Source: Ahniella affigens (GTDB taxonomy: Bacteria; Pseudomonadota; Gammaproteobacteria; Xanthomonadales; Ahniellaceae). Taken from it: a stretch of 64,000 nucleotides of DNA. The DNA is taken from positions 992,001 through 1,056,000 of the forward strand of contig NZ_CP027860.1 in NCBI RefSeq assembly GCF_003015185.1, read 5' to 3'. Numbering within the stretch: the stretch's first letter is position 1; each line of letters opens with the position of its first letter. Positions 1 through 64,000 of the stretch are shown here, in pieces. A program made the translations under genes and the position numbers. Under the pieces are notes generated by a model. It made no database searches. It was not told where the DNA came from and saw only the letters and a list, made by a program, of their open reading frames with translations.

Positions 1-2
1 AA

Positions 3-146
3 CTCACAGAAACGTTGCGCGCGTTGCGCGAGACGAGCGAGAACCTCGCCCGCATCACGCGCGATTTTGACCGGGCCCCTGCCGGCTATTTGCTGCATGG
101 CGACCCATTGCCCACGTACCAAGCCAAGCCGGAGTCCCGCCAATGA
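3..146 (+). CDS. MCE/MlaD-like protein, 3' end only
   Basis: Only the last 47 codons are in the window, in an open frame ending at TGA 144-146. The tail is amphipathic (LRETSENLARITRDFDRAP) and ends in a short polar stretch. MCE-family lipid-binding subunits of ABC transporters commonly end in such a helix, but the MCE domain itself lies off the left edge. The main evidence is context: the stop overlaps the ATG of an ABC-auxiliary lipoprotein (ATGA), and MCE subunit followed by lipoprotein is the usual order in Mla/Pqi-type operons. The permease and ATPase genes are expected further left. The family call is inference from context. Confidence 0.5.
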   Translation, partial: LTETLRALRETSENLARITRDFDRAPAGYLLHGDPLPTYQAKPESRQ

Positions 147-736
147 GTTTCGACGTTCGAAAGACACTTTTCGGCTTGACGATGATCGTTGTGGTCAGCG
201 CGTGTAGTCTGGTGCCAAAGTCGGCGCCGAGCACGACGTTGCTGCTGCCGGTCCAGTTTGATGCGAGCAGTGGTACTTGGCCGGCCAATCTGCGCCCTGG
301 TCGCGTGCAGGCGGCGTCGGCGTTGCGTACCGATCAAGTGCTCGTCGTGTCGGGTGCCCGATTGATGCAAGCACCGGGACTTCGCTGGGCCGCGGTGCCC
401 GCCGATCTGGTGGGCGAAGCACTCTCCCAATGGCACGCGACGACGGCGCTAACGGGCACCCATTCTGCGCAAAGCGCTACGTTGGATGTGACCATCGACG
501 CCTTCCAGTGGGAGGAATCTAAGGCCGTCGTGCTGGTAGCAATGCATGGCCAGTATCGCTGCCCGGACGGTGCGATCACCGACTTGCCTGGGGCGCCTGC
601 AACCCTGCCAATGCCGTCTTTGCATGATCCCGATGCTTTGGCCGAAGCATTTGCGCGGGCAACCCAGAGGGTCGCGGGAGCCCTTCTGCAGCAGGCGAGC
701 CAGCCGCAATGCGGGACACCGATCCCGCAGGGATAA
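143..736 (+). CDS. ABC-type transport auxiliary lipoprotein (PqiC/ABC_trans_aux-like)
   Basis: This 197-residue protein has a lipoprotein signal peptide with a lipobox (VVSAC, lipidated Cys21). The ABC_trans_aux family holds outer-membrane-anchored partners of MCE transporters such as PqiC. The body fits that family: an early LPVQFDASSG strand, VAASALRTDQVLV-like text with a conserved Arg, then a central β-rich region and a C-terminal Ala-rich helix containing a FARAT segment. The start overlaps the stop of the upstream MCE-like gene, so the two are probably translationally coupled. The likely role is to link the periplasmic MCE bridge to the outer membrane for lipid transfer. Two late cysteines (in YRCPDG and PQCGT) could pair. 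Confidence 0.7.
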   Translation: MSFDVRKTLFGLTMIVVVSACSLVPKSAPSTTLLLPVQFDASSGTWPANLRPGRVQAASALRTDQVLVVSGARLMQAPGLRWAAVPADLVGEALSQWHATTALTGTHSAQSATLDVTIDAFQWEESKAVVLVAMHGQYRCPDGAITDLPGAPATLPMPSLHDPDALAEAFARATQRVAGALLQQASQPQCGTPIPQG

Positions 737-760
737 ACGCGTCCCGCGATGATGGGAATC

Positions 761-1657
761 TCAGCGGTCGCCGCTGCGCAAGGGCTTTTGGAACCAGAAG
801 TCAGCGTAAGGATTGTCGTTGTACGCGCAAATCGGCTGAAAGCCGTTGCGCACATAGAGCGCCTGCGCTTCGTGGAGACTCCGGTTCGTATCCAGGCGCA
901 GGTGCGTGAGTCCTGCTGCCTTGGCGCAAGTTTCCAACGTGTCGAGCAGACGTTGCCCAATGCCCAGCCCACGTGCCGCTGATGACACCCACATGCGTTT
1001 GATTTCGCCGATGCCGGGTTCGTTCACTTTGAGCGCGCCACAAGCAATGGGAACCTGTTCCAGACGGGCCAGCACAAACCAACCTCGCGGCGGGATCAGT
1101 TCGTCCTCGCGAGCCGATACCGACCGTTCTGGGTCAAATCCATCCGGGAACCGCCGCCGAAGTTCTTCGAAATAGGCCGCCAAGCAGGCTTGCGCGGCAT
1201 CACTGGCGGGGTCTTCCTGGCCAATCTGAACCGACGATGCCCGCAGCAAGCGCTCGACTTCACTCATGGCCGACAGCAAGCGCAGCCGATGTTTGTCGGA
1301 TAGCGGTTCCAGCAGCGACGCTGCCAGGTCGTTCGAGCGTTGGTCCAGCGTCGCCCAGAGCCTTTTGCCCTTCGCCGACAAGCGCAGGCGCTTGATGCGT
1401 GCGTCGTGGTCGGCGGCTTTGCTGCTGATGAGCTTCTCGGCTTCCAGTGCGCGCAGCATGCGGCTCAAGTAGCCGGAATCAAGCCCAAGGCGGGCGCGGA
1501 GATCGCGAACGCTGCAGCCATCGAGACCGATCTCAAACAGCAACCGGGCCTCGGCCAATGGGCGGCCACTGTCCAAATAGTTGCCGTCAAGCAAGCCAAT
1601 GCGTTGCGAGAGCGTCCGATTGAACCGGCGAACCTGATGAATGTGCCCGATTTCCAT
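761..1657 (-). CDS. MarR family regulator fused to a GNAT acetyltransferase
   Basis: This 298-residue protein has an N-terminal winged-helix MarR domain (about residues 1-145), with recognition-helix text SGYLSRMLRALEAEKLI and wing DHDARIKRLRLSAKG. A C-terminal GNAT domain follows (about 150-298), with the acetyl-CoA pyrophosphate loop ARGLGIGQRLL and the late LYVRNGFQP motif. MarR-GNAT fusions are a known two-domain family in proteobacteria. The target DNA and the acetylated substrate are unknown. The start ATG lies in the right half of a perfect 11-bp inverted repeat, and the promoter elements leave almost no 5' leader (see regulatory entry), which suggests autorepression. The gene converges on the ABC-auxiliary lipoprotein gene. 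Confidence 0.85.
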   Translation of the reverse strand: MEIGHIHQVRRFNRTLSQRIGLLDGNYLDSGRPLAEARLLFEIGLDGCSVRDLRARLGLDSGYLSRMLRALEAEKLISSKAADHDARIKRLRLSAKGKRLWATLDQRSNDLAASLLEPLSDKHRLRLLSAMSEVERLLRASSVQIGQEDPASDAAQACLAAYFEELRRRFPDGFDPERSVSAREDELIPPRGWFVLARLEQVPIACGALKVNEPGIGEIKRMWVSSAARGLGIGQRLLDTLETCAKAAGLTHLRLDTNRSLHEAQALYVRNGFQPICAYNDNPYADFWFQKPLRSGDR

Positions 1658-1692
1658 TCTCTGACATTAGTCAGAGAATGGATTCAGGTCAA
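1655..1692 (-). promoter_or_regulatory. Promoter/operator of the MarR-GNAT gene, likely leaderless
   Basis: On the minus strand a -35 box TTGACC (1687-1692) is followed by a 17-nt spacer and a -10-like TAATGT (1664-1669). Only six bases then separate the -10 from the ATG at 1657. A perfect inverted repeat with 11-bp arms (CATTCTCTGAC at 1655-1665 and its complement at 1670-1680, 4-nt spacer) covers the -10 and the start codon. MarR proteins usually bind such palindromes. Transcription would start at or next to the A of the ATG, so the mRNA is predicted to be leaderless. The -10 matches consensus at only three positions, including the key T1, A2 and T6. Confidence 0.6.
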
Positions 1693-1766
1693 GTCCGTGC
1701 ACAGACCGTATCGGGGCAATGCGCCCGCACCATCTTGTCTTAGCGCGGCGCGCCGAGGAGGCGATC

Positions 1767-2303
1767 TCAAGTGTTGGCAGCGCTTTCGTACTGTCGCTTC
1801 AGGGTCTGCCAATGGCTCCAGAACGACGGTGCCTGAGTGCCATCGATCAGCGCCACCAGAATATCCAGATGAGCGTGCCAGCCCGCGCCGACCATGTGGC
1901 GCATCGCCAGATTGGGAATCGCTCGGTGCGTGAGGCGGAGCAACACGCCAGCGCTGCTTTCGCTCAAGTCGATCGTGACCTCGCCGACCCCAGGCCAGTC
2001 AAAGCGCAGGTGCCGGGGTGGTTCGATGCTCAAGATGGTGCAAACGGCCGATGAGACCTCAGCGAAACCCGCCGGGCGCAGATCAGTGGCCTCCGACAAT
2101 TGATCATTCCGCCACACCAATTCGAGCGCCGCGTCGGGCTTAGGCACGAGATCGCCGGCGGCGAGCCACTGGCTGCGCAGCTCGCTGTCAGCAACATAGC
2201 GCCACACGCGTTCAAGCGGGCCGGGCAGGCGACGTTCGATCGTCAGGCTGTGGGTCATTTCAAATTTCGCTGGTTCCGTGGTGTCGGCAATTCGCTGGGT
2301 CAT
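1767..2303 (-). CDS. SRPBCC (AHSA1-like) domain protein
   Basis: This 178-residue protein has the activator-of-Hsp90 homology 1 / START-like fold: an early IERRLPGPLERVWRYVAD helix-grip strand and helix, SQWLAAGDL, a central RFDWPG strand, and a C-terminal helix (GAGWHAHLDILVALI) that closes the pocket. These proteins bind hydrophobic ligands, and the ligand here is unknown. The start ATG overlaps the stop of the upstream ArsR gene (ACATGA), so I use this internal ATG rather than a longer in-frame extension that would run into arsR. ArsR-SRPBCC pairs are common, with the regulator controlling both genes. Confidence 0.85.
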   Translation of the reverse strand: MTQRIADTTEPAKFEMTHSLTIERRLPGPLERVWRYVADSELRSQWLAAGDLVPKPDAALELVWRNDQLSEATDLRPAGFAEVSSAVCTILSIEPPRHLRFDWPGVGEVTIDLSESSAGVLLRLTHRAIPNLAMRHMVGAGWHAHLDILVALIDGTQAPSFWSHWQTLKRQYESAANT

Positions 2304-2668
2304 GTTGGTTTCCTGGTGCGGCGTTGGGGTGCGGCGGCGGGGGTTCTGGATCGCAACAGCTGCTCGAGCGCATCGAGTCGCTGTGTCCAAAACTGCTCGT
2401 AATAGCGGAGCCAGTCGCGGGCGTGCGCCAAGGGCTGAGGATCGATTCGGCAATAGTGAACGCGGCCGCGAATGTCGCGGCGAATCAAGCCAGCCTCTTC
2501 GAGCACCTTGATGTGTTTCGATGCCGCCGCCAGCGACATGTCGTGCGGCTTCGCCAATGCGCCAACGGTTTGCTCGCCATCACTCAGCGTGCGCAGCATG
2601 TTGCGGCGCGTCTGATCGCTCAAGGCTTGAAACAGCCGGTCCAACTCTTCGGGACTAATGTTAACCAT
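2300..2668 (-). CDS. ArsR family transcriptional regulator
   Basis: This 122-residue winged-helix protein has the ArsR layout: a dimerisation helix PEELDRLFQALSDQTRRNML, then the helix-turn-helix (TVGALAKPHDMSLAAASKHIKVLEEAGLI, broken here only for description), a wing (RRDIRGRVHYCRIDP), and a C-terminal helix with WLRYYEQFW. The WLRYYEQFW-type ending is typical of the ArsR subgroup that pairs with SRPBCC proteins. I see no CVC or other metal-binding cluster, so it is probably not a metal sensor. It is co-transcribed with the SRPBCC gene by a stop/start overlap, and its own start codon sits in a palindrome with the -10 box immediately upstream. Confidence 0.9.
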   Translation of the reverse strand: MVNISPEELDRLFQALSDQTRRNMLRTLSDGEQTVGALAKPHDMSLAAASKHIKVLEEAGLIRRDIRGRVHYCRIDPQPLAHARDWLRYYEQFWTQRLDALEQLLRSRTPAAAPQRRTRKPT

Positions 2669-2717
2669 ATGGTTGAATTATAAAGCGCGAGGCGGGAAAG
2701 TCAACAAAATGGTTGAA
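2663..2717 (-). promoter_or_regulatory. ArsR promoter with start-codon palindrome and direct repeats
   Basis: On the minus strand TTGACT (2699-2704), a 16-nt spacer and a perfect TATAAT (2677-2682) form a near-consensus σ70 promoter. Only eight bases separate the -10 from the ATG at 2668, so the transcript should be leaderless or nearly so. The 12-bp palindrome AACCATATGGTT (2663-2674) contains the start codon. The decamer ATTCAACCAT occurs twice, once overlapping the -10 and start codon and once just upstream of the -35 (about 2708-2717). These are good candidates for ArsR operator sites that block both polymerase and ribosome entry. Confidence 0.75.
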
Positions 2718-2808
2718 TATCTGGCTGCCGACCTCTGCACGAGCGGTCGACGCTGATTGTGTCGGGCAACCAAGGCGCGTCGCCCACGTCCCAACCGATG
2801 GACCGGCC

Positions 2809-4290
2809 CTACGGCGTCTGTGCCGGTCCGCCGCGTTCCAGAATCGCCTGAACGTGCGCTTCGGCGGCCTTGCCCAATGCTTGTGCGACGCTTGGGTCGG
2901 CCAGCTCGATTAGGCCCGCCTGACTGGCGCGCTGAATGGTGTCGATGGGGGCGGCCAGGACAATGGCAGTCTGATCGCCGGTGGCAAGGACCACGAAGCG
3001 CTGGGTGCTCCCGGAATCAACCACAACGCGGTTGATCAGGTCGAGCACGGCGTCCAGGTCGTACCAGTCGCCCAGGTTCTCGGCGTAGCCCGAATATTGT
3101 TTGCCGGCCCAGTATGCATTCAGAACGTAGGGGCCTGATTCATCGTCGAGCCCGGGCGGCACTTCCTCGAATACACACGCATCCAGTGTCGGGGTGATCA
3201 GACGCGCCAATGACCGCAACAGGCTGTCATGTTCGTTCGGAAACGTGCCCGTTTCGACGTCAAACCAGATCGCATGCCCTGCTGCCACCAGCAGATCATC
3301 GGCGGTCACGGCATCAGTGGTGTCAAGATCGAGTCCGCCAATTCGCTCAAAGCCTGCCGCAACGAGCGCGGCCGCCGTGTTTCGTTGCGCCTCACGATTG
3401 ACGACTTCCGGTGCCGAATCCGCAGGCGTGTCCTGACCAGGGGCAGATCGACAACTGGAATGCTCAGGATGGCGTTGACACAGCGCCATGAACACAGCGC
3501 GTGCCTCTGGGAGCTTGCTTCGATTAAGGGCTGCAGCAACCCCATCGGCACGAATCGGGTCCTTGATCCTGGCGTGCAAGGCAAGCAAATCACGGGTTGC
3601 GGCCGCATCTGGTTGATCGGCGAGCAAGGCAGCGTATTGGCCGACCCGCCAGGCTTCGTCGTTCTCGATGCGCGCGCCGATTACTGCTGCCAGTCTTGGC
3701 GAATAGGCTCGTACTGGCCGAGGGTTCTCATAAATTTCCGATTCGTAAAATCGCAGGATTGCAAAGCCAGGGGTGTCTGGGCGATCCATCCACGCAATCT
3801 CGTCGCTCTTGAAACATGTACCGGCGTAGAGACCAATCAAGGCCTGCCGCAGTGCGCTGTCGGCGCCCGCAATGACCGGCTGGCTCTCTGCGCAGAAGGC
3901 GGGTTCAGGTCGGTAATACCCGACCAAATCGCTCCAAACCTGACCCCAGGCCTGCCAATCTGCGGGATCGACTTGTTGTGCTGCCAATTCGATCTGGCTG
4001 ATCGTCTCGGTAGCGCCTTGCAGCAGGTGGTCACGCAGATGCGAAGGCGGTGGCAGGTTCGGTCGTTCACCGCGCGCCCAAGCCTGAAGTTCCTGGCTGG
4101 TGCTCGGCAGCGGCGCCCGAAAGCGCTCAGGCAGAGAGGCCTCAATAACGCGGATCGCAGGCTTTGGCGCGACTCCGGGTTTGGCAGCCGTATCCAGCGC
4201 TTCCTGCTCGCCCGATCGCCCGCATCCGACGAGTGCCAGCGCAGCTGGAATCAATATCAAAGCTGGGATGATTCGCGACTTGTAAGGCAT
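2809..4290 (-). CDS. Unknown lipoprotein, 493 residues
   Basis: The protein starts with a lipoprotein signal peptide ending at a clear lipobox (ALVGCG, Cys23). The body is acidic and Ala-rich, with about nine cysteines and several helix-like segments such as LRDHLLQGATETISQIEL and WQAWGQVWSDL. The C-terminal half (about 330-480) has a predicted α/β section containing a WYDLDAVLDLIN segment followed by the strand TQRFVVLATGDQTAIVLAAP. I do not recognise a family. It stands alone on the minus strand with non-coding sequence on both sides. It is probably an outer- or inner-membrane-anchored periplasmic protein of unknown role. Confidence 0.65.
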   Translation of the reverse strand: MPYKSRIIPALILIPAALALVGCGRSGEQEALDTAAKPGVAPKPAIRVIEASLPERFRAPLPSTSQELQAWARGERPNLPPPSHLRDHLLQGATETISQIELAAQQVDPADWQAWGQVWSDLVGYYRPEPAFCAESQPVIAGADSALRQALIGLYAGTCFKSDEIAWMDRPDTPGFAILRFYESEIYENPRPVRAYSPRLAAVIGARIENDEAWRVGQYAALLADQPDAAATRDLLALHARIKDPIRADGVAAALNRSKLPEARAVFMALCQRHPEHSSCRSAPGQDTPADSAPEVVNREAQRNTAAALVAAGFERIGGLDLDTTDAVTADDLLVAAGHAIWFDVETGTFPNEHDSLLRSLARLITPTLDACVFEEVPPGLDDESGPYVLNAYWAGKQYSGYAENLGDWYDLDAVLDLINRVVVDSGSTQRFVVLATGDQTAIVLAAPIDTIQRASQAGLIELADPSVAQALGKAAEAHVQAILERGGPAQTP

Positions 4291-4476
4291 CTGCGGCGTC
4301 TTTGACGTTGGGCTCGCTCATGCTACCAGAGCGGGTTCGCGGCGCGCCGCCGAAGCAAGTTCAAGCGGCTCTGCTAAGGTGCTGCCCGGAATGTTGCTGG
4401 AACGGGACGCGACGTAAGTCAGACCCTGTTTCGCGGCGCCGCATTAACATCATCGAATGACGTATCAGGAAACCAA

Positions 4477-6018
4477 GTGGAAAGCGTGACAGCTGCAATC
4501 ATTGCCGTATTGGCCTCCCTATTGGGCTTTGGACTCGCCTGGTGGTTTGGTCGGCACCTTGCCGCCACGCGATTTGCGGAAGGCGCGCACAGCCGGGACG
4601 CAGAGGTCACGTTGCTCCAGGAGGCGTTGCAGCGGGAACGCCGGGAGCGTGAGCAGGCCCAGGTCCAGATCGGCCAGGTTCAGGACAAGGCGCAATCGCG
4701 GCTGGATGATCTGGCGCTGCGCCTCCAGCAGTATCAAGAACTATCGGCCAAGTCCGAGTCAGGGCACCGAGTCGCCGAGACAGCTTTACAGTCTGCCGAA
4801 GCGCAGATTGGTGCGCTGAATCTGCGCTTGCAGGAAATGCATCAACTCACCATGCAGAACACGGCACTCGAACGGGCGCTGGCCGAGGCGCGCGCGAAGG
4901 CAGACGAGCAGGCGCGGACGGCTGAGGTCACCCGGCAATGGTTGACACAGGCGCGCGAAGTGCTTGGCGAGCAGTTCCAGGCGCTTTCGGCGTCGATCCT
5001 CGACACCAAGGCACAGCATCTCAGCGAGCGGCAATCCGAGCAGTTGCAGCATTTGCTGAAACCGTTCCGCGAGCAAATCGAGTCGTTTCAGCGCGATGTG
5101 CGCGAGGCGACGCGGCTCGATCTTGAAGGTCGCGTCGAGCTGAAGGGCGAGTTGAAGCAACTGAAAGACCTGAATCAGACACTGAGCGAGGAAGCTCACG
5201 CGTTGACGCGCGCGTTGCGCAGCGACGCGAAGAAGCGGGGCAACTGGGGCGAACTCGTTTTGAAGCGTTTGCTTGAGTTGGCCGGATTGACACAGGGTCG
5301 TGAGTATCTGTTGCAGCAGTCCGTGCAAGGCATCGAGCGCAGTACGCAGATTCCAGACGTGTTGATCCGGCTCACGGACGAGCGCAGTCTGATCATCGAC
5401 TCCAAGCTGTCGTTGCTCGCGTATCAAGAGTTGGTCAACAGTGAGTCGGATGAAGACCGCGAACGTTGGCGCAAGGAATTGCGTCAGTCCATGCGCACCC
5501 ATATCGAAGACCTGGGCCGCAAGCGCTATGCCGACACACCCGATCTGCGCACGCTGGAGTTCGTCGTCATGTTTGTGCCGGTCGAGGCGGCGTATCTCGA
5601 AGCTGTTGGCGCTGACGACAGCCTCTACGAGTTGGCGTTGAGCCGCAATGTCGTGCTTGCCAGTCCAGGCATGCTGCTTGGGCTGTTGCGGGTCGTGAGT
5701 CAACTCTGGCGTGTGCAGGAACGCCAGAGCAATGCCGAAGACATTGCCAGACGCGCGGGTGAGTTGTACGACAGTTTCGTGCGAGTCGCCGAGAATCTGC
5801 AGCAGACCTTGAACAAGCTCGATGGCTCTCGCGATGAGCTCGCCGAAGCGATCAAGCGGATCAGCAGTGGTCGCAACAATCTGGTGGTGCAGGTTGAGCG
5901 CCTGAAGGGGATGGGCGCGAAAGCGAGTAAACAGATGCCGGCCGCGCTGCTGCAGGATGCCGAAGCGATGGAACCGCTGCTGCCGGCGCCTGATTCGGAA
6001 TCGGAGCCGAAGGCATGA
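4477..6018 (+). CDS. rmuC: DNA recombination protein RmuC
   Basis: This 513-residue protein begins with one transmembrane segment (about residues 3-24, TAAIIAVLASLLGFGLAWWF) followed by a long heptad-rich coiled coil (about 35-215). The RmuC core (about 230-440) contains the family hallmarks KKRGNWGELVLKRLLE, LIIDSKLSLLAY and VMFVPVEAAYLEA. RmuC limits inversions at short inverted repeats and belongs to the PD-(D/E)XK-like nuclease group. The start is the GTG at 4477, behind a CAGGA ribosome site. The stop overlaps the ATG of the next gene (ATGA), so the two are coupled, though no functional link is obvious. Confidence 0.93.
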   Translation: MESVTAAIIAVLASLLGFGLAWWFGRHLAATRFAEGAHSRDAEVTLLQEALQRERREREQAQVQIGQVQDKAQSRLDDLALRLQQYQELSAKSESGHRVAETALQSAEAQIGALNLRLQEMHQLTMQNTALERALAEARAKADEQARTAEVTRQWLTQAREVLGEQFQALSASILDTKAQHLSERQSEQLQHLLKPFREQIESFQRDVREATRLDLEGRVELKGELKQLKDLNQTLSEEAHALTRALRSDAKKRGNWGELVLKRLLELAGLTQGREYLLQQSVQGIERSTQIPDVLIRLTDERSLIIDSKLSLLAYQELVNSESDEDRERWRKELRQSMRTHIEDLGRKRYADTPDLRTLEFVVMFVPVEAAYLEAVGADDSLYELALSRNVVLASPGMLLGLLRVVSQLWRVQERQSNAEDIARRAGELYDSFVRVAENLQQTLNKLDGSRDELAEAIKRISSGRNNLVVQVERLKGMGAKASKQMPAALLQDAEAMEPLLPAPDSESEPKA

Positions 6019-7190
6019 GTCTCGCCAATGCGCTGCTGGGCGTGCGGGTGCTCGATCTATCGCGCATTTTGGCAGGGCCCTGGGCAACGCAATTGCTGGC
6101 TGATCTCGGCGCTACCGTCTGGAAGATTGAGCGCCCGGAATCAGGCGACGACACGCGCCAGTGGGGTCCGCCTTGGCTTGGGGCGCCTGCGGCAAAAATG
6201 TCGGCCTACTTTGTTTGCTGTAATCGCGGCAAGCAGTCGGTCACGATCGATTTCGCGGAGCCGAGCGGTGCCAATCTCATTCGCGAATGGGTGCGTCATG
6301 CGGACGTGCTAGTCGAGAACTTCAAAGTGGGCGGCCTGGCGGCATATGGGCTCGATTACGCGAGTCTGTCTGCGCTCAATCCGAAACTGATCTACTGCTC
6401 AATCACGGGTTATGGTCAGGACGGTCCTGATGCCGGATTGGCCGGATATGACGCGGCGATTCAGGCGCGCGGTGGCTTGATGAGCATCAATGGCGAGCGC
6501 GATGACCTGCCGGGCGGCGGCCCGCAGAAACTCGGCGTTGCCGTCACCGATCTGATGACCGGGCTCTATGCCGCAAACGCGATTCAGGCCGCGCTGATTC
6601 AGCGCGCCCAGACGGGGCAGGGCGTGCACATTGATCTCGCGCTGCTCGACGTGCAAGTTGCCATGTTGGCGAACCAGGCCAGCAATTATCTGATTGGCGG
6701 CTGGGTGCCCAAGCGTCAGGGCTCGGCACACCCGAACATCGTGCCGTATCAAGTCGTGCGTGCGGCCGATGCGCCGTTCATGCTGGCAGTTGGTAATGAT
6801 GGCCAGTTTCAAGCGTTTGCGCGCTTGGCTGGGCATGCCGAGTGGTTCGAGGATCCGCGGTTTGCCAGCAACGCCGCGCGTGTCCAGCATCGCGACGTGT
6901 TGATCAACCAGATCGAGTCGGCGCTGTGCACAAAGCCCGCGCGGCATTGGCTCGCGGCGTGCGCGGATGCTGGCGTGCCAGCGACGCCGATTCAGAACAT
7001 TGCTGAGGTCATGGTGGATCCGCAGGTCTTGCATCGCGGTTTGGTGCAGGAGACGAGGCGCGCCAACGGCACGTCCTTCAAGAGTGTGCAAAATCCGATC
7101 ACGCGCGCCTCAACTGCCCAAGCGGCGCCGGAGCTCGGCGCCGATACGGAAGCTGCATTGGCTTGGTTGCAGCAGCAAGCTCAGATTTGA
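6015..7190 (+). CDS. Family III (CaiB/BaiF) CoA-transferase
   Basis: This 391-residue protein is of normal length for the family. The N-terminus LGVRVLDLSRILAGPWATQ and the adjacent DLGATVWKIERPE text are the standard family III start. VENFKVGGL, ITGYGQDGP and TGQGVHIDLALLD follow, the last containing an Asp in the position of the catalytic residue by motif alignment (tentative). The C-terminus has the usual GVPATPIQNIAEVMVDPQV segment. The enzyme transfers CoA between carboxylic acids, and the substrate cannot be told from sequence. It begins within the rmuC stop codon. Confidence 0.88.
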   Translation: MSLANALLGVRVLDLSRILAGPWATQLLADLGATVWKIERPESGDDTRQWGPPWLGAPAAKMSAYFVCCNRGKQSVTIDFAEPSGANLIREWVRHADVLVENFKVGGLAAYGLDYASLSALNPKLIYCSITGYGQDGPDAGLAGYDAAIQARGGLMSINGERDDLPGGGPQKLGVAVTDLMTGLYAANAIQAALIQRAQTGQGVHIDLALLDVQVAMLANQASNYLIGGWVPKRQGSAHPNIVPYQVVRAADAPFMLAVGNDGQFQAFARLAGHAEWFEDPRFASNAARVQHRDVLINQIESALCTKPARHWLAACADAGVPATPIQNIAEVMVDPQVLHRGLVQETRRANGTSFKSVQNPITRASTAQAAPELGADTEAALAWLQQQAQI

Positions 7191-7206
7191 GCGCGCGGCG
7201 TTCGCA

Positions 7207-8172
7207 TCAACGACGTCTGCGCGGGCGTGTGTTGTCAGCAGGCGCCTCGGCTTCGATCGATGGCGGTTGGGTCGGCGGTTGACTGAGACGTTCGCGCAAG
7301 CGCGGCGCCGCGAAGTCGAGAAACGCGCGCTGTTTTAGCGGCAGACGGCGCTGTTGCGTGTAGACCAAGCTGATGGGGCTGGGCTCGGGTTCGTGTTCAA
7401 CCAGCACGCGTTGCAGGCGTTGGTCATCCTCGGCGGCGCGGATTTGATAGCAGAGCAAGCGGGTCAGCCCGCTCCCAGCCAAGGCAGCGGTCAGCGCGGC
7501 GTCGGCGCTATTGACCTGCAAGCGCGGGTGGACCGGTACACTGATCTCGCCTTGGGCGGACGGGAATCGCCAGCTGTCTTGATCAGTCATCGCGTCGAAG
7601 GCGATGCAGGCATGGCGACTCAGGTCCGTCGGTGTCGTCACCGGTGGCGCGCGGCGCAGGTAATCCGGACTGGCACAGACGACCCGGCGGGTGCCGCCAA
7701 GGCGCGTCGCGGTCAGACGACTATCCGGCAGGGGGCCGATGCGAATGGCCAGATCCACCTGCTCATCGAGCAGATGCAGCACGCGATCGCTCTGCACCAG
7801 GCGCACAGCCACCTCGGGATAAGCCGCCAGAAACTCGAGGATAATGGGCAGCACATGGATGCGTCCGAACACAATCGGCGCGGTGATCACCAAATCGCCG
7901 CGCGGTTCGCTGTACTCGCCAGCGGCACCACGTTCGGCCTCGCCGACCTCTTCGAGAATGCGTTTGCAGGCCGCGAGATACTCGCGACCGGCATCGGTCA
8001 GCGTGAGCTGACGCGTCGAGCGATTCAGGAGCCTCGATTTCAGATGCGCTTCGAGATCGGAGAGCTTGCGACTGACTGTCGCCAGCGGCATGCCGAGTTT
8101 GCGCCCCGCGGCCGACAGGCTGCCGCCTTCAATGGCTTCTACAAAGACCTGCATGGCTTCCAGGCGGTCCAT
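7207..8172 (-). CDS. LysR family transcriptional regulator
   Basis: This 321-residue protein has the LysR winged helix at residues 1-60 (DRLEAMQVFVEAIEGGSLSA, then RKLGMPLATVSRKLSDLE) and a periplasmic-binding-like effector domain at about 90-300. That domain includes VRLVQSDRVLHLLDEQVDLAIRIG text characteristic of the subgroup annotated DsdC/AaeR-like. The C-terminus is Arg/Pro-rich and low complexity (about the last 25 residues). It is transcribed divergently from the AhpD-like gene with 128 bp between starts, so it probably controls that gene as well as itself. Confidence 0.92.
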   Translation of the reverse strand: MDRLEAMQVFVEAIEGGSLSAAGRKLGMPLATVSRKLSDLEAHLKSRLLNRSTRQLTLTDAGREYLAACKRILEEVGEAERGAAGEYSEPRGDLVITAPIVFGRIHVLPIILEFLAAYPEVAVRLVQSDRVLHLLDEQVDLAIRIGPLPDSRLTATRLGGTRRVVCASPDYLRRAPPVTTPTDLSRHACIAFDAMTDQDSWRFPSAQGEISVPVHPRLQVNSADAALTAALAGSGLTRLLCYQIRAAEDDQRLQRVLVEHEPEPSPISLVYTQQRRLPLKQRAFLDFAAPRLRERLSQPPTQPPSIEAEAPADNTRPRRRR

Positions 8173-8300
8173 CTGATTATTCCATTTTTCGGAAGGGTGA
8201 TTCCATCCTAGCCCGTCTAGTTCCAGAAAGCAGCAGTCTCTAATCTTCTTTCACCGCGCCACGACGCGCATCCCCAACCGATCAAATAGGAGTTTCCAAA
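8173..8300. promoter_or_regulatory. Divergent intergenic region between LysR gene and AhpD-like gene
   Basis: The region holds ATTCCATTTTTCGGAA (near 8179-8194), an interrupted TTCC/GGAA palindrome, and a second ATTCCATC copy about 15 bases further right. LysR sites are usually interrupted palindromes in such divergent spacers, so this is the best operator candidate. AATAAT just before the LysR start resembles a -10, but it lies too close to the ATG to serve that start. A GGAG ribosome site (AGGAG, near 8290) precedes the AhpD-like ATG. Confidence 0.4.
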
Positions 8301-8852
8301 ATGTCCCGTCTCAACATCCCGACCACCATTGACACCGCCCCGACCCAGTCCCAGCCGCTGCTGCAAGCCGTGCAAAAGCAGCTCGGCTCGGTGCCGAACC
8401 TGTTTCGCTTGGTGTCCAACAGCCCGGCCGCACTGGAGGGTTACCTTGGCCTCTCGGGCGCACTGGGCAAGGGCAGCCTGAGTGCACCGACCCGCGAGCG
8501 CATTGCGCTGGCCGTGGCCGAGATCAACGGCTGTGCCTACTGTCTGTCGGCGCACACCTATCTGGGCAGAAACCTGGCCAAGCTCGACGATGCTGAAATT
8601 GCTGCCAATCGCAGCGGCAGTTCGAAAGATCCGAAGGCCGCGGCGGCAGTTGCCTTCGCCGCCAAGGTCACTGAGCAGCGCGGCAAGGTCAGTGCCGACG
8701 ATGTCGCTGCGGTCAAAGCGGCCGGTTACGGCGACGCCGAGATCGTCGAGATCGTCCAGCACGTGGCCCTGAACACTTGGACCAATTACATCAACGAAGT
8801 GGCCAAGACCGAGATCGACTTTCCGGTCGTGAGCCTGCGCCAGGCAGCGTGA
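8301..8852 (+). CDS. AhpD-like carboxymuconolactone decarboxylase family protein
   Basis: This 183-residue all-helical protein carries the redox motif in RIALAVAEINGCAYCLSAH. It has the two cysteines spaced CxxC, with the following His and the upstream Glu, as used by alkylhydroperoxidase D-type peroxidases. The N-terminal part LLQAVQKQLGSVPNLFRLVSN is typical of the peroxidase-related subgroup. It probably reduces organic peroxides or acts as a thiol oxidoreductase in the cytoplasm. It is divergent from a LysR regulator and followed by a long perfect hairpin. Confidence 0.88.
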   Translation: MSRLNIPTTIDTAPTQSQPLLQAVQKQLGSVPNLFRLVSNSPAALEGYLGLSGALGKGSLSAPTRERIALAVAEINGCAYCLSAHTYLGRNLAKLDDAEIAANRSGSSKDPKAAAAVAFAAKVTEQRGKVSADDVAAVKAAGYGDAEIVEIVQHVALNTWTNYINEVAKTEIDFPVVSLRQAA

Positions 8853-8880
8853 TCGAAATGGCTGCAAGGATGCAGCCGGC

Positions 8881-8911
8881 GCAGTACGGGCTCGTCCTGA
8901 GCCCGTACTGC
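8881..8911 (+). terminator. Hairpin after the AhpD-like gene
   Basis: A perfect 13-bp stem (GCAGTACGGGCTC and its complement) closes a 5-nt loop (GTCCT), 28 bases after the stop codon. No T-run follows, so it may act as an RNA 3'-end stabiliser or weak terminator rather than an efficient intrinsic terminator. Confidence 0.5.
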
Positions 8912-8955
8912 ATTGAAGAGTGTTGATGACCCTCAACTAGAAACCGGAGCCTCCG

Positions 8956-9420
8956 ATGAGCCGCCCACCCTTACCGCCGTTTGATGCCGAAAGCGCTGCA
9001 CTGAAAGTTCGTATGGCCGAGGACGCGTGGAACAGCCGCGATCCAGACCGCGTCGTGCTGGCCTATAGCGAGGACAGCCGTTGGCGCAATCGCAATGAGT
9101 TCCTGCACGGACGTGCAGCGATTCAGGCATTCCTGATCGGCAAGTGGCAACGCGAACGCGACTATCGCTTGTGCAAGGAATTGTTCGCCTGGCAAGGCAA
9201 TCGGATTGCCGTGCGCTTTGCGTACGAGTGGCAGGATGCCGATGCGCAGTGGTGGCGAAGCTATGGCAACGAGAACTGGGAGTTCGATGCCGAAGGTCTG
9301 ATGCGGGTGCGCCTGGCAAGCATCAATGATCTTCGCATTGCCGAGGCGGATCGCCAGTTTCGGTGGCCCTTGGGCGCACGTCCGGTGGAGGCACCGACGC
9401 TCAGTGCTTTGGGGCTCTGA
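8956..9420 (+). CDS. NTF2-like protein, DUF1348 type
   Basis: This 154-residue protein is Trp-rich and matches the DUF1348 pattern: [21 protein letters not shown], then [35 protein letters not shown] and [13 protein letters not shown]. The fold is the SnoaL/NTF2 cone, used by isomerases, hydratases and binding proteins. No catalytic role is known for this subgroup. It is preceded by a GGAGCC ribosome site and follows the AhpD-like gene in the same direction, so the two may share regulation despite the hairpin between them. Confidence 0.85.
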
Positions 9421-9505
9421 ACGGGCAATCGAGAACGCGCCAGCGGCGACCTTGTCCGGCGCGCTGACCGTTATCAATCGTCCATCCAAGCAAAGCACTG
9501 GTTGT

Positions 9506-9534
9506 CGTTCCAGCGAAACAGACGGTGTGAAAAC
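9506..9534 (+). repeat. Outer inverted repeat, left arm
   Basis: This arm runs from CGTTCCAGCGAAACAGAC to TGTGAAAAC. It pairs with the right arm at 9943-9971 at 26 of 29 positions. It resembles dispersed repeats of the type with CCAGCGAAA near one end. Confidence 0.7.
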
Positions 9535-9708
9535 GGTTGCGGCTTTCGATGCCAACCGAAGTCGTCACCACGACGACAATCGGGACCCAAGGCAAGCTGG
9601 CCGCTGTGTCGCAAGTATTCTGGATCCCGAGTTTCCAGGCTGTGTGGAAACGTTGGGGTAGGACTAAATTTGGCGTTTCAACATCACGTCAGTGCGACTG
9701 CAAGAACT

Positions 9709-9745
9709 TCAAACCCACCCCGGATCAAGTCCGGGGTGACGAGAG
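9709..9745 (+). repeat. Inner inverted repeat, left arm, with CCCCGGATCAAGTCCGGGG palindrome
   Basis: The arm reads TTCAAACCCA followed by an interrupted palindrome CCCCGGATCAAGTCCGGGG and then TGACGA. The reverse complement of the right arm (about 9826-9865) aligns along roughly 35 bases with one small gap. The palindrome can itself form a short hairpin and looks like a dispersed extragenic element. Confidence 0.7.
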
Positions 9746-9825
9746 GTGGATTGGATTTCCTTGGGAAACCGCCCCTTTCCAGCGTCTGAAGCAATGGTCT
9801 TGCCGCGACGGACATTTTCGCGATT

Positions 9826-9865
9826 CGTCGCCCCGGACTTGATCCGGGGCGGGGTTCAAACTCGC
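9826..9865 (-). repeat. Inner inverted repeat, right arm
   Basis: It contains CCCCGGACTTGATCCGGGG followed by CGGGGTTCAAA, inverted relative to the left arm at 9709-9745. Confidence 0.7.
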
Positions 9866-9942
9866 GGCAAGCTGACCCATCGCTTGCGTTCATCATCGCT
9901 TCCGAACGCGATCGGCTAGGTTGCTTGAACCGGTCCTTCGAT

Positions 9943-9971
9943 GTTTTCACACAGTCTGTTTCGCTGGCATG
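9943..9971 (-). repeat. Outer inverted repeat, right arm
   Basis: The reverse complement matches the left arm at 9506-9534 with three mismatches. The two arms enclose about 410 bp containing the inner inverted pair. Confidence 0.7.
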
Positions 9972-10076
9972 ACGGAAGCTTGGGTGAGCACCCCGGGTCC
10001 GTGGTGCCGATTGGATGCCCGAATCAGTGCGTTCCGTCCGGCCAGAACGCGCTCCTGTAAACGATCGGAGTCGAAC

Positions 10077-10682
10077 ATGACCTCCTATTCCAGCGATATT
10101 GCCTTTACCGAAACCGTTAAAGCCTTGCAAGCCCAAAAGGGCTCGCGTCGCGCCTACGCGGCGATGGAGCGCAATGGCTCCTGGGCGACCACAATCACGC
10201 CCGAACTTGCCGAATTCATTGCCGAGCAGCGGAGCCTGTTTCTCGCGACCGTCAATGCCGAAGGGCAGCCCTACATCCAACACCGTGGCGGTGCGCCGGG
10301 CTTCGTGCGCGTGCTCGATCCAAACACCTTGGCGTTCATCGACTTCAGTGGCAATCGGCAATACATCAGCAGCGGCAATCTGCAAGAAAACCCAAAGGCA
10401 CATCTGTTCCTGATTGATTACCGACGCCGCAAACGCGTCAAGATTTGGGGTGAGGCTGCGATGCAGCCGTTTGACCCTGAGTGGGCGGAGCGCCTCCAAC
10501 CCATCGATGATTCCGGTCGGCCCGAGCAGATTCTGATCTTCAAGGTGCATGCCTGGGACGCGAACTGCCCGCAGCATATTCCGGTGCGATTTGATGCTGA
10601 AGACGTGCTGGCGGCGCTTCAGGAAAAGGATCGGCGCATTGCTGAGTTGGAGGCGAAGTTGGCCAGCCTGGATCGGAGCTGA
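10077..10682 (+). CDS. Pyridoxamine 5'-phosphate oxidase-like FMN-binding split-barrel protein
   Basis: This protein of about 201 residues has the split-barrel pattern AEFIAEQRSLFLATVNAEG, then PYIQHRGGAPGFVRVLDPN, LAFIDFSGNRQYISSGNLQ and NPKAHLFLIDYRRRKRVKIWG. That order is typical of the PNPOx-like group annotated as flavin-nucleotide-binding. The C-terminus (about 170-201) is a charged coiled coil. I choose the ATG at 10077 because a GGAG site lies six bases upstream; a longer in-frame extension runs through the repeat region and has no homology-like character. The substrate is unknown. Two NTF2-like genes flank it. Confidence 0.85.
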   Translation: MTSYSSDIAFTETVKALQAQKGSRRAYAAMERNGSWATTITPELAEFIAEQRSLFLATVNAEGQPYIQHRGGAPGFVRVLDPNTLAFIDFSGNRQYISSGNLQENPKAHLFLIDYRRRKRVKIWGEAAMQPFDPEWAERLQPIDDSGRPEQILIFKVHAWDANCPQHIPVRFDAEDVLAALQEKDRRIAELEAKLASLDRS

Positions 10683-10804
10683 CGTGACTCGTACGCAGTC
10701 GCGGCTTGTGCAGACCAATCGATTGGGCCAGATCAACTGTGCGGCTGGGTGCGTTTGGTCAGGTCAGGTATGTCGAATGCGATGGCTCGCTTCATCACAA
10801 GTAG

Positions 10805-10830
10805 CCCGCCCCCGCGATCGCGGGGGCGGG
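10805..10830. repeat. 26-bp perfect palindrome, CCCCCGCGATCGCGGGGG core
   Basis: The sequence is a perfect palindrome centred on GCGATCGC. The same 18-base core recurs at 62797-62818 with different outer bases, so this is a dispersed family. A CCCTCTCC-type foldback adjoins it. Confidence 0.8.
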
Positions 10831-10837
10831 AGCGCTC

Positions 10838-10875
10838 CCTCTCCCTCGCGAGTGGGAGCGGGCTGGGGAGAGGGT
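10838..10875. repeat. CCCTCTCC / GGAGAGGG foldback element
   Basis: CCCTCTCC at the left pairs with GGAGAGGG at the right, with an inner CTCCCTCGCGAGTGGGAG near-palindrome. From general knowledge, similar elements are widespread in extragenic DNA of Pseudomonas and Xanthomonadales-type genomes. Confidence 0.6.
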
Positions 10876-11066
10876 TACTTGCGACAACGGTAGGTCGTGA
10901 CGATTTCGCGGCGTCGGCAATGATTTGACGCGCGACTCAGCTCATTTGACCAGCGACCCGCATTGCCCGATCCAGAGCCATCGCGACATGACGAGCTGGC
11001 TGGATTACCACTGCCCGGCCCGACATACTCCAGGCATGATTGACCAGTCCGAATTCGGGAGGCGGT

Positions 11067-11552
11067 ATGTCGACAGAGAAGATCGAACAGTTCTATCAGG
11101 CGTTCGCCAGACTGGATGGCGAGGCCATGACCGCGTTCTACGCACCTGATGCGTGGTTTGAGGACGAAGCGTTCAGCTTGCGCGGCCGCGTTGAAGTTGG
11201 TGGCATGTGGCAGATGCTTTGCGCAGCAGTCAAGGCCAAGGGAAAGGATGTGTGGAAGCTCGACTATTCCGGCATTCGGAGTGAGCACGGCAAGGTGCTC
11301 GCGCATTGGGAACCTGTCTACCGTTTCAGCGCTACCGGTCGCATGGTGCACAACATCATCGATGCAGAGTTCGAGTTTCGTGACGGTCTAATCGTTGGTC
11401 ACCGCGACCGGTTCGACTTCAACCGCTGGGCCAAGCAGGCGCTTGGGCCGATGCCCGTGCTGCTGCTCGGCTGGACGCCGCTGCTGCGGAACAAGGTGCG
11501 GAACACGGCGCGCGCGAATCTCAACAAGTTCCTGGCGCAGCAACCATCTTGA
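11067..11552 (+). CDS. SnoaL/NTF2-like protein
   Basis: This protein of about 161 residues has an NTF2-like start (TEKIEQFYQAFARLDGEAMTA, followed by the FYAPDAWFEDEAF hairpin) and the later YRFSATGRMVHNIIDAEFEFRDGLI and RDRFDFNRWAKQALG segments common in SnoaL-like domains. The function is unknown. The ATG at 11067 is preferred over an upstream TTG because GGGAGG sits five to eight bases before it. A strong 11-bp hairpin follows the stop and separates it from the convergent DHH gene. Confidence 0.85.
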   Translation: MSTEKIEQFYQAFARLDGEAMTAFYAPDAWFEDEAFSLRGRVEVGGMWQMLCAAVKAKGKDVWKLDYSGIRSEHGKVLAHWEPVYRFSATGRMVHNIIDAEFEFRDGLIVGHRDRFDFNRWAKQALGPMPVLLLGWTPLLRNKVRNTARANLNKFLAQQPS

Positions 11553-11567
11553 TCGGGCAGCGTGGCA

Positions 11568-11592
11568 CCGAATGTCCGAACCGGACATTCGG
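11568..11592. terminator. Bidirectional hairpin between convergent genes
   Basis: An 11-bp perfect stem (CCGAATGTCCG and its complement) with a 3-nt loop lies between the stops of the NTF2-like gene (+) and the DHH gene (-). It has no T-tract on either side. Its position fits a shared terminator. Confidence 0.55.
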
Positions 11593-11613
11593 GCACGGTT
11601 GCGCGAACCAGAA

Positions 11614-12564
11614 TCAGCCTTCGGCGGTAATCGCCGCGATCAGGTCTACCTTGATCTGATCGGCATCGTCATTGGCCACTTGGCAAGTACCGGCCGCAGC
11701 ATGACCACCGCCGCGATATTTGAGGCAAAGCTCGCCGACATTGGTCTTCGAGCTGCGATCAGTGATTGACTTGCCAATCGCGAACACGGTGTTTGACTGC
11801 TTGACGCCCCACATCACATGCATGCTGATGTTGCACTGGGGAAACAATGCATAGATCAAGAACCGGTTTGTCGCAAAGATGATGTCCTCGTCCCGGAGAT
11901 CGAGCACGACCAGATTGCCATGCACGTTCGCACATCGCTTGATCTGGGCTTCGGCCAATGGTCGATGGTGCGCATACAGCTCACTGCGCTCCAAGACGTC
12001 TGGAAGACTGAGAATCTGCTCGATGCTGTGATCCCGGCAGTATTCGATCAACTGCATCATCAATTGATAATTGGACACGCGGAAGTTCTTGAACCGACCG
12101 AGCCCGGTGCGCGCATCCATCAGGAAGTTCAGGAGCACCCAGCCCTTGGCATCCAGAATCTCATCAATGTTGTACTGCGCCGAGTCGGCCCGATCCACTT
12201 CGTCCATCATGGTTTCGGACACGCGCGGGAACGCGGCCTTGCCACCGAAGTGGTTGTAGACAATTCGGGCCGCTGACGGCGAATGTGGATCGATGATGTG
12301 ATTGGCGCGGCGCGTATCGAGCCGGCTGGTTTCGCTCAGATGATGATCAAACGCCAAATGGCAGCCTTCGACATAAGGCAGATTGGTGATGATGTCGCGC
12401 CCGGTGATCGGAATGCGCTGATCCTGCATGTCCTTCGGGTGCACGAAATCGATCTCGTCGATCAGGTCGAGCTCTTTCAAGAGCACGGCACAGACCAGAC
12501 CATCGAAGTCGCTGCGGGTAACCAATCGGTACTTCTTCTTATCGTTCATGCATGCCGGCCCCAT
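11614..12564 (-). CDS. DHH-family phosphoesterase
   Basis: This 316-residue protein has the DHH signatures in order: SDFDGLVCA (motif I), FDHHLSE (the DHH itself, about residue 73-75), and the C-terminal DHHA1-type glycine-rich GGGHAAAGTC. The family includes exopolyphosphatases, oligoribonuclease NrnA and cyclic-dinucleotide phosphodiesterases. The short spacing and VRPHSPSAARIVYNHF-like middle do not settle the substrate. A second in-frame ATG five codons in (MNDKKKYRL) is an equally good start. It is convergent with the NTF2-like gene. Confidence 0.85.
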   Translation of the reverse strand: MGPACMNDKKKYRLVTRSDFDGLVCAVLLKELDLIDEIDFVHPKDMQDQRIPITGRDIITNLPYVEGCHLAFDHHLSETSRLDTRRANHIIDPHSPSAARIVYNHFGGKAAFPRVSETMMDEVDRADSAQYNIDEILDAKGWVLLNFLMDARTGLGRFKNFRVSNYQLMMQLIEYCRDHSIEQILSLPDVLERSELYAHHRPLAEAQIKRCANVHGNLVVLDLRDEDIIFATNRFLIYALFPQCNISMHVMWGVKQSNTVFAIGKSITDRSSKTNVGELCLKYRGGGHAAAGTCQVANDDADQIKVDLIAAITAEG

Positions 12565-12835
12565 TCCATCACCCCGAGTCTAACCCGCGGTTTTCCTTGG
12601 CTGCAATGGAGCCCAGAAAGGGGCGATTGGCGGGCAGACGCCAGTACTAGAGCGCACTGTCACCCGATGATGGCGGGGGAATTATCAATATTAATCAAAA
12701 GGATAGGGGCAATGTTCAGCGCTGGTCAGGTGTGCTTTAAAGGCTTGTAACCCGTTTGCGCGTGCTCCCGGTGCCCCTGTTCGACGTGACCGTAGATCGG
12801 CTATTTTGCGTGCTTTATCGCTTCCGGCGTGCCTC
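12565..12835. other. 271-bp divergent spacer, nothing specific seen
   Basis: The spacer lies between the divergent DHH and Nudix genes. It contains an AT-rich patch (TTATCAATATTAATC, near 12681) followed by GGATAGGGGC. This is the most promoter-like stretch, but I cannot place a convincing -35/-10 pair. Confidence 0.4.
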
Positions 12836-13324
12836 ATGCCTTATACCCCGATCGTTGCCACCCTGGGTTACGTCCTCACCCCAGATCGAAAGCGTGTGCT
12901 GTTGGTCCACCGCAATGCCCGCGCGCACGATGAGCATCTGGGCAAATACAACGGCTTGGGTGGCAAGTTGGAACCACTCGAAGACGTGGTTGCCGGCATG
13001 CGCCGGGAGATTTGGGAGGAAGCGCAGTTGCAGTGCACGGCGATGAGTCTGCGCGGCACCATTTCCTGGCCCGGCTTTGGCAAGAATGGCGAGGACTGGC
13101 TTGGCTTTGTGTTTCTGATCACCGAGTTTGTTGGTGAGGCCCCTACGCGCAACGAGGAAGGCGATCTGGAATGGCAGCCGATTGAGGGCATCCTCGATTT
13201 GCCCATGTGGGAAGGCGATCGCTACTTCCTGCCGCTGGTGTTCGACCAGGACCCGCGTGCGTTCCATGGCGTCATGCCCTACGCCAACGGCAAGCCGACC
13301 GGCTGGTCTTACAGCCGGATCTGA
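12836..13324 (+). CDS. Nudix hydrolase, MutT/8-oxo-dGTPase-like
   Basis: This 162-residue protein contains a complete Nudix box: GGKLEPLEDVV, then AGMRREIWEEAQL (REUxEE core). The flanks ATLGYVLTPDRKRVLLVHRN and KYNGLGGKLEP resemble the MTH1/MutT-like group that removes oxidised dGTP, and the late YFLPLVFDQDPRAFHG text is also seen in that group. I choose the ATG at 12836; upstream non-ATG starts add only a short hydrophobic run without conservation. It converges on the ion-channel gene with 21 bp between them. Confidence 0.9.
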   Translation: MPYTPIVATLGYVLTPDRKRVLLVHRNARAHDEHLGKYNGLGGKLEPLEDVVAGMRREIWEEAQLQCTAMSLRGTISWPGFGKNGEDWLGFVFLITEFVGEAPTRNEEGDLEWQPIEGILDLPMWEGDRYFLPLVFDQDPRAFHGVMPYANGKPTGWSYSRI

Positions 13325-13345
13325 CTTAAAGACCGGCCGTGTCGC

Positions 13346-15256
13346 TCAGTCTTCCGCGAGCACCACAATACGGTCTTCGGCGGCAAATGTGATCTTGTCC
13401 GACTTCTTCGGATTCACCTTCACGCCGTAGCCCTGATCCTTGTCGTTCGAATGGCGCACGATGCGATAGCCGATTGCGGTTTCGCCGCGTTCGGCGGCGC
13501 TTTCCAGCACCGTGTAGAAATCGACGGGCACACCCGTGGCGACATAGTCTGCGATCGAGCGGACGTAGATCTCAGAACCCTCAGCCGAAAACAGAATCTT
13601 GAACACCTTTTCCAGATCCTTGTTCTCGGAGAGCTGCGCGAGCATCAGGCTGACGAGTTTGTCGCTGACGATAAAGTCATCGGCCTTGGCGACTTGCGCC
13701 AACGCGCGATTCCGAAGGTCCATCATTTCGCTGACGATGCTCATATCCACGTTCTTCTGATCGGCAATCGCGCGGAGATGCAACAAGGTGATCAATGTCT
13801 GCGCATCTGCTTCCTGAATTGGCAGATGCGAGTAGCTCATCAGAATGATGTGATCAAACGTCTCGGGGTTCAGCGCTTCGAGCACTGCCCGATTGGTGAT
13901 GTCGTTGTCGGAGAAACGCACCTTCATCTTGCCGAGCGACTGGGTCAGCGTAAACAGCTGGTCGCGCGCGCCATCGCGCTGGCACACGGCAATCAGCTCA
14001 GAACCCGGCGCCACATAGTTGTCCAGTTCCCGAACAATCGCCAGGGCTTTTTCGTTCCAGCCCAGGATCAGTGTGCGCTCGGGCTTGGTCTCGGGCTTCT
14101 TGCCCTTGCGCATCGCGGCAATGTCGGCTGCTGGTGACTTGCCTGAGTTGACGACCACCGTATCGTCGTCCTCGCTGATCGCGATGACCTGGTCGTCAGC
14201 ACGCATGCGAGTGTCCATCGGTGGATTGATCAATACCTCGCCATCGGCACGCATCAGCCCGATCACGGCGGATTCTTCGAAACTGGCCAGCGTCTCTCGG
14301 TAGGTCTTGCCATCGAGTTCGGGCAAGTTCTGAAAGTAGATTTCGGCGCCATCAAAATCGAGCAGTTCGGTGTACACCACGCTGAGGCCAGACTGTCGGC
14401 AAGTTTGGGCGGTGACCCGTGCGATCAGGTCTTCGCCCTGCACAAAGATGGCTTCCTGCCCGCCTACCAAGCGCGCAGCTTCCATGTTGCGTTCTTCACG
14501 GATTTCGGCGACGACGTGATAGGGCTCGGGTTTGCGATTCGGATTATTGGTGATCGCCAATACCGACTTGATGACATGGATATCCGGATTGTCGGCCTCT
14601 GGCGCCAGCACGACGATCGATCGGGCGCTGTGTGGATCAACCACTTCCAGATCGTCAAGATCGAGCGGATTGCCGCTCCGGCAAATCACGACAGTGCGGC
14701 CGGTGGACTCGAACTTGGCGCGGATATCGTCTTCCATTTCGACCTTGTCGCGGTCGGCCAGAATGACAATGCGCGGCTTCTTCTGATTGCTGTTCGCGAT
14801 GATCAACTCACCGATGATCGAGTAGATTTTGCTCGACCAGCCGAGGATCAAGGTGTAGTCGTGTTCCAAAACACGCGAGCGGCCTTTGCGCAGCTCATCG
14901 AGCTTTGCTTCCATGCCGGACGTGATGGTACCGATCAGAATACTGACGAGGAAGATGCCAACCAGCGTGACCACGAACATCAGGATGCGTAAAGGCCAGC
15001 CGGCATCACCAGCCAGATTGCCAGAGTCCAGCGCGTGCATCAGGCCTTGCCAGGCACCCTCGATCAATGAATAGCTCGATGCGGGGTCGTCCGGATTTTG
15101 CCGGATGCCGAAAATGCTGAGGGTCAGCGCCGCAATGACCACGATCACGGTCGATGCAAGTGCCAGCCAGCCAATAATGGCGATGGTGCCTTTCGACAAC
15201 GTATTCTCAAAGCGATAGCGCAGTTGATCACGCCAAGTGACCGGATGTTTCGGCAT
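13346..15256 (-). CDS. CASTOR/POLLUX-type ion channel with two RCK-like domains
   Basis: This 636-residue membrane protein has a transmembrane segment near residues 23-50 and a second at about 88-112. Between them lies a pore-loop-like segment (SLIEGAWQGLMHALDSGN). Two cytosolic Rossmann-type regulatory domains follow, one starting near LEHDYTLILGWSSK and one near ERTLILGWNEKALAIVREL, with long RCK-like C-terminal parts. This layout matches the CASTOR/POLLUX/SYM8 family and its bacterial relatives, proposed to conduct cations under nucleotide or Ca2+ control. The ion here is unknown. No partner gene is apparent. Confidence 0.88.
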   Translation of the reverse strand: MPKHPVTWRDQLRYRFENTLSKGTIAIIGWLALASTVIVVIAALTLSIFGIRQNPDDPASSYSLIEGAWQGLMHALDSGNLAGDAGWPLRILMFVVTLVGIFLVSILIGTITSGMEAKLDELRKGRSRVLEHDYTLILGWSSKIYSIIGELIIANSNQKKPRIVILADRDKVEMEDDIRAKFESTGRTVVICRSGNPLDLDDLEVVDPHSARSIVVLAPEADNPDIHVIKSVLAITNNPNRKPEPYHVVAEIREERNMEAARLVGGQEAIFVQGEDLIARVTAQTCRQSGLSVVYTELLDFDGAEIYFQNLPELDGKTYRETLASFEESAVIGLMRADGEVLINPPMDTRMRADDQVIAISEDDDTVVVNSGKSPAADIAAMRKGKKPETKPERTLILGWNEKALAIVRELDNYVAPGSELIAVCQRDGARDQLFTLTQSLGKMKVRFSDNDITNRAVLEALNPETFDHIILMSYSHLPIQEADAQTLITLLHLRAIADQKNVDMSIVSEMMDLRNRALAQVAKADDFIVSDKLVSLMLAQLSENKDLEKVFKILFSAEGSEIYVRSIADYVATGVPVDFYTVLESAAERGETAIGYRIVRHSNDKDQGYGVKVNPKKSDKITFAAEDRIVVLAED

Positions 15257-15362
15257 GGTGCAGCCCCGTCAAAGTATCCAGCTGATGCTAACGAGTCGTA
15301 CGTGGCCTTCGCAATGCCTTCACGTTGTGGCTGCGAGCCGAGCTGCGCGGATAATGTCCCAT

Positions 15363-15989
15363 TTATTTGGTGGTCGGTGTGCCCGGGCCGCGACGCAGCC
15401 AGGGCCACCAGAGCAGCGCACCAAGGCCGGCCAGCGCCATGTCCTTGTGGGCGTCCCACCAATCACCCTGCTGGCCGTTGTAAGCCTCCGCGTCTGCGGG
15501 ATCGAGCAGGACGGCGACGAGCCACTCCAGCCATTCATACGCGAGGCTGCTCATCAAGATCAGCGCGAAGGCCCGCCAGAACGGGGCGCTCGGTTTCACC
15601 ACGGAGTATGCGCGCGCCCGCTCGACCAGACCCGGTGTCAAACACAGGCCATACAGCAGATGCACCAGTCGATCGAAATGATTGCGCTGCCAGCCGAACA
15701 GCTCGGCAGTATTGGTGTTCAGGACGGCCATGAGCCAAGCGTCATACGGCACGTTGGAGTAAAGCCAGCGCGACGCGAGGCAATGCACCATGATGAACAC
15801 GGCGAACAAGGCAAATGCACGCAGGCTTAGTTGCCGCGTTTGAATCAGCCAAATCATCAGGCCCAGGGCCACCACAGTTAGTGAGCTGTGTAGCGCCTGC
15901 TCAAATGGCCAGATTGGCGCGAGCCAACTGAGTCCAAACGCCAGCAACGTGAGCGTAAACCACGTCCATTGGGCGGAACGCAGCGTCAT
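15363..15989 (-). CDS. YjdF-like (DUF2238) inner-membrane protein
   Basis: This 208-residue protein has five to six hydrophobic segments and the DUF2238 hallmarks RNHFDRLVHLLYGLCL and the C-terminal AYNGQQGDWWDAHKDMALAGLGA. The function is not known for the family. The ATG overlaps the stop of mgtE (15986-15989), so the pair is co-translated and may be functionally linked to magnesium transport. Confidence 0.88.
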   Translation of the reverse strand: MTLRSAQWTWFTLTLLAFGLSWLAPIWPFEQALHSSLTVVALGLMIWLIQTRQLSLRAFALFAVFIMVHCLASRWLYSNVPYDAWLMAVLNTNTAELFGWQRNHFDRLVHLLYGLCLTPGLVERARAYSVVKPSAPFWRAFALILMSSLAYEWLEWLVAVLLDPADAEAYNGQQGDWWDAHKDMALAGLGALLWWPWLRRGPGTPTTK

Positions 15990-17344
15990 AGCAGAAACGC
16001 TGTACCGAGCCCCAGGAACGCGAGAAATCCGATGCAGTCGGTAACGGTCGTGAGCACGACGCCGCCAGCGAGCGCCGGATCAATGTCGAGGCGCCGTAAT
16101 AGCAGCGGAATCATGACGCCCGATGCCGCTGCGGCCAGGAGGTTGATCGCGATGGCAGCGGCGATGACGAGTGCGAGCCTGAGATCGCCAAACCATAGCC
16201 CCGCCGACGCCCCTACGACAATCGCCCAGATCACGCCGTTGAACCCGCCCACCATCATTTCCTTCGACAACAGCGCCATCGCATTACTGGCGCTGACCTG
16301 GCCGAGCGCCATGCCGCGGACAATCAGCGTCAGCGTCTGGGTGCCGGCAATGCCGCCCATGCTGGCGACAACCGGCATCAAAATGGCCAGTGCGACGACT
16401 TGCTCCAATGCGATTTCAAATCGACCAATCACGAATGACGCGAGAAACGCGGTCAACAGATTGATGCCGAGCCACAGGGCGCGCTTCCGGGTCGCGCGCC
16501 GCACCGGCGCGAACAAATCCTCTTCTTCGTCCAGACCGGCCATGCTCATCACGTTGTGATCGGCTTGGGCGCGGATGATGTCGACCATGTCGTCAATGGT
16601 GATGCGACCGAGCAGCACGTTGTTGGCATCAACGACTGGCGCCGAGATCCAGTCATGGTCGGCGAAGCTCTTGGCAACCGTTTCGGCTTCGGCGGTGACG
16701 ACGATCGGGGCTTGAGAATCGTCGATGAGTTCGTTGATAGGCGTGTCGAGTTGGGACGTGAGCACGCGGGTGACGGCCACGCGGCCCAAATATTGGTTGC
16801 GTCGACTGACAACGTAAAAATGGTCGGTGTGATCCGGCATTTCGCCACGCAGGCGCAAATAGCGAAGCACAACGTCGATCGTCACATCGGGACGCACGGT
16901 GATGATGTCGGGGTTCAGCAAACGGCCGGCGCTGTCCTCTGGGTACGAGAGTGCTTGTTCCAAACGCTCGCGATCGGTCCGATCGAGCGACTTCAGCACG
17001 TTCTCGGTGACCGTGTCGGGCAGATCCTCGAACAGGTCGGCAAGGTCGTCCAGATCGAGCGACTCAGCCGCCGCGACGATTTCCTCGTCATCCATGTCCT
17101 GAAGCAGGCTCTCGCGAACCTCCTCGTTGCAATGGACGAGCACCTCGCCGTCGTCCTCAGAATCGACCAAGCCCCAGAGCATCAAGCGCTTTGTGGGCGG
17201 CAGGGCTTCTAGCAGGCTGCCGATCTCAGCGGGGGTCAGTGTGTTGACCAGCCGGCGCACCGGCCCCAGGCGCCCGGAATCGAGCGCTTGCGACAGCGTT
17301 TTCATCTGGCGCGCAGTCTTGTCCAGGGCAGCAAGTTCGGCCAT
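15986..17344 (-). CDS. mgtE: Magnesium transporter MgtE
   Basis: This 452-residue protein has the MgtE order: an N-terminal helical superfamily domain (about 15-130, with LEALPPTKRLMLWGLVD and DLADLFEDLPD), two CBS domains (about 135-265) and five C-terminal transmembrane helices. The pore helix text VASMGGIAGTQTLTLIVRGMALGQV includes the conserved GGxxGTQ. Mg2+ sensing in the family uses acidic residues between the N and CBS domains, and many acids lie there (for example VDSEDDGEVL). No M-box riboswitch is visible in the 113 bp upstream of the start. Confidence 0.95.
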   Translation of the reverse strand: MAELAALDKTARQMKTLSQALDSGRLGPVRRLVNTLTPAEIGSLLEALPPTKRLMLWGLVDSEDDGEVLVHCNEEVRESLLQDMDDEEIVAAAESLDLDDLADLFEDLPDTVTENVLKSLDRTDRERLEQALSYPEDSAGRLLNPDIITVRPDVTIDVVLRYLRLRGEMPDHTDHFYVVSRRNQYLGRVAVTRVLTSQLDTPINELIDDSQAPIVVTAEAETVAKSFADHDWISAPVVDANNVLLGRITIDDMVDIIRAQADHNVMSMAGLDEEEDLFAPVRRATRKRALWLGINLLTAFLASFVIGRFEIALEQVVALAILMPVVASMGGIAGTQTLTLIVRGMALGQVSASNAMALLSKEMMVGGFNGVIWAIVVGASAGLWFGDLRLALVIAAAIAINLLAAAASGVMIPLLLRRLDIDPALAGGVVLTTVTDCIGFLAFLGLGTAFLL

Positions 17345-17457
17345 GGCAGGTCTCCGGTCGTTGGCGCCACGATGGCGACAGGCTCAATACACTGTCGGGC
17401 TGCGCAACGCCTGCATCCCTGACATCGGGGGCGCGAGTCCCTCTGCGCTTCCACCTA

Positions 17458-18717
17458 TTATCGGGGTTCGATGTGTCGCGAAAAAGTCCTGCGGAGCTCA
17501 GGCTGCATCAGGATCAGCAGAATGCCCGCAATCGTCGGTACCCAGGCCGCTGGCACGGCGGCAAAGACCTGCCACTGGTTGGTCCCAAGCGTAAAGATCA
17601 GCGCTTGGGCGACCAGACTCAGGAATTGGGTCGTGATCAGCACACGCCAGCGTGCCGTCTGGATCAGCCACGCCCCAACGGGGCCCATCAGCACCGTGCC
17701 GGCTAGTGCGAGCCAAAGTTGGCGAAACAGCTCCGGCCAATGTGCGCCCAGTTGATGTTGGTGGAGCCACAGGGGCAATACCCAGGGACTGAGCCAGGCG
17801 AGCCCCAGGCAAGGCAGCGCGAGCAGTGCATGGGCCTGCCAATAGTGGCGCATCGCATGGGCGCTGCCGTCGGCGCGTGACAACCGCGGCAGCAGGCTTC
17901 GCTGCAGGGGCATCTGCAAGCTGAGATACGCCGCGAACGGGATCGCGATCAGCGCATACAACGCAAACTGCGCCGCTGGCAGGGTTGCCGCAAACCAGAG
18001 CCGGTCAAGCTGACTGCCGAGCAAGGTCAAAAACGCCGAGAGCGCGGCGAGACTGAGTTCCGGCACGCCGGTAACGGGTTCTGTGGCCTGGTCGTTTCGA
18101 AAGCGATCTTCAGCGGCCAGATCGCCGAGCAAGCGCCGCCGGTTCAGTTGCCATTCCACGCCCGCGCCGATGACGAACCCGAGCAGGTAGAGACTGGCAG
18201 CGGGCTCGATGAACAGCATGAACGTGGTCGCCAGTGCGTGCTTCAGGAGCAGAAACAGCGCCGATCGGAACCCCGCGCGCCATTGCGCCTGCCGCGCATT
18301 CCAGAAACCCGTCGCGCACGCATTCAGCACCTGAAACTGAAACACGGCCGCAAGCAGCAGCAGGCTGGCAAAATCCATCGGTAGCTGGGGTCGCAACTGC
18401 TTGCCAACAGCGAGCAGGAGTGCCGCCATCGCGGTCAGAATCAGCGCCGCCTGCCGATAGCGTTGATGGAAGTGCAGATAGTGGGCCACGAGTACGGGCT
18501 TTGGAAGATCGCGGGCGAGATCGCGAAGCAGCAGGGGGCCGAATGCAAGATCGAGTGCAAATAAGAGCGCGTGCAAGCTCCAGGCGAACGCCACCACTGC
18601 CCAAGCGTCCGCGCCGAGCACCTTGGCTTGCCATGGGATCAGGATCAGCGTCAGTAACAGCACGAGCAGCTGATAGGCATAGCCAGGCATGGCCTCCCAC
18701 CAGATGCGACGAATCAT
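17458..18717 (-). CDS. Oligosaccharide flippase (Wzx-like)
   Basis: This 419-residue protein has about twelve hydrophobic segments spread over its length and the polysaccharide-transporter-like N-terminus YAYQLLVLLLTLILIPWQAKVLG, with SLHALLFALDLAFGPLLLRDLAR following. It resembles PST/Wzx flippases that move undecaprenyl-linked glycans across the inner membrane. It is the last gene of a tight operon, its ATG overlapping the stop of the epimerase gene by 4 bp. Wzx assignment rests on topology and the neighbouring glycosyltransferase and epimerase. Confidence 0.75.
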   Translation of the reverse strand: MIRRIWWEAMPGYAYQLLVLLLTLILIPWQAKVLGADAWAVVAFAWSLHALLFALDLAFGPLLLRDLARDLPKPVLVAHYLHFHQRYRQAALILTAMAALLLAVGKQLRPQLPMDFASLLLLAAVFQFQVLNACATGFWNARQAQWRAGFRSALFLLLKHALATTFMLFIEPAASLYLLGFVIGAGVEWQLNRRRLLGDLAAEDRFRNDQATEPVTGVPELSLAALSAFLTLLGSQLDRLWFAATLPAAQFALYALIAIPFAAYLSLQMPLQRSLLPRLSRADGSAHAMRHYWQAHALLALPCLGLAWLSPWVLPLWLHQHQLGAHWPELFRQLWLALAGTVLMGPVGAWLIQTARWRVLITTQFLSLVAQALIFTLGTNQWQVFAAVPAAWVPTIAGILLILMQPELRRTFSRHIEPR

Positions 18718-19679
18718 GGTTGCTCGGTCCGCTGTCTGGCCGCAATCGTTGCGCGGAGCCCCTGCTGATGTGAATACGGGGCAAGATAGCCCAGCCGGGC
18801 GAGAAGGCTGGCATCGACCGGCGTGCTGGCAAGAAACTTGCGCACGCGATCAACGGAGATCGTCGGTTTCTGCCTGCAAAGATGTGCCCACGTCTGGGCC
18901 AAGAACCCGAGCAGATAGGCCGGCATTTCGGGCAGCCGTATCTGGCGGGCCGGATCGCGTCCAAGTTCAATCCGGATCAGGCGCATCCACTCGTGCATCG
19001 GAATCGGCGGCAAATCGGCGACATTGTGTATGCGGCAGCCCGGCAGCTCGGCCAGATCAAACAGACTCGCGGCGACGACATTGCCGACAAATGCCACCGC
19101 CTTGACTTGCTGGCCGGATCCGATGGCACGCATGCGTGGGCGGTCGAGCTCGTCGATCAGTCGCTTCATATTGCCATGATGACCGGGGCCATAGACCACC
19201 GACGGACGCAGGACTCGGGCCGAACGCACGGTCGGTTGTTCGGCCTGCCACGCCACAATCAGCTGCTCTGCTGCGAGTTTGCTGCGGCCGTATTCGTTCA
19301 GCGGTTTGGGGTCGAGATCGGACTCCACGGCAGGTCCGGCGCCGTAAACCGACACCGAGCTGAAATGCAGCAGTCGCACCACGTTGGCAGCGCGCATGGC
19401 GTCAAGCAGCACGCGGGTCCCGTCGACATTCGTCTCAGCGTAAAGGTGCAGGGGCGAGACATCGTCCGCGTGCACGGCGGCGAGATGGATCACCAGGTCA
19501 ACATCACGTAGCGCCTGTTCGACCAGGTTGGCGTCGCGGATATCGCCGAGCAGGCAGGAGTCCGGGAAGCTGACACTTGACCTGAGATCGAGAATGCGAA
19601 TGCCATGCCCGGCGTCGAGCAAAGCGCGACAAAGATGCGTGCCAATGAAGCCGGAACCGCCGGTGAGCAGGATGTTCAT
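18714..19679 (-). CDS. NAD-dependent epimerase/dehydratase (nucleotide-sugar type)
   Basis: This extended-SDR protein of 321 residues has the NAD-binding TGGSGFIG at the N-terminus, the DLVIHLAAVHADD segment, the SSVSVYG strand, the catalytic YGRSK (YxxxK) and a VLRPSVVYGPGH stretch. It probably changes a UDP- or dTDP-sugar needed by the glycosyltransferases around it, with the exact sugar unknown. It overlaps the upstream glycosyltransferase gene and the downstream flippase gene by 4 bp each. Confidence 0.88.
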   Translation of the reverse strand: MNILLTGGSGFIGTHLCRALLDAGHGIRILDLRSSVSFPDSCLLGDIRDANLVEQALRDVDLVIHLAAVHADDVSPLHLYAETNVDGTRVLLDAMRAANVVRLLHFSSVSVYGAGPAVESDLDPKPLNEYGRSKLAAEQLIVAWQAEQPTVRSARVLRPSVVYGPGHHGNMKRLIDELDRPRMRAIGSGQQVKAVAFVGNVVAASLFDLAELPGCRIHNVADLPPIPMHEWMRLIRIELGRDPARQIRLPEMPAYLLGFLAQTWAHLCRQKPTISVDRVRKFLASTPVDASLLARLGYLAPYSHQQGLRATIAARQRTEQP

Positions 19680-20872
19680 GGCGTGCCACCAGTCTGCGCG
19701 GCGCGATAGTGCTGCAGCAGCGCCTGACCCAGAGCCGTTGGATCATGGTGGGTCCGCAAATAGTCTCGGCCAGCTGCGATCAGGCTTGCGGCCAAGGTTG
19801 GTTCCCGAACCAGACGATCGATTGCGGCGGCAAAATCAGCAGCGTTGTCAGCCAGCAACAGGTGTTCGCCGTGGCGGACCGACAGACCTCGTGCAGCCAC
19901 CGAAGTGGCGACCACGGGGAGTCCGCGTGCCCAGGACTCAAGAATGCGCATGCGGATGCCCGAGCCGGCAAACAGCGGCAACGCGGCAATGGCATCTTGC
20001 GGAAACAGTTTGGCGGAATCGCTGGGCACGGGCTGGACGTGGACATTGCTTGGCCAGTCAGCATGGCCGTTTGGTGCGAACACCGTCAAGCGCAACTCGG
20101 GCGCCCGTTGCTTCAGACACGGCGCCAATTCGCGAACGGCCCAATCGAATGCTTGTTGGTTTGGACCCCAGCCACGGCTGCCGGGCAGAACGATCTGAAG
20201 GCTTGGCGATTCGGTGTTATCGGCGGGTAGTTCCGCTGGAAACGGCACCGTCCAGGTATGAATACGATGCTCCGATCCGGGGGCAGCAAGCGCCTGCAGT
20301 TGCGCCGCATCGACTGGGGTGATTGCGAGGTTGCAGGCGGTCTGCTTGAGCAGGCGCCGCTCGGCAAGGCGCAGACGGCGCGCCTCGGCGCGTAGCAACG
20401 GGCGCAGCCAAGCTGGCGCCGGCCAATCGGCCCAGAGTTGGGACTCCACATTCTGCAGGCGCAGCACCACAGGAACGGGCCAGGGTGGTGGCCCAAGCAT
20501 GGCCATGCTTTGCAGGCATTCGACATGAATGACGTCGGGTCGAAATCGCTTGATGAGGCCCGGCAGTGCATGAGCCAACGCCGGGTGCGCGTGCCGGGCG
20601 AGGCTGGTCGCCCGACTGGTTACGAGTGCCTGCAAGGCGGCAAGCAGCCAGGGCTTTGGCGTGCTTGGGACCAGATCGGCACCCAGCATGGGCTGCATCG
20701 CGTCGATCCACGCTGATCGCTGCGCCTGCTCAGCCGGATGCAAAGGCGCGAGCAAATGCATGATCGCGCCCGCTTGATGCAACGACTGGATGGTTTGCCA
20801 AAGTGCGAGTCGGCCACCATCCAACGGCGGCCAAGGGCATTTGCTGGCGAGAATCAACACGCGAACTGACAT
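19676..20872 (-). CDS. Glycosyltransferase, GT-B fold (family 4-like)
   Basis: This 398-residue protein has the Rossmann start VRVLILASKCPWPPLDGGRL, a VIHVECLQSMAMLG segment, the RLQNVESQLW stretch, and the C-terminal nucleotide-binding part IAALPLFAGSGIRMRILESWARGLPVV (donor-binding E-x7-E-like region, broken only for description). The pattern is typical of sugar transferases of exopolysaccharide clusters. It is the first gene of the three-gene overlapping operon with the epimerase and flippase. Confidence 0.85.
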   Translation of the reverse strand: MSVRVLILASKCPWPPLDGGRLALWQTIQSLHQAGAIMHLLAPLHPAEQAQRSAWIDAMQPMLGADLVPSTPKPWLLAALQALVTSRATSLARHAHPALAHALPGLIKRFRPDVIHVECLQSMAMLGPPPWPVPVVLRLQNVESQLWADWPAPAWLRPLLRAEARRLRLAERRLLKQTACNLAITPVDAAQLQALAAPGSEHRIHTWTVPFPAELPADNTESPSLQIVLPGSRGWGPNQQAFDWAVRELAPCLKQRAPELRLTVFAPNGHADWPSNVHVQPVPSDSAKLFPQDAIAALPLFAGSGIRMRILESWARGLPVVATSVAARGLSVRHGEHLLLADNAADFAAAIDRLVREPTLAASLIAAGRDYLRTHHDPTALGQALLQHYRAAQTGGTP

Positions 20873-20963
20873 GCGGACAGCGATCCCTACGATCCAACGT
20901 CGTCGTCAGCATACGACCTGGCCGACGGGGGCCATGGGATGCATGGGGCCAACGCAAGGATTG

Positions 20964-22322
20964 TCACGGTGCCACGACGTTGAAAGCCGCCAAACCGCCG
21001 CTGTTAGGGCAGCGCCCCAGGCCCGTGACGTCGCCATCGCTCGCATAGCTGACCACGATTTCAGACGCGGGGTCGCCATCGATATTGGCCAGTTGCATTT
21101 GCCAAGCCTGGCAATCGCGCAGCGGTTCGGGTGGCTCGGCCACCATGGCCGTTCGCCAAGTTGCGTTGCCGCGACGATTCGGATGCTCGACCAGCACCCG
21201 GATGCGCCCACTCCGGTGCACCGCCAGCAGTTCGAGCCGTGCATCGCCGCCGATGTCGGCGGCACGGACAGCCACCATGTCATCACGACCCGGCTCGGAC
21301 CAAAGCGTCTGACTGCGATCGCCAAGCCCCGCTTGAAAATCCGTTCGCACAAGCGTGGCACAGCCGCTCGCGACCTGATCAATCTGTCCGGCAAACAGCA
21401 TGCTGGGCACGCTCTCGGCGTCGAATTGAACGCGTTCAACGGCATGCACGGCGAGTTGTTCCGGAAGCGATCGCAACTCCTGGCTATTCAAGTCGGTGCC
21501 AAAGCCTATGTGGAGCAGGCGGCGGTTGCCAAAAGCCTCGGTGCCGGTGATCGCTTCGGGCCAACGGTCACCGGTGACATCGCCAACAGCGAGGGCATTG
21601 GCCCAACCTGACACGGTGTTTTTGACATCGCGTTGTTCGAAGAACCCGCCGCGGTTGAGATACAGCCGCAGCATCTCCCGCGTGCTCCGATCGATCGCAC
21701 CAAGTGCGGGGCCTTCGTTCGTCGCGAGCAGATCCACGAGCCCATCGCGGTTCCAGTCGATAGCGGCAATCGCCCGGGACCCGAAGATGGGCTGCTCAGG
21801 GTGCGCCGAAGGCGGGGTCATGACAAGTCCATCGCTCCACGGCGCAAAACTGTTTCTGCCTTCGTTGATCAACACAGCAACGCCCCGAAGATGGGCACTC
21901 AAGGCCACATCCAAAACATTGTCACGGTTGAAATCGGCTACCGCGACGTCGCCGTAGTCAAACGGCAACGGCGGCCAATGCGCGGACATGTCGAGCTTGA
22001 ATCGACCGGTTCCGTCGCCGAGGAACAGATTTGGCTGGAAGTTGCCTTTTCGCGCCGGACCATGAATCAGATCCACGTGACCATCGCCATTCAGATCGGC
22101 GAGTTGGAAGCCGTCACGCCATTGACCTCGAAGCGGCAAGCCGGAATCGATCCACTGCAACGAAAATAACGGCCGCTTCGTTAGTCCGCCAATCGCCCCA
22201 CACGTCGATGCCGAACCGTCTGGCTGTACCGAGCGGTGACTGCAGCCGGCGAGGGCGATGGTCAAGAGCGTCAGCACGAATGGGGTTCGGAGCATGCGGA
22301 GAATTCCTGAAAGAGTGGCCAT
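20964..22322 (-). CDS. FG-GAP/VCBS-repeat lipoprotein
   Basis: This 452-residue protein has a lipoprotein signal (LAGCS, Cys27 with the ATG used here; an internal ATG nine codons in gives Cys18). The body is built of FG-GAP/VCBS-like repeats: FQLADLNGDGHVDLIHG, VAVADFNRDNVLDVALS, IAAIDWNRDGLVDLLAT and VRAADIGGDARLELLAVH, each with a DxNxDG-like Ca2+ loop. This is a seven-bladed propeller type used in surface adhesion and binding. I prefer the ATG at 22322 because AGGAAACA sits just upstream. It lies in the glycan locus between the glycosyltransferase operon and two secreted paralogs. Confidence 0.8.
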   Translation of the reverse strand: MATLSGILRMLRTPFVLTLLTIALAGCSHRSVQPDGSASTCGAIGGLTKRPLFSLQWIDSGLPLRGQWRDGFQLADLNGDGHVDLIHGPARKGNFQPNLFLGDGTGRFKLDMSAHWPPLPFDYGDVAVADFNRDNVLDVALSAHLRGVAVLINEGRNSFAPWSDGLVMTPPSAHPEQPIFGSRAIAAIDWNRDGLVDLLATNEGPALGAIDRSTREMLRLYLNRGGFFEQRDVKNTVSGWANALAVGDVTGDRWPEAITGTEAFGNRRLLHIGFGTDLNSQELRSLPEQLAVHAVERVQFDAESVPSMLFAGQIDQVASGCATLVRTDFQAGLGDRSQTLWSEPGRDDMVAVRAADIGGDARLELLAVHRSGRIRVLVEHPNRRGNATWRTAMVAEPPEPLRDCQAWQMQLANIDGDPASEIVVSYASDGDVTGLGRCPNSGGLAAFNVVAP

Positions 22323-22351
22323 TGTTTCCTGAAGCCGTGTGAGCGGGCAAG

Positions 22352-22378
22352 AAAAAAGCCCCGAGGCGGGGCTTTTTT
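22352..22378 (-). terminator. Rho-independent terminator after the 831-residue repeat protein
   Basis: An AGCCCC/GGGGCT stem with a 5-nt loop is flanked by A6 on one side and T6 on the other, so it works in both directions. It lies about 35 bases past the stop of the minus-strand repeat-protein gene and separates it from the FG-GAP lipoprotein gene downstream. Confidence 0.93.
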
Positions 22379-22412
22379 CGGCCTCGATCTGAAGACCGAG
22401 GGTTACCAGTGA

Positions 22413-24908
22413 TCAGGCCGACTGGCGTCGGTACAGCGCGAGCCCAGCAATCCCCATCAGGCTCAGAACCAGCACGAGCAGGCTGATCGGGGACGCGGCC
22501 GGAATCGGATGACCCAAACCACCGTTGACCTGATTAGCGGCGAACTCGTTCGTATCGCCAGCGCCCCCACAACCCGGGTCGGCCGGGTAGTCGATAAAGC
22601 CATCGCCGTCGTTGTCCTGGCCATCGGAGCAGGCTGCCAAAGTCGCCGACGCAAACTCGCTGCCATCGGTGGCGCTGCTGCAGCCCGGATCGGCCGGGAA
22701 GACTATGCCAACGCCCGTGAAATCAGCCAAACCGTCATTGTCGTTGTCGATGCCGTCCGAGCATTCTGGTTGTTCGGACGGATCGGTTGCCGAGGCGCAG
22801 TTCGGCGATGCCGGGAAGTCAGTCAGACCATCACCATCGTTGTCGATGCCGTCGTTGCATTGCTGACCCTCTTCCGAGTTCTGCGAAGCGCTCGCGCATT
22901 GCGGGTCGTTCGGGAAGTCAATCAGGCCGTCGAAGTCGTTGTCGAATGTGTCGTTGCATTGCGGACGCTCGGTCGTGCTGGCGGCCGATGCACAACCTGG
23001 GTCGGCTGGGAAGTCAATGAGCATATCGCCGTCATTGTCGAAGCCATCATCGCATGGACCAAAATTCTCGGCGTCATCGGTGCTGCTCGAGCAACCTGGG
23101 TCGTTCGGGAAGTCGATCAGACTATCGCCATCGTTGTCGATGCCATCGATACAGGCCGGGTTGATTTCGTTGTTGTCATTCGGACTGGTGCAACCCCGAT
23201 CGTTCGGGAAGTCGGTTTGACCATCGCTATCGTTATCCAGGCCATCACTGCAGGCTTCCGCGGTTTCGCTGAAATCGGTAACGCTGGTGCAGCCTGGGTC
23301 GGCCGGAAAGTCGACCAAGCCATCGGTGTCGTTGTCAAAGCCGTCCAGGCAGGCGGCGCTCGATTCTGTTGGGTCGCCCGGGAAATTGCAGAGCGGATCA
23401 AACGGGAAGTCGATCAGGCCATTGGCGTTATTGTCGAAGCCGTCCGAGCACTGGTTGTTGTTAGTGAATTCACTGTTGTCTGCAGCGGTCCGGCAGTTCG
23501 GATCGGCCGGAAAATCCGTGAACATATTGCCGTCATTGTCGAAGCCATCCGAGCATTCGGTCACTTCAAACTCTTGGAACCGGCTTGCGCAACTGGTGTC
23601 GGCCGGAAAATCGGTCTGGCCATCCAAGTCATTGTCAAGGCCGTCCGAGCAGGCAGGATTCTCACTATTGCTGTTGGCGTTAAAGCACCCAGCGTCCGCT
23701 GGAAAATCGACCAAGCCATCACCGTCGTTGTCGAGCCCGTCTGAGCACGCACCGAATGGGAAGATTGCTCCCGGCGAACCGGCGGAATCATCGAAGGCCG
23801 TAGCAGGATACATGCTCGCTTCAGCGCTATTGCCACCATCAAACCCATTGGTATACGCAATGTGGCTGGCGAAACCCTGGCGCTTCGGAATACCCGTAGT
23901 CCGAAAATCGTAAACCACATTGCCGGACACGACCGAACCAATCTGCGCCAAATACTGCGTTGCGCGACTCAGCGTGTTGGCGTTGACGAAGGTTCCGGTT
24001 GGCTGTTCTTCATGATCGAAAATCGTTCCGATGCCGTCGGGAATCTGCGGGCCGCTCGTGCCACAGGCGAACGGGGCCGCGAGGCCCGGATCGCGCCAGA
24101 CAATCGCGGCGGTTCGATTGATCGAATTTGGAACCGTTCCAGGGATGTTGCTGATGCGGGCCGAGTACATGTTTGGCAGTGGCTCGCGATTGTTTGCCGC
24201 GCCATTGCCCGCCATCAGACCATAAAACGTGTCACCGCTTGCAACGCCCGCTTCAATGCTGACCAGCGCATCACCGTAAGCATTGCCTGACCCAGAATTG
24301 ATGAAGGCGTATTCGCCAAACAACACATTGTTGTTGCTGGCAAGACCGAGACCGCCATCAGCGAAGTATCCAACCGACGTTGGGAACACGGTGTTGCTGG
24401 CTGTGCAGGTATTAGCGGCGTCGATGGTGACGAAACCGCGTGCCGACCCTTGCGTATCGCTCGCACATTGCCCACCCAGCAGGCTGGAGGCCTGTCCGGA
24501 CAGGGCATTGCGAAGCCCCAGTGTTGTGGTGGCACTGAGCGCTGCGTATGGGAGGACGCCAGTGCAGGAGCCGACACCGCCTGCGGTCGAAGCCGGTAGC
24601 GTGCCATTGACCAACAAGTCGCGCAGATTGACTTCGACGGTGCCATTGCCATCGAGGCGAATATCGAACCCGAATACCGGCACGCCGCGGTCCGACCACA
24701 GGGTGACGCGGGCAACCTGCTCGGTGTTGCTCGCGTTGCTGACGGTGAACTGGCTGCGCAGCCCGTTGGTGGTTGACGTGTCCACTTCAAAGTAAGGCGC
24801 GAGCAACGTGGCAGCGGGCACGGTATCGAGCGAGCCAATGGCCGCATGGGCGTTATAGAACATGCCGAGCAAACTGAGGCCGGCAATAAGTGATTTGAGC
24901 TTCATCAT
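22413..24908 (-). CDS. Secreted protein: N-domain, twelve Cys/Asp repeats, IPTL-CTERM-like tail
   Basis: This 831-residue protein has a signal peptide (about 1-22, cut after AHA) and a Gly/Ser/Asn-rich N-terminal domain (about 23-386). That domain is homologous by eye to the neighbouring 386-residue protein (shared APYFEV, HVTLW or RVTLW, NLRDLL, SGQA, GFVTID). Twelve tandem repeats follow (about 387-792, mostly 32-35 residues), each like CSDGxDNDGDG then xxDFPxDPGC, with two cysteines and a DxDxDG-like calcium loop. The end is Gly-rich then HPIPAASP, a hydrophobic helix and RRQSA, which resembles an IPTL-CTERM sorting tail but without the Trp-Gly. It is probably cell-surface anchored or released. 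A strong terminator follows the stop. Confidence 0.8.
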   Translation of the reverse strand: MMKLKSLIAGLSLLGMFYNAHAAIGSLDTVPAATLLAPYFEVDTSTTNGLRSQFTVSNASNTEQVARVTLWSDRGVPVFGFDIRLDGNGTVEVNLRDLLVNGTLPASTAGGVGSCTGVLPYAALSATTTLGLRNALSGQASSLLGGQCASDTQGSARGFVTIDAANTCTASNTVFPTSVGYFADGGLGLASNNNVLFGEYAFINSGSGNAYGDALVSIEAGVASGDTFYGLMAGNGAANNREPLPNMYSARISNIPGTVPNSINRTAAIVWRDPGLAAPFACGTSGPQIPDGIGTIFDHEEQPTGTFVNANTLSRATQYLAQIGSVVSGNVVYDFRTTGIPKRQGFASHIAYTNGFDGGNSAEASMYPATAFDDSAGSPGAIFPFGACSDGLDNDGDGLVDFPADAGCFNANSNSENPACSDGLDNDLDGQTDFPADTSCASRFQEFEVTECSDGFDNDGNMFTDFPADPNCRTAADNSEFTNNNQCSDGFDNNANGLIDFPFDPLCNFPGDPTESSAACLDGFDNDTDGLVDFPADPGCTSVTDFSETAEACSDGLDNDSDGQTDFPNDRGCTSPNDNNEINPACIDGIDNDGDSLIDFPNDPGCSSSTDDAENFGPCDDGFDNDGDMLIDFPADPGCASAASTTERPQCNDTFDNDFDGLIDFPNDPQCASASQNSEEGQQCNDGIDNDGDGLTDFPASPNCASATDPSEQPECSDGIDNDNDGLADFTGVGIVFPADPGCSSATDGSEFASATLAACSDGQDNDGDGFIDYPADPGCGGAGDTNEFAANQVNGGLGHPIPAASPISLLVLVLSLMGIAGLALYRRQSA
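22533..23750 (-). repeat. Twelve tandem coding repeats, about 99 bp each
   Basis: The repeats encode residues 387-792 of the secreted protein. Unit 11 is longer (44 residues) because of an insertion ADFTGVGIVFP; the others are 32-35 residues. The DNA is diverged, so the repetition is best seen at protein level (Cys spacing, DNDxDG, DFPxDPxC). Confidence 0.85.
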
Positions 24909-24923
24909 AGGTCTCCGCTGGCC

Positions 24924-26084
24924 TCAGTTGTTGCCGATCTGGGCGGCTTCGGTCATGTAACCGTAATCCGCATTGCTGGGCGCCGACGTCGGCACCTGAC
25001 GGACTAGCACCCACGCCTGGCGGGGTGATCCATCGGGAAGATTCAGATTCACATCGAAGCTGCCGAGGGTGGACGACAAGTTCAGCGCTGCGCCACTGAC
25101 GATGCCAGCGGCATCGGGGAAGAAATTGCCGGTGGCTGCAGGCGTTGTAGCGCCGCTCGCGCTGAATCCGGCTACTTGGAACTGACCGTTGGCCAAATTT
25201 GGCCCGGTGCCGCCGCAGGCAAACACGTTTGGAATCGATGTGGGTTGGCGCCAGTAGAGCAACGTGGTCCGAGCCTGCGCGAATTTGCCGCGGAACTCGC
25301 TCGGCAGGGGCTCGCGTTGGTCACTCCCATTTGAGCCGGCAAAACCATAAAACGTGGGTGAACCCGGAGCCAGCGTGGATAGTGCTTGCAGATGCACCGC
25401 GGATTCGCTCAGCAATCGGCGATTGACGGCGTCAAAAATATGGTAATCAGCGACCAGGACGTTTTGGTTGGTCGCGTCGCCAGTGCCGCCCGGACCAAAG
25501 TAGCCCAATTCGTTAGGCCCTCTGACCGTGCAATTGTTGACGGTGTCAATGGTGATGAAGCCCCGGGCGAGGCCATCGCCAACATTGCGCCCGCCGCACT
25601 GGCCGGCAAAAATGTCTGGCGCTGCTTGGCCACTCAGGGCGCGGAACAGGTCGGGCGGTACCGAACTGATCGCCCCATCCGGCAGCTGCCCGGAGCACGA
25701 GGCAAAATTGATGTCCTGGGAGAACACGCCTTTTCTGCTGATCGTGTTGGTCGGGTCCTGACCGGCCGACGCGGTACGCGGTAGGCCGCCGATCAGGATT
25801 TCCCTCAGGTTCAAGGTTTGCTGGTCGTAACCCGTCAGATAAACATTGAATGTGTGGGCTGGAATGCCAACATCGGTCCACAAGGTCACGTGGGCGAGAA
25901 CTGCGGTAGCCGACGTGTTGTAGATCTCAACCAGCGTGTTGCGCGGGTCGTTGGTTTCCCGGGATACCTCGAAATAGGGCACCAAGATGGACGCCGCAGG
26001 CGCCCGGTCAATCGTTCCAAACCCAGCCATTGCTGAGGTGCTGGCCAACAACACGGCCATCGCGCATAACATTCGTCGCAACAT
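24924..26084 (-). CDS. Secreted protein paralogous to the N-domain of the repeat protein
   Basis: This 386-residue protein starts at MLRRMLCAMAV with a signal peptide cut after AMA (residue 20). An upstream in-frame ATG (26135) would add 17 residues that do not look like signal peptide. The body matches the N-terminal domain of the next gene: ASILVPYFEVSRET, TAVLAHVTLWTDVGIP, NLREILIGGLP, LSGQAAPD, RGFITID, FYGFAGSNG. It has several cysteines likely to pair. There are no repeats and no C-terminal anchor (it ends AQIGNN). Function unknown. The two genes are tandem with 15 bp between them and form an operon. Confidence 0.75.
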   Translation of the reverse strand: MLRRMLCAMAVLLASTSAMAGFGTIDRAPAASILVPYFEVSRETNDPRNTLVEIYNTSATAVLAHVTLWTDVGIPAHTFNVYLTGYDQQTLNLREILIGGLPRTASAGQDPTNTISRKGVFSQDINFASCSGQLPDGAISSVPPDLFRALSGQAAPDIFAGQCGGRNVGDGLARGFITIDTVNNCTVRGPNELGYFGPGGTGDATNQNVLVADYHIFDAVNRRLLSESAVHLQALSTLAPGSPTFYGFAGSNGSDQREPLPSEFRGKFAQARTTLLYWRQPTSIPNVFACGGTGPNLANGQFQVAGFSASGATTPAATGNFFPDAAGIVSGAALNLSSTLGSFDVNLNLPDGSPRQAWVLVRQVPTSAPSNADYGYMTEAAQIGNN

Positions 26085-26223
26085 GTTCAGTCTCCCACCG
26101 TTCCCATTCGATGGGGCGGACGATACCGACAACATGGGATGAATGAAAGCCGAAAATGTGCCGAATCAGGTGAGTCTTGATGGGCGCCTCTTCGTTAGGT
26201 CCCGAAAACGAGGGACAGGTTCG

Positions 26224-26796
26224 TTAGCGGCGTCGTTCCGCAGGCGGTTTCCGGTCAATTGGCTGCCGATACGCATCTGGCATGGGCGGAATTTCGTTTG
26301 TCTCGCCCGCGACGAAGGCTTGTTCATAGGCAGCCACTTCGGCCTCGATCTGGGTCCGCATGGCCTTCGGTAGAGTGTTGATGGCGCCAGGCGCAATAAA
26401 GGCTGCCCGCAGCATGGCGGCATGGGCACCGTCGTGATCCCCCCGCGCCGCCAGCACGCGACCGTAGTTGACCAGGAGCTCAGGCCGCTCACCTTGCCGC
26501 AGCGCCATAACGAACGTCTGTTCCGCCTCGTCCAGGCGGGACAGCATCAAGTAGCCCATGCCTTCGATCAGAATGGCGCGTGCATCGTGCGGTAACACCA
26601 CGCGCGCTTCTTGAGCCAACGTCAGCATGCGCCGGACCCCGTCCAACGGATCTGCGTCCGGGAGCTGACCGGTGAGTGCGGCTTGCAGCAGCAGATTCGC
26701 CTGGAGCAGTTTTTGCTCGCTGCGGTAGGCTTGCCATTCGGGTGCCAGGACGCAGTACCCGAGCACCAAGGCCAGGATCATCCTGAATGGCCTCAC
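26224..26796 (-). CDS. TPR-like protein, membrane-anchored
   Basis: This 190-residue protein has an N-terminal hydrophobic segment (about 3-18, FRMILALVLGYCVLA) and then helical repeats: YLMLSRLDEAEQTFVMAL, LLVNYGRVLAARGDHDGAHAAM. The repeats fit two to three degenerate TPRs. The C-terminus is basic and Pro-rich (PPAERRR). Its ATG overlaps the stop of the O-antigen-ligase-like gene, so it is probably a partner or chaperone of that enzyme. Confidence 0.75.
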   Translation of the reverse strand: MRPFRMILALVLGYCVLAPEWQAYRSEQKLLQANLLLQAALTGQLPDADPLDGVRRMLTLAQEARVVLPHDARAILIEGMGYLMLSRLDEAEQTFVMALRQGERPELLVNYGRVLAARGDHDGAHAAMLRAAFIAPGAINTLPKAMRTQIEAEVAAYEQAFVAGETNEIPPMPDAYRQPIDRKPPAERRR

Positions 26797-28178
26797 GGCG
26801 TTTCTCCCAGGCTTCGTGCTTCACCAAGCACCACCGCCCGCCCAAAGGCGAGCGCGAGCAGGGCAGCCAGGATCGGCACGTGAATCGGAAACCAGGCCAA
26901 GGCCATGACGGCACCCGCGCACAGCGTGCTGACCACGGCCAGTGTCTCCGGGTCGGCATTGCGCCAAGCCGCCAAGGCACATCGCCAGAGCACGGCAAAG
27001 AGCCCGGCCAAGCCGAGCAGCAACGACGGCAGCCCGAACTCGGCCCCCCATTGCAAGTAGTCCTGGTGCGCGTAAACGAAGGCGTTGGCGTTTGGCGGCA
27101 TTTCCAGGCGCGTGCGCCAAGCCTCTGCCGCGCGTACTCGGAAACGTTGCGAGTCACGGGCGTAGCTGCCTGGGCCGTGTCCAAGCCAGGGCCGCTCGTT
27201 GATCATTGCCACGCTGGCCGCGACGGCGCCGAGTCGATAGGTTGTCTTGATCTGGGCGCTCGCGATGGTTTGCATGCCAATACGCGCCAGAACGGGTTGC
27301 CGAAGGCTAGGCACCAGACCCACGACAAGCGCTATGACACAAAAAAGCGGCGTCAGCCGCGCAATCCACACCAACCGCCAGCGCAGCACCGCCCAGACCG
27401 AACCTCCGGCCGCAGCGGCAATCAGGCTGGTCAACTGCTGGTTCAGCACGATGACCAGCACTGAGAGCAACGCGGCACCAATCAGGCTTGTTCGGCCGAG
27501 ACCCTTGAACTTGCCTGCAAACGCAAGCAGGGATGGGATCGACAACGCCGCGGCGAGCGACACCAAACCCTCGTTGCCGAGCAAGCCACCGGTGTCAAAT
27601 CGGCCACCCAGGCGTGCTACCTGAACTGGGGACGGCATGTCGGTGTGTTGCAGCAGCGACAGTAGCGTGTTGGCGAGAACCGCAATCAGCGCAAGAACCC
27701 AAACGGTCTTGACGACGTGATGATGTTTGCCGATCCGCATACCCATCCAGATCAGTAGTCCGCCAGTGGCGATGAAGCGTAGGTCGCCCCAGTCTGACGG
27801 ACCAGGGGCGACCAGGCCTGAGACCACCGCCAGCAGGGCCGCCACGACGAGCAGGATTCGTGGCAGGGCCCGGACTGGGTATCGCCAGAACGGATCTCGC
27901 AACGCCCCTTCGATGCGACCGCTGGCGCACGCGGTCGCGATTACCGCGATCCAGGCACCGAGCAGAAACAACAGTCGTTTCGGCGCATCAAAGCCCTGGT
28001 CAACCGAGTAGTCCAGCGCAAACGCGCTGCCGAGCAGCACGATGCCAAGCCCGAGCGCCGTGCCTTTCTGCGCCCACGTCCAAGGTTCGCGGTCTGGAAT
28101 GGGCTGAAGCAATTGCAAAGCGGCGTTGGTGCGACCGCCTTGCGTGGGGCTTGGCTTTTGCTTGCGTGCTTTGGCCAT
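26793..28178 (-). CDS. O-antigen ligase/polymerase-like membrane protein (Wzy_C)
   Basis: This protein of about 461 residues has roughly ten transmembrane segments and the large periplasmic loop typical of O-antigen ligases, with the hallmark NERPWLGHGPGSYARDSQRF and the later NAFVYAHQDYLQWGAEFGLPSLLL (histidine in the loop). It joins glycan chains to a lipid or protein acceptor in the periplasm. I use the ATG at 28178; a TTG three codons earlier overlaps the stop of an 85-residue reading frame. It overlaps the TPR gene by 4 bp. The acceptor (lipid A core, pilin or other protein) is not evident. Confidence 0.82.
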   Translation of the reverse strand: MAKARKQKPSPTQGGRTNAALQLLQPIPDREPWTWAQKGTALGLGIVLLGSAFALDYSVDQGFDAPKRLLFLLGAWIAVIATACASGRIEGALRDPFWRYPVRALPRILLVVAALLAVVSGLVAPGPSDWGDLRFIATGGLLIWMGMRIGKHHHVVKTVWVLALIAVLANTLLSLLQHTDMPSPVQVARLGGRFDTGGLLGNEGLVSLAAALSIPSLLAFAGKFKGLGRTSLIGAALLSVLVIVLNQQLTSLIAAAAGGSVWAVLRWRLVWIARLTPLFCVIALVVGLVPSLRQPVLARIGMQTIASAQIKTTYRLGAVAASVAMINERPWLGHGPGSYARDSQRFRVRAAEAWRTRLEMPPNANAFVYAHQDYLQWGAEFGLPSLLLGLAGLFAVLWRCALAAWRNADPETLAVVSTLCAGAVMALAWFPIHVPILAALLALAFGRAVVLGEARSLGETP

Positions 28179-28183
28179 GCGGG

Positions 28184-28441
28184 TCAACGGACACCGGGTG
28201 CGCGGGCGTCGCCGCTACCGAAGATGCGTTGCCGCGGATCAAGTGCTTTGGGGGTCATGTACAAGCGCGGGTTCGTTTCCAGTAGGGCCCTAGGATCGCC
28301 CGAGCCGAATTGCCGATGCAAGTGCGAGATCGTGCCGGCGTCCACTAAGACATCGGTGCCAAGGCAGTGGACGGCGGACGCCGACTGCTGAAACACTTGC
28401 CGGCCCGGAGTCGGGAGGAAACCAGATGTTGACCTGAGCAC
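28184..28441 (-). CDS. Possible 85-residue hypothetical protein
   Basis: This small frame fills most of the divergent spacer upstream of the ligase gene. Its TGA overlaps an alternative TTG start of that gene. The third codon positions are GC-rich and the latter half (GTISHLHRQFGSGDPRALL and YMTPKALDPRQR) reads like a folded segment, but I know no homologue and see no signal peptide or ribosome site. It could be a remnant of a larger gene or a chance frame. Confidence 0.25.
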   Translation of the reverse strand: MLRSTSGFLPTPGRQVFQQSASAVHCLGTDVLVDAGTISHLHRQFGSGDPRALLETNPRLYMTPKALDPRQRIFGSGDARAPGVR

Positions 28442-28502
28442 TCAGGTGCACCGGCATTCGGCTTGCTGCCGCGACACTTTCGTGCTGTGAATGGACTACC
28501 TG

Positions 28503-29684
28503 ATGCGCGTGTTGTTTGTGACTCATCGATTTCCAGGTGGCGCCTACCGCGGCGACCAGATGCGCGCATTGGCACAGATAAAGGCCTTGTCAAAACAGCA
28601 TGACATCCATGTGTTGTGCTACGAGAGACCGCCTGCCGACGATCCTGCCTGGGCACAACTGCGTCCGTTTTGCGCCAGCCTGACCGCGCTCGCCCGTCCG
28701 CGTTGGCGCATGCTCTGGCAAGCCGGGGTGGCGTTATTCGGCGCGCGACCACTGCAAGTCGCCATGTTTGACTCGAAGCGGCTGAATGAGGCGGCGGAGC
28801 GACTGATCACAGCGCATCGGATAGAACTCATGCACGTGCAGCTGGTGCGGTTGGCGGGCGTGCTTGACGTGCCGCGATCGGTGCCCGTCGTGCTCGACTT
28901 TGTCGATGCCTTGTCACGCAACATGGCATCCCGGTCGGAGCAGGAGCCCTGGTACCGACGCTGGCTGTTCCAGCTTGAGGCCAGACGATTGCTGGCGATC
29001 GAGCGGGACGCGCTGGCCAAATCGGATGGCGCGGTCATCTCAGCGGCGGCTGACGCGCGTGAAATTGCCCAAAGTGGATCGCTGGCGATCGCCGCCAACG
29101 GGGTCGATATCGACACGTTTCTGCTTGCGCCCACAGCAACGCGCCGAGACGGGCTGATCTTTCACGGCAATTGGGCGTATTTTCCGAACCAGCATGGCCT
29201 TCGCTGGCTCCTGGATCAAGTCATGCCCACCATCTGGGCCACCCATCCGGACCTGTCGCTGAAACTCGCTGGCGCCAATTCCGAGGCCATCCCGAGTTGG
29301 GCCCGGCGCCCGGGCGTCCAAATTCTGGGGCGGGTCCCCTGTGTGGCGACCGTTCTGAAACAGGCGCAGGTGGCCGTGGCGCCGTTGCAAACGGGCTCCG
29401 GCCAGTCTCTGAAAATTCTGGAATCCATGGCGGCTGGGACGCCGACGGTCACGACGAGTCGCGCCGGATCTGCGGTTGACGCCGAGCCCGGCCGGGACTT
29501 TCTGGTCGCTGATTCGGCGCAAGCATTCGCTCAGCATATCCTCGACCTGTTGGCGAATCCGGTTCGCAGCCAGGAACTGGCGTCAGCCGGCTGCCGACGC
29601 ATCGGCGAGCGCTATGCCTGGGCGCGCAGCCACGACATCTTGGCAACGGTATGGGACCGCGCGCGGCGCCATGCCAAGGGCTGA
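28503..29684 (+). CDS. Glycosyltransferase, GT-B fold (family 4/1-like)
   Basis: This 393-residue protein begins MRVLFVTHRFPGGAYRGDQ. It continues with LMHVQLVRLAGVLDVP, VPVVLDFVDALSRNM (with a Lys-like acceptor-binding loop), the linker IAANGVDIDTF, and the donor site VAVAPLQTGSGQSLKILESMAAGTP (E-x7-E-like). It resembles PEP-CTERM/EpsH-associated sugar transferases. The GT-B core begins at this internal methionine; an ATG four codons upstream (28491) is also possible. It is divergent from the ligase gene and converges on the PP2C gene. Confidence 0.85.
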   Translation: MRVLFVTHRFPGGAYRGDQMRALAQIKALSKQHDIHVLCYERPPADDPAWAQLRPFCASLTALARPRWRMLWQAGVALFGARPLQVAMFDSKRLNEAAERLITAHRIELMHVQLVRLAGVLDVPRSVPVVLDFVDALSRNMASRSEQEPWYRRWLFQLEARRLLAIERDALAKSDGAVISAAADAREIAQSGSLAIAANGVDIDTFLLAPTATRRDGLIFHGNWAYFPNQHGLRWLLDQVMPTIWATHPDLSLKLAGANSEAIPSWARRPGVQILGRVPCVATVLKQAQVAVAPLQTGSGQSLKILESMAAGTPTVTTSRAGSAVDAEPGRDFLVADSAQAFAQHILDLLANPVRSQELASAGCRRIGERYAWARSHDILATVWDRARRHAKG

Positions 29685-29831
29685 TCAGCCTTCGATGGCC
29701 TGCCACAATGCGCCGACCGCCAGGATGGCTCACGCCCGGGCCTAGCCCGAGACAAGGGCCAGGTCAATGCGAACAGCGCCTGACGACGCCATTTGGCCGC
29801 AACACGCAGGCTAGCCAAATGCCGCCGACGA

Positions 29832-30548
29832 TCAGGTCTTGCAGCGGACCAAAATTGCGGTGACGTTGTCGGAACCGCCGCCGTCCAGCGCGGCAAGGAT
29901 CAGGTGATCCACACATTCCTGGGCCGACAGCTCGGCACGGGCGAGGATGCGGGCGATGTGATCGTCTTCGACCTCTTCCGTCAGGCCGTCGGAGCAAATC
30001 AGCACCTGCGTACCGGCGTTCAATGCACCAATCACGGTTTCGACCCGCAGACTTTGGGGGTCGGTCACGCCCAAGGCCTGGGTCACGACATTGCGATGCG
30101 GATGGGTGCGGGCCTGCTCTGGACTGATGGCGCCCTGTTCGATCAGCTCGCGGACATAGGAGTGGTCCTGCGATACCTGCCGCAACTGACCCTCGGCAAA
30201 TTGGTAGACCCGGCTGTCGCCCACCCAGCCCACCTCGTACTCGCGGCCCTTGACGCGGATTGCGGCAATGGTGGTGCCCATTGGCAATGCCTGCGGACGC
30301 CGATTCGAGTGCTTGATGATTTCTTCGTCGGCTAATTGAATCGCGCGGACGAGGAGCTCGCCATTCTTGATTTCGCGAACGAGGGTATCGCGGGCAAGGG
30401 CCGACGCGACCTCGCCGTTCTCGTGACCGCCCATACCGTCGGCGACCAGATACAGCCCGAGTTCGCTGTCGGCGTAGTAGGTGTCCTCGTTGTGCTCACG
30501 ACGCAGCCCAACATGCGTACAGTGGCCAAATTCAATCGAAGGTTGCAT
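29832..30548 (-). CDS. PP2C-type Ser/Thr phosphatase (Stp1/IreP-like)
   Basis: This 238-residue protein carries the PP2C motifs in order: RREHNEDTYY, LVADGMGGHENGEVAS (metal Asp-Gly), GTTIAAIRVKG, VGWVGDSRVYQF, ICSDGLTEEVEDD and GGSDNVTAILV. Such short forms act with Hanks-type kinases to reverse protein phosphorylation, and no kinase gene is seen nearby. Length is typical of the family (about 240). It converges on the glycosyltransferase gene. Confidence 0.93.
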   Translation of the reverse strand: MQPSIEFGHCTHVGLRREHNEDTYYADSELGLYLVADGMGGHENGEVASALARDTLVREIKNGELLVRAIQLADEEIIKHSNRRPQALPMGTTIAAIRVKGREYEVGWVGDSRVYQFAEGQLRQVSQDHSYVRELIEQGAISPEQARTHPHRNVVTQALGVTDPQSLRVETVIGALNAGTQVLICSDGLTEEVEDDHIARILARAELSAQECVDHLILAALDGGGSDNVTAILVRCKT

Positions 30549-30760
30549 GCGATTCGTGATTCAGACTGGCTCAGACGATAGCTCGGTTTCCGGCTTTTGC
30601 AAGCCTTCGCCCAAAATGCCCCGGCGTATCAAGCCGGACTCGATCCGCGTCAGGCAGGCTGATTGCAGCCTGATTGACCGACCGAGCCGGTATGGCACCG
30701 GGCCCGATGGGCGCCACGAAGGCGCCCCACTCTCATAACGGATTTTGCTGCCCAACACGG

Positions 30761-33700
30761 TCAGAACTCGATGCGCACGCCAATGGCGAGCGAATCCGAT
30801 GAGCTCCGATCCTGCCCGATCGTGCGTTCATACTGGAGGAAAGCCGATTTGCCGTTCGCAAATACACCCGACAGACCGAGCCCCAGATTCAGGTAGTCGG
30901 AGTCGATCAGGTCCGAATTCGACAGAATCGCCGTGCGCGTCGGATCGAAGGCAAAGCGGGTCACGATGTCGTCCTGCTGATCCTCGAACTGTTTGACCCA
31001 TTCCAGCGACGCATAGGGCATCAGCACACCCCAGCTGGTGCTGGCGGTGTAGCTCAGTTTGCCGCCGAGAATGCCCTCCAGCGAGGTCAACCCGCGGGAA
31101 TCGACACTGAGCGCAAGACCCGCACCGGGAGCGTTCGGGTTTGACATCTCTTCGGTGTACGCGTCGAAGTCAATTTTCGTGTAATTGAAGCGGGTGTACG
31201 GGCCGAATGCCCACGCACCGCGATTCCAGTCACGCCCAAACGCGAGCGAGATCCCGAACTGGTCGCTGTCTGGCGAGGCGGTTGCCGTTTGTTGAATCGT
31301 GATCGGATTGCCATTGAGGCCCTGCAGCGTATAGCGGATGTCACGGCTCAGATCGAGTTGGTGCCGCCCGAACGTCAGTACGCCATCGACGTAGAAGTTG
31401 GCCGGGTGGTACCAGCTGCCATAGGCCGAGAGCGTGGTGCCGCGATTGTTGACACTGGCCTGGTTGCCGCGGACGTCGCTATCGTTTCGGTTGAAGCCGA
31501 GTGCGGCCCCGAGCACGATCGAATCCGTCACGCGATAGTCCACCCCTGCGGTCAATCCATAGGTCTTGAAGTCAAACCCGGGATCGTCATCCAGCGCACT
31601 ACGTCGGCCGCGCCCGATCGAGCCGGTGGCAAAGAAGCCCCAACGGGAGAAGCCTGCGCCGGCCTGTGGTTCGTCGGCAGCATTCAGGCCGAGGATCGTG
31701 CTCGGCAAGTACCCAAGCTGCAGAGCGCCACTATTGGTGATCAGCGCAAGATTGTTCTGGAAGCCGCCCGCATTGCCCGAGCGCAGCGCGGTCATGCGTT
31801 GCCCCAGGTTGTTGTTCTGCGCCTCAGCGGCCGCGAGCAGCAGCTGATTCTGCGAGCCGGGATCCTCGATCTTCATTTCAGACAGGGCGTTGCTTGCGTC
31901 ACCCGGACGATTCGCCGCATTCGTGACGACCTCCGAGCATCGTTGCAACAAATCCTGCTGTGCCGGGCTCAAATTGGTGAGCTGGGACAACGCGACGCAG
32001 GCAGTGTCGATCGTGCCCGCGACGTCGCGGAGACCAGGCGGTAAGTTGTCGAGATTCCTGAGACTCGCCGTCAACGTGAACAGGACCGGCTGGATGCTGC
32101 TGAAATCCGGCGCCTTGGCGCGCACCTGGAACTGGCCCGGCAAGCCCAGTCGAGCCACCGTTTGCGCCTGGCCCTGGGCATTTGTAGCCTGCTCAGCCGG
32201 TGTGACGGTGACGCCGTTGCTGACCGCCTCAAACACAATCCGCACATTGTCGACCGGTTGATTGTTGGCATCTCGCACCCGGACTACGAGCGGGGCACTG
32301 GCCTCGCCAGGAACGAGGGCGTTCTGCGGATCGCCCGACACAATCTCCAGAGCCGTCGCCGGAATCAGGCCGGTCGCCTCGAACACGACCTTACCGACGC
32401 CAGCAACCGTCGCTTCGACACGATTGCAGCCTGGGGTTGTGCCCAGGGTCAGACGGTTGCTGCTCTTGCCCTGTGCATCGGTTGCTGTAGCGGCGGTTTG
32501 CACGGTGCCATTGCCGCAGGTCACATCCCAATGCACCGGGACCCCCGCGAGGCTCTTGGCAAAGGCGCTGCCGCCAACGGGTTGCGAGATTTGCAGCACC
32601 AGCGGATCGGCTAACGCCTGGCCGGGTCTGCCGGACTGGTTGTTGCCTGACACGATATTCAAACCCGGTGCAAACACCGTTGCGACGGCCGTTGCGGTCA
32701 CTGCGCCTTGGAGCGCCGAGGCTGTGACCAACACTGAGCCTGGACTGCTGCCGTAGCGTACGCGCGTCCGCGCTTTGCCATCGCCATCGGTGAGGCCACT
32801 GGTCGTGCTCAAGGTGGCGTTGCCCACCACCGAGAAGGACACTTCGGAACTGGCGATCGCGAAACTGTCTTGGGTGAGTTGGAACACGAGATCGGCATCC
32901 GCTTCGGTGCCTGGCGCACCAGACTGCCCACCGCCGCTGACCAGCGCGAGTATGGCGACGGGCGTGTTCACGAAGAAGTCGGCCGACACCGGCACGTTGT
33001 TGGTGGGGTTGGTCACGGTGGCACGAATGTAAGCCGGGCCCGCGCTTAGCGGTACAAACACATTTTCGCTTTCGCCATTGCTGTTGGTCTGGGTGACTGA
33101 GTGCCCAAGACTGCCTTGCCCCAGGACATTCCAGCTGACGTTGAAGCCGGACAATGCTTGACCGTTATCAGTGACCCGGATTTTCAACGGGGCGCTGGGG
33201 GTATTCAGGCGAAGCGTTTGCTGATCGCCAGACACTTTCTCGATTCGATAGTTGCTCAGTGGGGCGACCGAATTCGCGCGGAAACGAATGGCCTGGAAAC
33301 CCTGGCCAGCAACTTCGATTTCCACCGGGCCGATGCTGTTGCCGAGCAGTACCTGGGCCTGTGCGCTGTTATTGCTGAGGGTGGTACTGAGCAGCCCATT
33401 GCTCGCGCCGAGCAGCGCGGCGTTGCCGCTGGCAACACGCCAGGTCACCACCCCGGGCCCGGGCGCTTGAACCACCAGTGGCGCGCTGAGTCGCGTGTTC
33501 AGCGGTGCCGACTGGTTGTCGCCCGAAACCTTGGTGATCACCAAGGCGCTCGGGTTGGCAGTGGCTTCCATGCTGAATGACTCAGCATTGAGTCCGGGGA
33601 AGCTGACTTCCACTTCGGCCGGTCCCGCAGCCTGGCCCAGATTCACATGGACTTGCGCCTGGTTGTTGCCATCCGGACTCAATGACAATTCGCGGCCGTT

Positions 33701-36079
33701 GCCATTCGCCCCGCTGAGCGTGATATCACCCGAGACGACACGGAACGTGAATTGATCTTGCGGGTTGAATGTGATTCCGCCTGGCAGACCGGCGACCAGC
33801 GGTGCCGGCAACTGATTGCCAACCTGCGCGCTCTGGTGATCGCCCGACACCTTTTGCACCACCAGCGGAATGGCACGCACCACGTTGCCGTTGAATTCGA
33901 TCTTGTTCAACCCGAACCCGTCGCCAACGATGTGGTAAGGCCCTTCGCCACTGCCTGCTACGAGCGGAATGCTGTGCCGGAACGTGCCGTTGCTCAGGAA
34001 CGGGAATGACAAGGTATACGTATTGACCGGGCCTGGGTCGAGGAACGCCACATCGCCACTGGCCACCGTGAAGGTGTAATTGATCGAGCCCGAGGGCACG
34101 CGCACGCTGCTCAGTGTGACGTCGACGACCAAGTCCTGCAACGCAGCGCCGGGCTCACCGACCTGGTTATCACCCGACACGATCGCCACCGAACCAAACG
34201 TTGGCTCCGGCAAATTCTGCAACAGCCACGTGACGGGCGATGCGGTGAAACTGCCACTGTCGACACTTGCGGTCATGTTGTAGGGCGAGCCCGCCGCGCC
34301 GGCCAGCACACGGATTTGCGCCACGCCAAGGGAATCGCTGGTCACCACAAAGCTCGTGCCGTGGGACGCACCGCCAGAATCGAGCAGCGTGGCGTCACCG
34401 GCAACGCTGAACCGCACGGGCACGCCTGGGAACGGCGCGGGCCCGCTGCCCGGATCCCGCTGCGCCGTAACTTGGAACGTCGCGATCTCGGTGCCCGAGG
34501 TTGCCGAGTAGGGTGCCGTATTGGCGTCCGGTGGACTCGCGGTAAATGTATCGACCGTACCGCCCAGAATCGTCAGATTGATATTGGTCGGGCTGGCCGA
34601 TGGCATCAGGTCAGGTGACGACGCCTGGATCACGACCGCGCCCGGCGTGGACAAGGCCTGCACCGATACCTCGGCGACGCCAAATGGATTCGTCAGCACA
34701 AATAGTTCAGTCGTGGGCGGCGGGCGTCCACCCGGCAGGTCCATGGTCGGCGGCAGGCCAGCAGACAGCGACACGTCACCACTCGCCACGAAGAATCGCA
34801 CCACGGCGCTTTCCAGCGGGGAGCCGTTGTTGGTCACCAGGACCTGGAGCGTGCCCGGAAACGTCGTGTTTGGATTTGTGGGCGGCGGTGCCGACTGCAG
34901 GCTCAGCGTGGGCGATACCGGCGGGCTGACGGTGATGTTGAACGTACGGTCCGCCGTGAACGTGCCGCAACCGTTGGGATCATTCGCGTAGGCGCGGATC
35001 GTGTAGGTGCTGCCAGCGGAACCCGTTTTGAGCTTGAGGCTCGCCAAGCTCGAATACGAGAAAATGCCCGGGCTCGTCAGTACCCAGGGCTCGCTCTGAT
35101 CGATCTGGTTGGTGCCGGACTGCGCGAAGTACAAGGTCGACGGATTGCCGTCGATGCGCCACGCTGCGTTGACGTTTGGCGGTGCGGTGCCGGTCGCGAT
35201 GCTCTCGCCGATCTGAAAATCGACGACTTGGCCCTCGACCCAGCCACTACCGGGCGGTGTCAGGAATGCCGGCGGCGGGCACGTGATGGTTGGCGCGACG
35301 CCATTCACTTGCAGGCTGGCGGTTTGGATACTGACGCCGGCGAAGTCGGGTGTCTGGAACTCGATGGACACCGGCCCGGCGGTCAGACCCGCGTCGACTT
35401 CGTACGCCACTTGGCCAACTGCGTTGGTCAACAGCACAAACGAGGTCGTGCCCGAACCAACGGGCGTGCCGGCCGGTCGAATCATGGCCGAACCCGAGAC
35501 CACCGTTGCCAGGACTTGCACGTTTGCTAACGGCGCGGCATTGGCGCGCGTTTCCAAAATGATCGGTACCCCGAAGGTTTGGCCCGGATTGACCGGTGCC
35601 TGGGTGCCGCCCTGCAGGAAGCTGAAAGCCGGCGAGGTGGGCAGGCCCACGTTAACCGTAAAAACCGTCGGCGTCGGCGTGGGGCCGCAGCCGCTTGGGT
35701 CTTCACCCGTGACATGGACTGTGTAAGGGGAACCCGCAGCCGAGCCCGGACGCGTCGCGACACCAACGGCCGCCGAGTATTCGAAACCCGTCGGCACGAC
35801 CGCCGTCCACGCCACCGGGAACGTCGTGTCGGTGGCGCCCGAGCCAAAAAAACCAACGGTCGTCGGTGAGCCGACCAGCACGAAGTGTGCATTCACATCG
35901 GGTGGTGCCACCGACAAAATGGTGTTTGTCTCGGCCACCCTGATTTCCGGCACCTGGCCTTCGACGACGTTGATTGTCGTCGGGCTAGCCGCCGGCGGTG
36001 GGCAAACCAATGCAACCGTTGGCCCACTAACGAAGAACGAAAGCAATACCGTGCAGATCTGCGCAAATTTTGGACTCAT
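30761..36079 (-). CDS. Giant Ig-like repeat autotransporter
   Basis: This protein of 1772 residues has a signal peptide (MSPKFAQICTVLLSFFVSG, cut near PTVA) followed by Cys-containing β domains and then at least seven Ig-like repeats (about residues 650-1430). The repeats share an (I/K)VSGDxQ start and an APLVV strand (for example KVSGDHQ, KVSGDNQ, KVSGDQQ, IVSGNNQ, IVSGDPQ). A linker with coil leads to a C-terminal 12-strand β-barrel (about 1510-1772), with the YGLTAGVDYRVTDS and SSSDSLAIGVRIEF ending typical of autotransporter barrels (last residue Phe). I start at 36079 because the upstream extension (from 36151) lacks signal features. It is an outer-membrane adhesin or surface protein, divergent from the caspase-like gene. 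Confidence 0.88.
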   Translation of the reverse strand: MSPKFAQICTVLLSFFVSGPTVALVCPPPAASPTTINVVEGQVPEIRVAETNTILSVAPPDVNAHFVLVGSPTTVGFFGSGATDTTFPVAWTAVVPTGFEYSAAVGVATRPGSAAGSPYTVHVTGEDPSGCGPTPTPTVFTVNVGLPTSPAFSFLQGGTQAPVNPGQTFGVPIILETRANAAPLANVQVLATVVSGSAMIRPAGTPVGSGTTSFVLLTNAVGQVAYEVDAGLTAGPVSIEFQTPDFAGVSIQTASLQVNGVAPTITCPPPAFLTPPGSGWVEGQVVDFQIGESIATGTAPPNVNAAWRIDGNPSTLYFAQSGTNQIDQSEPWVLTSPGIFSYSSLASLKLKTGSAGSTYTIRAYANDPNGCGTFTADRTFNITVSPPVSPTLSLQSAPPPTNPNTTFPGTLQVLVTNNGSPLESAVVRFFVASGDVSLSAGLPPTMDLPGGRPPPTTELFVLTNPFGVAEVSVQALSTPGAVVIQASSPDLMPSASPTNINLTILGGTVDTFTASPPDANTAPYSATSGTEIATFQVTAQRDPGSGPAPFPGVPVRFSVAGDATLLDSGGASHGTSFVVTSDSLGVAQIRVLAGAAGSPYNMTASVDSGSFTASPVTWLLQNLPEPTFGSVAIVSGDNQVGEPGAALQDLVVDVTLSSVRVPSGSINYTFTVASGDVAFLDPGPVNTYTLSFPFLSNGTFRHSIPLVAGSGEGPYHIVGDGFGLNKIEFNGNVVRAIPLVVQKVSGDHQSAQVGNQLPAPLVAGLPGGITFNPQDQFTFRVVSGDITLSGANGNGRELSLSPDGNNQAQVHVNLGQAAGPAEVEVSFPGLNAESFSMEATANPSALVITKVSGDNQSAPLNTRLSAPLVVQAPGPGVVTWRVASGNAALLGASNGLLSTTLSNNSAQAQVLLGNSIGPVEIEVAGQGFQAIRFRANSVAPLSNYRIEKVSGDQQTLRLNTPSAPLKIRVTDNGQALSGFNVSWNVLGQGSLGHSVTQTNSNGESENVFVPLSAGPAYIRATVTNPTNNVPVSADFFVNTPVAILALVSGGGQSGAPGTEADADLVFQLTQDSFAIASSEVSFSVVGNATLSTTSGLTDGDGKARTRVRYGSSPGSVLVTASALQGAVTATAVATVFAPGLNIVSGNNQSGRPGQALADPLVLQISQPVGGSAFAKSLAGVPVHWDVTCGNGTVQTAATATDAQGKSSNRLTLGTTPGCNRVEATVAGVGKVVFEATGLIPATALEIVSGDPQNALVPGEASAPLVVRVRDANNQPVDNVRIVFEAVSNGVTVTPAEQATNAQGQAQTVARLGLPGQFQVRAKAPDFSSIQPVLFTLTASLRNLDNLPPGLRDVAGTIDTACVALSQLTNLSPAQQDLLQRCSEVVTNAANRPGDASNALSEMKIEDPGSQNQLLLAAAEAQNNNLGQRMTALRSGNAGGFQNNLALITNSGALQLGYLPSTILGLNAADEPQAGAGFSRWGFFATGSIGRGRRSALDDDPGFDFKTYGLTAGVDYRVTDSIVLGAALGFNRNDSDVRGNQASVNNRGTTLSAYGSWYHPANFYVDGVLTFGRHQLDLSRDIRYTLQGLNGNPITIQQTATASPDSDQFGISLAFGRDWNRGAWAFGPYTRFNYTKIDFDAYTEEMSNPNAPGAGLALSVDSRGLTSLEGILGGKLSYTASTSWGVLMPYASLEWVKQFEDQQDDIVTRFAFDPTRTAILSNSDLIDSDYLNLGLGLSGVFANGKSAFLQYERTIGQDRSSSDSLAIGVRIEF

Positions 36080-36241
36080 ATTCGTGCTTGCCGACCAACG
36101 GCCCCACTTTCCCGACAAAAACGTGTATTCGCCGGACATATCGACTCCCATTTCGCACAGCGTGGCTATACTCCGAGCGTACTACAGGGCCGGACGCGGC
36201 GGGTAGCGCGCTCCGGCGGATCCCAGCCACGGAGAAGTGAC
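36080..36241. promoter_or_regulatory. Divergent promoter region of the autotransporter and caspase-like genes
   Basis: TATACT at 36167-36172 is a good -10 for the rightward caspase-like gene, but I see no convincing -35 at the right distance. A GGAGAAGTGAC site precedes its ATG. The leftward side has no clear promoter. Shared control of both genes is possible. Confidence 0.4.
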
Positions 36242-38668
36242 ATGAAATCGACTTTGAAGCAGCCCTTGGTTCGCCAGACCGCGCTCAGCCTGAGCATCGC
36301 GATGGTCATGGCGTTGGCTGCGCTGCCAACCAGTTCGCCCATCGCCAAAGTGCGCAACGCTGAAGACCTGATGGTGGTCGACTGTCTGCTGCCCGGGCAG
36401 GTGCGGAAGCTCGGCGCCATGAGCAGTTTCATGACGGCGCGTCGGCCCATTCGCACGACGCAATCCGATTGCGCGATCCGCGGTGGCGAATACACCGCAT
36501 ACGACCGCGCGAACTACCAGACCGCGCTGAAGGTGTGGCTGCAACAGGCTGAAACCGGCGATCCGGAAGCGCAGAACTATGTCGGCGAAATTTATGCCAA
36601 GGGGCTTGGTACGGATCCCGACTACGCCAAGGCGGCCGAGTGGTATCAGAAGGCAGTTGACCAAGGCTATGCCCGCGCCAAGATCAATCTCGGGTTCCTG
36701 TACGAAGAAGGTCTGGGTGTCACACAAGATCAGCAGAAGGCGCTGAATCTTTACCGTGAGGGCACCGGCATCACCGGCGATGAGTTGATCTTTTCATCGA
36801 CGATGGCCGCAGCGCTCAGTGAAAAGGAAAAGCAGATTTCTGGATTGAGCGCCTCGCTTGAGGCCGCCAATGCCGCGAATCAAAAATTGAAGAGCCAGCT
36901 TGATAGCGCGAAGAAAGAAATTGAAAGTCGCAAGCAAAGCATGCAGCAGCAACAGTCTGAACTGAGTAGCGCCAAGGCGCAGCTTGCCGATGCCCAAAAG
37001 CGGATTGCGCCAACAGCGCCTGATCTCGCGCTCGTATCGCAGGCGTTGGCGCAGGCAGAAGAGCGGCTTACCGCCGAGCGTGCGCAGTTGGAGAAAGAGC
37101 GCGTCGATTTCGCATCGCAGCGCACGAATGATCAACTCGCGCTCGCCAAGCTCCGCTCGCAGGAAGCTGACCTTGGCAAACGCGCCAATGATCCGGCAGC
37201 CAAGGCCGAGTTAGATCGCGTCCGCGCCACGCTGACCGACCTGACCTTGCGCCTGGATCAATCAGCGCAGCGGGCGGCTGAGCTCGAAGCGCTGCTGAAG
37301 GCGAACTCGGAGAAGATGACGCAGGAAACGCTGCGCTACGACAATGATCGCCGGAAGATGGAACAGGCGATCGCGGCATCGAAGGAAGACCGCGAACTGT
37401 TGTTGCTGTTGGAGCAGCAGCTGACCGAGAAGCAGCGCGAAGTGTCGCGTCAGCGGGGCACCATCACCGCACTCGAGCGGCAGGTGCAAGTGGGCAATCA
37501 AAGCCTGCAGTCGGGCGGCAATGTGATTGCGGGTGGCCCCGTCGTCGAAATCATTGAGCCCGCGATCACGGTCACGCGCGGCAAGCCTGCCGCAGTATCG
37601 AAGCAACGGGATGGGTCGGAGATCGTGGGTCGCGTCGTCTCGCAGTCGCCGGTGTCGGAAGTGTCGATCAACGGTCAGATTGTCAAAGTCACGTCCAACG
37701 GGATGTTCCGTGCGCAAGTCTCGGTGCCGGAGCAGGGCGCGCCGATTCAGGTGGCGGCGGTTGATCGGTTGGGTGCCAAGAGTTCACTAGAGTTCACGTT
37801 GGTGCCAGCCGCGAGCGGTGCCGGTGCGAGCAATGTCAGTGTGGCGCGCAAGCTGCCGAATGGCGTCAAGCTCGGCAAGCAGTATGCGATCCTGATTGGC
37901 AACAACGAATACGGGCAGTATCCGGCGCTGCAGAGTGCGGTCAACGACGCCAATCAGATCGGCAGCCTGCTGAAATCGCGCTATGGGTTCCAAACCACGG
38001 TACTGAATAATGCGAGCCGCTTTGACATTCTCGCCGCGTTCAACGACGCCCGTGAACAACTCAAGCCGGAAGACAGCCTGCTGGTTTATTTTGCCGGTCA
38101 TGGCGAGCTGGATCAGGCCACGAAACAAGGCTACTGGGTGCCGGTGGACGGTCAGACGAGCAATAGCAAGTCCTGGCTGTCGAATCGGGCAATTTCGGAC
38201 ATTCTGAATACGCTGCCCGCGCGCCACGTCATGGTTGTCGCTGACTCCTGTTATTCCGGTGCCATGACGCAGGGGTCGCTGCCGTCCATTAATCCGGGCG
38301 CTGCCGATTCTGCGTGGTCGCAATGGGTGCAGAAGGTCGCCAATAGCCGATCCCGCACGGCGCTTACGTCGGGTGGTCTCCAGCCGGTTGCCGACACAGG
38401 TCGCGGCAACAACTCGTACTTTGCCAGTGCGGTGATGGGCGCGCTGCAAGCGAACAGCGCGGTGCTTGAGGGCCAGAACCTGTTCCGCGGTGTCGCGTCG
38501 TCGATGGCGCTGGCCGCGGTCGAAAGCGCGATCGTGCAATCGCCGCAATATGCGCCGATCCAGTTTGCGGGTCACGAGGCGGGCGAGTTCCTGTTTGTGC
38601 CGAAGGGCGGTCTCGCCGATGTCGAGCCCGTCGACGCGTCGCTGCCGCAGATGGTCGCCGTACGCTGA
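36242..38668 (+). CDS. Exported Sel1 / coiled-coil / caspase-like (C14) protein
   Basis: This 808-residue protein begins with a hydrophobic signal segment (about 14-38, ALSLSIAMVMALAALP). Two cysteines in DCLLPGQ and QSDC follow, then a Sel1/TPR-like pair (about 95-180, with AQNYVGEIYAKGLG and AKINLGFLYEEGLG), a long heptad coiled coil (about 195-420) and an Ig-like or SH3-like β segment (about 440-520). The C-terminal caspase-like p20 domain has the dyad His620 in YFAGHGELD and Cys670 in ADSCYSGAM. Metacaspase-type peptidases usually cut after Arg/Lys. I start at the ATG behind GGAGAAGTGAC; frames upstream are not plausible. It is divergent from the giant autotransporter and converges on an S9 peptidase gene. 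Confidence 0.85.
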   Translation: MKSTLKQPLVRQTALSLSIAMVMALAALPTSSPIAKVRNAEDLMVVDCLLPGQVRKLGAMSSFMTARRPIRTTQSDCAIRGGEYTAYDRANYQTALKVWLQQAETGDPEAQNYVGEIYAKGLGTDPDYAKAAEWYQKAVDQGYARAKINLGFLYEEGLGVTQDQQKALNLYREGTGITGDELIFSSTMAAALSEKEKQISGLSASLEAANAANQKLKSQLDSAKKEIESRKQSMQQQQSELSSAKAQLADAQKRIAPTAPDLALVSQALAQAEERLTAERAQLEKERVDFASQRTNDQLALAKLRSQEADLGKRANDPAAKAELDRVRATLTDLTLRLDQSAQRAAELEALLKANSEKMTQETLRYDNDRRKMEQAIAASKEDRELLLLLEQQLTEKQREVSRQRGTITALERQVQVGNQSLQSGGNVIAGGPVVEIIEPAITVTRGKPAAVSKQRDGSEIVGRVVSQSPVSEVSINGQIVKVTSNGMFRAQVSVPEQGAPIQVAAVDRLGAKSSLEFTLVPAASGAGASNVSVARKLPNGVKLGKQYAILIGNNEYGQYPALQSAVNDANQIGSLLKSRYGFQTTVLNNASRFDILAAFNDAREQLKPEDSLLVYFAGHGELDQATKQGYWVPVDGQTSNSKSWLSNRAISDILNTLPARHVMVVADSCYSGAMTQGSLPSINPGAADSAWSQWVQKVANSRSRTALTSGGLQPVADTGRGNNSYFASAVMGALQANSAVLEGQNLFRGVASSMALAAVESAIVQSPQYAPIQFAGHEAGEFLFVPKGGLADVEPVDASLPQMVAVR

Positions 38669-38680
38669 GTGTTAACCGGA

Positions 38681-38711
38681 CGCTGCGCCAGGCTCAAAGA
38701 CTGGCGCAGCG
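38681..38711. terminator. Bidirectional hairpin between caspase-like and S9 genes
   Basis: An 11-bp perfect stem (CGCTGCGCCAG and its complement) closes a 9-nt loop (GCTCAAAGA), 13 bases past the caspase-like stop. The genes converge, so it can serve both. There is no strong T-run. Confidence 0.6.
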
Positions 38712-38748
38712 CGTACCGGGTGCTAGCTGGCGCCAGAGTCGCTGTCGT

Positions 38749-40827
38749 TCAGCGCGCCGAAGGCTGAGGGCCCAGCCAGCGATTCAGCCAGGAGTCCACC
38801 TCCCGATAGAAGAAGCGGCTGTTCTCGCCTTTCAAGATCCAGTGGTTTTCGTCCGGGAACACGATGAGGCGGCTTTCGATGCCTTGCCGCTTCAGCATGC
38901 TCCAATACTCCAAGGTGTTGTTGATCGGCACGCGATAGTCGAGCTCGCCGATCGTCACGAGCACCGGCGTTTTGAACTGTTCAACGCGCCGGATCGGGTT
39001 CTGTTGATCCCAAAGTGTTCGATCTTTGAATGCGGGCCCACCCATGTTGGCCTCGCGGCCATAAACGCTGTCGCTCGTCGTCCATTGTGATTCGAGATTG
39101 ATCAGGCCGGCATGGGACACGAGGCAGCGGTAGCGCGTGGTGCTGGCCTGCAGCCAATTCGACAGATGGCCGCCGTAACTCGCACCGCCCGCGCATTGGC
39201 GGCTGCCATCGAGAAAGTCGAACTGCTTCAGGGCGGCGTCTACCGCGGTGTTGATGTCTTCGGCCGGGCCGATCAATGGATCATTCTGGATGGCTTGTGC
39301 GAAGGCTTCGCCAAAGCCCGTCGAGCCCCGATAGTTGGTCAGGATCAAGACCCGGTCCTTGCCCGCAAGCAGATGATAGTTCCAGCGCAGAAAGAACTGG
39401 TCGCGCCACATGATGTGTGGGCCGCCATGAATCAGCGCGAAGACCGGGTACCGGCGAGCTGGGTCAAAACCAGCCGGCTTGACCAGCAGGCTGTGGATTG
39501 GGCGGCCGGCGTGTTCGTGCCAGAACGGGACGAGTTCGGGCAAATCCAGTTTGGCTGCCCGGTCGGTGCTGAATCGGCTCAATGTTTCATGACTGCCGCG
39601 CTTTGGATCGATGCGAACGATTTCGGCGGGCACGCTGGCTGACTCGTATCCGGCCAGCAGAACAGCCTGCTTACCACCGCGCGCCACACTCAAATTGCTG
39701 TAGGTGCCGCGCGGCACTTGAGTCAGTGGTTTGGCCGTGCCGCCAGCGAGCGGCTGCTGCCAGATCTGCTCCTGGCCTGCGCCCTCGATCGACAAGAACA
39801 CGGTGTGGTTGTCTGCGCCCACATCGAACGCGCCAATCGATGCGCCGTTCGGGGCTTCCAGTCGCCTAAGGAACTGGCCGCTGGCGCGGAACACATCGAG
39901 GCGCGTGGCGTTGTAGACGCGATCGGTTCTGGGCTCCACCGCCGCGAGCAGGTGCAGACCATCCGGGCTGAAACGTGGACGCGAGTAGTTGTCGGTCGCG
40001 CCCGTGCCTGCGACGCCGGTCAGGCGTTCGGGCTCGCCGCCAAGGACCGACACGCGGTAGAGATTCGTGTTGGTGAATTGACTGGCTCCCAGATGGCGGT
40101 TCTGGCTGGCGACAAACAGCACGGATTGCCCGTCGGGGCTGAAGGTGGCGTCGATTTCGTCACTGGCTTCGCCGCTGCGGCCACCGTATCCGGGCGATTG
40201 CACGAGCGTGCTGCCTGCGAGCAAGTCGCGCGCTTCGGGCGTATCCAGGCTCTGATAGAACACGCGCAATTGATTCGGGCCCAGCCACTTGTCCCAGAAG
40301 CGGATCGGAAATCCGTCGAACACACGGGCGGTGCTCTTGCCGCGCGCTGTGCGGTCGGTTTCTGATGTCGTGTCGACCTGACTGACGAACAGCACCGCCA
40401 AGCCATCTGGGGAGAACTGCGGATTTCGGGCGGCACTGGTCATGCTGCTGATCCGGCGAGCCTCGCCGCCCGCGGCCAGATCCAACACGTAAATCTGCGC
40501 CACGGAGTCGCCATCACGTTGAGTCGCAAAAGCGATCCGTTTGCTGTCGGCGCTCCATGCTGGCGTGGTTTCGGGTGCCAGCGTGTGCGTCAACCGGCGC
40601 GGTGCGGCTTGATTGGCAACATCGAGCAACCAGAGGTCCACCCGCTGTTGCGCCGGATCGTAGGCCGGCTCGGTCACCGGCACAATCGCCTGGCGCCCGT
40701 CAGGTGACACCAGAGCTGGGCCCACGCGTGGCATCAGCCAGAGATCTTCGTGCGTGATGGCTTGCTTACTGAACGCAGGGGCGGCGAGCAACAACGTCGA
40801 AACTGCCAACAGTGCAACCTGTTTCAT
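38749..40827 (-). CDS. S9 family (prolyl oligopeptidase/DPP-like) serine peptidase, exported
   Basis: This 692-residue protein has a signal peptide (cut after AFS, about residue 20) followed by a β-propeller of WD-like blades (about 25-420, with repeats such as PAWSADSKRIAFATQ and PQFSPDGLAVLFV). The C-terminal α/β-hydrolase (about 440-692) carries the triad Ser550 (GGASYGG), Asp630 (GELDYRVP) and His662 (ENHWI). The family removes peptides or dipeptides from proteins in the periplasm. It converges on the caspase-like gene. Confidence 0.92.
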   Translation of the reverse strand: MKQVALLAVSTLLLAAPAFSKQAITHEDLWLMPRVGPALVSPDGRQAIVPVTEPAYDPAQQRVDLWLLDVANQAAPRRLTHTLAPETTPAWSADSKRIAFATQRDGDSVAQIYVLDLAAGGEARRISSMTSAARNPQFSPDGLAVLFVSQVDTTSETDRTARGKSTARVFDGFPIRFWDKWLGPNQLRVFYQSLDTPEARDLLAGSTLVQSPGYGGRSGEASDEIDATFSPDGQSVLFVASQNRHLGASQFTNTNLYRVSVLGGEPERLTGVAGTGATDNYSRPRFSPDGLHLLAAVEPRTDRVYNATRLDVFRASGQFLRRLEAPNGASIGAFDVGADNHTVFLSIEGAGQEQIWQQPLAGGTAKPLTQVPRGTYSNLSVARGGKQAVLLAGYESASVPAEIVRIDPKRGSHETLSRFSTDRAAKLDLPELVPFWHEHAGRPIHSLLVKPAGFDPARRYPVFALIHGGPHIMWRDQFFLRWNYHLLAGKDRVLILTNYRGSTGFGEAFAQAIQNDPLIGPAEDINTAVDAALKQFDFLDGSRQCAGGASYGGHLSNWLQASTTRYRCLVSHAGLINLESQWTTSDSVYGREANMGGPAFKDRTLWDQQNPIRRVEQFKTPVLVTIGELDYRVPINNTLEYWSMLKRQGIESRLIVFPDENHWILKGENSRFFYREVDSWLNRWLGPQPSAR

Positions 40828-40950
40828 GATGGCCTCCAGGGATCGGCCAGCATAGAGCAGTTTTTCCGAAACCGACGTGAAAGCGGGCGGCGTTGCTCAG
40901 CAATCGATCGGAATCAAGACGGCCAGGCGGTGTGGCGGCTCAGCTACGCC

Positions 40951-41523
40951 TCAAGCGCGCAGGCCAAAGCCCCAGGCAATCAGCGGACCGCTGGCCAGGA
41001 TCCGCGCAAGTTGCAGACAGAGCAAGACGACCATGCTCGACAAATCCAGCATGCCGATGGGCGGAATCAGGCGCCGAAACGGCGCGCAGATTGGGCGAGC
41101 GATGAATCCGACGAATTCCTTCATGGGGCTACGCGAGTCCGCGGCCACCCACGACACGATCACGTACACCAGAATCAGCCAGAACAGGCTCATTAGCGCG
41201 AAGTCCAGCGCCATGCCCACCCCAGCGACCAGGATGCCCGTCGCACCGAGCGACGCACCGAACACGATCGACAACGTGTAGGCATGCAGGATGCCCAGCA
41301 AAAGGAGCAAGACGATCCCGCCGACATGCCACCCACGTACCACTGGCACGACCTTCTGCAGCGGCATGAAGAATGGGTTGGTGAGTTTGAACCAGCTTTG
41401 GCTGACCGGGTGGTAGAACGGCGCCCGGAACCCTTGCAGCAGAATCCGCGTCAGGACGATCAGCATGGGGATGCCAAACAAGAAGCTCAGAATCAGTGTG
41501 CTGGCTGAAGTCAGTGCGTACAT
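40951..41523 (-). CDS. yggT: YggT family membrane protein
   Basis: This 190-residue protein contains two YggT domains: an N-terminal hydrophobic unit (about 1-75) and a C-terminal one (about 105-190) with RPICAPFRRLIPPIGMLDLSS, a classical YggT signature. YggT proteins help osmotic or cation handling and sit near proC/yggS in many proteobacteria. I use the ATG at 41523, one base after the proC stop region; an upstream in-frame start would overlap proC. Confidence 0.9.
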   Translation of the reverse strand: MYALTSASTLILSFLFGIPMLIVLTRILLQGFRAPFYHPVSQSWFKLTNPFFMPLQKVVPVVRGWHVGGIVLLLLLGILHAYTLSIVFGASLGATGILVAGVGMALDFALMSLFWLILVYVIVSWVAADSRSPMKEFVGFIARPICAPFRRLIPPIGMLDLSSMVVLLCLQLARILASGPLIAWGFGLRA

Positions 41524-41524
41524 G

Positions 41525-42343
41525 TCAGCCTCCTGCCTGCTGCGACAATTCGCGGCCACGCTCGGTTGCCCGGGCGATGGCGCGTGCAGTCAGCTCGCGA
41601 AAGCCACCAGCTTCGAACGTTTCGATAGCAGCTTGCGTCGTGCCATTGGGCGACGTCACGCGTCGCCGCAATTCGGCCGGCCCCAATGGCTCGTTAACCG
41701 CCATCCGGGCGGCGCCGAGTGCCGTATTCAGAACCAGCTCGCGGGCAGCCGGCTCGGACAGGCCTTGCGCCACACCCGCCGCAATCATCGATTCCATCAA
41801 CAGGAAGAAGTACGCCGGGCCGCTGCCCGAGACGGCAGTCACCGCGTCCATGAGCGCCTCTTGCTCGATCCATACGGTCGGACCGACGGCGGCCAGTACG
41901 CTGGCCGCAAGCGCGCGATCGTCCGCGTCAACGGCCGGATCGGCGTAAATACCGGTGATGCCGGCACCAATCAGCGCTGGCGTGTTCGGCATCGCACGAA
42001 TCAGCCGCAGGTCGGTACCCAACCATTGCTCAAAGTTGGCGAGACTGATGCCGGCGGCAATGGAGATCAGTAACGGGCGTCCTGCTGACAGGGCGGCCCG
42101 CAGCTCCAGACAGACCGTTGCCATGACCTGTGGCTTGACCGCAAACAGTACGACATCAGCGCCGGTGATCGCGTCGAGGTTGCTGTCTGCGGCCACGATG
42201 CCGAAATCCGCGACAAGTGCGTCTTGCAAGGTCGGCACGGGCTCGGCGACGCGAATGGCGCCGGCCGGATGCCCGCGTGTGATCAGGCCGCCAATCAGGC
42301 TCCGTGCCATGTTGCCGCCGCCTATGAATGCAATCGTGCTCAT
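41525..42343 (-). CDS. proC: Pyrroline-5-carboxylate reductase
   Basis: This 272-residue protein has the ProC start IAFIGGGNMARSLIGGL, the NADPH fold, LIRAMPNTPALIGAGITG, and the C-terminal AVSGSGPAYFFLLMESMIAAGVAQGL motif. It catalyses the last step of proline synthesis, using NAD(P)H to reduce P5C to proline. Length is normal (about 270). It overlaps the yggS stop by 4 bp, so yggS-proC-yggT form one operon. Confidence 0.96.
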   Translation of the reverse strand: MSTIAFIGGGNMARSLIGGLITRGHPAGAIRVAEPVPTLQDALVADFGIVAADSNLDAITGADVVLFAVKPQVMATVCLELRAALSAGRPLLISIAAGISLANFEQWLGTDLRLIRAMPNTPALIGAGITGIYADPAVDADDRALAASVLAAVGPTVWIEQEALMDAVTAVSGSGPAYFFLLMESMIAAGVAQGLSEPAARELVLNTALGAARMAVNEPLGPAELRRRVTSPNGTTQAAIETFEAGGFRELTARAIARATERGRELSQQAGG

Positions 42344-43044
42344 GCCGACTTCCTTGCGCCAAAAAGTGCCGATCCTACTCGAATGAGATTGGCGCCCTCG
42401 TGGATCGCCAACTCGAAATCATCGCTCATGCCCATCGATAAGGTGTCCACCGTGGGGTAGCGCTCACGCAACTGCTCGTACCACTCGAACATGCTTCGAA
42501 ACGCCCGTTGCCGAGCGGCACTATCGGCGGGTGCCGGGATGGCCATCAGCCCGCGCAGACAAAGGTTCGGTTGCTGCTGGATCAGATCGGCGAGGCCCGG
42601 AATCGCGTCGGGTACGCAGCCGGACTTGCTCTGCTCATCGTCGACATTGACCTGGATCAGCACCTGCAGCGGCGGTAACCCTTGTCGACCATGGCCCAAC
42701 AGCGGCACGATCTTGGCACGGTCAATACTCTGCACCCAGTCAAAGAGTCGGGCGGCCTGCGCCGCCTTGTTGGACTGCAATGGCCCGATCAGGTGCCAGG
42801 TGATGTCCAGATCGGCCAGCGCTTGGCGCTTCTCCGCCGCTTCCTGGACGTAGTTCTCGCCGAAATCGCGCTGCCCGAGTGCATAGACCTCGCGTATCGC
42901 TGCAGTCGTCTGCAGCTTGCTGACTGCAAGCAATTGTGCCTTGCCAGAGCCGCCTGCCGCAGCCATGCGCGCTTCGATCTCGTGCAGTTTTTGGGGCAAC
43001 GCTGGCGCCATCGGAGCGGGCGGGGCAGGCGCTGGATCAGACAT
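42340..43044 (-). CDS. yggS: YggS/PLPBP pyridoxal-phosphate homeostasis protein
   Basis: This 234-residue protein has the PLP-binding KAQLLAVSKLQ (the Schiff-base lysine), FGENYVQEAAEK, WHLIGPLQSNKA and the C-terminal SMGMSDDFELAIHEGANLIRVGSALFG. The family binds PLP without catalysing a reaction and balances B6 vitamers and amino acids. I start at MSDPAPAPP; an upstream in-frame ATG (43137) gives 31 extra residues not seen in the family. The gene is first in the yggS-proC-yggT operon and divergent from pilT. Confidence 0.95.
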   Translation of the reverse strand: MSDPAPAPPAPMAPALPQKLHEIEARMAAAGGSGKAQLLAVSKLQTTAAIREVYALGQRDFGENYVQEAAEKRQALADLDITWHLIGPLQSNKAAQAARLFDWVQSIDRAKIVPLLGHGRQGLPPLQVLIQVNVDDEQSKSGCVPDAIPGLADLIQQQPNLCLRGLMAIPAPADSAARQRAFRSMFEWYEQLRERYPTVDTLSMGMSDDFELAIHEGANLIRVGSALFGARKSA

Positions 43045-43292
43045 GAGACGGCCTCTACTTAAGTCTTTCGGGAATGGGTGCGGGCGCAGCCATTTCAAGA
43101 CGTTGGATTCTGGCAGGGGCCGGGCGCTTCGCGCCATGGATGCGCCACCCTGAGTCGAACGCGCTTCGGGTCGAAACGTCCAGCAGGAACGCGTTCACAA
43201 GCTCACGAAAAGCGCGGCCATGACTGGCAAGATGGCTTGGGGTTATGGGTATACTCGACTTGTCGTCTGTCCTTTCTGAACTAGGTGCCCGC
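43045..43292. promoter_or_regulatory. Divergent spacer yggS / pilT
   Basis: A -10-like TATACT lies at 43250-43255, about 40 bases before the pilT ATG. No convincing -35 was found at 16-18 nt. This is a likely pilT promoter region only. Confidence 0.35.
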
Positions 43293-44330
43293 ATGGATAT
43301 CGCCGAACTGCTCGCGTTTTCGGTCAAGAACAAGGCGTCTGACCTGCATTTATCGGCGGGTCTGCCACCGATGATCCGGGTCGATGGCGACGTTCGGCGC
43401 ATCAACATCCCGGCACTGGATCACAAGGCGGTGCACGCACTCGTCTACGACATCATGTCGGACAAGCAGCGGCGCGACTACGAAGAATTTCTCGAAACCG
43501 ACTTTTCGTTCGAGATTCCGGGTTTGGCGCGGTTCCGCGTGAATGCATTCAATCAGAACCGCGGCGCTGGTGCGGTGTTTCGTACGATTCCGAGCCAGAT
43601 TCTGACCCTTGATGAGCTGGGCGCGCCAAAGATGTTCCGGGAACTGGTCGATCAGCCGCAGGGTTTGGTGCTGGTGACGGGACCGACCGGTTCGGGCAAG
43701 TCGACCACACTGGCGGCCATGCTTGATCACGTCAACAAGAACGAATACGGCCATATCCTGACCATTGAGGACCCGATCGAGTTCGTGCACACCTCCCAGA
43801 AGTGCCTGCTCAATCAGCGCGAGGTGCATCGCGATACCCATGGATTCAATGAGGCGTTGCGTTCGGCACTCCGCGAAGATCCCGACTACATTCTGGTCGG
43901 CGAAATGCGCGATATGGAAACGATTCGCTTGGCGCTGACCGCCGCCGAAACGGGGCACTTGGTGTTTGGCACCTTGCATACGTCCTCGGCCGCAAAAACG
44001 GTAGACCGCATCATCGACGTGTTCCCGGCGGGCGAAAAGCCGATGGTGCGCTCCATGCTGTCGGAGTCGTTGCGCGCGGTCATTTCGCAATCGCTGCTCA
44101 AGAAGGTCGGCGGTGGTCGAATTGCGGCGCACGAAATCATGGTCGGAATCCCAGCGATTCGAAACCTGATCCGCGAGGACAAGGTCGCGCAGATGTACTC
44201 GACCATTCAAACGGGCCAGCAATACGGCATGCAGACCTTGGATCAGTGTCTCCAAGACTTGGTCAAGCGTGGTCTGATCACCCGCACGCAGGCCGCTGCG
44301 TACGCCAAGGACAAGCGCCTGTTCGAGTAA
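43293..44330 (+). CDS. pilT: Type IV pilus retraction ATPase PilT
   Basis: This 345-residue protein is the normal PilT length. It has the N-terminal PAS-like part (DIAELLAFSVKNKASDLHLSAG), Walker A GPTGSGKST (Lys136), the Asp and His boxes (TIEDPIEFVH, LTAAETGHLVFGTLHT), and the C-terminal AIRNLIREDKVAQMYSTIQTG. PilT powers pilus retraction and twitching from the inner face of the membrane. I start at the ATG at 43293; a longer frame upstream has no family match. yggS/proC next to pilT is common in gammaproteobacteria. Confidence 0.97.
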   Translation: MDIAELLAFSVKNKASDLHLSAGLPPMIRVDGDVRRINIPALDHKAVHALVYDIMSDKQRRDYEEFLETDFSFEIPGLARFRVNAFNQNRGAGAVFRTIPSQILTLDELGAPKMFRELVDQPQGLVLVTGPTGSGKSTTLAAMLDHVNKNEYGHILTIEDPIEFVHTSQKCLLNQREVHRDTHGFNEALRSALREDPDYILVGEMRDMETIRLALTAAETGHLVFGTLHTSSAAKTVDRIIDVFPAGEKPMVRSMLSESLRAVISQSLLKKVGGGRIAAHEIMVGIPAIRNLIREDKVAQMYSTIQTGQQYGMQTLDQCLQDLVKRGLITRTQAAAYAKDKRLFE

Positions 44331-44629
44331 TCGGGCGGATCTCTGTCGGAGGTTAACCGGATGGGGTCGAGGCAGCTCGACGCTCGGTAACCGTCATTGG
44401 CCGAGCGGTGTTGGACACCGATCGGCACAAAGCGATCAGGTCGTCTTCAGGTGCCAATTGGTCAGCAGCGCTAGACTAGGGCGCATGCCGGGCGGTCTGA
44501 CCCGCCGGAATATGTGACCGCCACAATAAGATTCGATTGCATTTTCTTAACAACGCTTTTTTCACAATTGCCGGGACTATAAGCCCGGCGCAATGACGTT
44601 GGGCGATTTCAACCAACGGAGTGACGAGT
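44331..44629. other. 299-bp spacer with two short hairpins
   Basis: GTCGAG/CTCGAC with a 4-base loop (44366-44381) lies 36 bases after pilT. A GCCGGG/CCCGGC stem with an 8-base loop (44570-44589) lies about 40 bases before the next ATG in a T-rich stretch and would fall in the mRNA leader. No gene is supported. Confidence 0.4.
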
Positions 44630-47266
44630 ATGACCATCAGAACTATCGCGGGCTTCAGTCTCGCGTTCTTCGCCTTAGGCGCACTGGCGCAGGTTCCAGC
44701 CAAGCTCGGTTTCCGGACCGAGACCGGAAAGGCCGTGCCGGTCCAAAGCAGCCCGATCCTGCTCGACCGGACAATTGGTGCACGGGCCCTGTCCGATGTA
44801 AACGAGGCGTTCAAGATCACCGCTGGCTCCCCGCTCGGGCAGCCAGATGACCGATTAGGCAGAGCAGTCGCGTATTCGTCCGACTCGATCGTCATAGGCG
44901 CCCCGAGCGACGATAACGGCGCGTTCGTCGATGCAGGCTCCGTCTATGTCTATATCCGCTCGGGCGCTGTCTGGACCCGGCAGCAGAAAATCGACCCGCC
45001 CGTGCCAGAGACCAACGCCGGGTTCGGGTCCTCCGTTTCGATCAGCGGCAACACGTTGGTGATTGGCTCGCCTCTGTCGACCACGTCCGATGGCAATGCC
45101 AGCGGCGCCGCCTACGTATACCTCCGCACCGGGTCAACCTGGGCACTGCAGCAGGCGCTCGACCCCGCAGCGCGCAATGCCGGTGACCGTTTTGGCACAT
45201 CGGTGGACGTCGAAGGCGACAACCTGATTGTCGGCTCGCGTTTGGGCGACGCCACCAACACGAGCCAAGGTACTGCCCATGTGTTCACGCGCTCCGGTTC
45301 GGTGTGGACCGAACAGCAACGCTTGACTGCTTCCGATGGCGTGAGTGGCGACAACTTCGGCAATACCGTTGCGTTCTCTGGCAACAGTGTCATCGTCGGG
45401 GCCAACTTGGCGTTCGTGTCAGCGCTCGAGTCGGCTGGTGCGGCCTACGTCTTCGTCCGTAACGCCGGCGTTTGGTCGCAACAGCAAAAGCTGGTTGCGC
45501 CAACGGCGGGCGACCTGGATGAGTATGGCGCCGATGTCGATATCGAAGGCGATACTGCCATTGTCGGACAGCGCAATGAGGACGGTGTCGCCCAGAACAC
45601 CGGTGCGGCGCGCGTCTATGCGCGGAGCGGCAATACCTGGTCGCTGCAAGGAACGCTCACGGCCACTGATGCCGCGGCAAACGATTTCCTCGGTCTGACC
45701 GTCGCGCTGAGTGGCAACTTCGCGCTGGTCGGTGCCTTCACGGAGGATCGCACGGGTCTACTCAACGCGGGTGCCGCCTACCTGTTTGAGCGCAATGGCT
45801 CGAATGTCTGGGCGCAGAAGGACAAGTACATTGCCAGCGATGCCGGCAATGACGACCAATTCGGGTTTGAAGTGGCCATGGGGCCGGGGTTTGGCGTGGT
45901 CGGCTCGCCGTTGGACGACAATAGTGACGGGGTCGACGCTGGCGCCACCTACGTGTTCAACAACGGTACGCCCACTACCACGACACTGGGTGCGACGGAA
46001 AACGCTTTCGCGTATGGCGAGAGCCTGATTCTGACGGCCATCGTGGCACCGGTGGCGACGGGAACAGTGAGCTTCTTGAACAACGGCTCGCCGGTTGGCT
46101 CTGATGTGCTGAGCGGGTTGAGTCAGGCGTCGCTGCATTTGATCCCGAGTCCGGGCAGCTACAACTTCACCGCCCATTACCTGGGCGATGGCACCAATTT
46201 GGCGAGTTCGTCCAACACTCAGGTCGTGACCGTCAGCAAGGCGGAGACCAGCCTGCAGGTCAATCTGTCGGCAGCATCAGTGCCATACGGACAAAACGTG
46301 ACGATCACGACGACGCTTACCGAAACAGCGGTGGGCGGTTCGGCGCCAACTGGGAGCATTGTGTTTACCGACAACAGCAACTTCCTGGCTTCGGTGCCAT
46401 TGTCTGGCGGACAGGCGGTGCTGACCCGCAATAACCTGCCGGTGGGGGTCGTCCACAATATCGTTGCAAGTTATGCTGGCGACACCAACTTCCTGGGCAC
46501 CACCGCAGGTTCGGTACAGGTCGAAACCACACTGGCCGACGTGGCGATCAATGTGACCAGCAGCCCGAATCCCGCGGCGCGCAATACCAGTCAGACATTC
46601 TCGGCCACGCTCACGGGCGGCATTCCGATCGGCAATGTGGCGTTCCAGGCGCTACCCCTGCCGAGCGGCAGCCCGATTGCGTTGGGTAGCCCGCCGATTA
46701 ACGCGGGTGTCGCGATGGTGTCGTCCAGCGCGCTGCCGGTTGGCAGCTACACCATTCGCGTGATCTATGTGGGGGACACCAACCACAACTTCGCTATTGC
46801 CGATTCGGCCCAGCCGCACGTGGTCACGCCCGCGGCAGACCTCAGTATCGTCAAGACCAACAACCAGATTTACGTGACCGAGGGCGAGCAGGTGACCTAC
46901 ACGATCACGGTGTCGAACCCGGCTAATGGTGATCCGGTGGTCGGCGCGCTCGTCAATGACAATGTCAACGCAGCCTATTTCGATGATTCGGCCGCCGAAA
47001 CGACCTGGACCTGCACGCCGACCGGCAATGCCGACTGCGCGGCATCGGCCGGAACCGGCGATATCTCTGGGCTCGCGGTCGACTTGGATCCCGGTACATC
47101 CGTGACGATTCTGCTGACCACGCGGTGTCGTGCCGAAGGCAACGAGTTTGTGGTCAGCAACACGGCCACTGTTGTTGCGCCGAGCGGGTTGACGGACAGC
47201 AACCTGAGCAACAACACCTCGGTCGACGCCGATCAAAGTGGTCTGTTTCGGGACGGATTCGAATAG
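44630..47266 (+). CDS. Secreted FG-GAP / Ig-like / DUF11 protein with DGFE tail
   Basis: This 878-residue protein has a signal peptide (TIRTIAGFSLAFFALGALA, cut before QVP). About seven FG-GAP repeats follow (about 65-450, with DRLGRAVAYSSDSIVIGAP, FGSSVSISGNTLVIGSP, FGNTVAFSGNSVIVGA and so on). Then come three Ig-like repeats (about 455-755) and a DUF11/CARDB-like domain (about 760-870, DLSIVKTNNQIYVTEGEQ). The last residues are LFRDGFE, a C-terminal pattern I associate with large secreted proteins of this order. Other proteins in the window do not share it. The ATG at 44630 is preferred over a GTG nine bases upstream. A strong terminator follows. Confidence 0.85.
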   Translation: MTIRTIAGFSLAFFALGALAQVPAKLGFRTETGKAVPVQSSPILLDRTIGARALSDVNEAFKITAGSPLGQPDDRLGRAVAYSSDSIVIGAPSDDNGAFVDAGSVYVYIRSGAVWTRQQKIDPPVPETNAGFGSSVSISGNTLVIGSPLSTTSDGNASGAAYVYLRTGSTWALQQALDPAARNAGDRFGTSVDVEGDNLIVGSRLGDATNTSQGTAHVFTRSGSVWTEQQRLTASDGVSGDNFGNTVAFSGNSVIVGANLAFVSALESAGAAYVFVRNAGVWSQQQKLVAPTAGDLDEYGADVDIEGDTAIVGQRNEDGVAQNTGAARVYARSGNTWSLQGTLTATDAAANDFLGLTVALSGNFALVGAFTEDRTGLLNAGAAYLFERNGSNVWAQKDKYIASDAGNDDQFGFEVAMGPGFGVVGSPLDDNSDGVDAGATYVFNNGTPTTTTLGATENAFAYGESLILTAIVAPVATGTVSFLNNGSPVGSDVLSGLSQASLHLIPSPGSYNFTAHYLGDGTNLASSSNTQVVTVSKAETSLQVNLSAASVPYGQNVTITTTLTETAVGGSAPTGSIVFTDNSNFLASVPLSGGQAVLTRNNLPVGVVHNIVASYAGDTNFLGTTAGSVQVETTLADVAINVTSSPNPAARNTSQTFSATLTGGIPIGNVAFQALPLPSGSPIALGSPPINAGVAMVSSSALPVGSYTIRVIYVGDTNHNFAIADSAQPHVVTPAADLSIVKTNNQIYVTEGEQVTYTITVSNPANGDPVVGALVNDNVNAAYFDDSAAETTWTCTPTGNADCAASAGTGDISGLAVDLDPGTSVTILLTTRCRAEGNEFVVSNTATVVAPSGLTDSNLSNNTSVDADQSGLFRDGFE

Positions 47267-47306
47267 CGCCATTCACCGATCATTCGGGCTCGCCCAATGG
47301 TTTTCG

Positions 47307-47329
47307 AAAACGCCCGCAAGGGCGTTTTT
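47307..47329 (+). terminator. Rho-independent terminator of the FG-GAP/DGFE protein gene
   Basis: AACGCCC/GGGCGTT stem with a 3-base loop, preceded by A4 and followed by T5, begins about 40 bases past the stop codon. Confidence 0.93.
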
Positions 47330-47543
47330 CGGTTTCGAGGATCGAGAATTTACGCGACGCCGTGTCTGTGCCGATAGGCTCCCGCCACCTGCCACATGCC
47401 TGCTCCGCGGTTTTGCTTCAGACGTGCCGTAGCGATGTGCCAGGGCGAAACGGCGGCTCTGCCCCACATTGACACAATACTTGGCAATTGAATCTGTCCG
47501 AGATTGCCCTCATTGGTCGATCTAGTAGAGGTGTGCGCCGTGC

Positions 47544-47624
47544 TTCGTGGCAACACGAATCGTTCCGGCAGGAGCAGGCAGTTGCCTGAGTGGTCGGGCT
47601 CGGATTCCCCTTGGGCGGGGAATC
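47544..47624 (+). ncRNA. Possible structured mRNA leader of msrA (three stem-loops)
   Basis: Three hairpins follow one another: TTCGTG/CACGAA closing a GCAA (GNRA) tetraloop at 47544-47559; CAGGC/GCCTG with an AGTT loop at 47575-47588; and GATTCCCC/GGGGAATC with a 6-base loop at 47603-47624. The msrA ribosome site AGGAGG begins 23 bases later. Three stems in 80 bases exceed expectation for a random leader, but no known riboswitch class is recognised. Confidence is limited because short stems arise by chance in GC-rich DNA. Confidence 0.35.
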
Positions 47625-47658
47625 ACGGGTCTTTGGAGTCAATGGTCAGGAGGATCAG

Positions 47659-48291
47659 ATGGGATTGATGCATTTGCCAAGCGCAGACAAGGCGTTACCG
47701 GGCCGGGATACCGCTATGTCGATCAGCAATCGGCATGCGGTACATGGGCGCCCTTTGACCGGGGCATTCGTGGGGCTGCGCCGGATTCAGTTCGGCATGG
47801 GCTGCTTTTGGGGCGCCGAGCGCAAGTTCTGGTCGATCCCTGGGGTGTACACCACGGCAGTTGGCTACGCGGGCGGTACCACGCGGAATCCGACCTATCG
47901 TGAAGTCTGCTCCGGACTAACCGGGCATGCCGAAGTGGTCATGGTGATTTATGACCCGGGGCAGGTGAACCTGGCCAGTCTGCTCAAAGTGTTCTTCGAA
48001 TCGCACGACCCGACCCAAGGCATGCGCCAAGGAAATGATCTCGGGACCCAATATCGCTCTGCAATCTATCTGGACTCCGACGACGATCGACAACTGGCCG
48101 AGCAGTGTCTGGCCCGCTATCAGCAGGCGCTGGGAACAGCTGGTCGCGGTGCGGCCACGACTGAAATCCGGGTCGGGCAGACTTTCTACTTTGCTGAGGA
48201 AGACCATCAGCAATACCTGCACAAGAATCCCGGCGGCTATTGCGGACTGGGCGGCACCGGCGTGTTGTGCCCAATCCCGGGTACACACTGA
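47659..48291 (+). CDS. msrA: Peptide-methionine (S)-S-oxide reductase MsrA
   Basis: This 210-residue protein has the catalytic motif GMGCFWGAE (Cys49) and the resolving cysteines in the C-terminal GGYCGLGG and VLCPIP. It also has [22 protein letters not shown] and FFESHDPTQ, the normal MsrA order. It reduces methionine sulfoxide in proteins and free Met-S-oxide using thioredoxin. AGGAGG lies five bases before the ATG at 47659; a GTG at 47590 would put an unconserved extension on the front. Confidence 0.96.
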
Positions 48292-48444
48292 GTCGTAACC
48301 GAATGATCGCCGGGCGTGGCACCGGCGTAGGGCGCACCGGCGCCGACCATGCTGTTCCCGGCCCGACGCCCGCTGAATTCGGTCGATTTGTGCGGATGCC
48401 GGGGTTTAGTGGTCCGGGCTCGATGCTCATTCGGACCTCCTGAG

Positions 48445-48475
48445 CCGCCGCAATGAGCCTGTACGGTTGCGGCGG
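48445..48475. terminator. Hairpin downstream of msrA
   Basis: CCGCCGCAA pairs perfectly with TTGCGGCGG over a 13-base loop. There is no T-run. It lies 150 bases after the msrA stop. Confidence 0.4.
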
Positions 48476-48540
48476 TTGCGAATCCCGTTGTCAGGCGCAG
48501 CGCCTGCCTTGAAGAAGATTGTGGTTCGGGCTAAATCCCG

Positions 48541-48570
48541 CAGAATCAAGCGCTTGCGTGCTTGATTCTG
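48541..48570. terminator. Hairpin facing the unknown membrane protein gene
   Basis: CAGAATCAAGC pairs perfectly with GCTTGATTCTG around an 8-base loop. It lies about 100 bases downstream of the stop of the minus-strand gene at 48668 and could terminate it. Confidence 0.45.
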
Positions 48571-48667
48571 GTTGATATGGGCGTCGCTGCGGTGATGGCT
48601 TTGCGCATTGCTGACCCGACCGTCAGGCCGGACTTGGCTGCCGCTTGAGCCCGTGGGTGGCGACTGC

Positions 48668-49855
48668 TCAGAGGCCGCGCCCCACCACCCGGGCACCCGA
48701 GATAAAATCGGCAACCTCGCCGGTGCTCGAGTCGGAGAAGCGAGCGTAGTCCGCGTAGGTCTTGCCGGGTTCAAAGCGGGTGTGCCGCGCAAGGGTCTTG
48801 ACGCTCAGGAAGCAGAGTTCCTGCCAGTTCGGGTCGAAGCGTGTCCGCATTGCATAGATGATCTGGTCATTCCGGCCAAGGGCCATGCCACGGCACAAGC
48901 TGACCTGCTGCCCATCCGCGCCGTACGCGCCGACCCAGGCTGCGGCCGCTTCCGTGTCATTCGCCCAAGGGGCAATGGGAAAACCGAGGAACGACAACAA
49001 CTTGCCGGACTTCTTCGCGCGGTTTGAGGTCTCCTCGAAGGTGAGATCCTTGAATTCCTGAGCCGAGGTGGTCGCCGCGTTGCCCATTGCGACATGGCCG
49101 CCGCCCAGCCGACGCACTTCGACCCACCAGGCATTCAGCCGGTCGTCGAATGGCGCGTCCACATGGACGATCCAGCCCAACAGGTCGCGATCCAATTCCA
49201 GTTTGACAATGGCCAATGCGGGTTCAAGCGTGTCTCGGTGGATGAATTTGAATTTGGCCGGCAATTCAATGGTGGCGCCGCTATCGTCGAGCTTGATCGC
49301 ACCTTGTTGGGCTTCGAGCCCCGTCATCGCGCGTTTCCAGATGCCGATTTCACTTTCGCCCTTCAACGAGATCACGGCGCCCTTCTTGCTCTCTTGGGCA
49401 ACCGTCTGGGCGGTCCTGACCGGTGGGCGTTTCCGCGCGCCGCGATACTTCTCGGCCTCGGTCAGCCAGCGCGTCAAACGCGGGCTCGCCTCAAAACGCG
49501 CCTTCAACGCTGGGTCAGATTGGATCATGGCACGGTAACCCGCGTCGTCGAGCCGAAGCCGCAGATCGATTTCGTATGCTTTGGCACTCATCGCCGCAGC
49601 GACCGCAACCAGAACCGCAACCATGCCCAACTGCTTTTTCAGGGCGCCCTTGGCAAACGCGATGGCGATCAAGGGCAGCACTGCGGCGAATACGCCGCAA
49701 AGGATCCAGAACACGATCCCTTCGAGCGAACCCAGCAGAAAATAGACGGCGGCAAACGGCACCACCGCCTCCGCAACCGCCCACCCAATGTGGACCTTGT
49801 ACAGCAGATAAAGCAGAAAGAGGGCACCAAGAAGAAGCGCGACGTGATAGATCAA
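48668..49855 (-). CDS. Unknown membrane protein, weak DUF2167-like C-terminal part
   Basis: This 395-residue protein starts with a predicted hydrophobic N-terminus of three helices (about 3-24, 28-55, 56-90) and then a soluble part (about 95-395). The soluble part has DDSGATIELPAKFKFIHRD, RDLLGWIVHVDAPFDDR and SFLGFPIAPWANDTEAAA, which faintly recall DUF2167 proteins. That match is by eye and tentative. The next gene upstream on the same strand (49866-50426) ends 10 bases before its start, so the two are probably one operon. Confidence 0.55.
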   Translation of the reverse strand: MIYHVALLLGALFLLYLLYKVHIGWAVAEAVVPFAAVYFLLGSLEGIVFWILCGVFAAVLPLIAIAFAKGALKKQLGMVAVLVAVAAAMSAKAYEIDLRLRLDDAGYRAMIQSDPALKARFEASPRLTRWLTEAEKYRGARKRPPVRTAQTVAQESKKGAVISLKGESEIGIWKRAMTGLEAQQGAIKLDDSGATIELPAKFKFIHRDTLEPALAIVKLELDRDLLGWIVHVDAPFDDRLNAWWVEVRRLGGGHVAMGNAATTSAQEFKDLTFEETSNRAKKSGKLLSFLGFPIAPWANDTEAAAAWVGAYGADGQQVSLCRGMALGRNDQIIYAMRTRFDPNWQELCFLSVKTLARHTRFEPGKTYADYARFSDSSTGEVADFISGARVVGRGL

Positions 49856-49865
49856 GGGAGTCTCC

Positions 49866-50426
49866 TCAGAGCAGTTCGATGGCGCTGATATGCGCCTTCT
49901 TGATCGGCATGACAGTCACGCCAGTGCCATACATGCGGACACTGACGCGGCACTCCGAGTCGGTGACTGCCGTTAGTTCGCCCTCATAGCGGCGCCCACT
50001 CAGAAGCAGAACCTTGATCCGTCGGCCGATCAGCTTGGAAAGTTGTTCGAATTTGATGGGGCCCTTACCGATCTCATCGGTCGCCGGGGCGGTAGTCGGC
50101 GCAACCGGGGCGTCGGCGGTTGCGGATTCACTGTCGGCGTCGACAATCGTCGCGTCGGCGGCATCGGCAGGGTCGCTCTCGTCGACCACCGCCGGCTCGT
50201 CCAGCGGAACGGCAATCGAATCGGTTCCTGAGCTGGCCGCAGCCGGGCTCTCAGCAACCAGGGAGCCGGGGTCATCGCCGTAAAGGCTCGGTGCTGCGGT
50301 TTTACGGATGGCGTCGTTGAATTCAGTGACCAGCGCGTCGATCCGCGCCTCATCGGCGGCGGTGTCGACTGCCTGAGCACTGACGCTCGCCGCCAGCAAA
50401 ACCAAACAAATTAATCTACTGCGCAT
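49866..50426 (-). CDS. Exported Sm-like/SH3-like protein with acidic linker
   Basis: This 186-residue protein has a signal peptide (about 1-19, cut after AQA), then a long Ala/Asp/Pro/Thr-rich acidic linker (about 45-120), then a compact β domain (about 122-186). The β domain reads like an Sm/SH3-type barrel: [23 protein letters not shown] then [20 protein letters not shown]. Exported Sm-like domains are uncommon. Function unknown. It begins the operon with the membrane protein gene. Confidence 0.6.
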
Positions 50427-50631
50427 GGGTTGGCCCCGAAGTGAGTTCGTCGATCAGGTAAGGCACAAGCCAGAAGTTTGCCAACTACCGGTATGTTTGA
50501 GAAATAAATCGGGCCGCCCGAGCCTTGCCTCAATCGAACGCGATTCGGGTCGACAGCGTCCCGGCAACGCGCGACAATATTCGATGCGGCAGCCAGTTCC
50601 GGCTGCATCACCCATCATTCTGGAGAATCGC

Positions 50632-51999
50632 ATGGCAGAGACGAGTATCAAGGTGCCGGAAGGCGGCGCCAAGATCACGATTCAGAACGGACGTCTGAAT
50701 GTTCCGGACAATCCCATTATCCCGTTCATCGAAGGGGACGGCACCGGTCCGGATATCTGGCGCGCCTCAGTGCGCGTACTCGACGCGGCGGTGGCCAAAG
50801 CCTATGGCGGCAAGCGCCAGATTCACTGGATGGAAGTGTTCGCCGGTGAAAAGGCCAACAATCTGCTCGGTACCTGGCTGCCGGACGCCACAGTCGACGC
50901 CTGCCGCGACTACCTGGTGTCGATCAAAGGGCCGCTGACCACGCCCGTTGGCGGCGGCATCCGCTCGTTGAATGTGGCGTTGCGCCAGATGCTCGATCTG
51001 TTCGTGTGCCTCCGACCCGTCCGTTGGTTCAAGGGCGTGCCGTCGCCCGTGCGCATGCCGGAAAAAGTGGACATGGTGATCTTCCGCGAGAACACGGAAG
51101 ACATTTATGCCGGAATCGAATACGCCGCCGGTAGCGATGCCGCGCAGAAGCTGCTCGACTTCATCCAGGCCAACGACCCGAAAGCGTTCGACAAGATCCG
51201 CTTCGGGACCAAAGCGAAGGCCGAAGGCTGGCAGAAAGCACTTGAAGGCATTGGTTCGCCGGCGCGCGACGTGGGTGTGAATGTCGGTATCGGCATCAAG
51301 CCCGTGTCGTATTTGGGCACCGAGCGCTTGGTCCACAGCGCGATTGCCTATGCGATTCAGAACAAGCGCAAGTCGGTGACGATTGTCCACAAGGGCAACA
51401 TCATGAAGTACACCGAAGGCGCCTTCCGGAACTGGGGCTACGAAGTGGCCGAGAAGTTCTTCGGTGACAAGGTTTACACGTGGGAGCAGTGGGAACGCAC
51501 CAAGGCAGCCGACGGTGAGGCTGCTGCGAACGCCGAGCAGAAAGCGGCGTTGGCGGCGGGCAAAGTGCTGATCAAGGACTCCATCGCCGACATCACGCTG
51601 CAGCAGGTGCTGACGCGCCCGGACGAGTTTGACGTCATTGCGACGCTGAATTTGAACGGTGACTACCTGTCGGACGCGCTCGCGGCCCAAGTCGGTGGCA
51701 TCGGTATTGCACCGGGCGGCAACATCAATGGCGTGACCGGTCATGCCGTGTTCGAAGCCACGCATGGCACGGCGCCAAAGTACGCGAATCTGGACAAGGT
51801 GAACCCGGGTTCGGTCGTGCTGTCCGGCGAAATGATGCTCCGCTACATGGGCTGGACCGAAGCGGCAGACGCCATCATCCGCGGTATGGATGCAGCGATT
51901 GCGGGCAAGCGCGTGACGTACGACTTCGCCCGGTTGATGGAAGGCGCGACCGAGATCAAGTGCTCGGAATTCGCTGACGAAGTGATCAAGGGCATGTAA
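50632..51999 (+). CDS. icd: NADP-dependent isocitrate dehydrogenase
   Basis: This 455-residue protein has the isocitrate-binding serine Ser112 in [13 protein letters not shown] (the AceK phosphorylation site in E. coli), [37 protein letters not shown], and the nucleotide region [26 protein letters not shown]. It catalyses oxidative decarboxylation of isocitrate in the TCA cycle. The start is the ATG behind TGGAG at 50621; upstream codons in the same frame are leader. It is a little longer than E. coli Icd (416), the extra residues lying around the GEAAANAEQ insertion. Confidence 0.96.
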
Positions 52000-52013
52000 G
52001 TGCTCATTGGCCC

Positions 52014-52039
52014 GGAGCAAGTCGGATTCGGCTTGCTCC
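52014..52039 (+). terminator. Hairpin downstream of icd
   Basis: An 8-bp perfect stem GGAGCAAG/CTTGCTCC with a 10-base loop begins 15 bases past the stop, without a T-run. Confidence 0.45.
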
Positions 52040-52129
52040 GTGGCGATCGATGGTTGTCATCCAGTTTGACGGAGTCGTTGTTTTTGGTGGCGGTGTCTTA
52101 ACGCTTCGATGAGTAGCGCCGCAAGTTTG

Positions 52130-52210
52130 GTTCGGGCCTGAAGGCCCTCCTACAAAAACTCCAAGCCACAGGTAAGGGAAGTGCTAGTTTGTGGGAGCGG
52201 CTTCAGCCGC
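52130..52210. repeat. Inverted REP pair (BIME-like)
   Basis: The left copy contains the GGGCCTGAAGGCCC hairpin followed by CTCCTACAA (52134-52155). The right copy, in the opposite direction, reads GTGGGAGCGGCTTCAGCCGC (52191-52210). Such paired REP elements are common in extragenic DNA of Pseudomonas and Xanthomonadales and are mobilised by RAYT transposases; none is in the window. A third partial hairpin, ATTCGGGCCTGAAT, is at about 52234-52247. Confidence 0.8.
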
Positions 52211-52488
52211 GAACAGAAATTGCGGCGAAATGGATTCGGGCCTGAATGAGTCACCACAGAGGATTCGAGTGATCGCCGCGAGCCGGAACCGAACTTGAAG
52301 GCCCCCAGGCGTGGGGCAAACCGGGCGCGCCAATCGCGTCTCAGTCGCCGGTTGCCCAAAGTCTCATTAAGTGTGCAAAGCCGTGCCGATAGCCACCCTG
52401 GGTCGCGGATTCCGTGGCCCCCATCCCACCTCTGCATTTGGCAGGAATCCGCGCTACTCTGTGAGCCGCGAATTCCTGCAACCTGACC

Positions 52489-53259
52489 ATGACTGACATC
52501 GACGAGACAAAACCCAAACCCCGGCACCCTGGGATTTACCTGCTGCCCAACCTGTTCACCACCCTGGGCATGCTTGGCGGGTTTTACGCCATTGTTTCGG
52601 CCTTTAGTGGGCACTACATCGAGGCTGCAATCGCGGTCTTCGTAGCCGGATTGCTGGATGGTATCGACGGCCGCGTGGCGCGTCTGACGAATACGCAGAG
52701 CGATTTCGGGGTGCAATACGACTCCCTGGCCGATCTCGTCAGCTTCGGCTTGGCACCCGCACTGGTGATGTACTCGTGGTCGTTGTCGAATCTGAAAAAT
52801 TATGGCCCGATTGTCGGCAAGATCGGCTGGACGGTTGCGTTCGTTTACGCCGCCTGTGCGGCGATGCGCCTGGCCCGCTTCAACACCCAGGTCGGCGTGA
52901 TCGATAAGCGCTATTTTCAGGGCTTGGCAAGCCCGGCTGCGGCCGGCCTGATGATGAGCTATGTGTGGACCATGAATGACCACGACGTATCGGGCGCCAC
53001 GATGGCATTCGTGTCGTTGGGCGTCACGTTGTGTGCGGCGCTGCTGATGATCAGCAAGCTCCGGTATTTCAGCTTCAAGTCAAAACCCGAGAGCGAGAAG
53101 GTGCCGTTTTTGGTCCTGCCGATTCTGGTTGGCGTCATCGTGGCGCTCGTGATTGACACGCCGCGCGTGCTGTTCGGAATCGCGATTGTCTATGTGCTGT
53201 CTGGTCCGCTGTTGACGCTTTGGGGACTCAGGCATCGTCGCAAGGGGCAGCCGGGGTGA
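52489..53259 (+). CDS. pssA: CDP-diacylglycerol-serine O-phosphatidyltransferase
   Basis: This 256-residue membrane enzyme carries the CDP-alcohol phosphotransferase motif DGIDGRVARLTNTQSDFGVQYDSLADL (D-G-x2-A-R-x8-G-x3-D-x3-D, broken for description) in its first third. Several transmembrane segments follow, and the C-terminus is basic (RHRRKGQPG). It makes phosphatidylserine, the precursor of phosphatidylethanolamine. It is first in a tightly coupled operon with the partner-switching genes and the MlaE/MlaF transporter; its stop overlaps the GTG of the phosphatase gene. Confidence 0.95.
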   Translation: MTDIDETKPKPRHPGIYLLPNLFTTLGMLGGFYAIVSAFSGHYIEAAIAVFVAGLLDGIDGRVARLTNTQSDFGVQYDSLADLVSFGLAPALVMYSWSLSNLKNYGPIVGKIGWTVAFVYAACAAMRLARFNTQVGVIDKRYFQGLASPAAAGLMMSYVWTMNDHDVSGATMAFVSLGVTLCAALLMISKLRYFSFKSKPESEKVPFLVLPILVGVIVALVIDTPRVLFGIAIVYVLSGPLLTLWGLRHRRKGQPG

Positions 53260-54521
53260 TCCCCGTTCGGCGGGAGCGATCGGCCGAGGCGGCGCCCGTG
53301 CAGCGTCCGGATCCGATTGCGCTCATTGCTGAACTCAGCCAGGCGCTGGCGCTCAGCCTCGATCTTGGCGCCACGCTGCGCCTCGCTATTGGGCGGATTG
53401 TGGACGCGCTCGATGTCGAAGCGGTATCAGTCTTCATGATCGACCCCGAAGCCGAGGTGCTGCGCTGTCTGGCGGCGCATGGCCCCGTCGATATCGTCGG
53501 AATGAGTCTGCCGGTCGATCAGGGCATTGTCGGGCGGACCTTCCAGACCCGCCAATGCCAGATGGTCGATGACACGGCTGAGGATCCCGATTTTACGGGG
53601 GCGATCGACGCGGTCACCGGGTTTCGAACCCGCTCGATGATCTCGACGCCGTTGCTCACCGCGCAAGGCGCCATCGGTGTCCTGCAAGCCGTCAACAAGC
53701 GCGGCTGGCAGCGCTTTGACCTCGAAGATCGCGATCTGCTGCGTGCTTTGGCATCGCCACTCGCGCTCGCCGCGGCCAATGCGTTCATGGCGCGCTCGTT
53801 GATGGAGCAAACCCGGATTCGGCGCGAACTCGAGCTGGCTCGGCGGATGCAGCGTAGCCTCTTGCCCAAACGCCGGCGCGGCGATTTTCCGATCCTGGCG
53901 TTGCACCGGCCCGCGCGCGAGATCTCCGGCGACTTTTACGAATACTTCGATTTGCCAGACGGCCGCATCGCGTTTGCGATGGGCGACGTGGCCGGCAAGG
54001 GCTTGGATGCCGCGTTCCTGATGGTTCGCTGCGCGAGCTTGCTGCGCTGGACTGGCAAAGAAGGGCTGCCGCCTTCGGCTTGGCTTGCCCGTGTCAATCG
54101 CGAATTGTGCGAAAGCATGCAGGGTGGCAGTTTTGTCTGCGCGGTGGCGGGTCTGTTCGACCCGGAGACGCAAGAGGTCCATTGGTCGAATGCGGGGCTG
54201 CCATCGTTGATTCGTATTGACGCCGATCGACAGGTTCAGCAGTTTCGCGCGGAAGGACCGCCGCTTGGCATTCTCGCCGATATGGATTTTCCGGAACAGC
54301 GCTGCCACCTGCGTCATGCGAGTCTCTATCTGTTTTCTGATGGCGTCACCGACGCGCGCGATGCGGATGGCAACATGCTTGGCGTCGATGGCGCGGTGAC
54401 AATGATTCGGAACCAGCAAGGCATTCAGCGGCCACAATCACGCCTGCGCCGCATTGCCTCCGAACTGCGCCGCCTGCAGCTCAGTGATGACACCACGCTG
54501 ATGTTGATCGAGGGGTCATGA
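53256..54521 (+). CDS. GAF-SpoIIE (RsbU/PP2C-type) phosphatase
   Basis: This 421-residue protein has a GAF domain (about 30-190, with QAVNKRGWQRFDLEDRDLLRALA) and a SpoIIE phosphatase domain (about 215-421). The latter has RRMQRSLLP, REISGDFYEYFDLPDGRIAFAMGDVAGKG (metal Asp-Gly) and LFSDGVTDARDADG. This family dephosphorylates SpoIIAA-type STAS proteins, acting as the input arm of partner switches. The GTG at 53256 overlaps the pssA stop (GTGA); an upstream TTG (53220) would start inside pssA. It is followed directly by the kinase gene (ATGA overlap). Confidence 0.9.
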   Translation: MIPVRRERSAEAAPVQRPDPIALIAELSQALALSLDLGATLRLAIGRIVDALDVEAVSVFMIDPEAEVLRCLAAHGPVDIVGMSLPVDQGIVGRTFQTRQCQMVDDTAEDPDFTGAIDAVTGFRTRSMISTPLLTAQGAIGVLQAVNKRGWQRFDLEDRDLLRALASPLALAAANAFMARSLMEQTRIRRELELARRMQRSLLPKRRRGDFPILALHRPAREISGDFYEYFDLPDGRIAFAMGDVAGKGLDAAFLMVRCASLLRWTGKEGLPPSAWLARVNRELCESMQGGSFVCAVAGLFDPETQEVHWSNAGLPSLIRIDADRQVQQFRAEGPPLGILADMDFPEQRCHLRHASLYLFSDGVTDARDADGNMLGVDGAVTMIRNQQGIQRPQSRLRRIASELRRLQLSDDTTLMLIEGS

Positions 54522-54979
54522 GCGCACCGGCCTTGCTCCGCTACCGCTTTGCAGCCCGCGCCGAAGCCTTGGCTGACATGCGGCATGCGCTCAAGTCCAG
54601 TCTGAAGGCCAAAGCCGTGTCGGACGCCGAGATCACCCGCCTCGTACTGGCGGTCGATGAAGCGGCGAGCAATATCATCAGGCATGCGTACCGCCAGTGT
54701 ACGCCGGGCGAAATCGAACTGACGCTGACACGTGTGCGCGGCAAACTGCGTTTTCGGCTACGCGACTACGCGCCGCCTGTAGACAGCAAGTGCGTGAAGC
54801 CGAGGAATCTGGATGAGTGCCGGCCCGGTGGCTTGGGCATCAACCTGATTGATGACATCATGGACCGCTGGCGGTTGCGGGCGCTCAAGAAGCGCTGTGG
54901 CAACGTGCTGGTGATGTTCAAACGCCTGACCCAGGTGCGGGTCAGCAGCAGGAGCAAGCATGGATCGCGGGATCGTTGA
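54518..54979 (+). CDS. RsbW/SpoIIAB-like anti-sigma regulatory kinase
   Basis: This 153-residue protein has the GHKL ATPase N-box (AVDEAASNIIRHAY, Glu48 and Asn52), the G1 (RDYAPPVD) and G2 (RPGGLGINLIDDIMD) boxes and no transmembrane segment. RsbW-type kinases phosphorylate STAS antagonists on a Ser. The ATG overlaps the phosphatase stop, and the C-terminal 20 bases overlap the start of the STAS gene. Confidence 0.9.
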   Translation: MSAPALLRYRFAARAEALADMRHALKSSLKAKAVSDAEITRLVLAVDEAASNIIRHAYRQCTPGEIELTLTRVRGKLRFRLRDYAPPVDSKCVKPRNLDECRPGGLGINLIDDIMDRWRLRALKKRCGNVLVMFKRLTQVRVSSRSKHGSRDR

Positions 54980-55277
54980 ATCAAAGCATGGTGTGTTTGG
55001 CATCCTCGATGTGCGCGGGGAGGTCGATCTGTCCTGGTCGCAGGAGTTGCGCGGCGCGGTACTGAAAGCGCTGCAGCAGCACGATGCGTTGGCCGTGCGC
55101 CTGGCGGCGGTGGATTACATCGACTCGTCCGGCATCGCCGCGCTGGTTGAGGGGTTCCAGCAGGCTCGCGGCAAGCAGCAACCTTTCATTTTGCTGACGC
55201 CGAGTCCGAGTGTGCGCGCTGTGCTCGAGTTGGCGCGGCTTGATCGGGTCTTTCAGATTCGGGAGCATCTGGACTGA
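54960..55277 (+). CDS. STAS-domain protein, SpoIIAA-like, in MlaB position
   Basis: This 105-residue single STAS domain has VDYIDSSGIAALVEG, in which Ser57 corresponds to the phosphorylated Ser of SpoIIAA/RsbV by motif. It is transcribed with a SpoIIE phosphatase and RsbW kinase upstream and an MlaE permease and MlaF ATPase downstream (2 bp gap). E. coli MlaB is likewise a STAS protein that binds MlaF. The protein could therefore be an MlaB whose activity is set by phosphorylation, or an anti-sigma antagonist that merely sits in the same operon. Confidence 0.88.
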   Translation: MDRGIVESKHGVFGILDVRGEVDLSWSQELRGAVLKALQQHDALAVRLAAVDYIDSSGIAALVEGFQQARGKQQPFILLTPSPSVRAVLELARLDRVFQIREHLD

Positions 55278-55279
55278 GC

Positions 55280-56071
55280 ATGCTGGCACCAACCTTAGAC
55301 CGCATCGGACGTCGCACGGTTGCCGCAATCGGTGGTCTGGGGTATGGCGCCAGCGTGTTGGTCGAGAGTGTCTATTACCTGACCTTCGGCCGGTTCCGGG
55401 GGCAGCGCGTGCGTGCTTCGGCAATTTTCGAGCAGATGCGCGTTATCGGTGTGGACGCGGTCCCCATTGTGAGTTTGCTGAGTATTACCGTTGGCCTGAT
55501 GCTCGCGATCCAGTTCATCTCGGCGCTGCGCGACTTTGGTGCCGAGACGGGCGTAATTATCGCAATTGCCAAATCGATCACCCGCGAGTTCGGCGTGCTG
55601 ATCACCGGCATCTTGATCGCTGGTCGGTCCGGGTCGGCGTTGGCCGCGCGGATTGGCTCGATGACCGTGTCGCAGGAGGTTGATGCCCTGGCGGTCATGG
55701 GCGTGGACCCGGTGCGGTATCTGGCCGCGCCAGCGCTTGCTGCGCTCCTGATCATGATGCCCTGCCTGACGTTGCTCGCCGACGCGGTGGCGATACTTGG
55801 TTCGGGGCTCTACGCTGGCCCGAAGCTCGATATGAGTCTCTACAACTATTTGCAGCAGACCCTAGAACTGATCAAGCCGCGTGATCTGCTGGAGGGCCTT
55901 GGCAAGAGCGTGGTCTTTGCAATTCTCATCACGCTGGTCGGCGTGTGCACCGGCTTTTCGGTCAGCGGTGGCGCCGAAGGCGTTGGCCGGGCCACGACGC
56001 GCGCGGTGGTCTGGTCGATCACGGCGATCATCATTGCCGATATGGCCTTCAGCTTCTTCCTGAATCGGTGA
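55280..56071 (+). CDS. mlaE: MlaE-type ABC transporter permease
   Basis: This 263-residue membrane protein has the MlaE hallmarks: VIGVDAVPIVSLLSITVGLMLAIQF, the long VSQEVDALAVMGVDPVRYLAAP coupling loop and the C-terminal GVCTGFSVSGGAEGVGRATTRAVVWSI. It moves phospholipid between the membranes together with an MCE subunit and ATPase. It is separated from the STAS gene by 2 bp and from the ATPase gene by 4 bp. The symbol denotes family membership. Confidence 0.93.
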   Translation: MLAPTLDRIGRRTVAAIGGLGYGASVLVESVYYLTFGRFRGQRVRASAIFEQMRVIGVDAVPIVSLLSITVGLMLAIQFISALRDFGAETGVIIAIAKSITREFGVLITGILIAGRSGSALAARIGSMTVSQEVDALAVMGVDPVRYLAAPALAALLIMMPCLTLLADAVAILGSGLYAGPKLDMSLYNYLQQTLELIKPRDLLEGLGKSVVFAILITLVGVCTGFSVSGGAEGVGRATTRAVVWSITAIIIADMAFSFFLNR

Positions 56072-56075
56072 GGCC

Positions 56076-56885
56076 ATGGCAGACGCAGAAACTCCGGTCA
56101 TCGAAGTGAAAGGCTTGGAGGCCTACTACGGGCGACGACGCATCCTGAAAAGCGTCGACTTCAGCGTCAACCGTGGCGAAGTGCGCGTCATCATGGGCGG
56201 CTCAGGTTCGGGCAAAAGCACGTTGCTTCGGCATCTGATTGGTTTGAATCGTCCGGCCGCTGGCCACGTGCGGGTCTTGGGCATTGATCTGGTCGAGGCG
56301 GGGACGGCAGAGTATCTGGCCTTGCGCAGGCAGATCGGCGTATCGTTTCAAGGCGGCGCCCTGATCACGTCGCTTGATGTCGAGGACAATGTGGCGCTGC
56401 CTCTGCGGGAGCATTACCCGGAGTTGGACGACAACACCGTCCGCATCATGGCCCGTCTGAAACTCGAAATCGTCAATCTGGGCGGGTTCCAACACTTGAT
56501 GCCGTCGCAGTTATCCGGAGGCATGATCAAGCGTGCCGCGCTCGCGCGGGCGATCGTCATGGATCCCAAGTTGCTCTTTTTTGACGAGCCATCGGCCGGG
56601 CTTGATCCGGTGGTCTCGGCCGAACTCGACGAATTGATTCTGAAGTTGCGTGATGCGTTGCGCATGACCATTGTGGTGGTCACGCATGAGTTGGAGAGTG
56701 CCTTTCGGATTGCCGACACCATCACCGTCCTCGATCACGGCGACATTCTGATCAGCGGTACGGTCGATGATGTCCGGAACAGCCCGCTCGAACGGGTGCA
56801 GGACTTGTTGAATCGACGTCCACGTGACCTGGTGATCGATGCCGATGAGTATCTTCGTCGGCTGACCGAAGAGGACGCCACATGA
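56076..56885 (+). CDS. mlaF: MlaF-type ABC transporter ATPase
   Basis: This 269-residue ATPase has Walker A GGSGSGKST, Q-loop SFQGGALI, the ABC signature LSGGMIKRAALARAI, Walker B LLFFDEPSAGLDP and the switch VTHELE. It is the ATPase partner of the upstream MlaE permease. No MCE (MlaD) gene follows: only an 8-codon frame (56882-56908) and then the MgtC/DUF4010 gene. The MCE subunit is probably elsewhere, as the left edge of the window shows one in another operon. Confidence 0.94.
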   Translation: MADAETPVIEVKGLEAYYGRRRILKSVDFSVNRGEVRVIMGGSGSGKSTLLRHLIGLNRPAAGHVRVLGIDLVEAGTAEYLALRRQIGVSFQGGALITSLDVEDNVALPLREHYPELDDNTVRIMARLKLEIVNLGGFQHLMPSQLSGGMIKRAALARAIVMDPKLLFFDEPSAGLDPVVSAELDELILKLRDALRMTIVVVTHELESAFRIADTITVLDHGDILISGTVDDVRNSPLERVQDLLNRRPRDLVIDADEYLRRLTEEDAT

Positions 56886-56904
56886 TGGTTGCGGGCCGAA
56901 TCCG

Positions 56905-58152
56905 ATGATGCCGATCGCCATCGATCGGGATCTGTTAATCGGCCTGGGCGTGGCGCTCGCGGTGGGCCTATTGATCGGTGTCGAACGCGAGCAGCGCCGC
57001 GTCACGCACCCGAACTTGGTCGCTGGCGTGCGGACGTTTGCCCTGCTGTCGTTGTCGGGTGCGCTGTGCAGTTTGCTCGGCGTCGCCATGCTGACTGCCG
57101 GGGCGCTCTTTGTCGCGGCGGCTGCCTTGATCAGCTACATCCGCATTCGAACTGATGATCCAGGTCTCACCACCGAAGTGTCGATGTTTGCCGTGTACGT
57201 ACTCGGCGCGCTCGCCCTGCAAGCGCCCGTGCTGACTGCCGCGCTGGCGGTGGCGGTAGCGTTGCTTCTGGCCATGAAAACGCATTTGCATGCGTTCTCG
57301 CGGGAGCTGCTCAGCGCCGAAGAACTTCGCGACGGTCTGCTGCTGATTGCTTCGGCTTTGATCGTGCTGCCGTTGTTGCCCGACCATGCCGTCGATCCGT
57401 ATGGTGTGCTGAACCCGTTCAAGGTTTGGCGTGTCGTCGTTTTGGTCATGGCGATCAATGCGCTCGGCTATGTGGCGCAGCGGATGCTCGGCGCCCGCTT
57501 GGGTTTGCCGATCTCCGGATTTGTCGGCGGGTTTGTGTCGTCCACCGCAACCATCGGTGCCATGGGGCAGCGTGCGAAGGCGCACCCGGACCAACGCCGT
57601 TCCTGCGTGGCCGCCGCTGCGGTGTCGAACGTCGCGACCATCATCCAGATGGGCCTGGTATTGATCGCTCTGGCGCCGAATTTGTTCCAGCACCTGAGCC
57701 GGCCCATGCTGATCGCAGGGCTCGCAACCCTGCTTGCGGCGGCGATGACTGGTCTTCATGCATGGCGTGAGCCGGCGGGCGAGGGGGCTGCCATGCGGGG
57801 TCGCCCGTTCGAGTTGAAACAAGCGCTACTGTTTGCGGCGCTGGTGACCGGCATCTTGTTCACGTCCGCGTTGCTGGTGCGTTGGTTTGGCGACAAAGGT
57901 GTAATGCTCGCGGCGGGCTTCGCCGGTTTCGCCGATGTGCACGCGGCGGCTGCCTCCGTGGCGCAAATGTTGTTTGCAGAGCAGATCAGTCTGGACCAGG
58001 CCGAATGGGCCGTGTTGATTGGGCTGGTCTGCAACACGGTCAGCAAGACCGTAGTCGCGTTTGCGACAGGTGGTCGCGCATTTGCCTGGATGCTGATGCC
58101 GATTCTGATCGCGCTATTGCTGAGCTTCAGTCTGACGATTTGGCTTTGGTAG
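56905..58152 (+). CDS. MgtC/SapB family protein with DUF4010
   Basis: This 415-residue membrane protein has the N-terminal MgtC-like part (RDLLIGLGVALAVGLLIGVERE, then VAGVRTFALLSLSGALCSLLG) and a C-terminal DUF4010 membrane half with GFVGGFVSSTATIGAMGQRAK and FAGFADVHAAAASVAQM. The ion or metabolite is unknown. It follows MlaF by 20 bp in the same direction and overlaps the convergent binding-protein gene by 26 bp at their 3' ends. Confidence 0.9.
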   Translation: MMPIAIDRDLLIGLGVALAVGLLIGVEREQRRVTHPNLVAGVRTFALLSLSGALCSLLGVAMLTAGALFVAAAALISYIRIRTDDPGLTTEVSMFAVYVLGALALQAPVLTAALAVAVALLLAMKTHLHAFSRELLSAEELRDGLLLIASALIVLPLLPDHAVDPYGVLNPFKVWRVVVLVMAINALGYVAQRMLGARLGLPISGFVGGFVSSTATIGAMGQRAKAHPDQRRSCVAAAAVSNVATIIQMGLVLIALAPNLFQHLSRPMLIAGLATLLAAAMTGLHAWREPAGEGAAMRGRPFELKQALLFAALVTGILFTSALLVRWFGDKGVMLAAGFAGFADVHAAAASVAQMLFAEQISLDQAEWAVLIGLVCNTVSKTVVAFATGGRAFAWMLMPILIALLLSFSLTIWLW

Positions 58153-59335
58153 CCGTTGCGTCCTTGAACGCCACCCAGACGGCCTTCCATTGCGTCCGCG
58201 GTGCGTCGGGCAGAATCGGCGCATCGACCAATCGACTGGCCTGTTCGGTATTCGGATACACCGCTTGATCCATTAGCAGCGACGCAGACTGCAAGGCCTG
58301 TGCCTCGACATTGGGATTCGCGTAGTGCAACTGGTCGCTGATGCCGGCGATGACGTCTGGGCGTAACAAGTAGTTGATGAATTGATGCGCGTTGCCTGGG
58401 TGGGGCGCTGAATTCGGAATTGCCATCACGTCAACCCAGCGAATCGCGCCTTCCTTCGGGATCCGATATTGGACGCGACGGTCCGTTGCCAGTGCCTGCG
58501 TCGCTGCTCGCCGCAGATCACCCGAATACCCGAGCACGACGCACGCTTTGCCGGCCGCCAATGCATCCACGTAGGTATCGGCGGCGAGAACCGAAACGTA
58601 TGGCCGGATGGCCTGCAGGGCCGCCGCTGCGGCCGCCAGATCGGCGTCGCTCGCCGAGGCGACCGGCCGGTGCGCCGCAATGAGCGCGGACGCGATGACA
58701 TCGGTCATGTCGTCCACTATGGTGATGCCGCAGTCGGCCAACTTGGCCGCATGTTCGGGGTTGAACACCAGACTCCACGAGTCGAGATCGGCATCAGCAC
58801 CGAGGCGGCTCTGGACGGCCGCCACATCGATCGCAAGTCCGGTCGTGCCCCACAGATAGGGAACCAGATAGTGGTTGCCTGGATCGATCTCGCCCAGGCC
58901 CAGGACGACTCCAGCGTCGATGCGGCCGAGCCCTTCCAGACGACTCTTGTCGAGTTTCTGCAGTTTGCCTTCGGCAACAAAGCGCGCAGCCCAGGGTCGC
59001 GCACTCGGAAACATCAGGTCGTACTGCCCTTTGTCGATCTGCGCGGCCAACGTGTCGTTTTGGTTGAACGTGTCGTAGACCACCTTGATGCCGGTTTCGC
59101 GCTCGAACTGCTGAAGCACGCCCGGTTCCATGTAGTCGAACCAGTTGTAAACCTGCAAGACCGGTTCTTCGGGCGGCGGCCCACTGCTATTGGCCTTGGA
59201 GGGTTCTGTCTCTGCGCAGGCACCAAGGGCCAGGACAAGCCCAGTCAACATTAGGCGGAGGCAGGCGATCCGGCCGGGAGAACGCAGGGCAGGCACTGGG
59301 TGGCGGTTCCTTGGCATCTGGATCTTCCCAATCAT
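58127..59335 (-). CDS. Polyamine-type ABC transporter substrate-binding lipoprotein
   Basis: This 402-residue protein has a lipoprotein-like signal (LVLALGACAE, Cys near residue 40) and a PotD/PotF-like solute-binding body: QVYNWFDYMEPGVLQQFERETGIKVVYDTF, YDLMFPSARPWAARF, YLWGTTGLAIDVAAV and INYLLRPDVIAGISD. Spermidine/putrescine is the likely ligand. No cognate permease or ATPase genes are near. The N-terminus is long for a signal peptide; an internal ATG (MPRNRHP, 59317) or MLTGLVLAL is possible. Confidence 0.88.
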   Translation of the reverse strand: MIGKIQMPRNRHPVPALRSPGRIACLRLMLTGLVLALGACAETEPSKANSSGPPPEEPVLQVYNWFDYMEPGVLQQFERETGIKVVYDTFNQNDTLAAQIDKGQYDLMFPSARPWAARFVAEGKLQKLDKSRLEGLGRIDAGVVLGLGEIDPGNHYLVPYLWGTTGLAIDVAAVQSRLGADADLDSWSLVFNPEHAAKLADCGITIVDDMTDVIASALIAAHRPVASASDADLAAAAAALQAIRPYVSVLAADTYVDALAAGKACVVLGYSGDLRRAATQALATDRRVQYRIPKEGAIRWVDVMAIPNSAPHPGNAHQFINYLLRPDVIAGISDQLHYANPNVEAQALQSASLLMDQAVYPNTEQASRLVDAPILPDAPRTQWKAVWVAFKDATATKAKSSD

Positions 59336-59570
59336 TGTTGCGAATTATCGTGCCTCGTGGTCCCGTTGCAAACAGCCGGTGGTCACGCAGTGCGGTGCTG
59401 AAGCGGTGCCGCGTTCACGAATCGCCGACGTCAAGCTGGTGCATAGCAGTTGCGGGAACCATTCAGAAAACTGTCCGTAAACGCCCTGCACCTAATTCTG
59501 CCGCGAAAAGTGCCGCGAAATGTGGTGTCCACCGCTGCCAAAAATCCAGCCGTCGTCGTACAGTCGGGGC

Positions 59571-61787
59571 ATGCCCGGAGCCTGGCTGACCGCCAAACGT
59601 TTTTTTGCCTGGACGCTCGCCTACTTTGGCGCGGCGATGGTTGCGGTGTGGTTTGCGCCGCAGGGGCCAGACGCAGTCAGTCTGATCTGGCCAGCCGGCG
59701 GGATCGCCTTCGCTGCGCTGATGGTGCATGGGCTTCGATACTGGCCCATCATCGCGCTGCCACTCGTGCCGCTGCATGTTTGGATTTTACCGACCCCGTG
59801 GCTCTTTGTGCCCTTTTCGATCGCGGCCAATGTGCTGCCCGTCTGTTTGGCGGTGTATTTGATTCACCGGATGACCCGGGCCAGTGATCCCGGTTTTCGA
59901 ATTGGCACTGGGCTGCAATTGCTCGGGTTTGGCGTCGGTATCTCGATTCTGAGCGCGCTGATCGGGGTGACGGGCATGTGGTTCAGCGGCATGGCGACAC
60001 CCGAGACCGTACCGGCTCGAATGGCGGCGTGGGCCATGGCTGATCTGGTTGGGATGGTGACCGTTTCCCCAGCGTTGATGACGCTGTTGCGCTTGAATGA
60101 GTTTCAACCGCTGGAGGCGGATGTCGCGGTCAAACCTCGGCGCCTGGAATTCGTGCTGTGGACCGCAGCGTTTCTGGCCGGTTTGCTCGTGCTCTGGTTC
60201 TCCGGGCAGTTGCAAAGCCATTTCGCGCTTGCGGTGGCGTGCTTGCCGCTCGCGCTGATTGTCTGGGCGGCGCTCCGGTTTCAGCCCGTCTTCGCTCTGG
60301 TCGCGAACATGGTTTTCGCCTCGGGACTGGCCACCGTCGCGGCGCTCGGTTTAGGTGGCTTTCAGGCCCCCGACACGTTGGGCGAAACGGCTGCCCTGAC
60401 CTGCTTCTTACTGGTCGTGGCATTGATTCCGCCCATACTGACCGCGGCGAATTATCAATTGCGGGTGGCATCGCATCGGCAGCTGCGCCGGGCTCGCCAT
60501 GATGCGATGACGCGCCTGCCCAATCGGCCCGCATTCGAAATCGAACTCAAGAAATGGCTGAGTCGATCGACGCCACGGGGCGTGCTGCTGTACGTCGATC
60601 TGGATCAGTTCAAAATCATCAATGACTCGCTCAGCCACGCTGCTGGCGACGCGTTTGTCCTGGGGGCCGCCGGCATCCTGAAGTCGCGTCTTGGCCCCGG
60701 GCAGTTCCTGGCCCGCATGGGTGGCGATGAATTCGCCCTGATTATCGACGACACGGGCGATGTCCGCACGTTTGCCGCTGGACTCGCAGAATCGATCGCG
60801 GCGCTCAGGTTGCCGTGGTTCGAGCAGGTCATGGCCACGACTGCGAGTATTGGTGCCGCGCCATTTGATCCGGCCAGCGATGAATTCGGCGAGGTGCTCG
60901 CCCGCGCCGATGCCGCGTGTCAATCGGCTAAGGATCAAGGCGGCAACCAGGTGTTCTGGGCGGATGGCGGCGACGGTGGTCTCAACGAAAAACGCAACGC
61001 GATGCGCTGGGCGGTGCGGCTCACTGCGGCGATGGATGAAGATCGCTTCCGGCTGCACTGCCAGAGCATCGTGCCGTTGAAAGGGCAAGCCATGCGCCGG
61101 CATTTCGAGGTGCTCCTGCGTCTGCAGGAGGCGGGCGAAGGCAACTTGCTGCTGCCGGGCCAGTTTGTGCCCGCTGCCGAGCGCTTCAATCTGGGACCGA
61201 GGCTCGACCGTTACGTATTTGATCGCACCTTGCGCTGGTTCGAGGCCAGCCCGAATGTGTTGGACCAGATCGAGCGGATCAGCGTCAATTTGTCAGCGGC
61301 GACGCTGATGGACGAAGGCTTTCCTGACTTCGTGCGCAAGCGGCTCGGTGATTCGGTCGTGCGGCCCGAGCAACTCTGCTTCGAGATCACCGAGACCAGC
61401 GCCGTGCGCGATCTGGCCAAAGCCGCGCGCTTGATTGATCGCATGCGCGAACAGGGCGCGCGTTTTGCGCTCGACGACTTCGGCACAGGCTTCTGCTCGT
61501 TTGCCTATCTGGCGTCGTTGCGGGTCGACTATTTCAAGATCGACGGCAGCTTCGTGCGTGACATGGGGCATTCGGCGTTGGCACAGTCGATCGTCCGGGC
61601 GATCATCGACATCGGCCGCGTGACCAATACGCTGACCGTCGCCGAATGTGTGGAAACCACGGCGCTTCGCGCCAAACTGGGTAGCCTCGGCGTAGACTTT
61701 GCGCAGGGCTATGCGATTGATCGACCGCGCGATATCAGCGAATTCTTCTCGGCGCCGCCACCGGATGCGGTGGCGCTCGTAGGCTAG
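59571..61787 (+). CDS. MASE1-GGDEF-EAL cyclic-di-GMP protein
   Basis: This 738-residue protein has an N-terminal MASE1-like membrane sensor (about 1-290, eight hydrophobic segments, with AVSLIWPAGGIAFAALMVHG). A GGDEF domain (about 305-460) follows with an intact MGGDEF site (Glu387). A C-terminal EAL domain (about 485-728) has Glu513 in FEVLLRL, the DDFGTG pair Asp635/Asp636, YFKIDGSFV and ECVET. All key catalytic residues are present, so both synthesis and breakdown of c-di-GMP are possible. It ends in a proline-rich tail. Confidence 0.92.
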   Translation: MPGAWLTAKRFFAWTLAYFGAAMVAVWFAPQGPDAVSLIWPAGGIAFAALMVHGLRYWPIIALPLVPLHVWILPTPWLFVPFSIAANVLPVCLAVYLIHRMTRASDPGFRIGTGLQLLGFGVGISILSALIGVTGMWFSGMATPETVPARMAAWAMADLVGMVTVSPALMTLLRLNEFQPLEADVAVKPRRLEFVLWTAAFLAGLLVLWFSGQLQSHFALAVACLPLALIVWAALRFQPVFALVANMVFASGLATVAALGLGGFQAPDTLGETAALTCFLLVVALIPPILTAANYQLRVASHRQLRRARHDAMTRLPNRPAFEIELKKWLSRSTPRGVLLYVDLDQFKIINDSLSHAAGDAFVLGAAGILKSRLGPGQFLARMGGDEFALIIDDTGDVRTFAAGLAESIAALRLPWFEQVMATTASIGAAPFDPASDEFGEVLARADAACQSAKDQGGNQVFWADGGDGGLNEKRNAMRWAVRLTAAMDEDRFRLHCQSIVPLKGQAMRRHFEVLLRLQEAGEGNLLLPGQFVPAAERFNLGPRLDRYVFDRTLRWFEASPNVLDQIERISVNLSAATLMDEGFPDFVRKRLGDSVVRPEQLCFEITETSAVRDLAKAARLIDRMREQGARFALDDFGTGFCSFAYLASLRVDYFKIDGSFVRDMGHSALAQSIVRAIIDIGRVTNTLTVAECVETTALRAKLGSLGVDFAQGYAIDRPRDISEFFSAPPPDAVALVG

Positions 61788-61815
61788 TGATTGCCCGCGC
61801 AGTCCGCCGCGCAGG

Positions 61816-62664
61816 CTACTCTAATTCTGCCTTCGCCCCGGCGATATCGAGTGCGTCCATCGCCTCGCGCGGTTTTAACTTTACGGCTTTCTCGTAGCAG
61901 GCAATCGCGTCTTTCTCTTTCTTGTCGCCATAGAGCAGTAGCAACGCGTTGCCTTGCTCGATGTGCACGATCGGCACGTCTGGTGCCAACTTCATGGCTT
62001 GCTTCAGGTGCTCCTCGGCGATCGCCGGTTTGGCACCGTAGGTCAGCGACGCCAGCATGCCGCCGACCTTGCCAACGATCTCGGCATGGTAGAGCGCCAT
62101 CGCGGTATGCGCGTCGGCATGTTTTGGACAGAGTTCGAGCGTTGCTTCCAGCGAGGCCTTGACCTTGCCGGCCAAGCCTTGTGCCAACGCTTTGGTGATG
62201 GAAATCTGCTGGCTGTATCGACCCAATGCGAACGCATGGAAATAGTGCGAATTCGCTTCCTTGGGCAGCGCCGCGATCGCGGCTTCCGCCAGTCCCACCG
62301 CGGTCTCGAAGCGCTTCAGTTTTTCCTTCTCATCAGCGACAAGATGCGCGGCATGAATGCCGATCGCCTTGCAGGCCACGCTGGCACCCAAGGGACCGAG
62401 TGCCTCGCCGGCTTCGAAGGCTTGCTGAAAATCGCCGCGATGATAGGCCCGCCAGGCGTCCTGCAAGGTCGCGGCAATTTTGGCTGCATCGGCGGCTTTG
62501 CCGAGTTTGCTATTGCCCTTCAGCAGCTTGCCGATTCGCGCTTCATCAGGAAAGGGCTCCTGATCGCCAACGTGCAACTTGGCCCAAGCCTTGTCGAGCT
62601 TATCGCCAGCGTAATCGAAGGCTTTGTCCGAGAGGGTGAATGCCGCCCACTTTTTGCCTGCCAT
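61816..62664 (-). CDS. TPR-like helical repeat protein
   Basis: This 282-residue protein is all-helical with TPR-like units: AWRAYHRGDFQQAFEAGEAL, AVGLAEAAIAALPKEANSHYFHAFALG, HADAHTAMALYHAEIVG and AIACYEKAVKLKPREAMD. It resembles soluble TPR proteins annotated as RMD-like, but that name is tentative. No signal peptide is seen. It converges on the MASE1 gene. Confidence 0.75.
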   Translation of the reverse strand: MAGKKWAAFTLSDKAFDYAGDKLDKAWAKLHVGDQEPFPDEARIGKLLKGNSKLGKAADAAKIAATLQDAWRAYHRGDFQQAFEAGEALGPLGASVACKAIGIHAAHLVADEKEKLKRFETAVGLAEAAIAALPKEANSHYFHAFALGRYSQQISITKALAQGLAGKVKASLEATLELCPKHADAHTAMALYHAEIVGKVGGMLASLTYGAKPAIAEEHLKQAMKLAPDVPIVHIEQGNALLLLYGDKKEKDAIACYEKAVKLKPREAMDALDIAGAKAELE

Positions 62665-63136
62665 GATGCTGCTCCGCGATAAGGATTCGCACGAGCATCT
62701 TCGATTCTGCTGAAACTGGCAAGGGCTACACGTTGTGGGGCGGGAGTGCCAGTCGCACCGAAGGTACGCCTATTCGTGCATCAACCTGTCGGCTCCCTCC
62801 CCCGCGATCGCGGGGGAGAGTCCCGGATCGGGCTGCTTGCGATCAGGATTGGCACGACCCACAACTTCCTTTTGCCACAATCGTCAACGATTCATTGCGG
62901 GGCCGAAACAGGCTGAGTTCGGGTTCCGGATCCCGGCAGTCGCGGGGGCGAGCGATGTGCCGGGCGCGCGAGTCGCATGCGCCCAGGATGGGCGCTCCCA
63001 GCCAGCCTGCGAAGGAGCAGGCGCTGCAAGTGTGACGATCGACATTGATTGAGGTTGCAACCGCAAGTCACGACGACGTATCCAAGTTGCCATCGATCCG
63101 CCAGTCGTGGCCGGATCACCAATGGGAGTCGTGCAG
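62665..63136. other. 472-bp spacer with palindromic repeat, no gene
   Basis: The palindrome copy at 62797-62818 lies here. Later there is a GGATCCCGG-type stretch around 62928 and a short palindrome near 63010. No gene or clear promoter was found before the serine hydrolase. Confidence 0.5.
62797..62818. repeat. 22-bp palindrome, second copy of the GCGATCGC-centred element
   Basis: It reads CTCCCCCGCGA and its exact complement, with the same 18-base core as 10805-10830. It lies upstream of the TPR gene on the divergent side. Confidence 0.8.
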
Positions 63137-64000
63137 ATGCAATGGAATGTCGTAATTCGGATTGCCGGGGCCTTGGCGATTGCGCTGGCGGTTCAACATG
63201 TTTCGGCGTGTGCAGACAAGCCGAACCAATCGGATGGCGACGCCAAACGATTTTCAGTGCAATTGGATGGCTGGCTGACCAAGACCAAGGTGGCCAGTGC
63301 ATCGGTGGCGGTCGTGCGCGATGGGCGCTTGGCGTTTGTTGCGGCCGCAGGTCATGCCAGTCCGGAGCGCGCGGCAAGCCCAGAGACCCTCTACAACGTG
63401 GCCTCACTCGCAAAGCCGCTGACCGCTGAGATGAGCTTGCGCTTGCTGCACGATCGCCACTGGTCGCTCGATGAGCCATTGGACACTTGGTGGGTTGATC
63501 CCGACATTGCGGACGATCCTCGTGCCAAACAGCTCACGGCCCGCATCCTGCTCAGCCACCAAAGCGGTTTTCCGAACTGGCGCGATGGGCGTCTGGCTTT
63601 CGCGTTTGCACCGGGAACCCGATTTGGATACTCCGGCGAAGGCTACGAATACCTGGCGCGGGCGCTTGCGGCGCGCGCCGGCAGCGGTTTCGAGTCTCTG
63701 ATGACCAAGACGGTGCTGGAACCACTCGGCATGCGTCGCACGGTACAGACCAAGCAACCGTGGCTGCACGACCAATTCGCCATTCCGTATGACGCTGAGG
63801 GTCATCCCATGCCGCCACAGTTTGCGCGTAGCGCTTCAGCGGCCGACGATCTGTACACCACCGCGACCGACTATGCGCAATTGATCCTGTCGGCGATGCA
63901 GGGCAGCGGGATATCCAAGTCGCTCTCTGCGGCGCGCCAAGACATTCAGGTTGATCGACTGCATGACCTCTGTGGCGACCGCGCGCCGTCCCGCTGCCCC
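63137..64000 (+). CDS. Serine hydrolase, class C β-lactamase/PBP-like, 3' end missing
   Basis: 288 codons are open to the right edge with no stop, so the gene is cut off. A signal peptide with a possible lipobox (HVSAC) is followed by the serine motif SLAKP (S-x-x-K), the later YSGEGYEYL motif in the place of Tyr-x-Asn and LLSHQSGFPNW, all typical of the class C β-lactamase/esterase group. It probably acts in the periplasm on peptidoglycan or small esters. The C-terminal His-Thr-Gly region is not in the window. Confidence 0.82.
   Translation, partial: MQWNVVIRIAGALAIALAVQHVSACADKPNQSDGDAKRFSVQLDGWLTKTKVASASVAVVRDGRLAFVAAAGHASPERAASPETLYNVASLAKPLTAEMSLRLLHDRHWSLDEPLDTWWVDPDIADDPRAKQLTARILLSHQSGFPNWRDGRLAFAFAPGTRFGYSGEGYEYLARALAARAGSGFESLMTKTVLEPLGMRRTVQTKQPWLHDQFAIPYDAEGHPMPPQFARSASAADDLYTTATDYAQLILSAMQGSGISKSLSAARQDIQVDRLHDLCGDRAPSRCP

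Follow-up and report, generated by a model that had tools for sequence, protein, structure and literature searches.

A partner-switching gene trio linked to an MlaEF-type lipid transporter and its proposed action through a STAS protein on MlaF

Partner switches with outputs other than a sigma factor include Sia and Syp. In the SiaABCD system of Pseudomonas aeruginosa, which comprises a phosphatase, a kinase and a STAS-like protein, the effector is a diguanylate cyclase that is reached via the STAS-like partner; by its record title, 6kko is a SiaB-SiaC structure. In Escherichia coli, the STAS protein MlaB binds the ATPase MlaF via a face that includes Thr52 and via a C-terminal extension of MlaF (PMC7367683). 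The substitution T52E in MlaB lowers MlaF binding, T52A is reported to be non-functional yet MlaF-bound, and phospho-control of MlaB-type STAS proteins was called an open question alongside the MlaFB structure, with no kinase or phosphatase for MlaB named in the parts of that paper drawn on here (PMC7367683). Brucella abortus has a Mla-Pqi chimeric system, Mpc, in which MlaE/MlaF are combined with a long MCE protein and with a lipoprotein resembling PqiC; its MpcE begins with a fused STAS domain, and the word "kinase" is absent from the main text of the report (PMC12436622).

The window analysed was a stretch of 64,000 nucleotides from Ahniella affigens, in which six genes on the + strand encode PssA, a GAF-SpoIIE phosphatase, an RsbW-like kinase, a STAS protein, MlaE and MlaF (Table 1), all six proteins scoring above their Pfam cut-offs. 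As the preliminary description of this DNA had claimed, the genes are chained by overlaps or short gaps: pssA and the phosphatase gene overlap by 4 bases, the GTG start of the latter overlapping the pssA stop, the phosphatase and kinase genes by 4 and the kinase and STAS genes by 20, and gaps of 2 and 4 bases separate STAS from mlaE and mlaE from mlaF. The GTG at 53256 was preferred over a TTG at 53220, which merely gives the longest reading of the phosphatase. A literature search found no published description of such a trio joined to MlaEF, in agreement with the earlier claim of novelty.

Table 1. Features of the Ahniella affigens locus, numbered by position in the window.
Feature	Position	Strand	Basis
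pssA-like CDP-diacylglycerol--serine O-phosphatidyltransferase	52489..53259	+	PF01066, 80.9 bits
GAF-SpoIIE (PP2C-type) serine phosphatase	53256..54521	+	GAF_2, 52.6 bits; SpoIIE (PF07228), 145.7 bits
RsbW/SpoIIAB-like serine kinase	54518..54979	+	HATPase_c_2 (PF13581), 88.5 bits
Stand-alone STAS protein, RsbV/SpoIIAA-like, 105 residues	54960..55277	+	PF01740, 57.3 bits
Codon of predicted phospho-acceptor Ser56 (D55-S56-S57-G58)	55125..55127	+	Alignment to SpoIIAA 1th8/1tid
MlaE-family lipid ABC permease, 263 aa	55280..56071	+	PF02405, 230.5 bits
MlaF-like ABC ATPase, distinct subfamily going with the trio	56076..56885	+	PF00005, 102.1 bits
MlaF C-terminal extension motif EYLRRLT, proposed STAS docking tail	56847..56867	+	Pattern [YF][LMIV]xRL

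Within the phosphatase, Pfam placed the GAF domain at about 53358-53771 and the SpoIIE domain at about 53955-54512. Against NCBIfam models, the STAS protein exceeded the anti-sigma-factor-antagonist cut-off (TIGR00377, 65.8 against 53.45), PssA and MlaE fell slightly under theirs (TIGR00473, 105 against 107 bits, and 207 against 212.2, respectively), and MlaF was far under that of the curated MlaF family (NF008809, 184.1 against 441 bits). The gene after mlaF encodes a DUF4010/MgtC protein (Pfam).

The E. coli MlaFEDCB layout, with mlaD, mlaC and mlaB beside mlaF and mlaE, was not found at this locus, and the STAS gene does not lie at the usual place of mlaB, as had been proposed, but 5' of mlaE; in the ordinary operons examined MlaB comes after MlaC (e.g., loci L041, L048, and L051). 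A profile search identified no MCE gene in the window. However, loss of MCE from A. affigens was rejected as an explanation, since MCE protein and lipoprotein genes are present, unlinked, at about 848-849.5 kb of contig C1, about 0.2 Mb away. In relatives the usual full unit is MlaEF followed by an MCE protein and a lipoprotein, and MlaE/F, a long MCE protein and a PqiC-like lipoprotein form one run in 45 of 80 named loci (the best 80 of 472 relatives), with the MlaD and ABC_trans_aux domains of one such locus (L126) confirmed by Pfam. The addition of the long MCE protein and PqiC-like lipoprotein led us to reject a plain Mla operon, as had been assumed earlier, in favor of a transporter whose full form in relatives is Mpc-like. 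Unlike Mpc, the locus has a separate STAS gene, an MlaE without a STAS match, and a kinase and phosphatase.

By sequence, the trio has the parts of a partner switch, namely a SpoIIE phosphatase, an RsbW-like kinase and a STAS antagonist with an acceptor serine. In profile alignments of the module proteins, phosphatase residues D226, D244, D362, D411 and D412, which correspond to the metal site of the family, were retained in 133 of 133 sequences; kinase residues E48, N52, D83, G104 and G107, in intact ATP-binding boxes, were present in 131 of 131, and serine occupied the Ser56 position in 119 of 119 STAS proteins. The acceptor had originally been given as Ser57 of the DSSG motif. The SpoIIAA chain of PDB 1th8 reads DSSG and the otherwise near-identical chain of 1tid, presumably the S58A protein, reads DASG, so the acceptor of SpoIIAA is the first serine of the motif. 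Based on this comparison, Ser57 was rejected and Ser56 is the predicted acceptor; the acceptor serine is thus kept, only its position having been misassigned. Because several ordinary MlaB proteins likewise have serine at this site, and E. coli MlaB has Thr52 and no known kinase, serine retention alone proves little and was rejected as stand-alone evidence.

Fold comparisons, which used single-chain predicted models of the STAS protein and the kinase, placed the kinase closest to SpoIIAB/RsbW structures (Z 17.0-15.6), and the Z scores of the STAS model were 17.5 against RsbV, 13.3 against P. aeruginosa MlaB and 11.4 against E. coli MlaB. The predicted STAS fold is therefore nearer to RsbV/SpoIIAA than to MlaB, and its alignment to RsbV and SpoIIAA spans the entire protein. 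The position of the predicted phospho-site is equivalent to that of Thr52 in E. coli MlaB (PMC7367683).

The gene order is not unique to A. affigens. This type of MlaE was found in 43 of the 370 gammaproteobacterial genomes searched, and STAS and kinase genes lay upstream of it on the same strand in 39 of those 43, with one of the other four cut by a contig end. As the order recurs over the class, the cluster is far more than chance, and the proposed tie between the GAF-SpoIIE/RsbW/STAS trio and MlaEF stands. A search of genome contigs with a single-sequence query found nothing; the 80 loci came from a search with an alignment query. The trio also precedes MlaA/C-type mla operons, at nine loci of the class. 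At six of these it lies beside MlaE-MlaD-MlaA-MlaC and MlaF (MlaA and MlaC were confirmed by Pfam at one of them, L190). At the other three (L188, L189, and L191) mlaF comes after the trio; the stretches retrieved for L188 and L189 contain no mlaE, and L191 is cut by a contig end. The link between trio and transporter is kept in three arrangements and with two permease types.

The MlaF proteins of the trio-linked MlaA/C-type operons had a median identity of 65% (57-76) to trio-type MlaF and 38% (33-43) to ordinary MlaF, whereas their MlaE proteins were 32% (27-38) identical to trio-type and 43% (36-49) identical to ordinary MlaE. On these identities, MlaE tracks the transporter type and MlaF tracks the trio. 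The travel of MlaF, rather than MlaE, with the trio across two transporter types strengthens the link between STAS and MlaF. The MlaF described here was 32-46% identical to the 38 ordinary MlaF compared. A tail pattern near the MlaF C terminus (Table 1), defined after viewing the alignment, was present in 47 of 50 MOD sequences, a hand-picked spread of trio-linked MlaF, and in 10 of 10 MODcan sequences (57/60 together). Against a tie between tail and STAS, it was also present in both MlaF without an adjoining STAS gene (L149 and L176). The pattern was absent from all 38 ordinary MlaF and all five MlaF of the fused-STAS type (0/43 together), a label given to L033, L040, L042, L043 and L052 from a reading of L033 by eye and from long open frames. 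We propose that this trio-specific tail is a docking site for STAS. As in E. coli MlaFEDB, there is an MlaE/MlaF core, a STAS protein as the proposed MlaF partner and a C-terminal extension of MlaF; unlike there, genes for a kinase and a phosphatase accompany the transporter genes and the tail motif differs.

Trees of MlaF and MlaE, the first set with same-order controls only and the later set, used for AU tests, with class-wide controls, did not conflict in branching and differed in distances only. Ordinary MlaF and ordinary MlaE each formed one side of a branch, and the AU tests (p 0.67 for MlaF, 0.18 for MlaE) compared mutually compatible groupings, so the assignment of MlaF to the trio leans on the identities and the tail motif.

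Based on these observations, we consider it likely that docking of STAS on MlaF couples a partner-switching module to an ABC transporter for envelope lipids. Unphosphorylated STAS would bind MlaF of this subfamily at its helical face and its C-terminal tail, much as E. coli MlaB does, and would thereby keep the transporter active by holding its ATPase together. The RsbW-like kinase would phosphorylate Ser56, which is predicted to lie in the docking face, so that STAS would leave MlaF, and the kinase may also hold the STAS protein. The SpoIIE phosphatase, driven by its sensor domain, would strip the phosphate and turn transport on again. The transporter would be the MlaEF core with the MCE protein and PqiC-like lipoprotein encoded elsewhere in this genome, and in other lineages the core would work with MlaD, MlaA and MlaC. 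We infer not only STAS-MlaF binding and Ser56 phosphorylation but also the sign of the switch, its signal and the lipid moved. The MlaB T52A result does not fit a simple docking model.

The nearest structures to the STAS and kinase models were chains from the RsbV-RsbW and SpoIIAA-SpoIIAB complexes, whose kinases bind both partners. This would suit a more classical arrangement, with the RsbW-like kinase binding and inhibiting MlaF (or MlaE) until unphosphorylated STAS captures it, as RsbV frees sigma-B. We regard this as improbable, as the known partner of MlaF in the work cited above is MlaB, itself a STAS protein (PMC7367683), and the gene adjoining mlaE or mlaF is that of STAS. Moreover, the six Marinicella-type genomes examined keep STAS together with the transporter, and the phosphatase and kinase together with pssA.

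Some loci separate the module from the transporter. No Mla gene adjoined the trio in L116, L122, L123, L125, L182, L187 and L272, and L066, L088 and L093 had STAS-MlaE without MlaF in the stretch. G097 and G303 retained the transporter but not the trio, with no module STAS found at 1e-12, and none was found within the 8.3 kb contig of G492; the transporter can thus do without the module STAS. As non-sigma partner switches such as Sia and Syp have other outputs, STAS could be an MlaB-like subunit that is always in place, or might not be a subunit, with the trio signaling to an unrelated, unlinked target and merely co-expressed with the transporter. This too seems unlikely, given that the link is kept in three arrangements and with two permease types and that MlaF goes with the trio. 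In addition, a search of 7 distinct genomes with STAS located away from MlaF found trio-type MlaF elsewhere in 6 of them, and it was present in 10 of the 11 distinct genomes in which trio and MlaF were apart. The co-occurrence is based on the class-wide MlaE search, on these 11 genomes and on a phylum draw.

The trio resembles RsbU-RsbW-RsbV and SpoIIE-SpoIIAB-SpoIIAA in its members, its retained catalytic and acceptor residues and its kinase and STAS folds, and differs in that no sigma target was found and the proposed output is the ATPase of an ABC transporter, a non-sigma effector reached, as in SiaABCD, via a STAS-like partner, although there it is a diguanylate cyclase. The proteins fall into families named for anti-sigma factors and their antagonists, which might suggest an ordinary circuit with a sigma factor from another locus as the kinase target. 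Such a circuit is very improbable, because the genome, listed as 100% complete, has no SigB/F/G-type sigma factor over the TIGR02980 cut-off. Three sigma-70-like matches were far under it (139, 116 and 86 bits against 234) and none was near the locus, as the preliminary description had noted for sigma factor genes in general. A sigma-B/F circuit was rejected on this basis.

That description's overall interpretation is partly supported; its extension to control of phospholipid synthesis via pssA is not indicated. The pssA gene adjoins the phosphatase gene in 21 of 21 relatives, and it does so in 61 of the 80 named loci (the best 80 of 472 relatives). Among loci that do not belong to the order of the host (Xanthomonadales), the figure is 0 of 55. 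It is an overlapping neighbor, linked only in that order and near named relatives.

On this reading, a lipid pump of the envelope appears to be switched on and off in many Gram-negative bacteria, through a dedicated kinase and phosphatase acting on a small protein that docks on its motor; such control has been proposed before for the pump family. We lean towards the view that such phospho-switched lipid transporters are widespread, with an MlaF subfamily that co-evolved with the trio and is plugged into two permease-MCE backgrounds under GAF- or HDOD-gated STAS docking; in some cases one MlaF apparently serves both backgrounds. The locus offers a candidate kinase and phosphatase for an MlaB-type STAS protein, beside the transporter in dozens of genomes, so that the question of MlaB phospho-control becomes directly testable. 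If our reading is correct, an ABC transporter ATPase would be a new kind of partner-switching output, and genes of families named for anti-sigma factors and antagonists would gain a function, in at least one genome without a matching sigma factor. Envelope lipid traffic would gain fast, signal-driven control with swappable sensors. The GAF domain, first described as the input, is present in the A. affigens phosphatase but is not general, as HDOD took its place in all six tested relatives whose phosphatase matched only over the SpoIIE half.

Six consecutive genes in the A. affigens window (C1:992001-1056000; genome of 6.12 Mb in two contigs) all encode proteins with a Pfam domain above the curated cut-off. 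The tight chaining set out in the preliminary description was borne out, as overlaps of 4, 4 and 20 bases are followed along the run by gaps of 2 and 4 bases. The DUF4010/MgtC-type gene that comes next occupies the spot where many relatives have an MCE gene.

Features of the A. affigens genome (G000) and gene orders of the trio (phosphatase, kinase, STAS) with the second transporter type
Feature	Position	Strand	Content
Six-gene run	window 52489-56885	+	pssA, GAF-SpoIIE phosphatase, RsbW-like kinase, STAS, mlaE, mlaF
DUF4010/MgtC-type membrane protein	window 56905-58152		19 bases after mlaF
Locus L033	G000:C1:984000-995000		second, Mpc-like operon
Locus L192	G000:C1 ~848-849.5 kb		MCE, PqiC-like lipoprotein
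Locus L194	G000:C1:3375083		stand-alone RsbW-like kinase
L190, L237			phosphatase-kinase-STAS-MlaF-MlaE-MlaD-MlaA-MlaC
L177, L183, L185, L186			phosphatase-kinase-STAS-MlaE-MlaD-MlaA-MlaC, MlaF convergent
L188, L189, L191			phosphatase-kinase-STAS-MlaF; L191 cut there by contig end

An order-level sample of 41 genomes (A. affigens and 40 relatives) gave some match to the phosphatase in 34 and a full-length ortholog in 21, A. affigens included, the other 20 being 46-63% identical. The run pssA-phosphatase-kinase-STAS-MlaE was unbroken in 19 of these 21; G016 and G034 are split, with pssA-phosphatase-kinase at one site and STAS-MlaE-MlaF-MCE-lipoprotein at another. Four more genomes with loci of this split, Marinicella type (L243-L246) have the same STAS-transporter half. 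A scan of named genomes gave 80 loci, the best 80 of 472 relatives, which come partly from the same genomes as the unnamed set (e.g., L123 is from G141), and the two sets are not additive. Among these best 80, the phosphatase was followed by the kinase in every case, and the run extended to STAS in 65, MlaE in 61, MlaF in 57 and as far as MCE and lipoprotein in 45; pssA adjoined the phosphatase in 61, and outside the order it did so in 0 of 55 phosphatase-bearing loci. The 15 of the 80 lacking STAS comprised 14 with pssA-phosphatase-kinase (two at a contig end) and L118. STAS was present and MlaE absent from the stretch in L116, L122, L123 and L125; L066, L088 and L093 ended at MlaE, with MlaF absent from the stretch, and L079 was cut there. 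Species named among the best 80 include Aquimonas voraii, Tahibacter, Rudaea, Dokdonella and Marinicella, the remainder being mostly MAGs titled Lysobacterales or Gammaproteobacteria; the MAG titles of L117, L119 and L124 are alpha- or betaproteobacterial groups.

Across 370 genomes of the class, each at least 90% complete, 31 had a GAF phosphatase matched over its full length, with a score of 415 bits or more, and 43 had the MlaE type of the six-gene run; the surroundings of both sets were fetched and annotated with profiles. In 39 of the 43, kinase and STAS lay upstream of this MlaE and on its strand; G097, G303 and G111 lacked them at that position, and in G119 the contig broke off. The phosphatase adjoined the kinase in 38 of the 39 (divergently in G228), the exception being G198, where the contig stops before that point. 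G111 carries its trio elsewhere, adjoining a second-type operon (L177). G097 and G303 have the transporter (L149 and L146), and the module STAS was not found in them at 1e-12; the switch may have been lost there naturally. In a phylum-wide draw, 8 of 397 genomes had the trio-type MlaF. Three of these were outside the class: G419 with the complete seven-gene order (L263), and G492 and G452 with no trio within the fetched stretch.

The phosphatase is conserved only in its SpoIIE half in many class loci, and in all six such phosphatases examined an HDOD domain formed the front half, replacing GAF. The loci listed for this sensor swap and for the extra GAF-phosphatases described next were L150, L152, L160, L163, L168 and L190, together with L153, L157, L171, L180, L181 and L184. 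Six genomes (G402, G072, G293, G078, G080 and G204) have an extra GAF-phosphatase without an adjoining STAS, away from the module STAS.

Ser57 of the STAS protein had originally been named as phosphorylatable. SpoIIAA in the PDB has D-S-S-G in 1th8 versus D-A-S-G in 1tid, which we take to be the S58A protein, and this comparison instead indicates the first serine, Ser56, as the likely acceptor. The STAS residues D55, S56, S57 and G58 were present in 119/119 of the distinct module proteins that reached the score limits, as were E48, N52, D83, G104 and G107 of the kinase (131/131) and five Asp of the phosphatase (133/133). These limits excluded weaker STAS matches, including the truncated L122 and the first STAS of L117 and L119, which score 83-84 bits and still have DSSG. 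Both L117 and L119 hold a tandem pair of STAS genes, with the kinase on one side and MlaE on the other. The STAS model (pLDDT 96.6) matched RsbV with Z 17.5 (1.6 A over 101 residues), SpoIIAA with 16.1, and the MlaB proteins of P. aeruginosa and E. coli with 13.3 and 11.4; the kinase model (pLDDT 90.5) gave Z 17.0 to SpoIIAB and 16.6 to RsbW. Ser56 corresponds in position to Thr52 of E. coli MlaB, which is discussed in PMC7367683.

Nine class loci have the trio with a second transporter type (see table); MlaA and MlaC of L190 were confirmed by Pfam. In G059, which holds L188, MlaE-MlaD-MlaA-MlaC are on a separate contig with MlaF absent in 10 kb (L235). In G072 a single trio-type MlaF was seen near both permease sets (MCE/lipoprotein, L156; MlaD/A/C, L234), and is possibly an ATPase shared by the two. 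The MlaF comparison covered 50 trio-linked proteins of MCE/lipoprotein type (MOD, a spread chosen by hand), 10 of MlaA/C type (MODcan, including L236 though the trio of its genome, G078, is unlinked), 38 ordinary ones (CAN) and 5 of fused-STAS type (FUS); the nine MODcan MlaE are mostly from the same loci, plus L234 and L235. MODcan MlaF was 65% (57-76) identical to MOD versus 38% (33-43) to CAN, and MODcan MlaE 32% (27-38) versus 43% (36-49). By this identity pattern MlaF travels with the switch, and MlaE follows the transporter type, an association of MlaF and trio that would be expected if MlaF is the target of the switch. MOD, MODcan and two STAS-less rows formed one side of a branch in the MlaF tree, and MODcan and CAN one side of a branch in the MlaE tree, each with support of 100. 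CAN formed one side of a branch in each of the trees. The branchings are thus compatible, and the difference lies in distances; AU tests (MlaF p 0.67, MlaE p 0.18) added nothing to it, as the groupings compared are mutually compatible.

In E. coli, the C-terminal extension of MlaF contributes to the MlaB site through Tyr261, Leu265 and Leu266 (PMC7367683). The pattern [YF][LMIV]xRL near the C terminus, picked after the alignment had been inspected, occurred in 47/50 MOD, 10/10 MODcan and 2/2 STAS-less MlaF, and in 0/38 CAN and 0/5 FUS; PFxY occurred in 32/38 CAN and 0/67 others. The tail of L149 is drifting (DAFIERLLN). A search of genomes in which trio and MlaF lie apart, 12 handles for 11 distinct genomes (G408 repeats G141), found the trio-type MlaF in 10 of the 11, at 403-460 bits versus about 250 for ordinary MlaF. 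In four, STAS adjoins this MlaF, with kinase and phosphatase elsewhere. STAS and MlaF are separated in the remaining seven, six of which retain the trio type, the exception being G407, whose STAS reading is also truncated (L122). In G141, G394, G406 and G409 the trio-type MlaF is first in a MlaF-MlaE-MlaD unit, where no STAS was seen with a profile that detects ordinary MlaB only partly. The tail pattern is looser in unlinked-trio genomes and missing in L249.

In the mechanism that we infer, unphosphorylated STAS on MlaF would keep the transporter on, phosphorylation of Ser56 by the kinase would take STAS off MlaF, and the phosphatase, with GAF or HDOD input, would turn the transporter back on. 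The sign is proposed because in E. coli MlaF is not retained in the complex when MlaB is missing, and MlaB T52E weakens MlaB-MlaF binding (PMC7367683). However, T52A is reported to be non-functional yet still bound (PMC7367683), which warns against a simple reading of the switch, and that paper leaves open whether MlaB is under phospho-control. The closest known transporter is the Mpc system, as far as excerpts of PMC12436622 describe it. We place the system in the window with partner switching; it belongs neither to the sigma-B/F circuits nor to canonical MlaFEDCB. Full-text searches of the open PubMed Central subset found no papers linking the trio to Mla or MCE transporters and no Sia precedent, in keeping with the preliminary description, whose author knew of no such system.

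A genome search for the remaining transporter parts gave two MlaD-domain matches. One is in L033, directly left of the window; besides MlaF and MCE, this operon has an MlaE whose front resembles STAS by eye (DSAG) and a gene that by eye resembles a lipoprotein, which the lipoprotein profile did not match. The other is the MCE of L192, unlinked from mlaEF; against the cluster's own profiles this MCE scored 403 bits and its lipoprotein 208 bits, and we take the pair as the probable missing half of the window's switch-type transporter. The same genome has another RsbW-like kinase (L194), adjoining a Rieske-type oxygenase gene (by eye).
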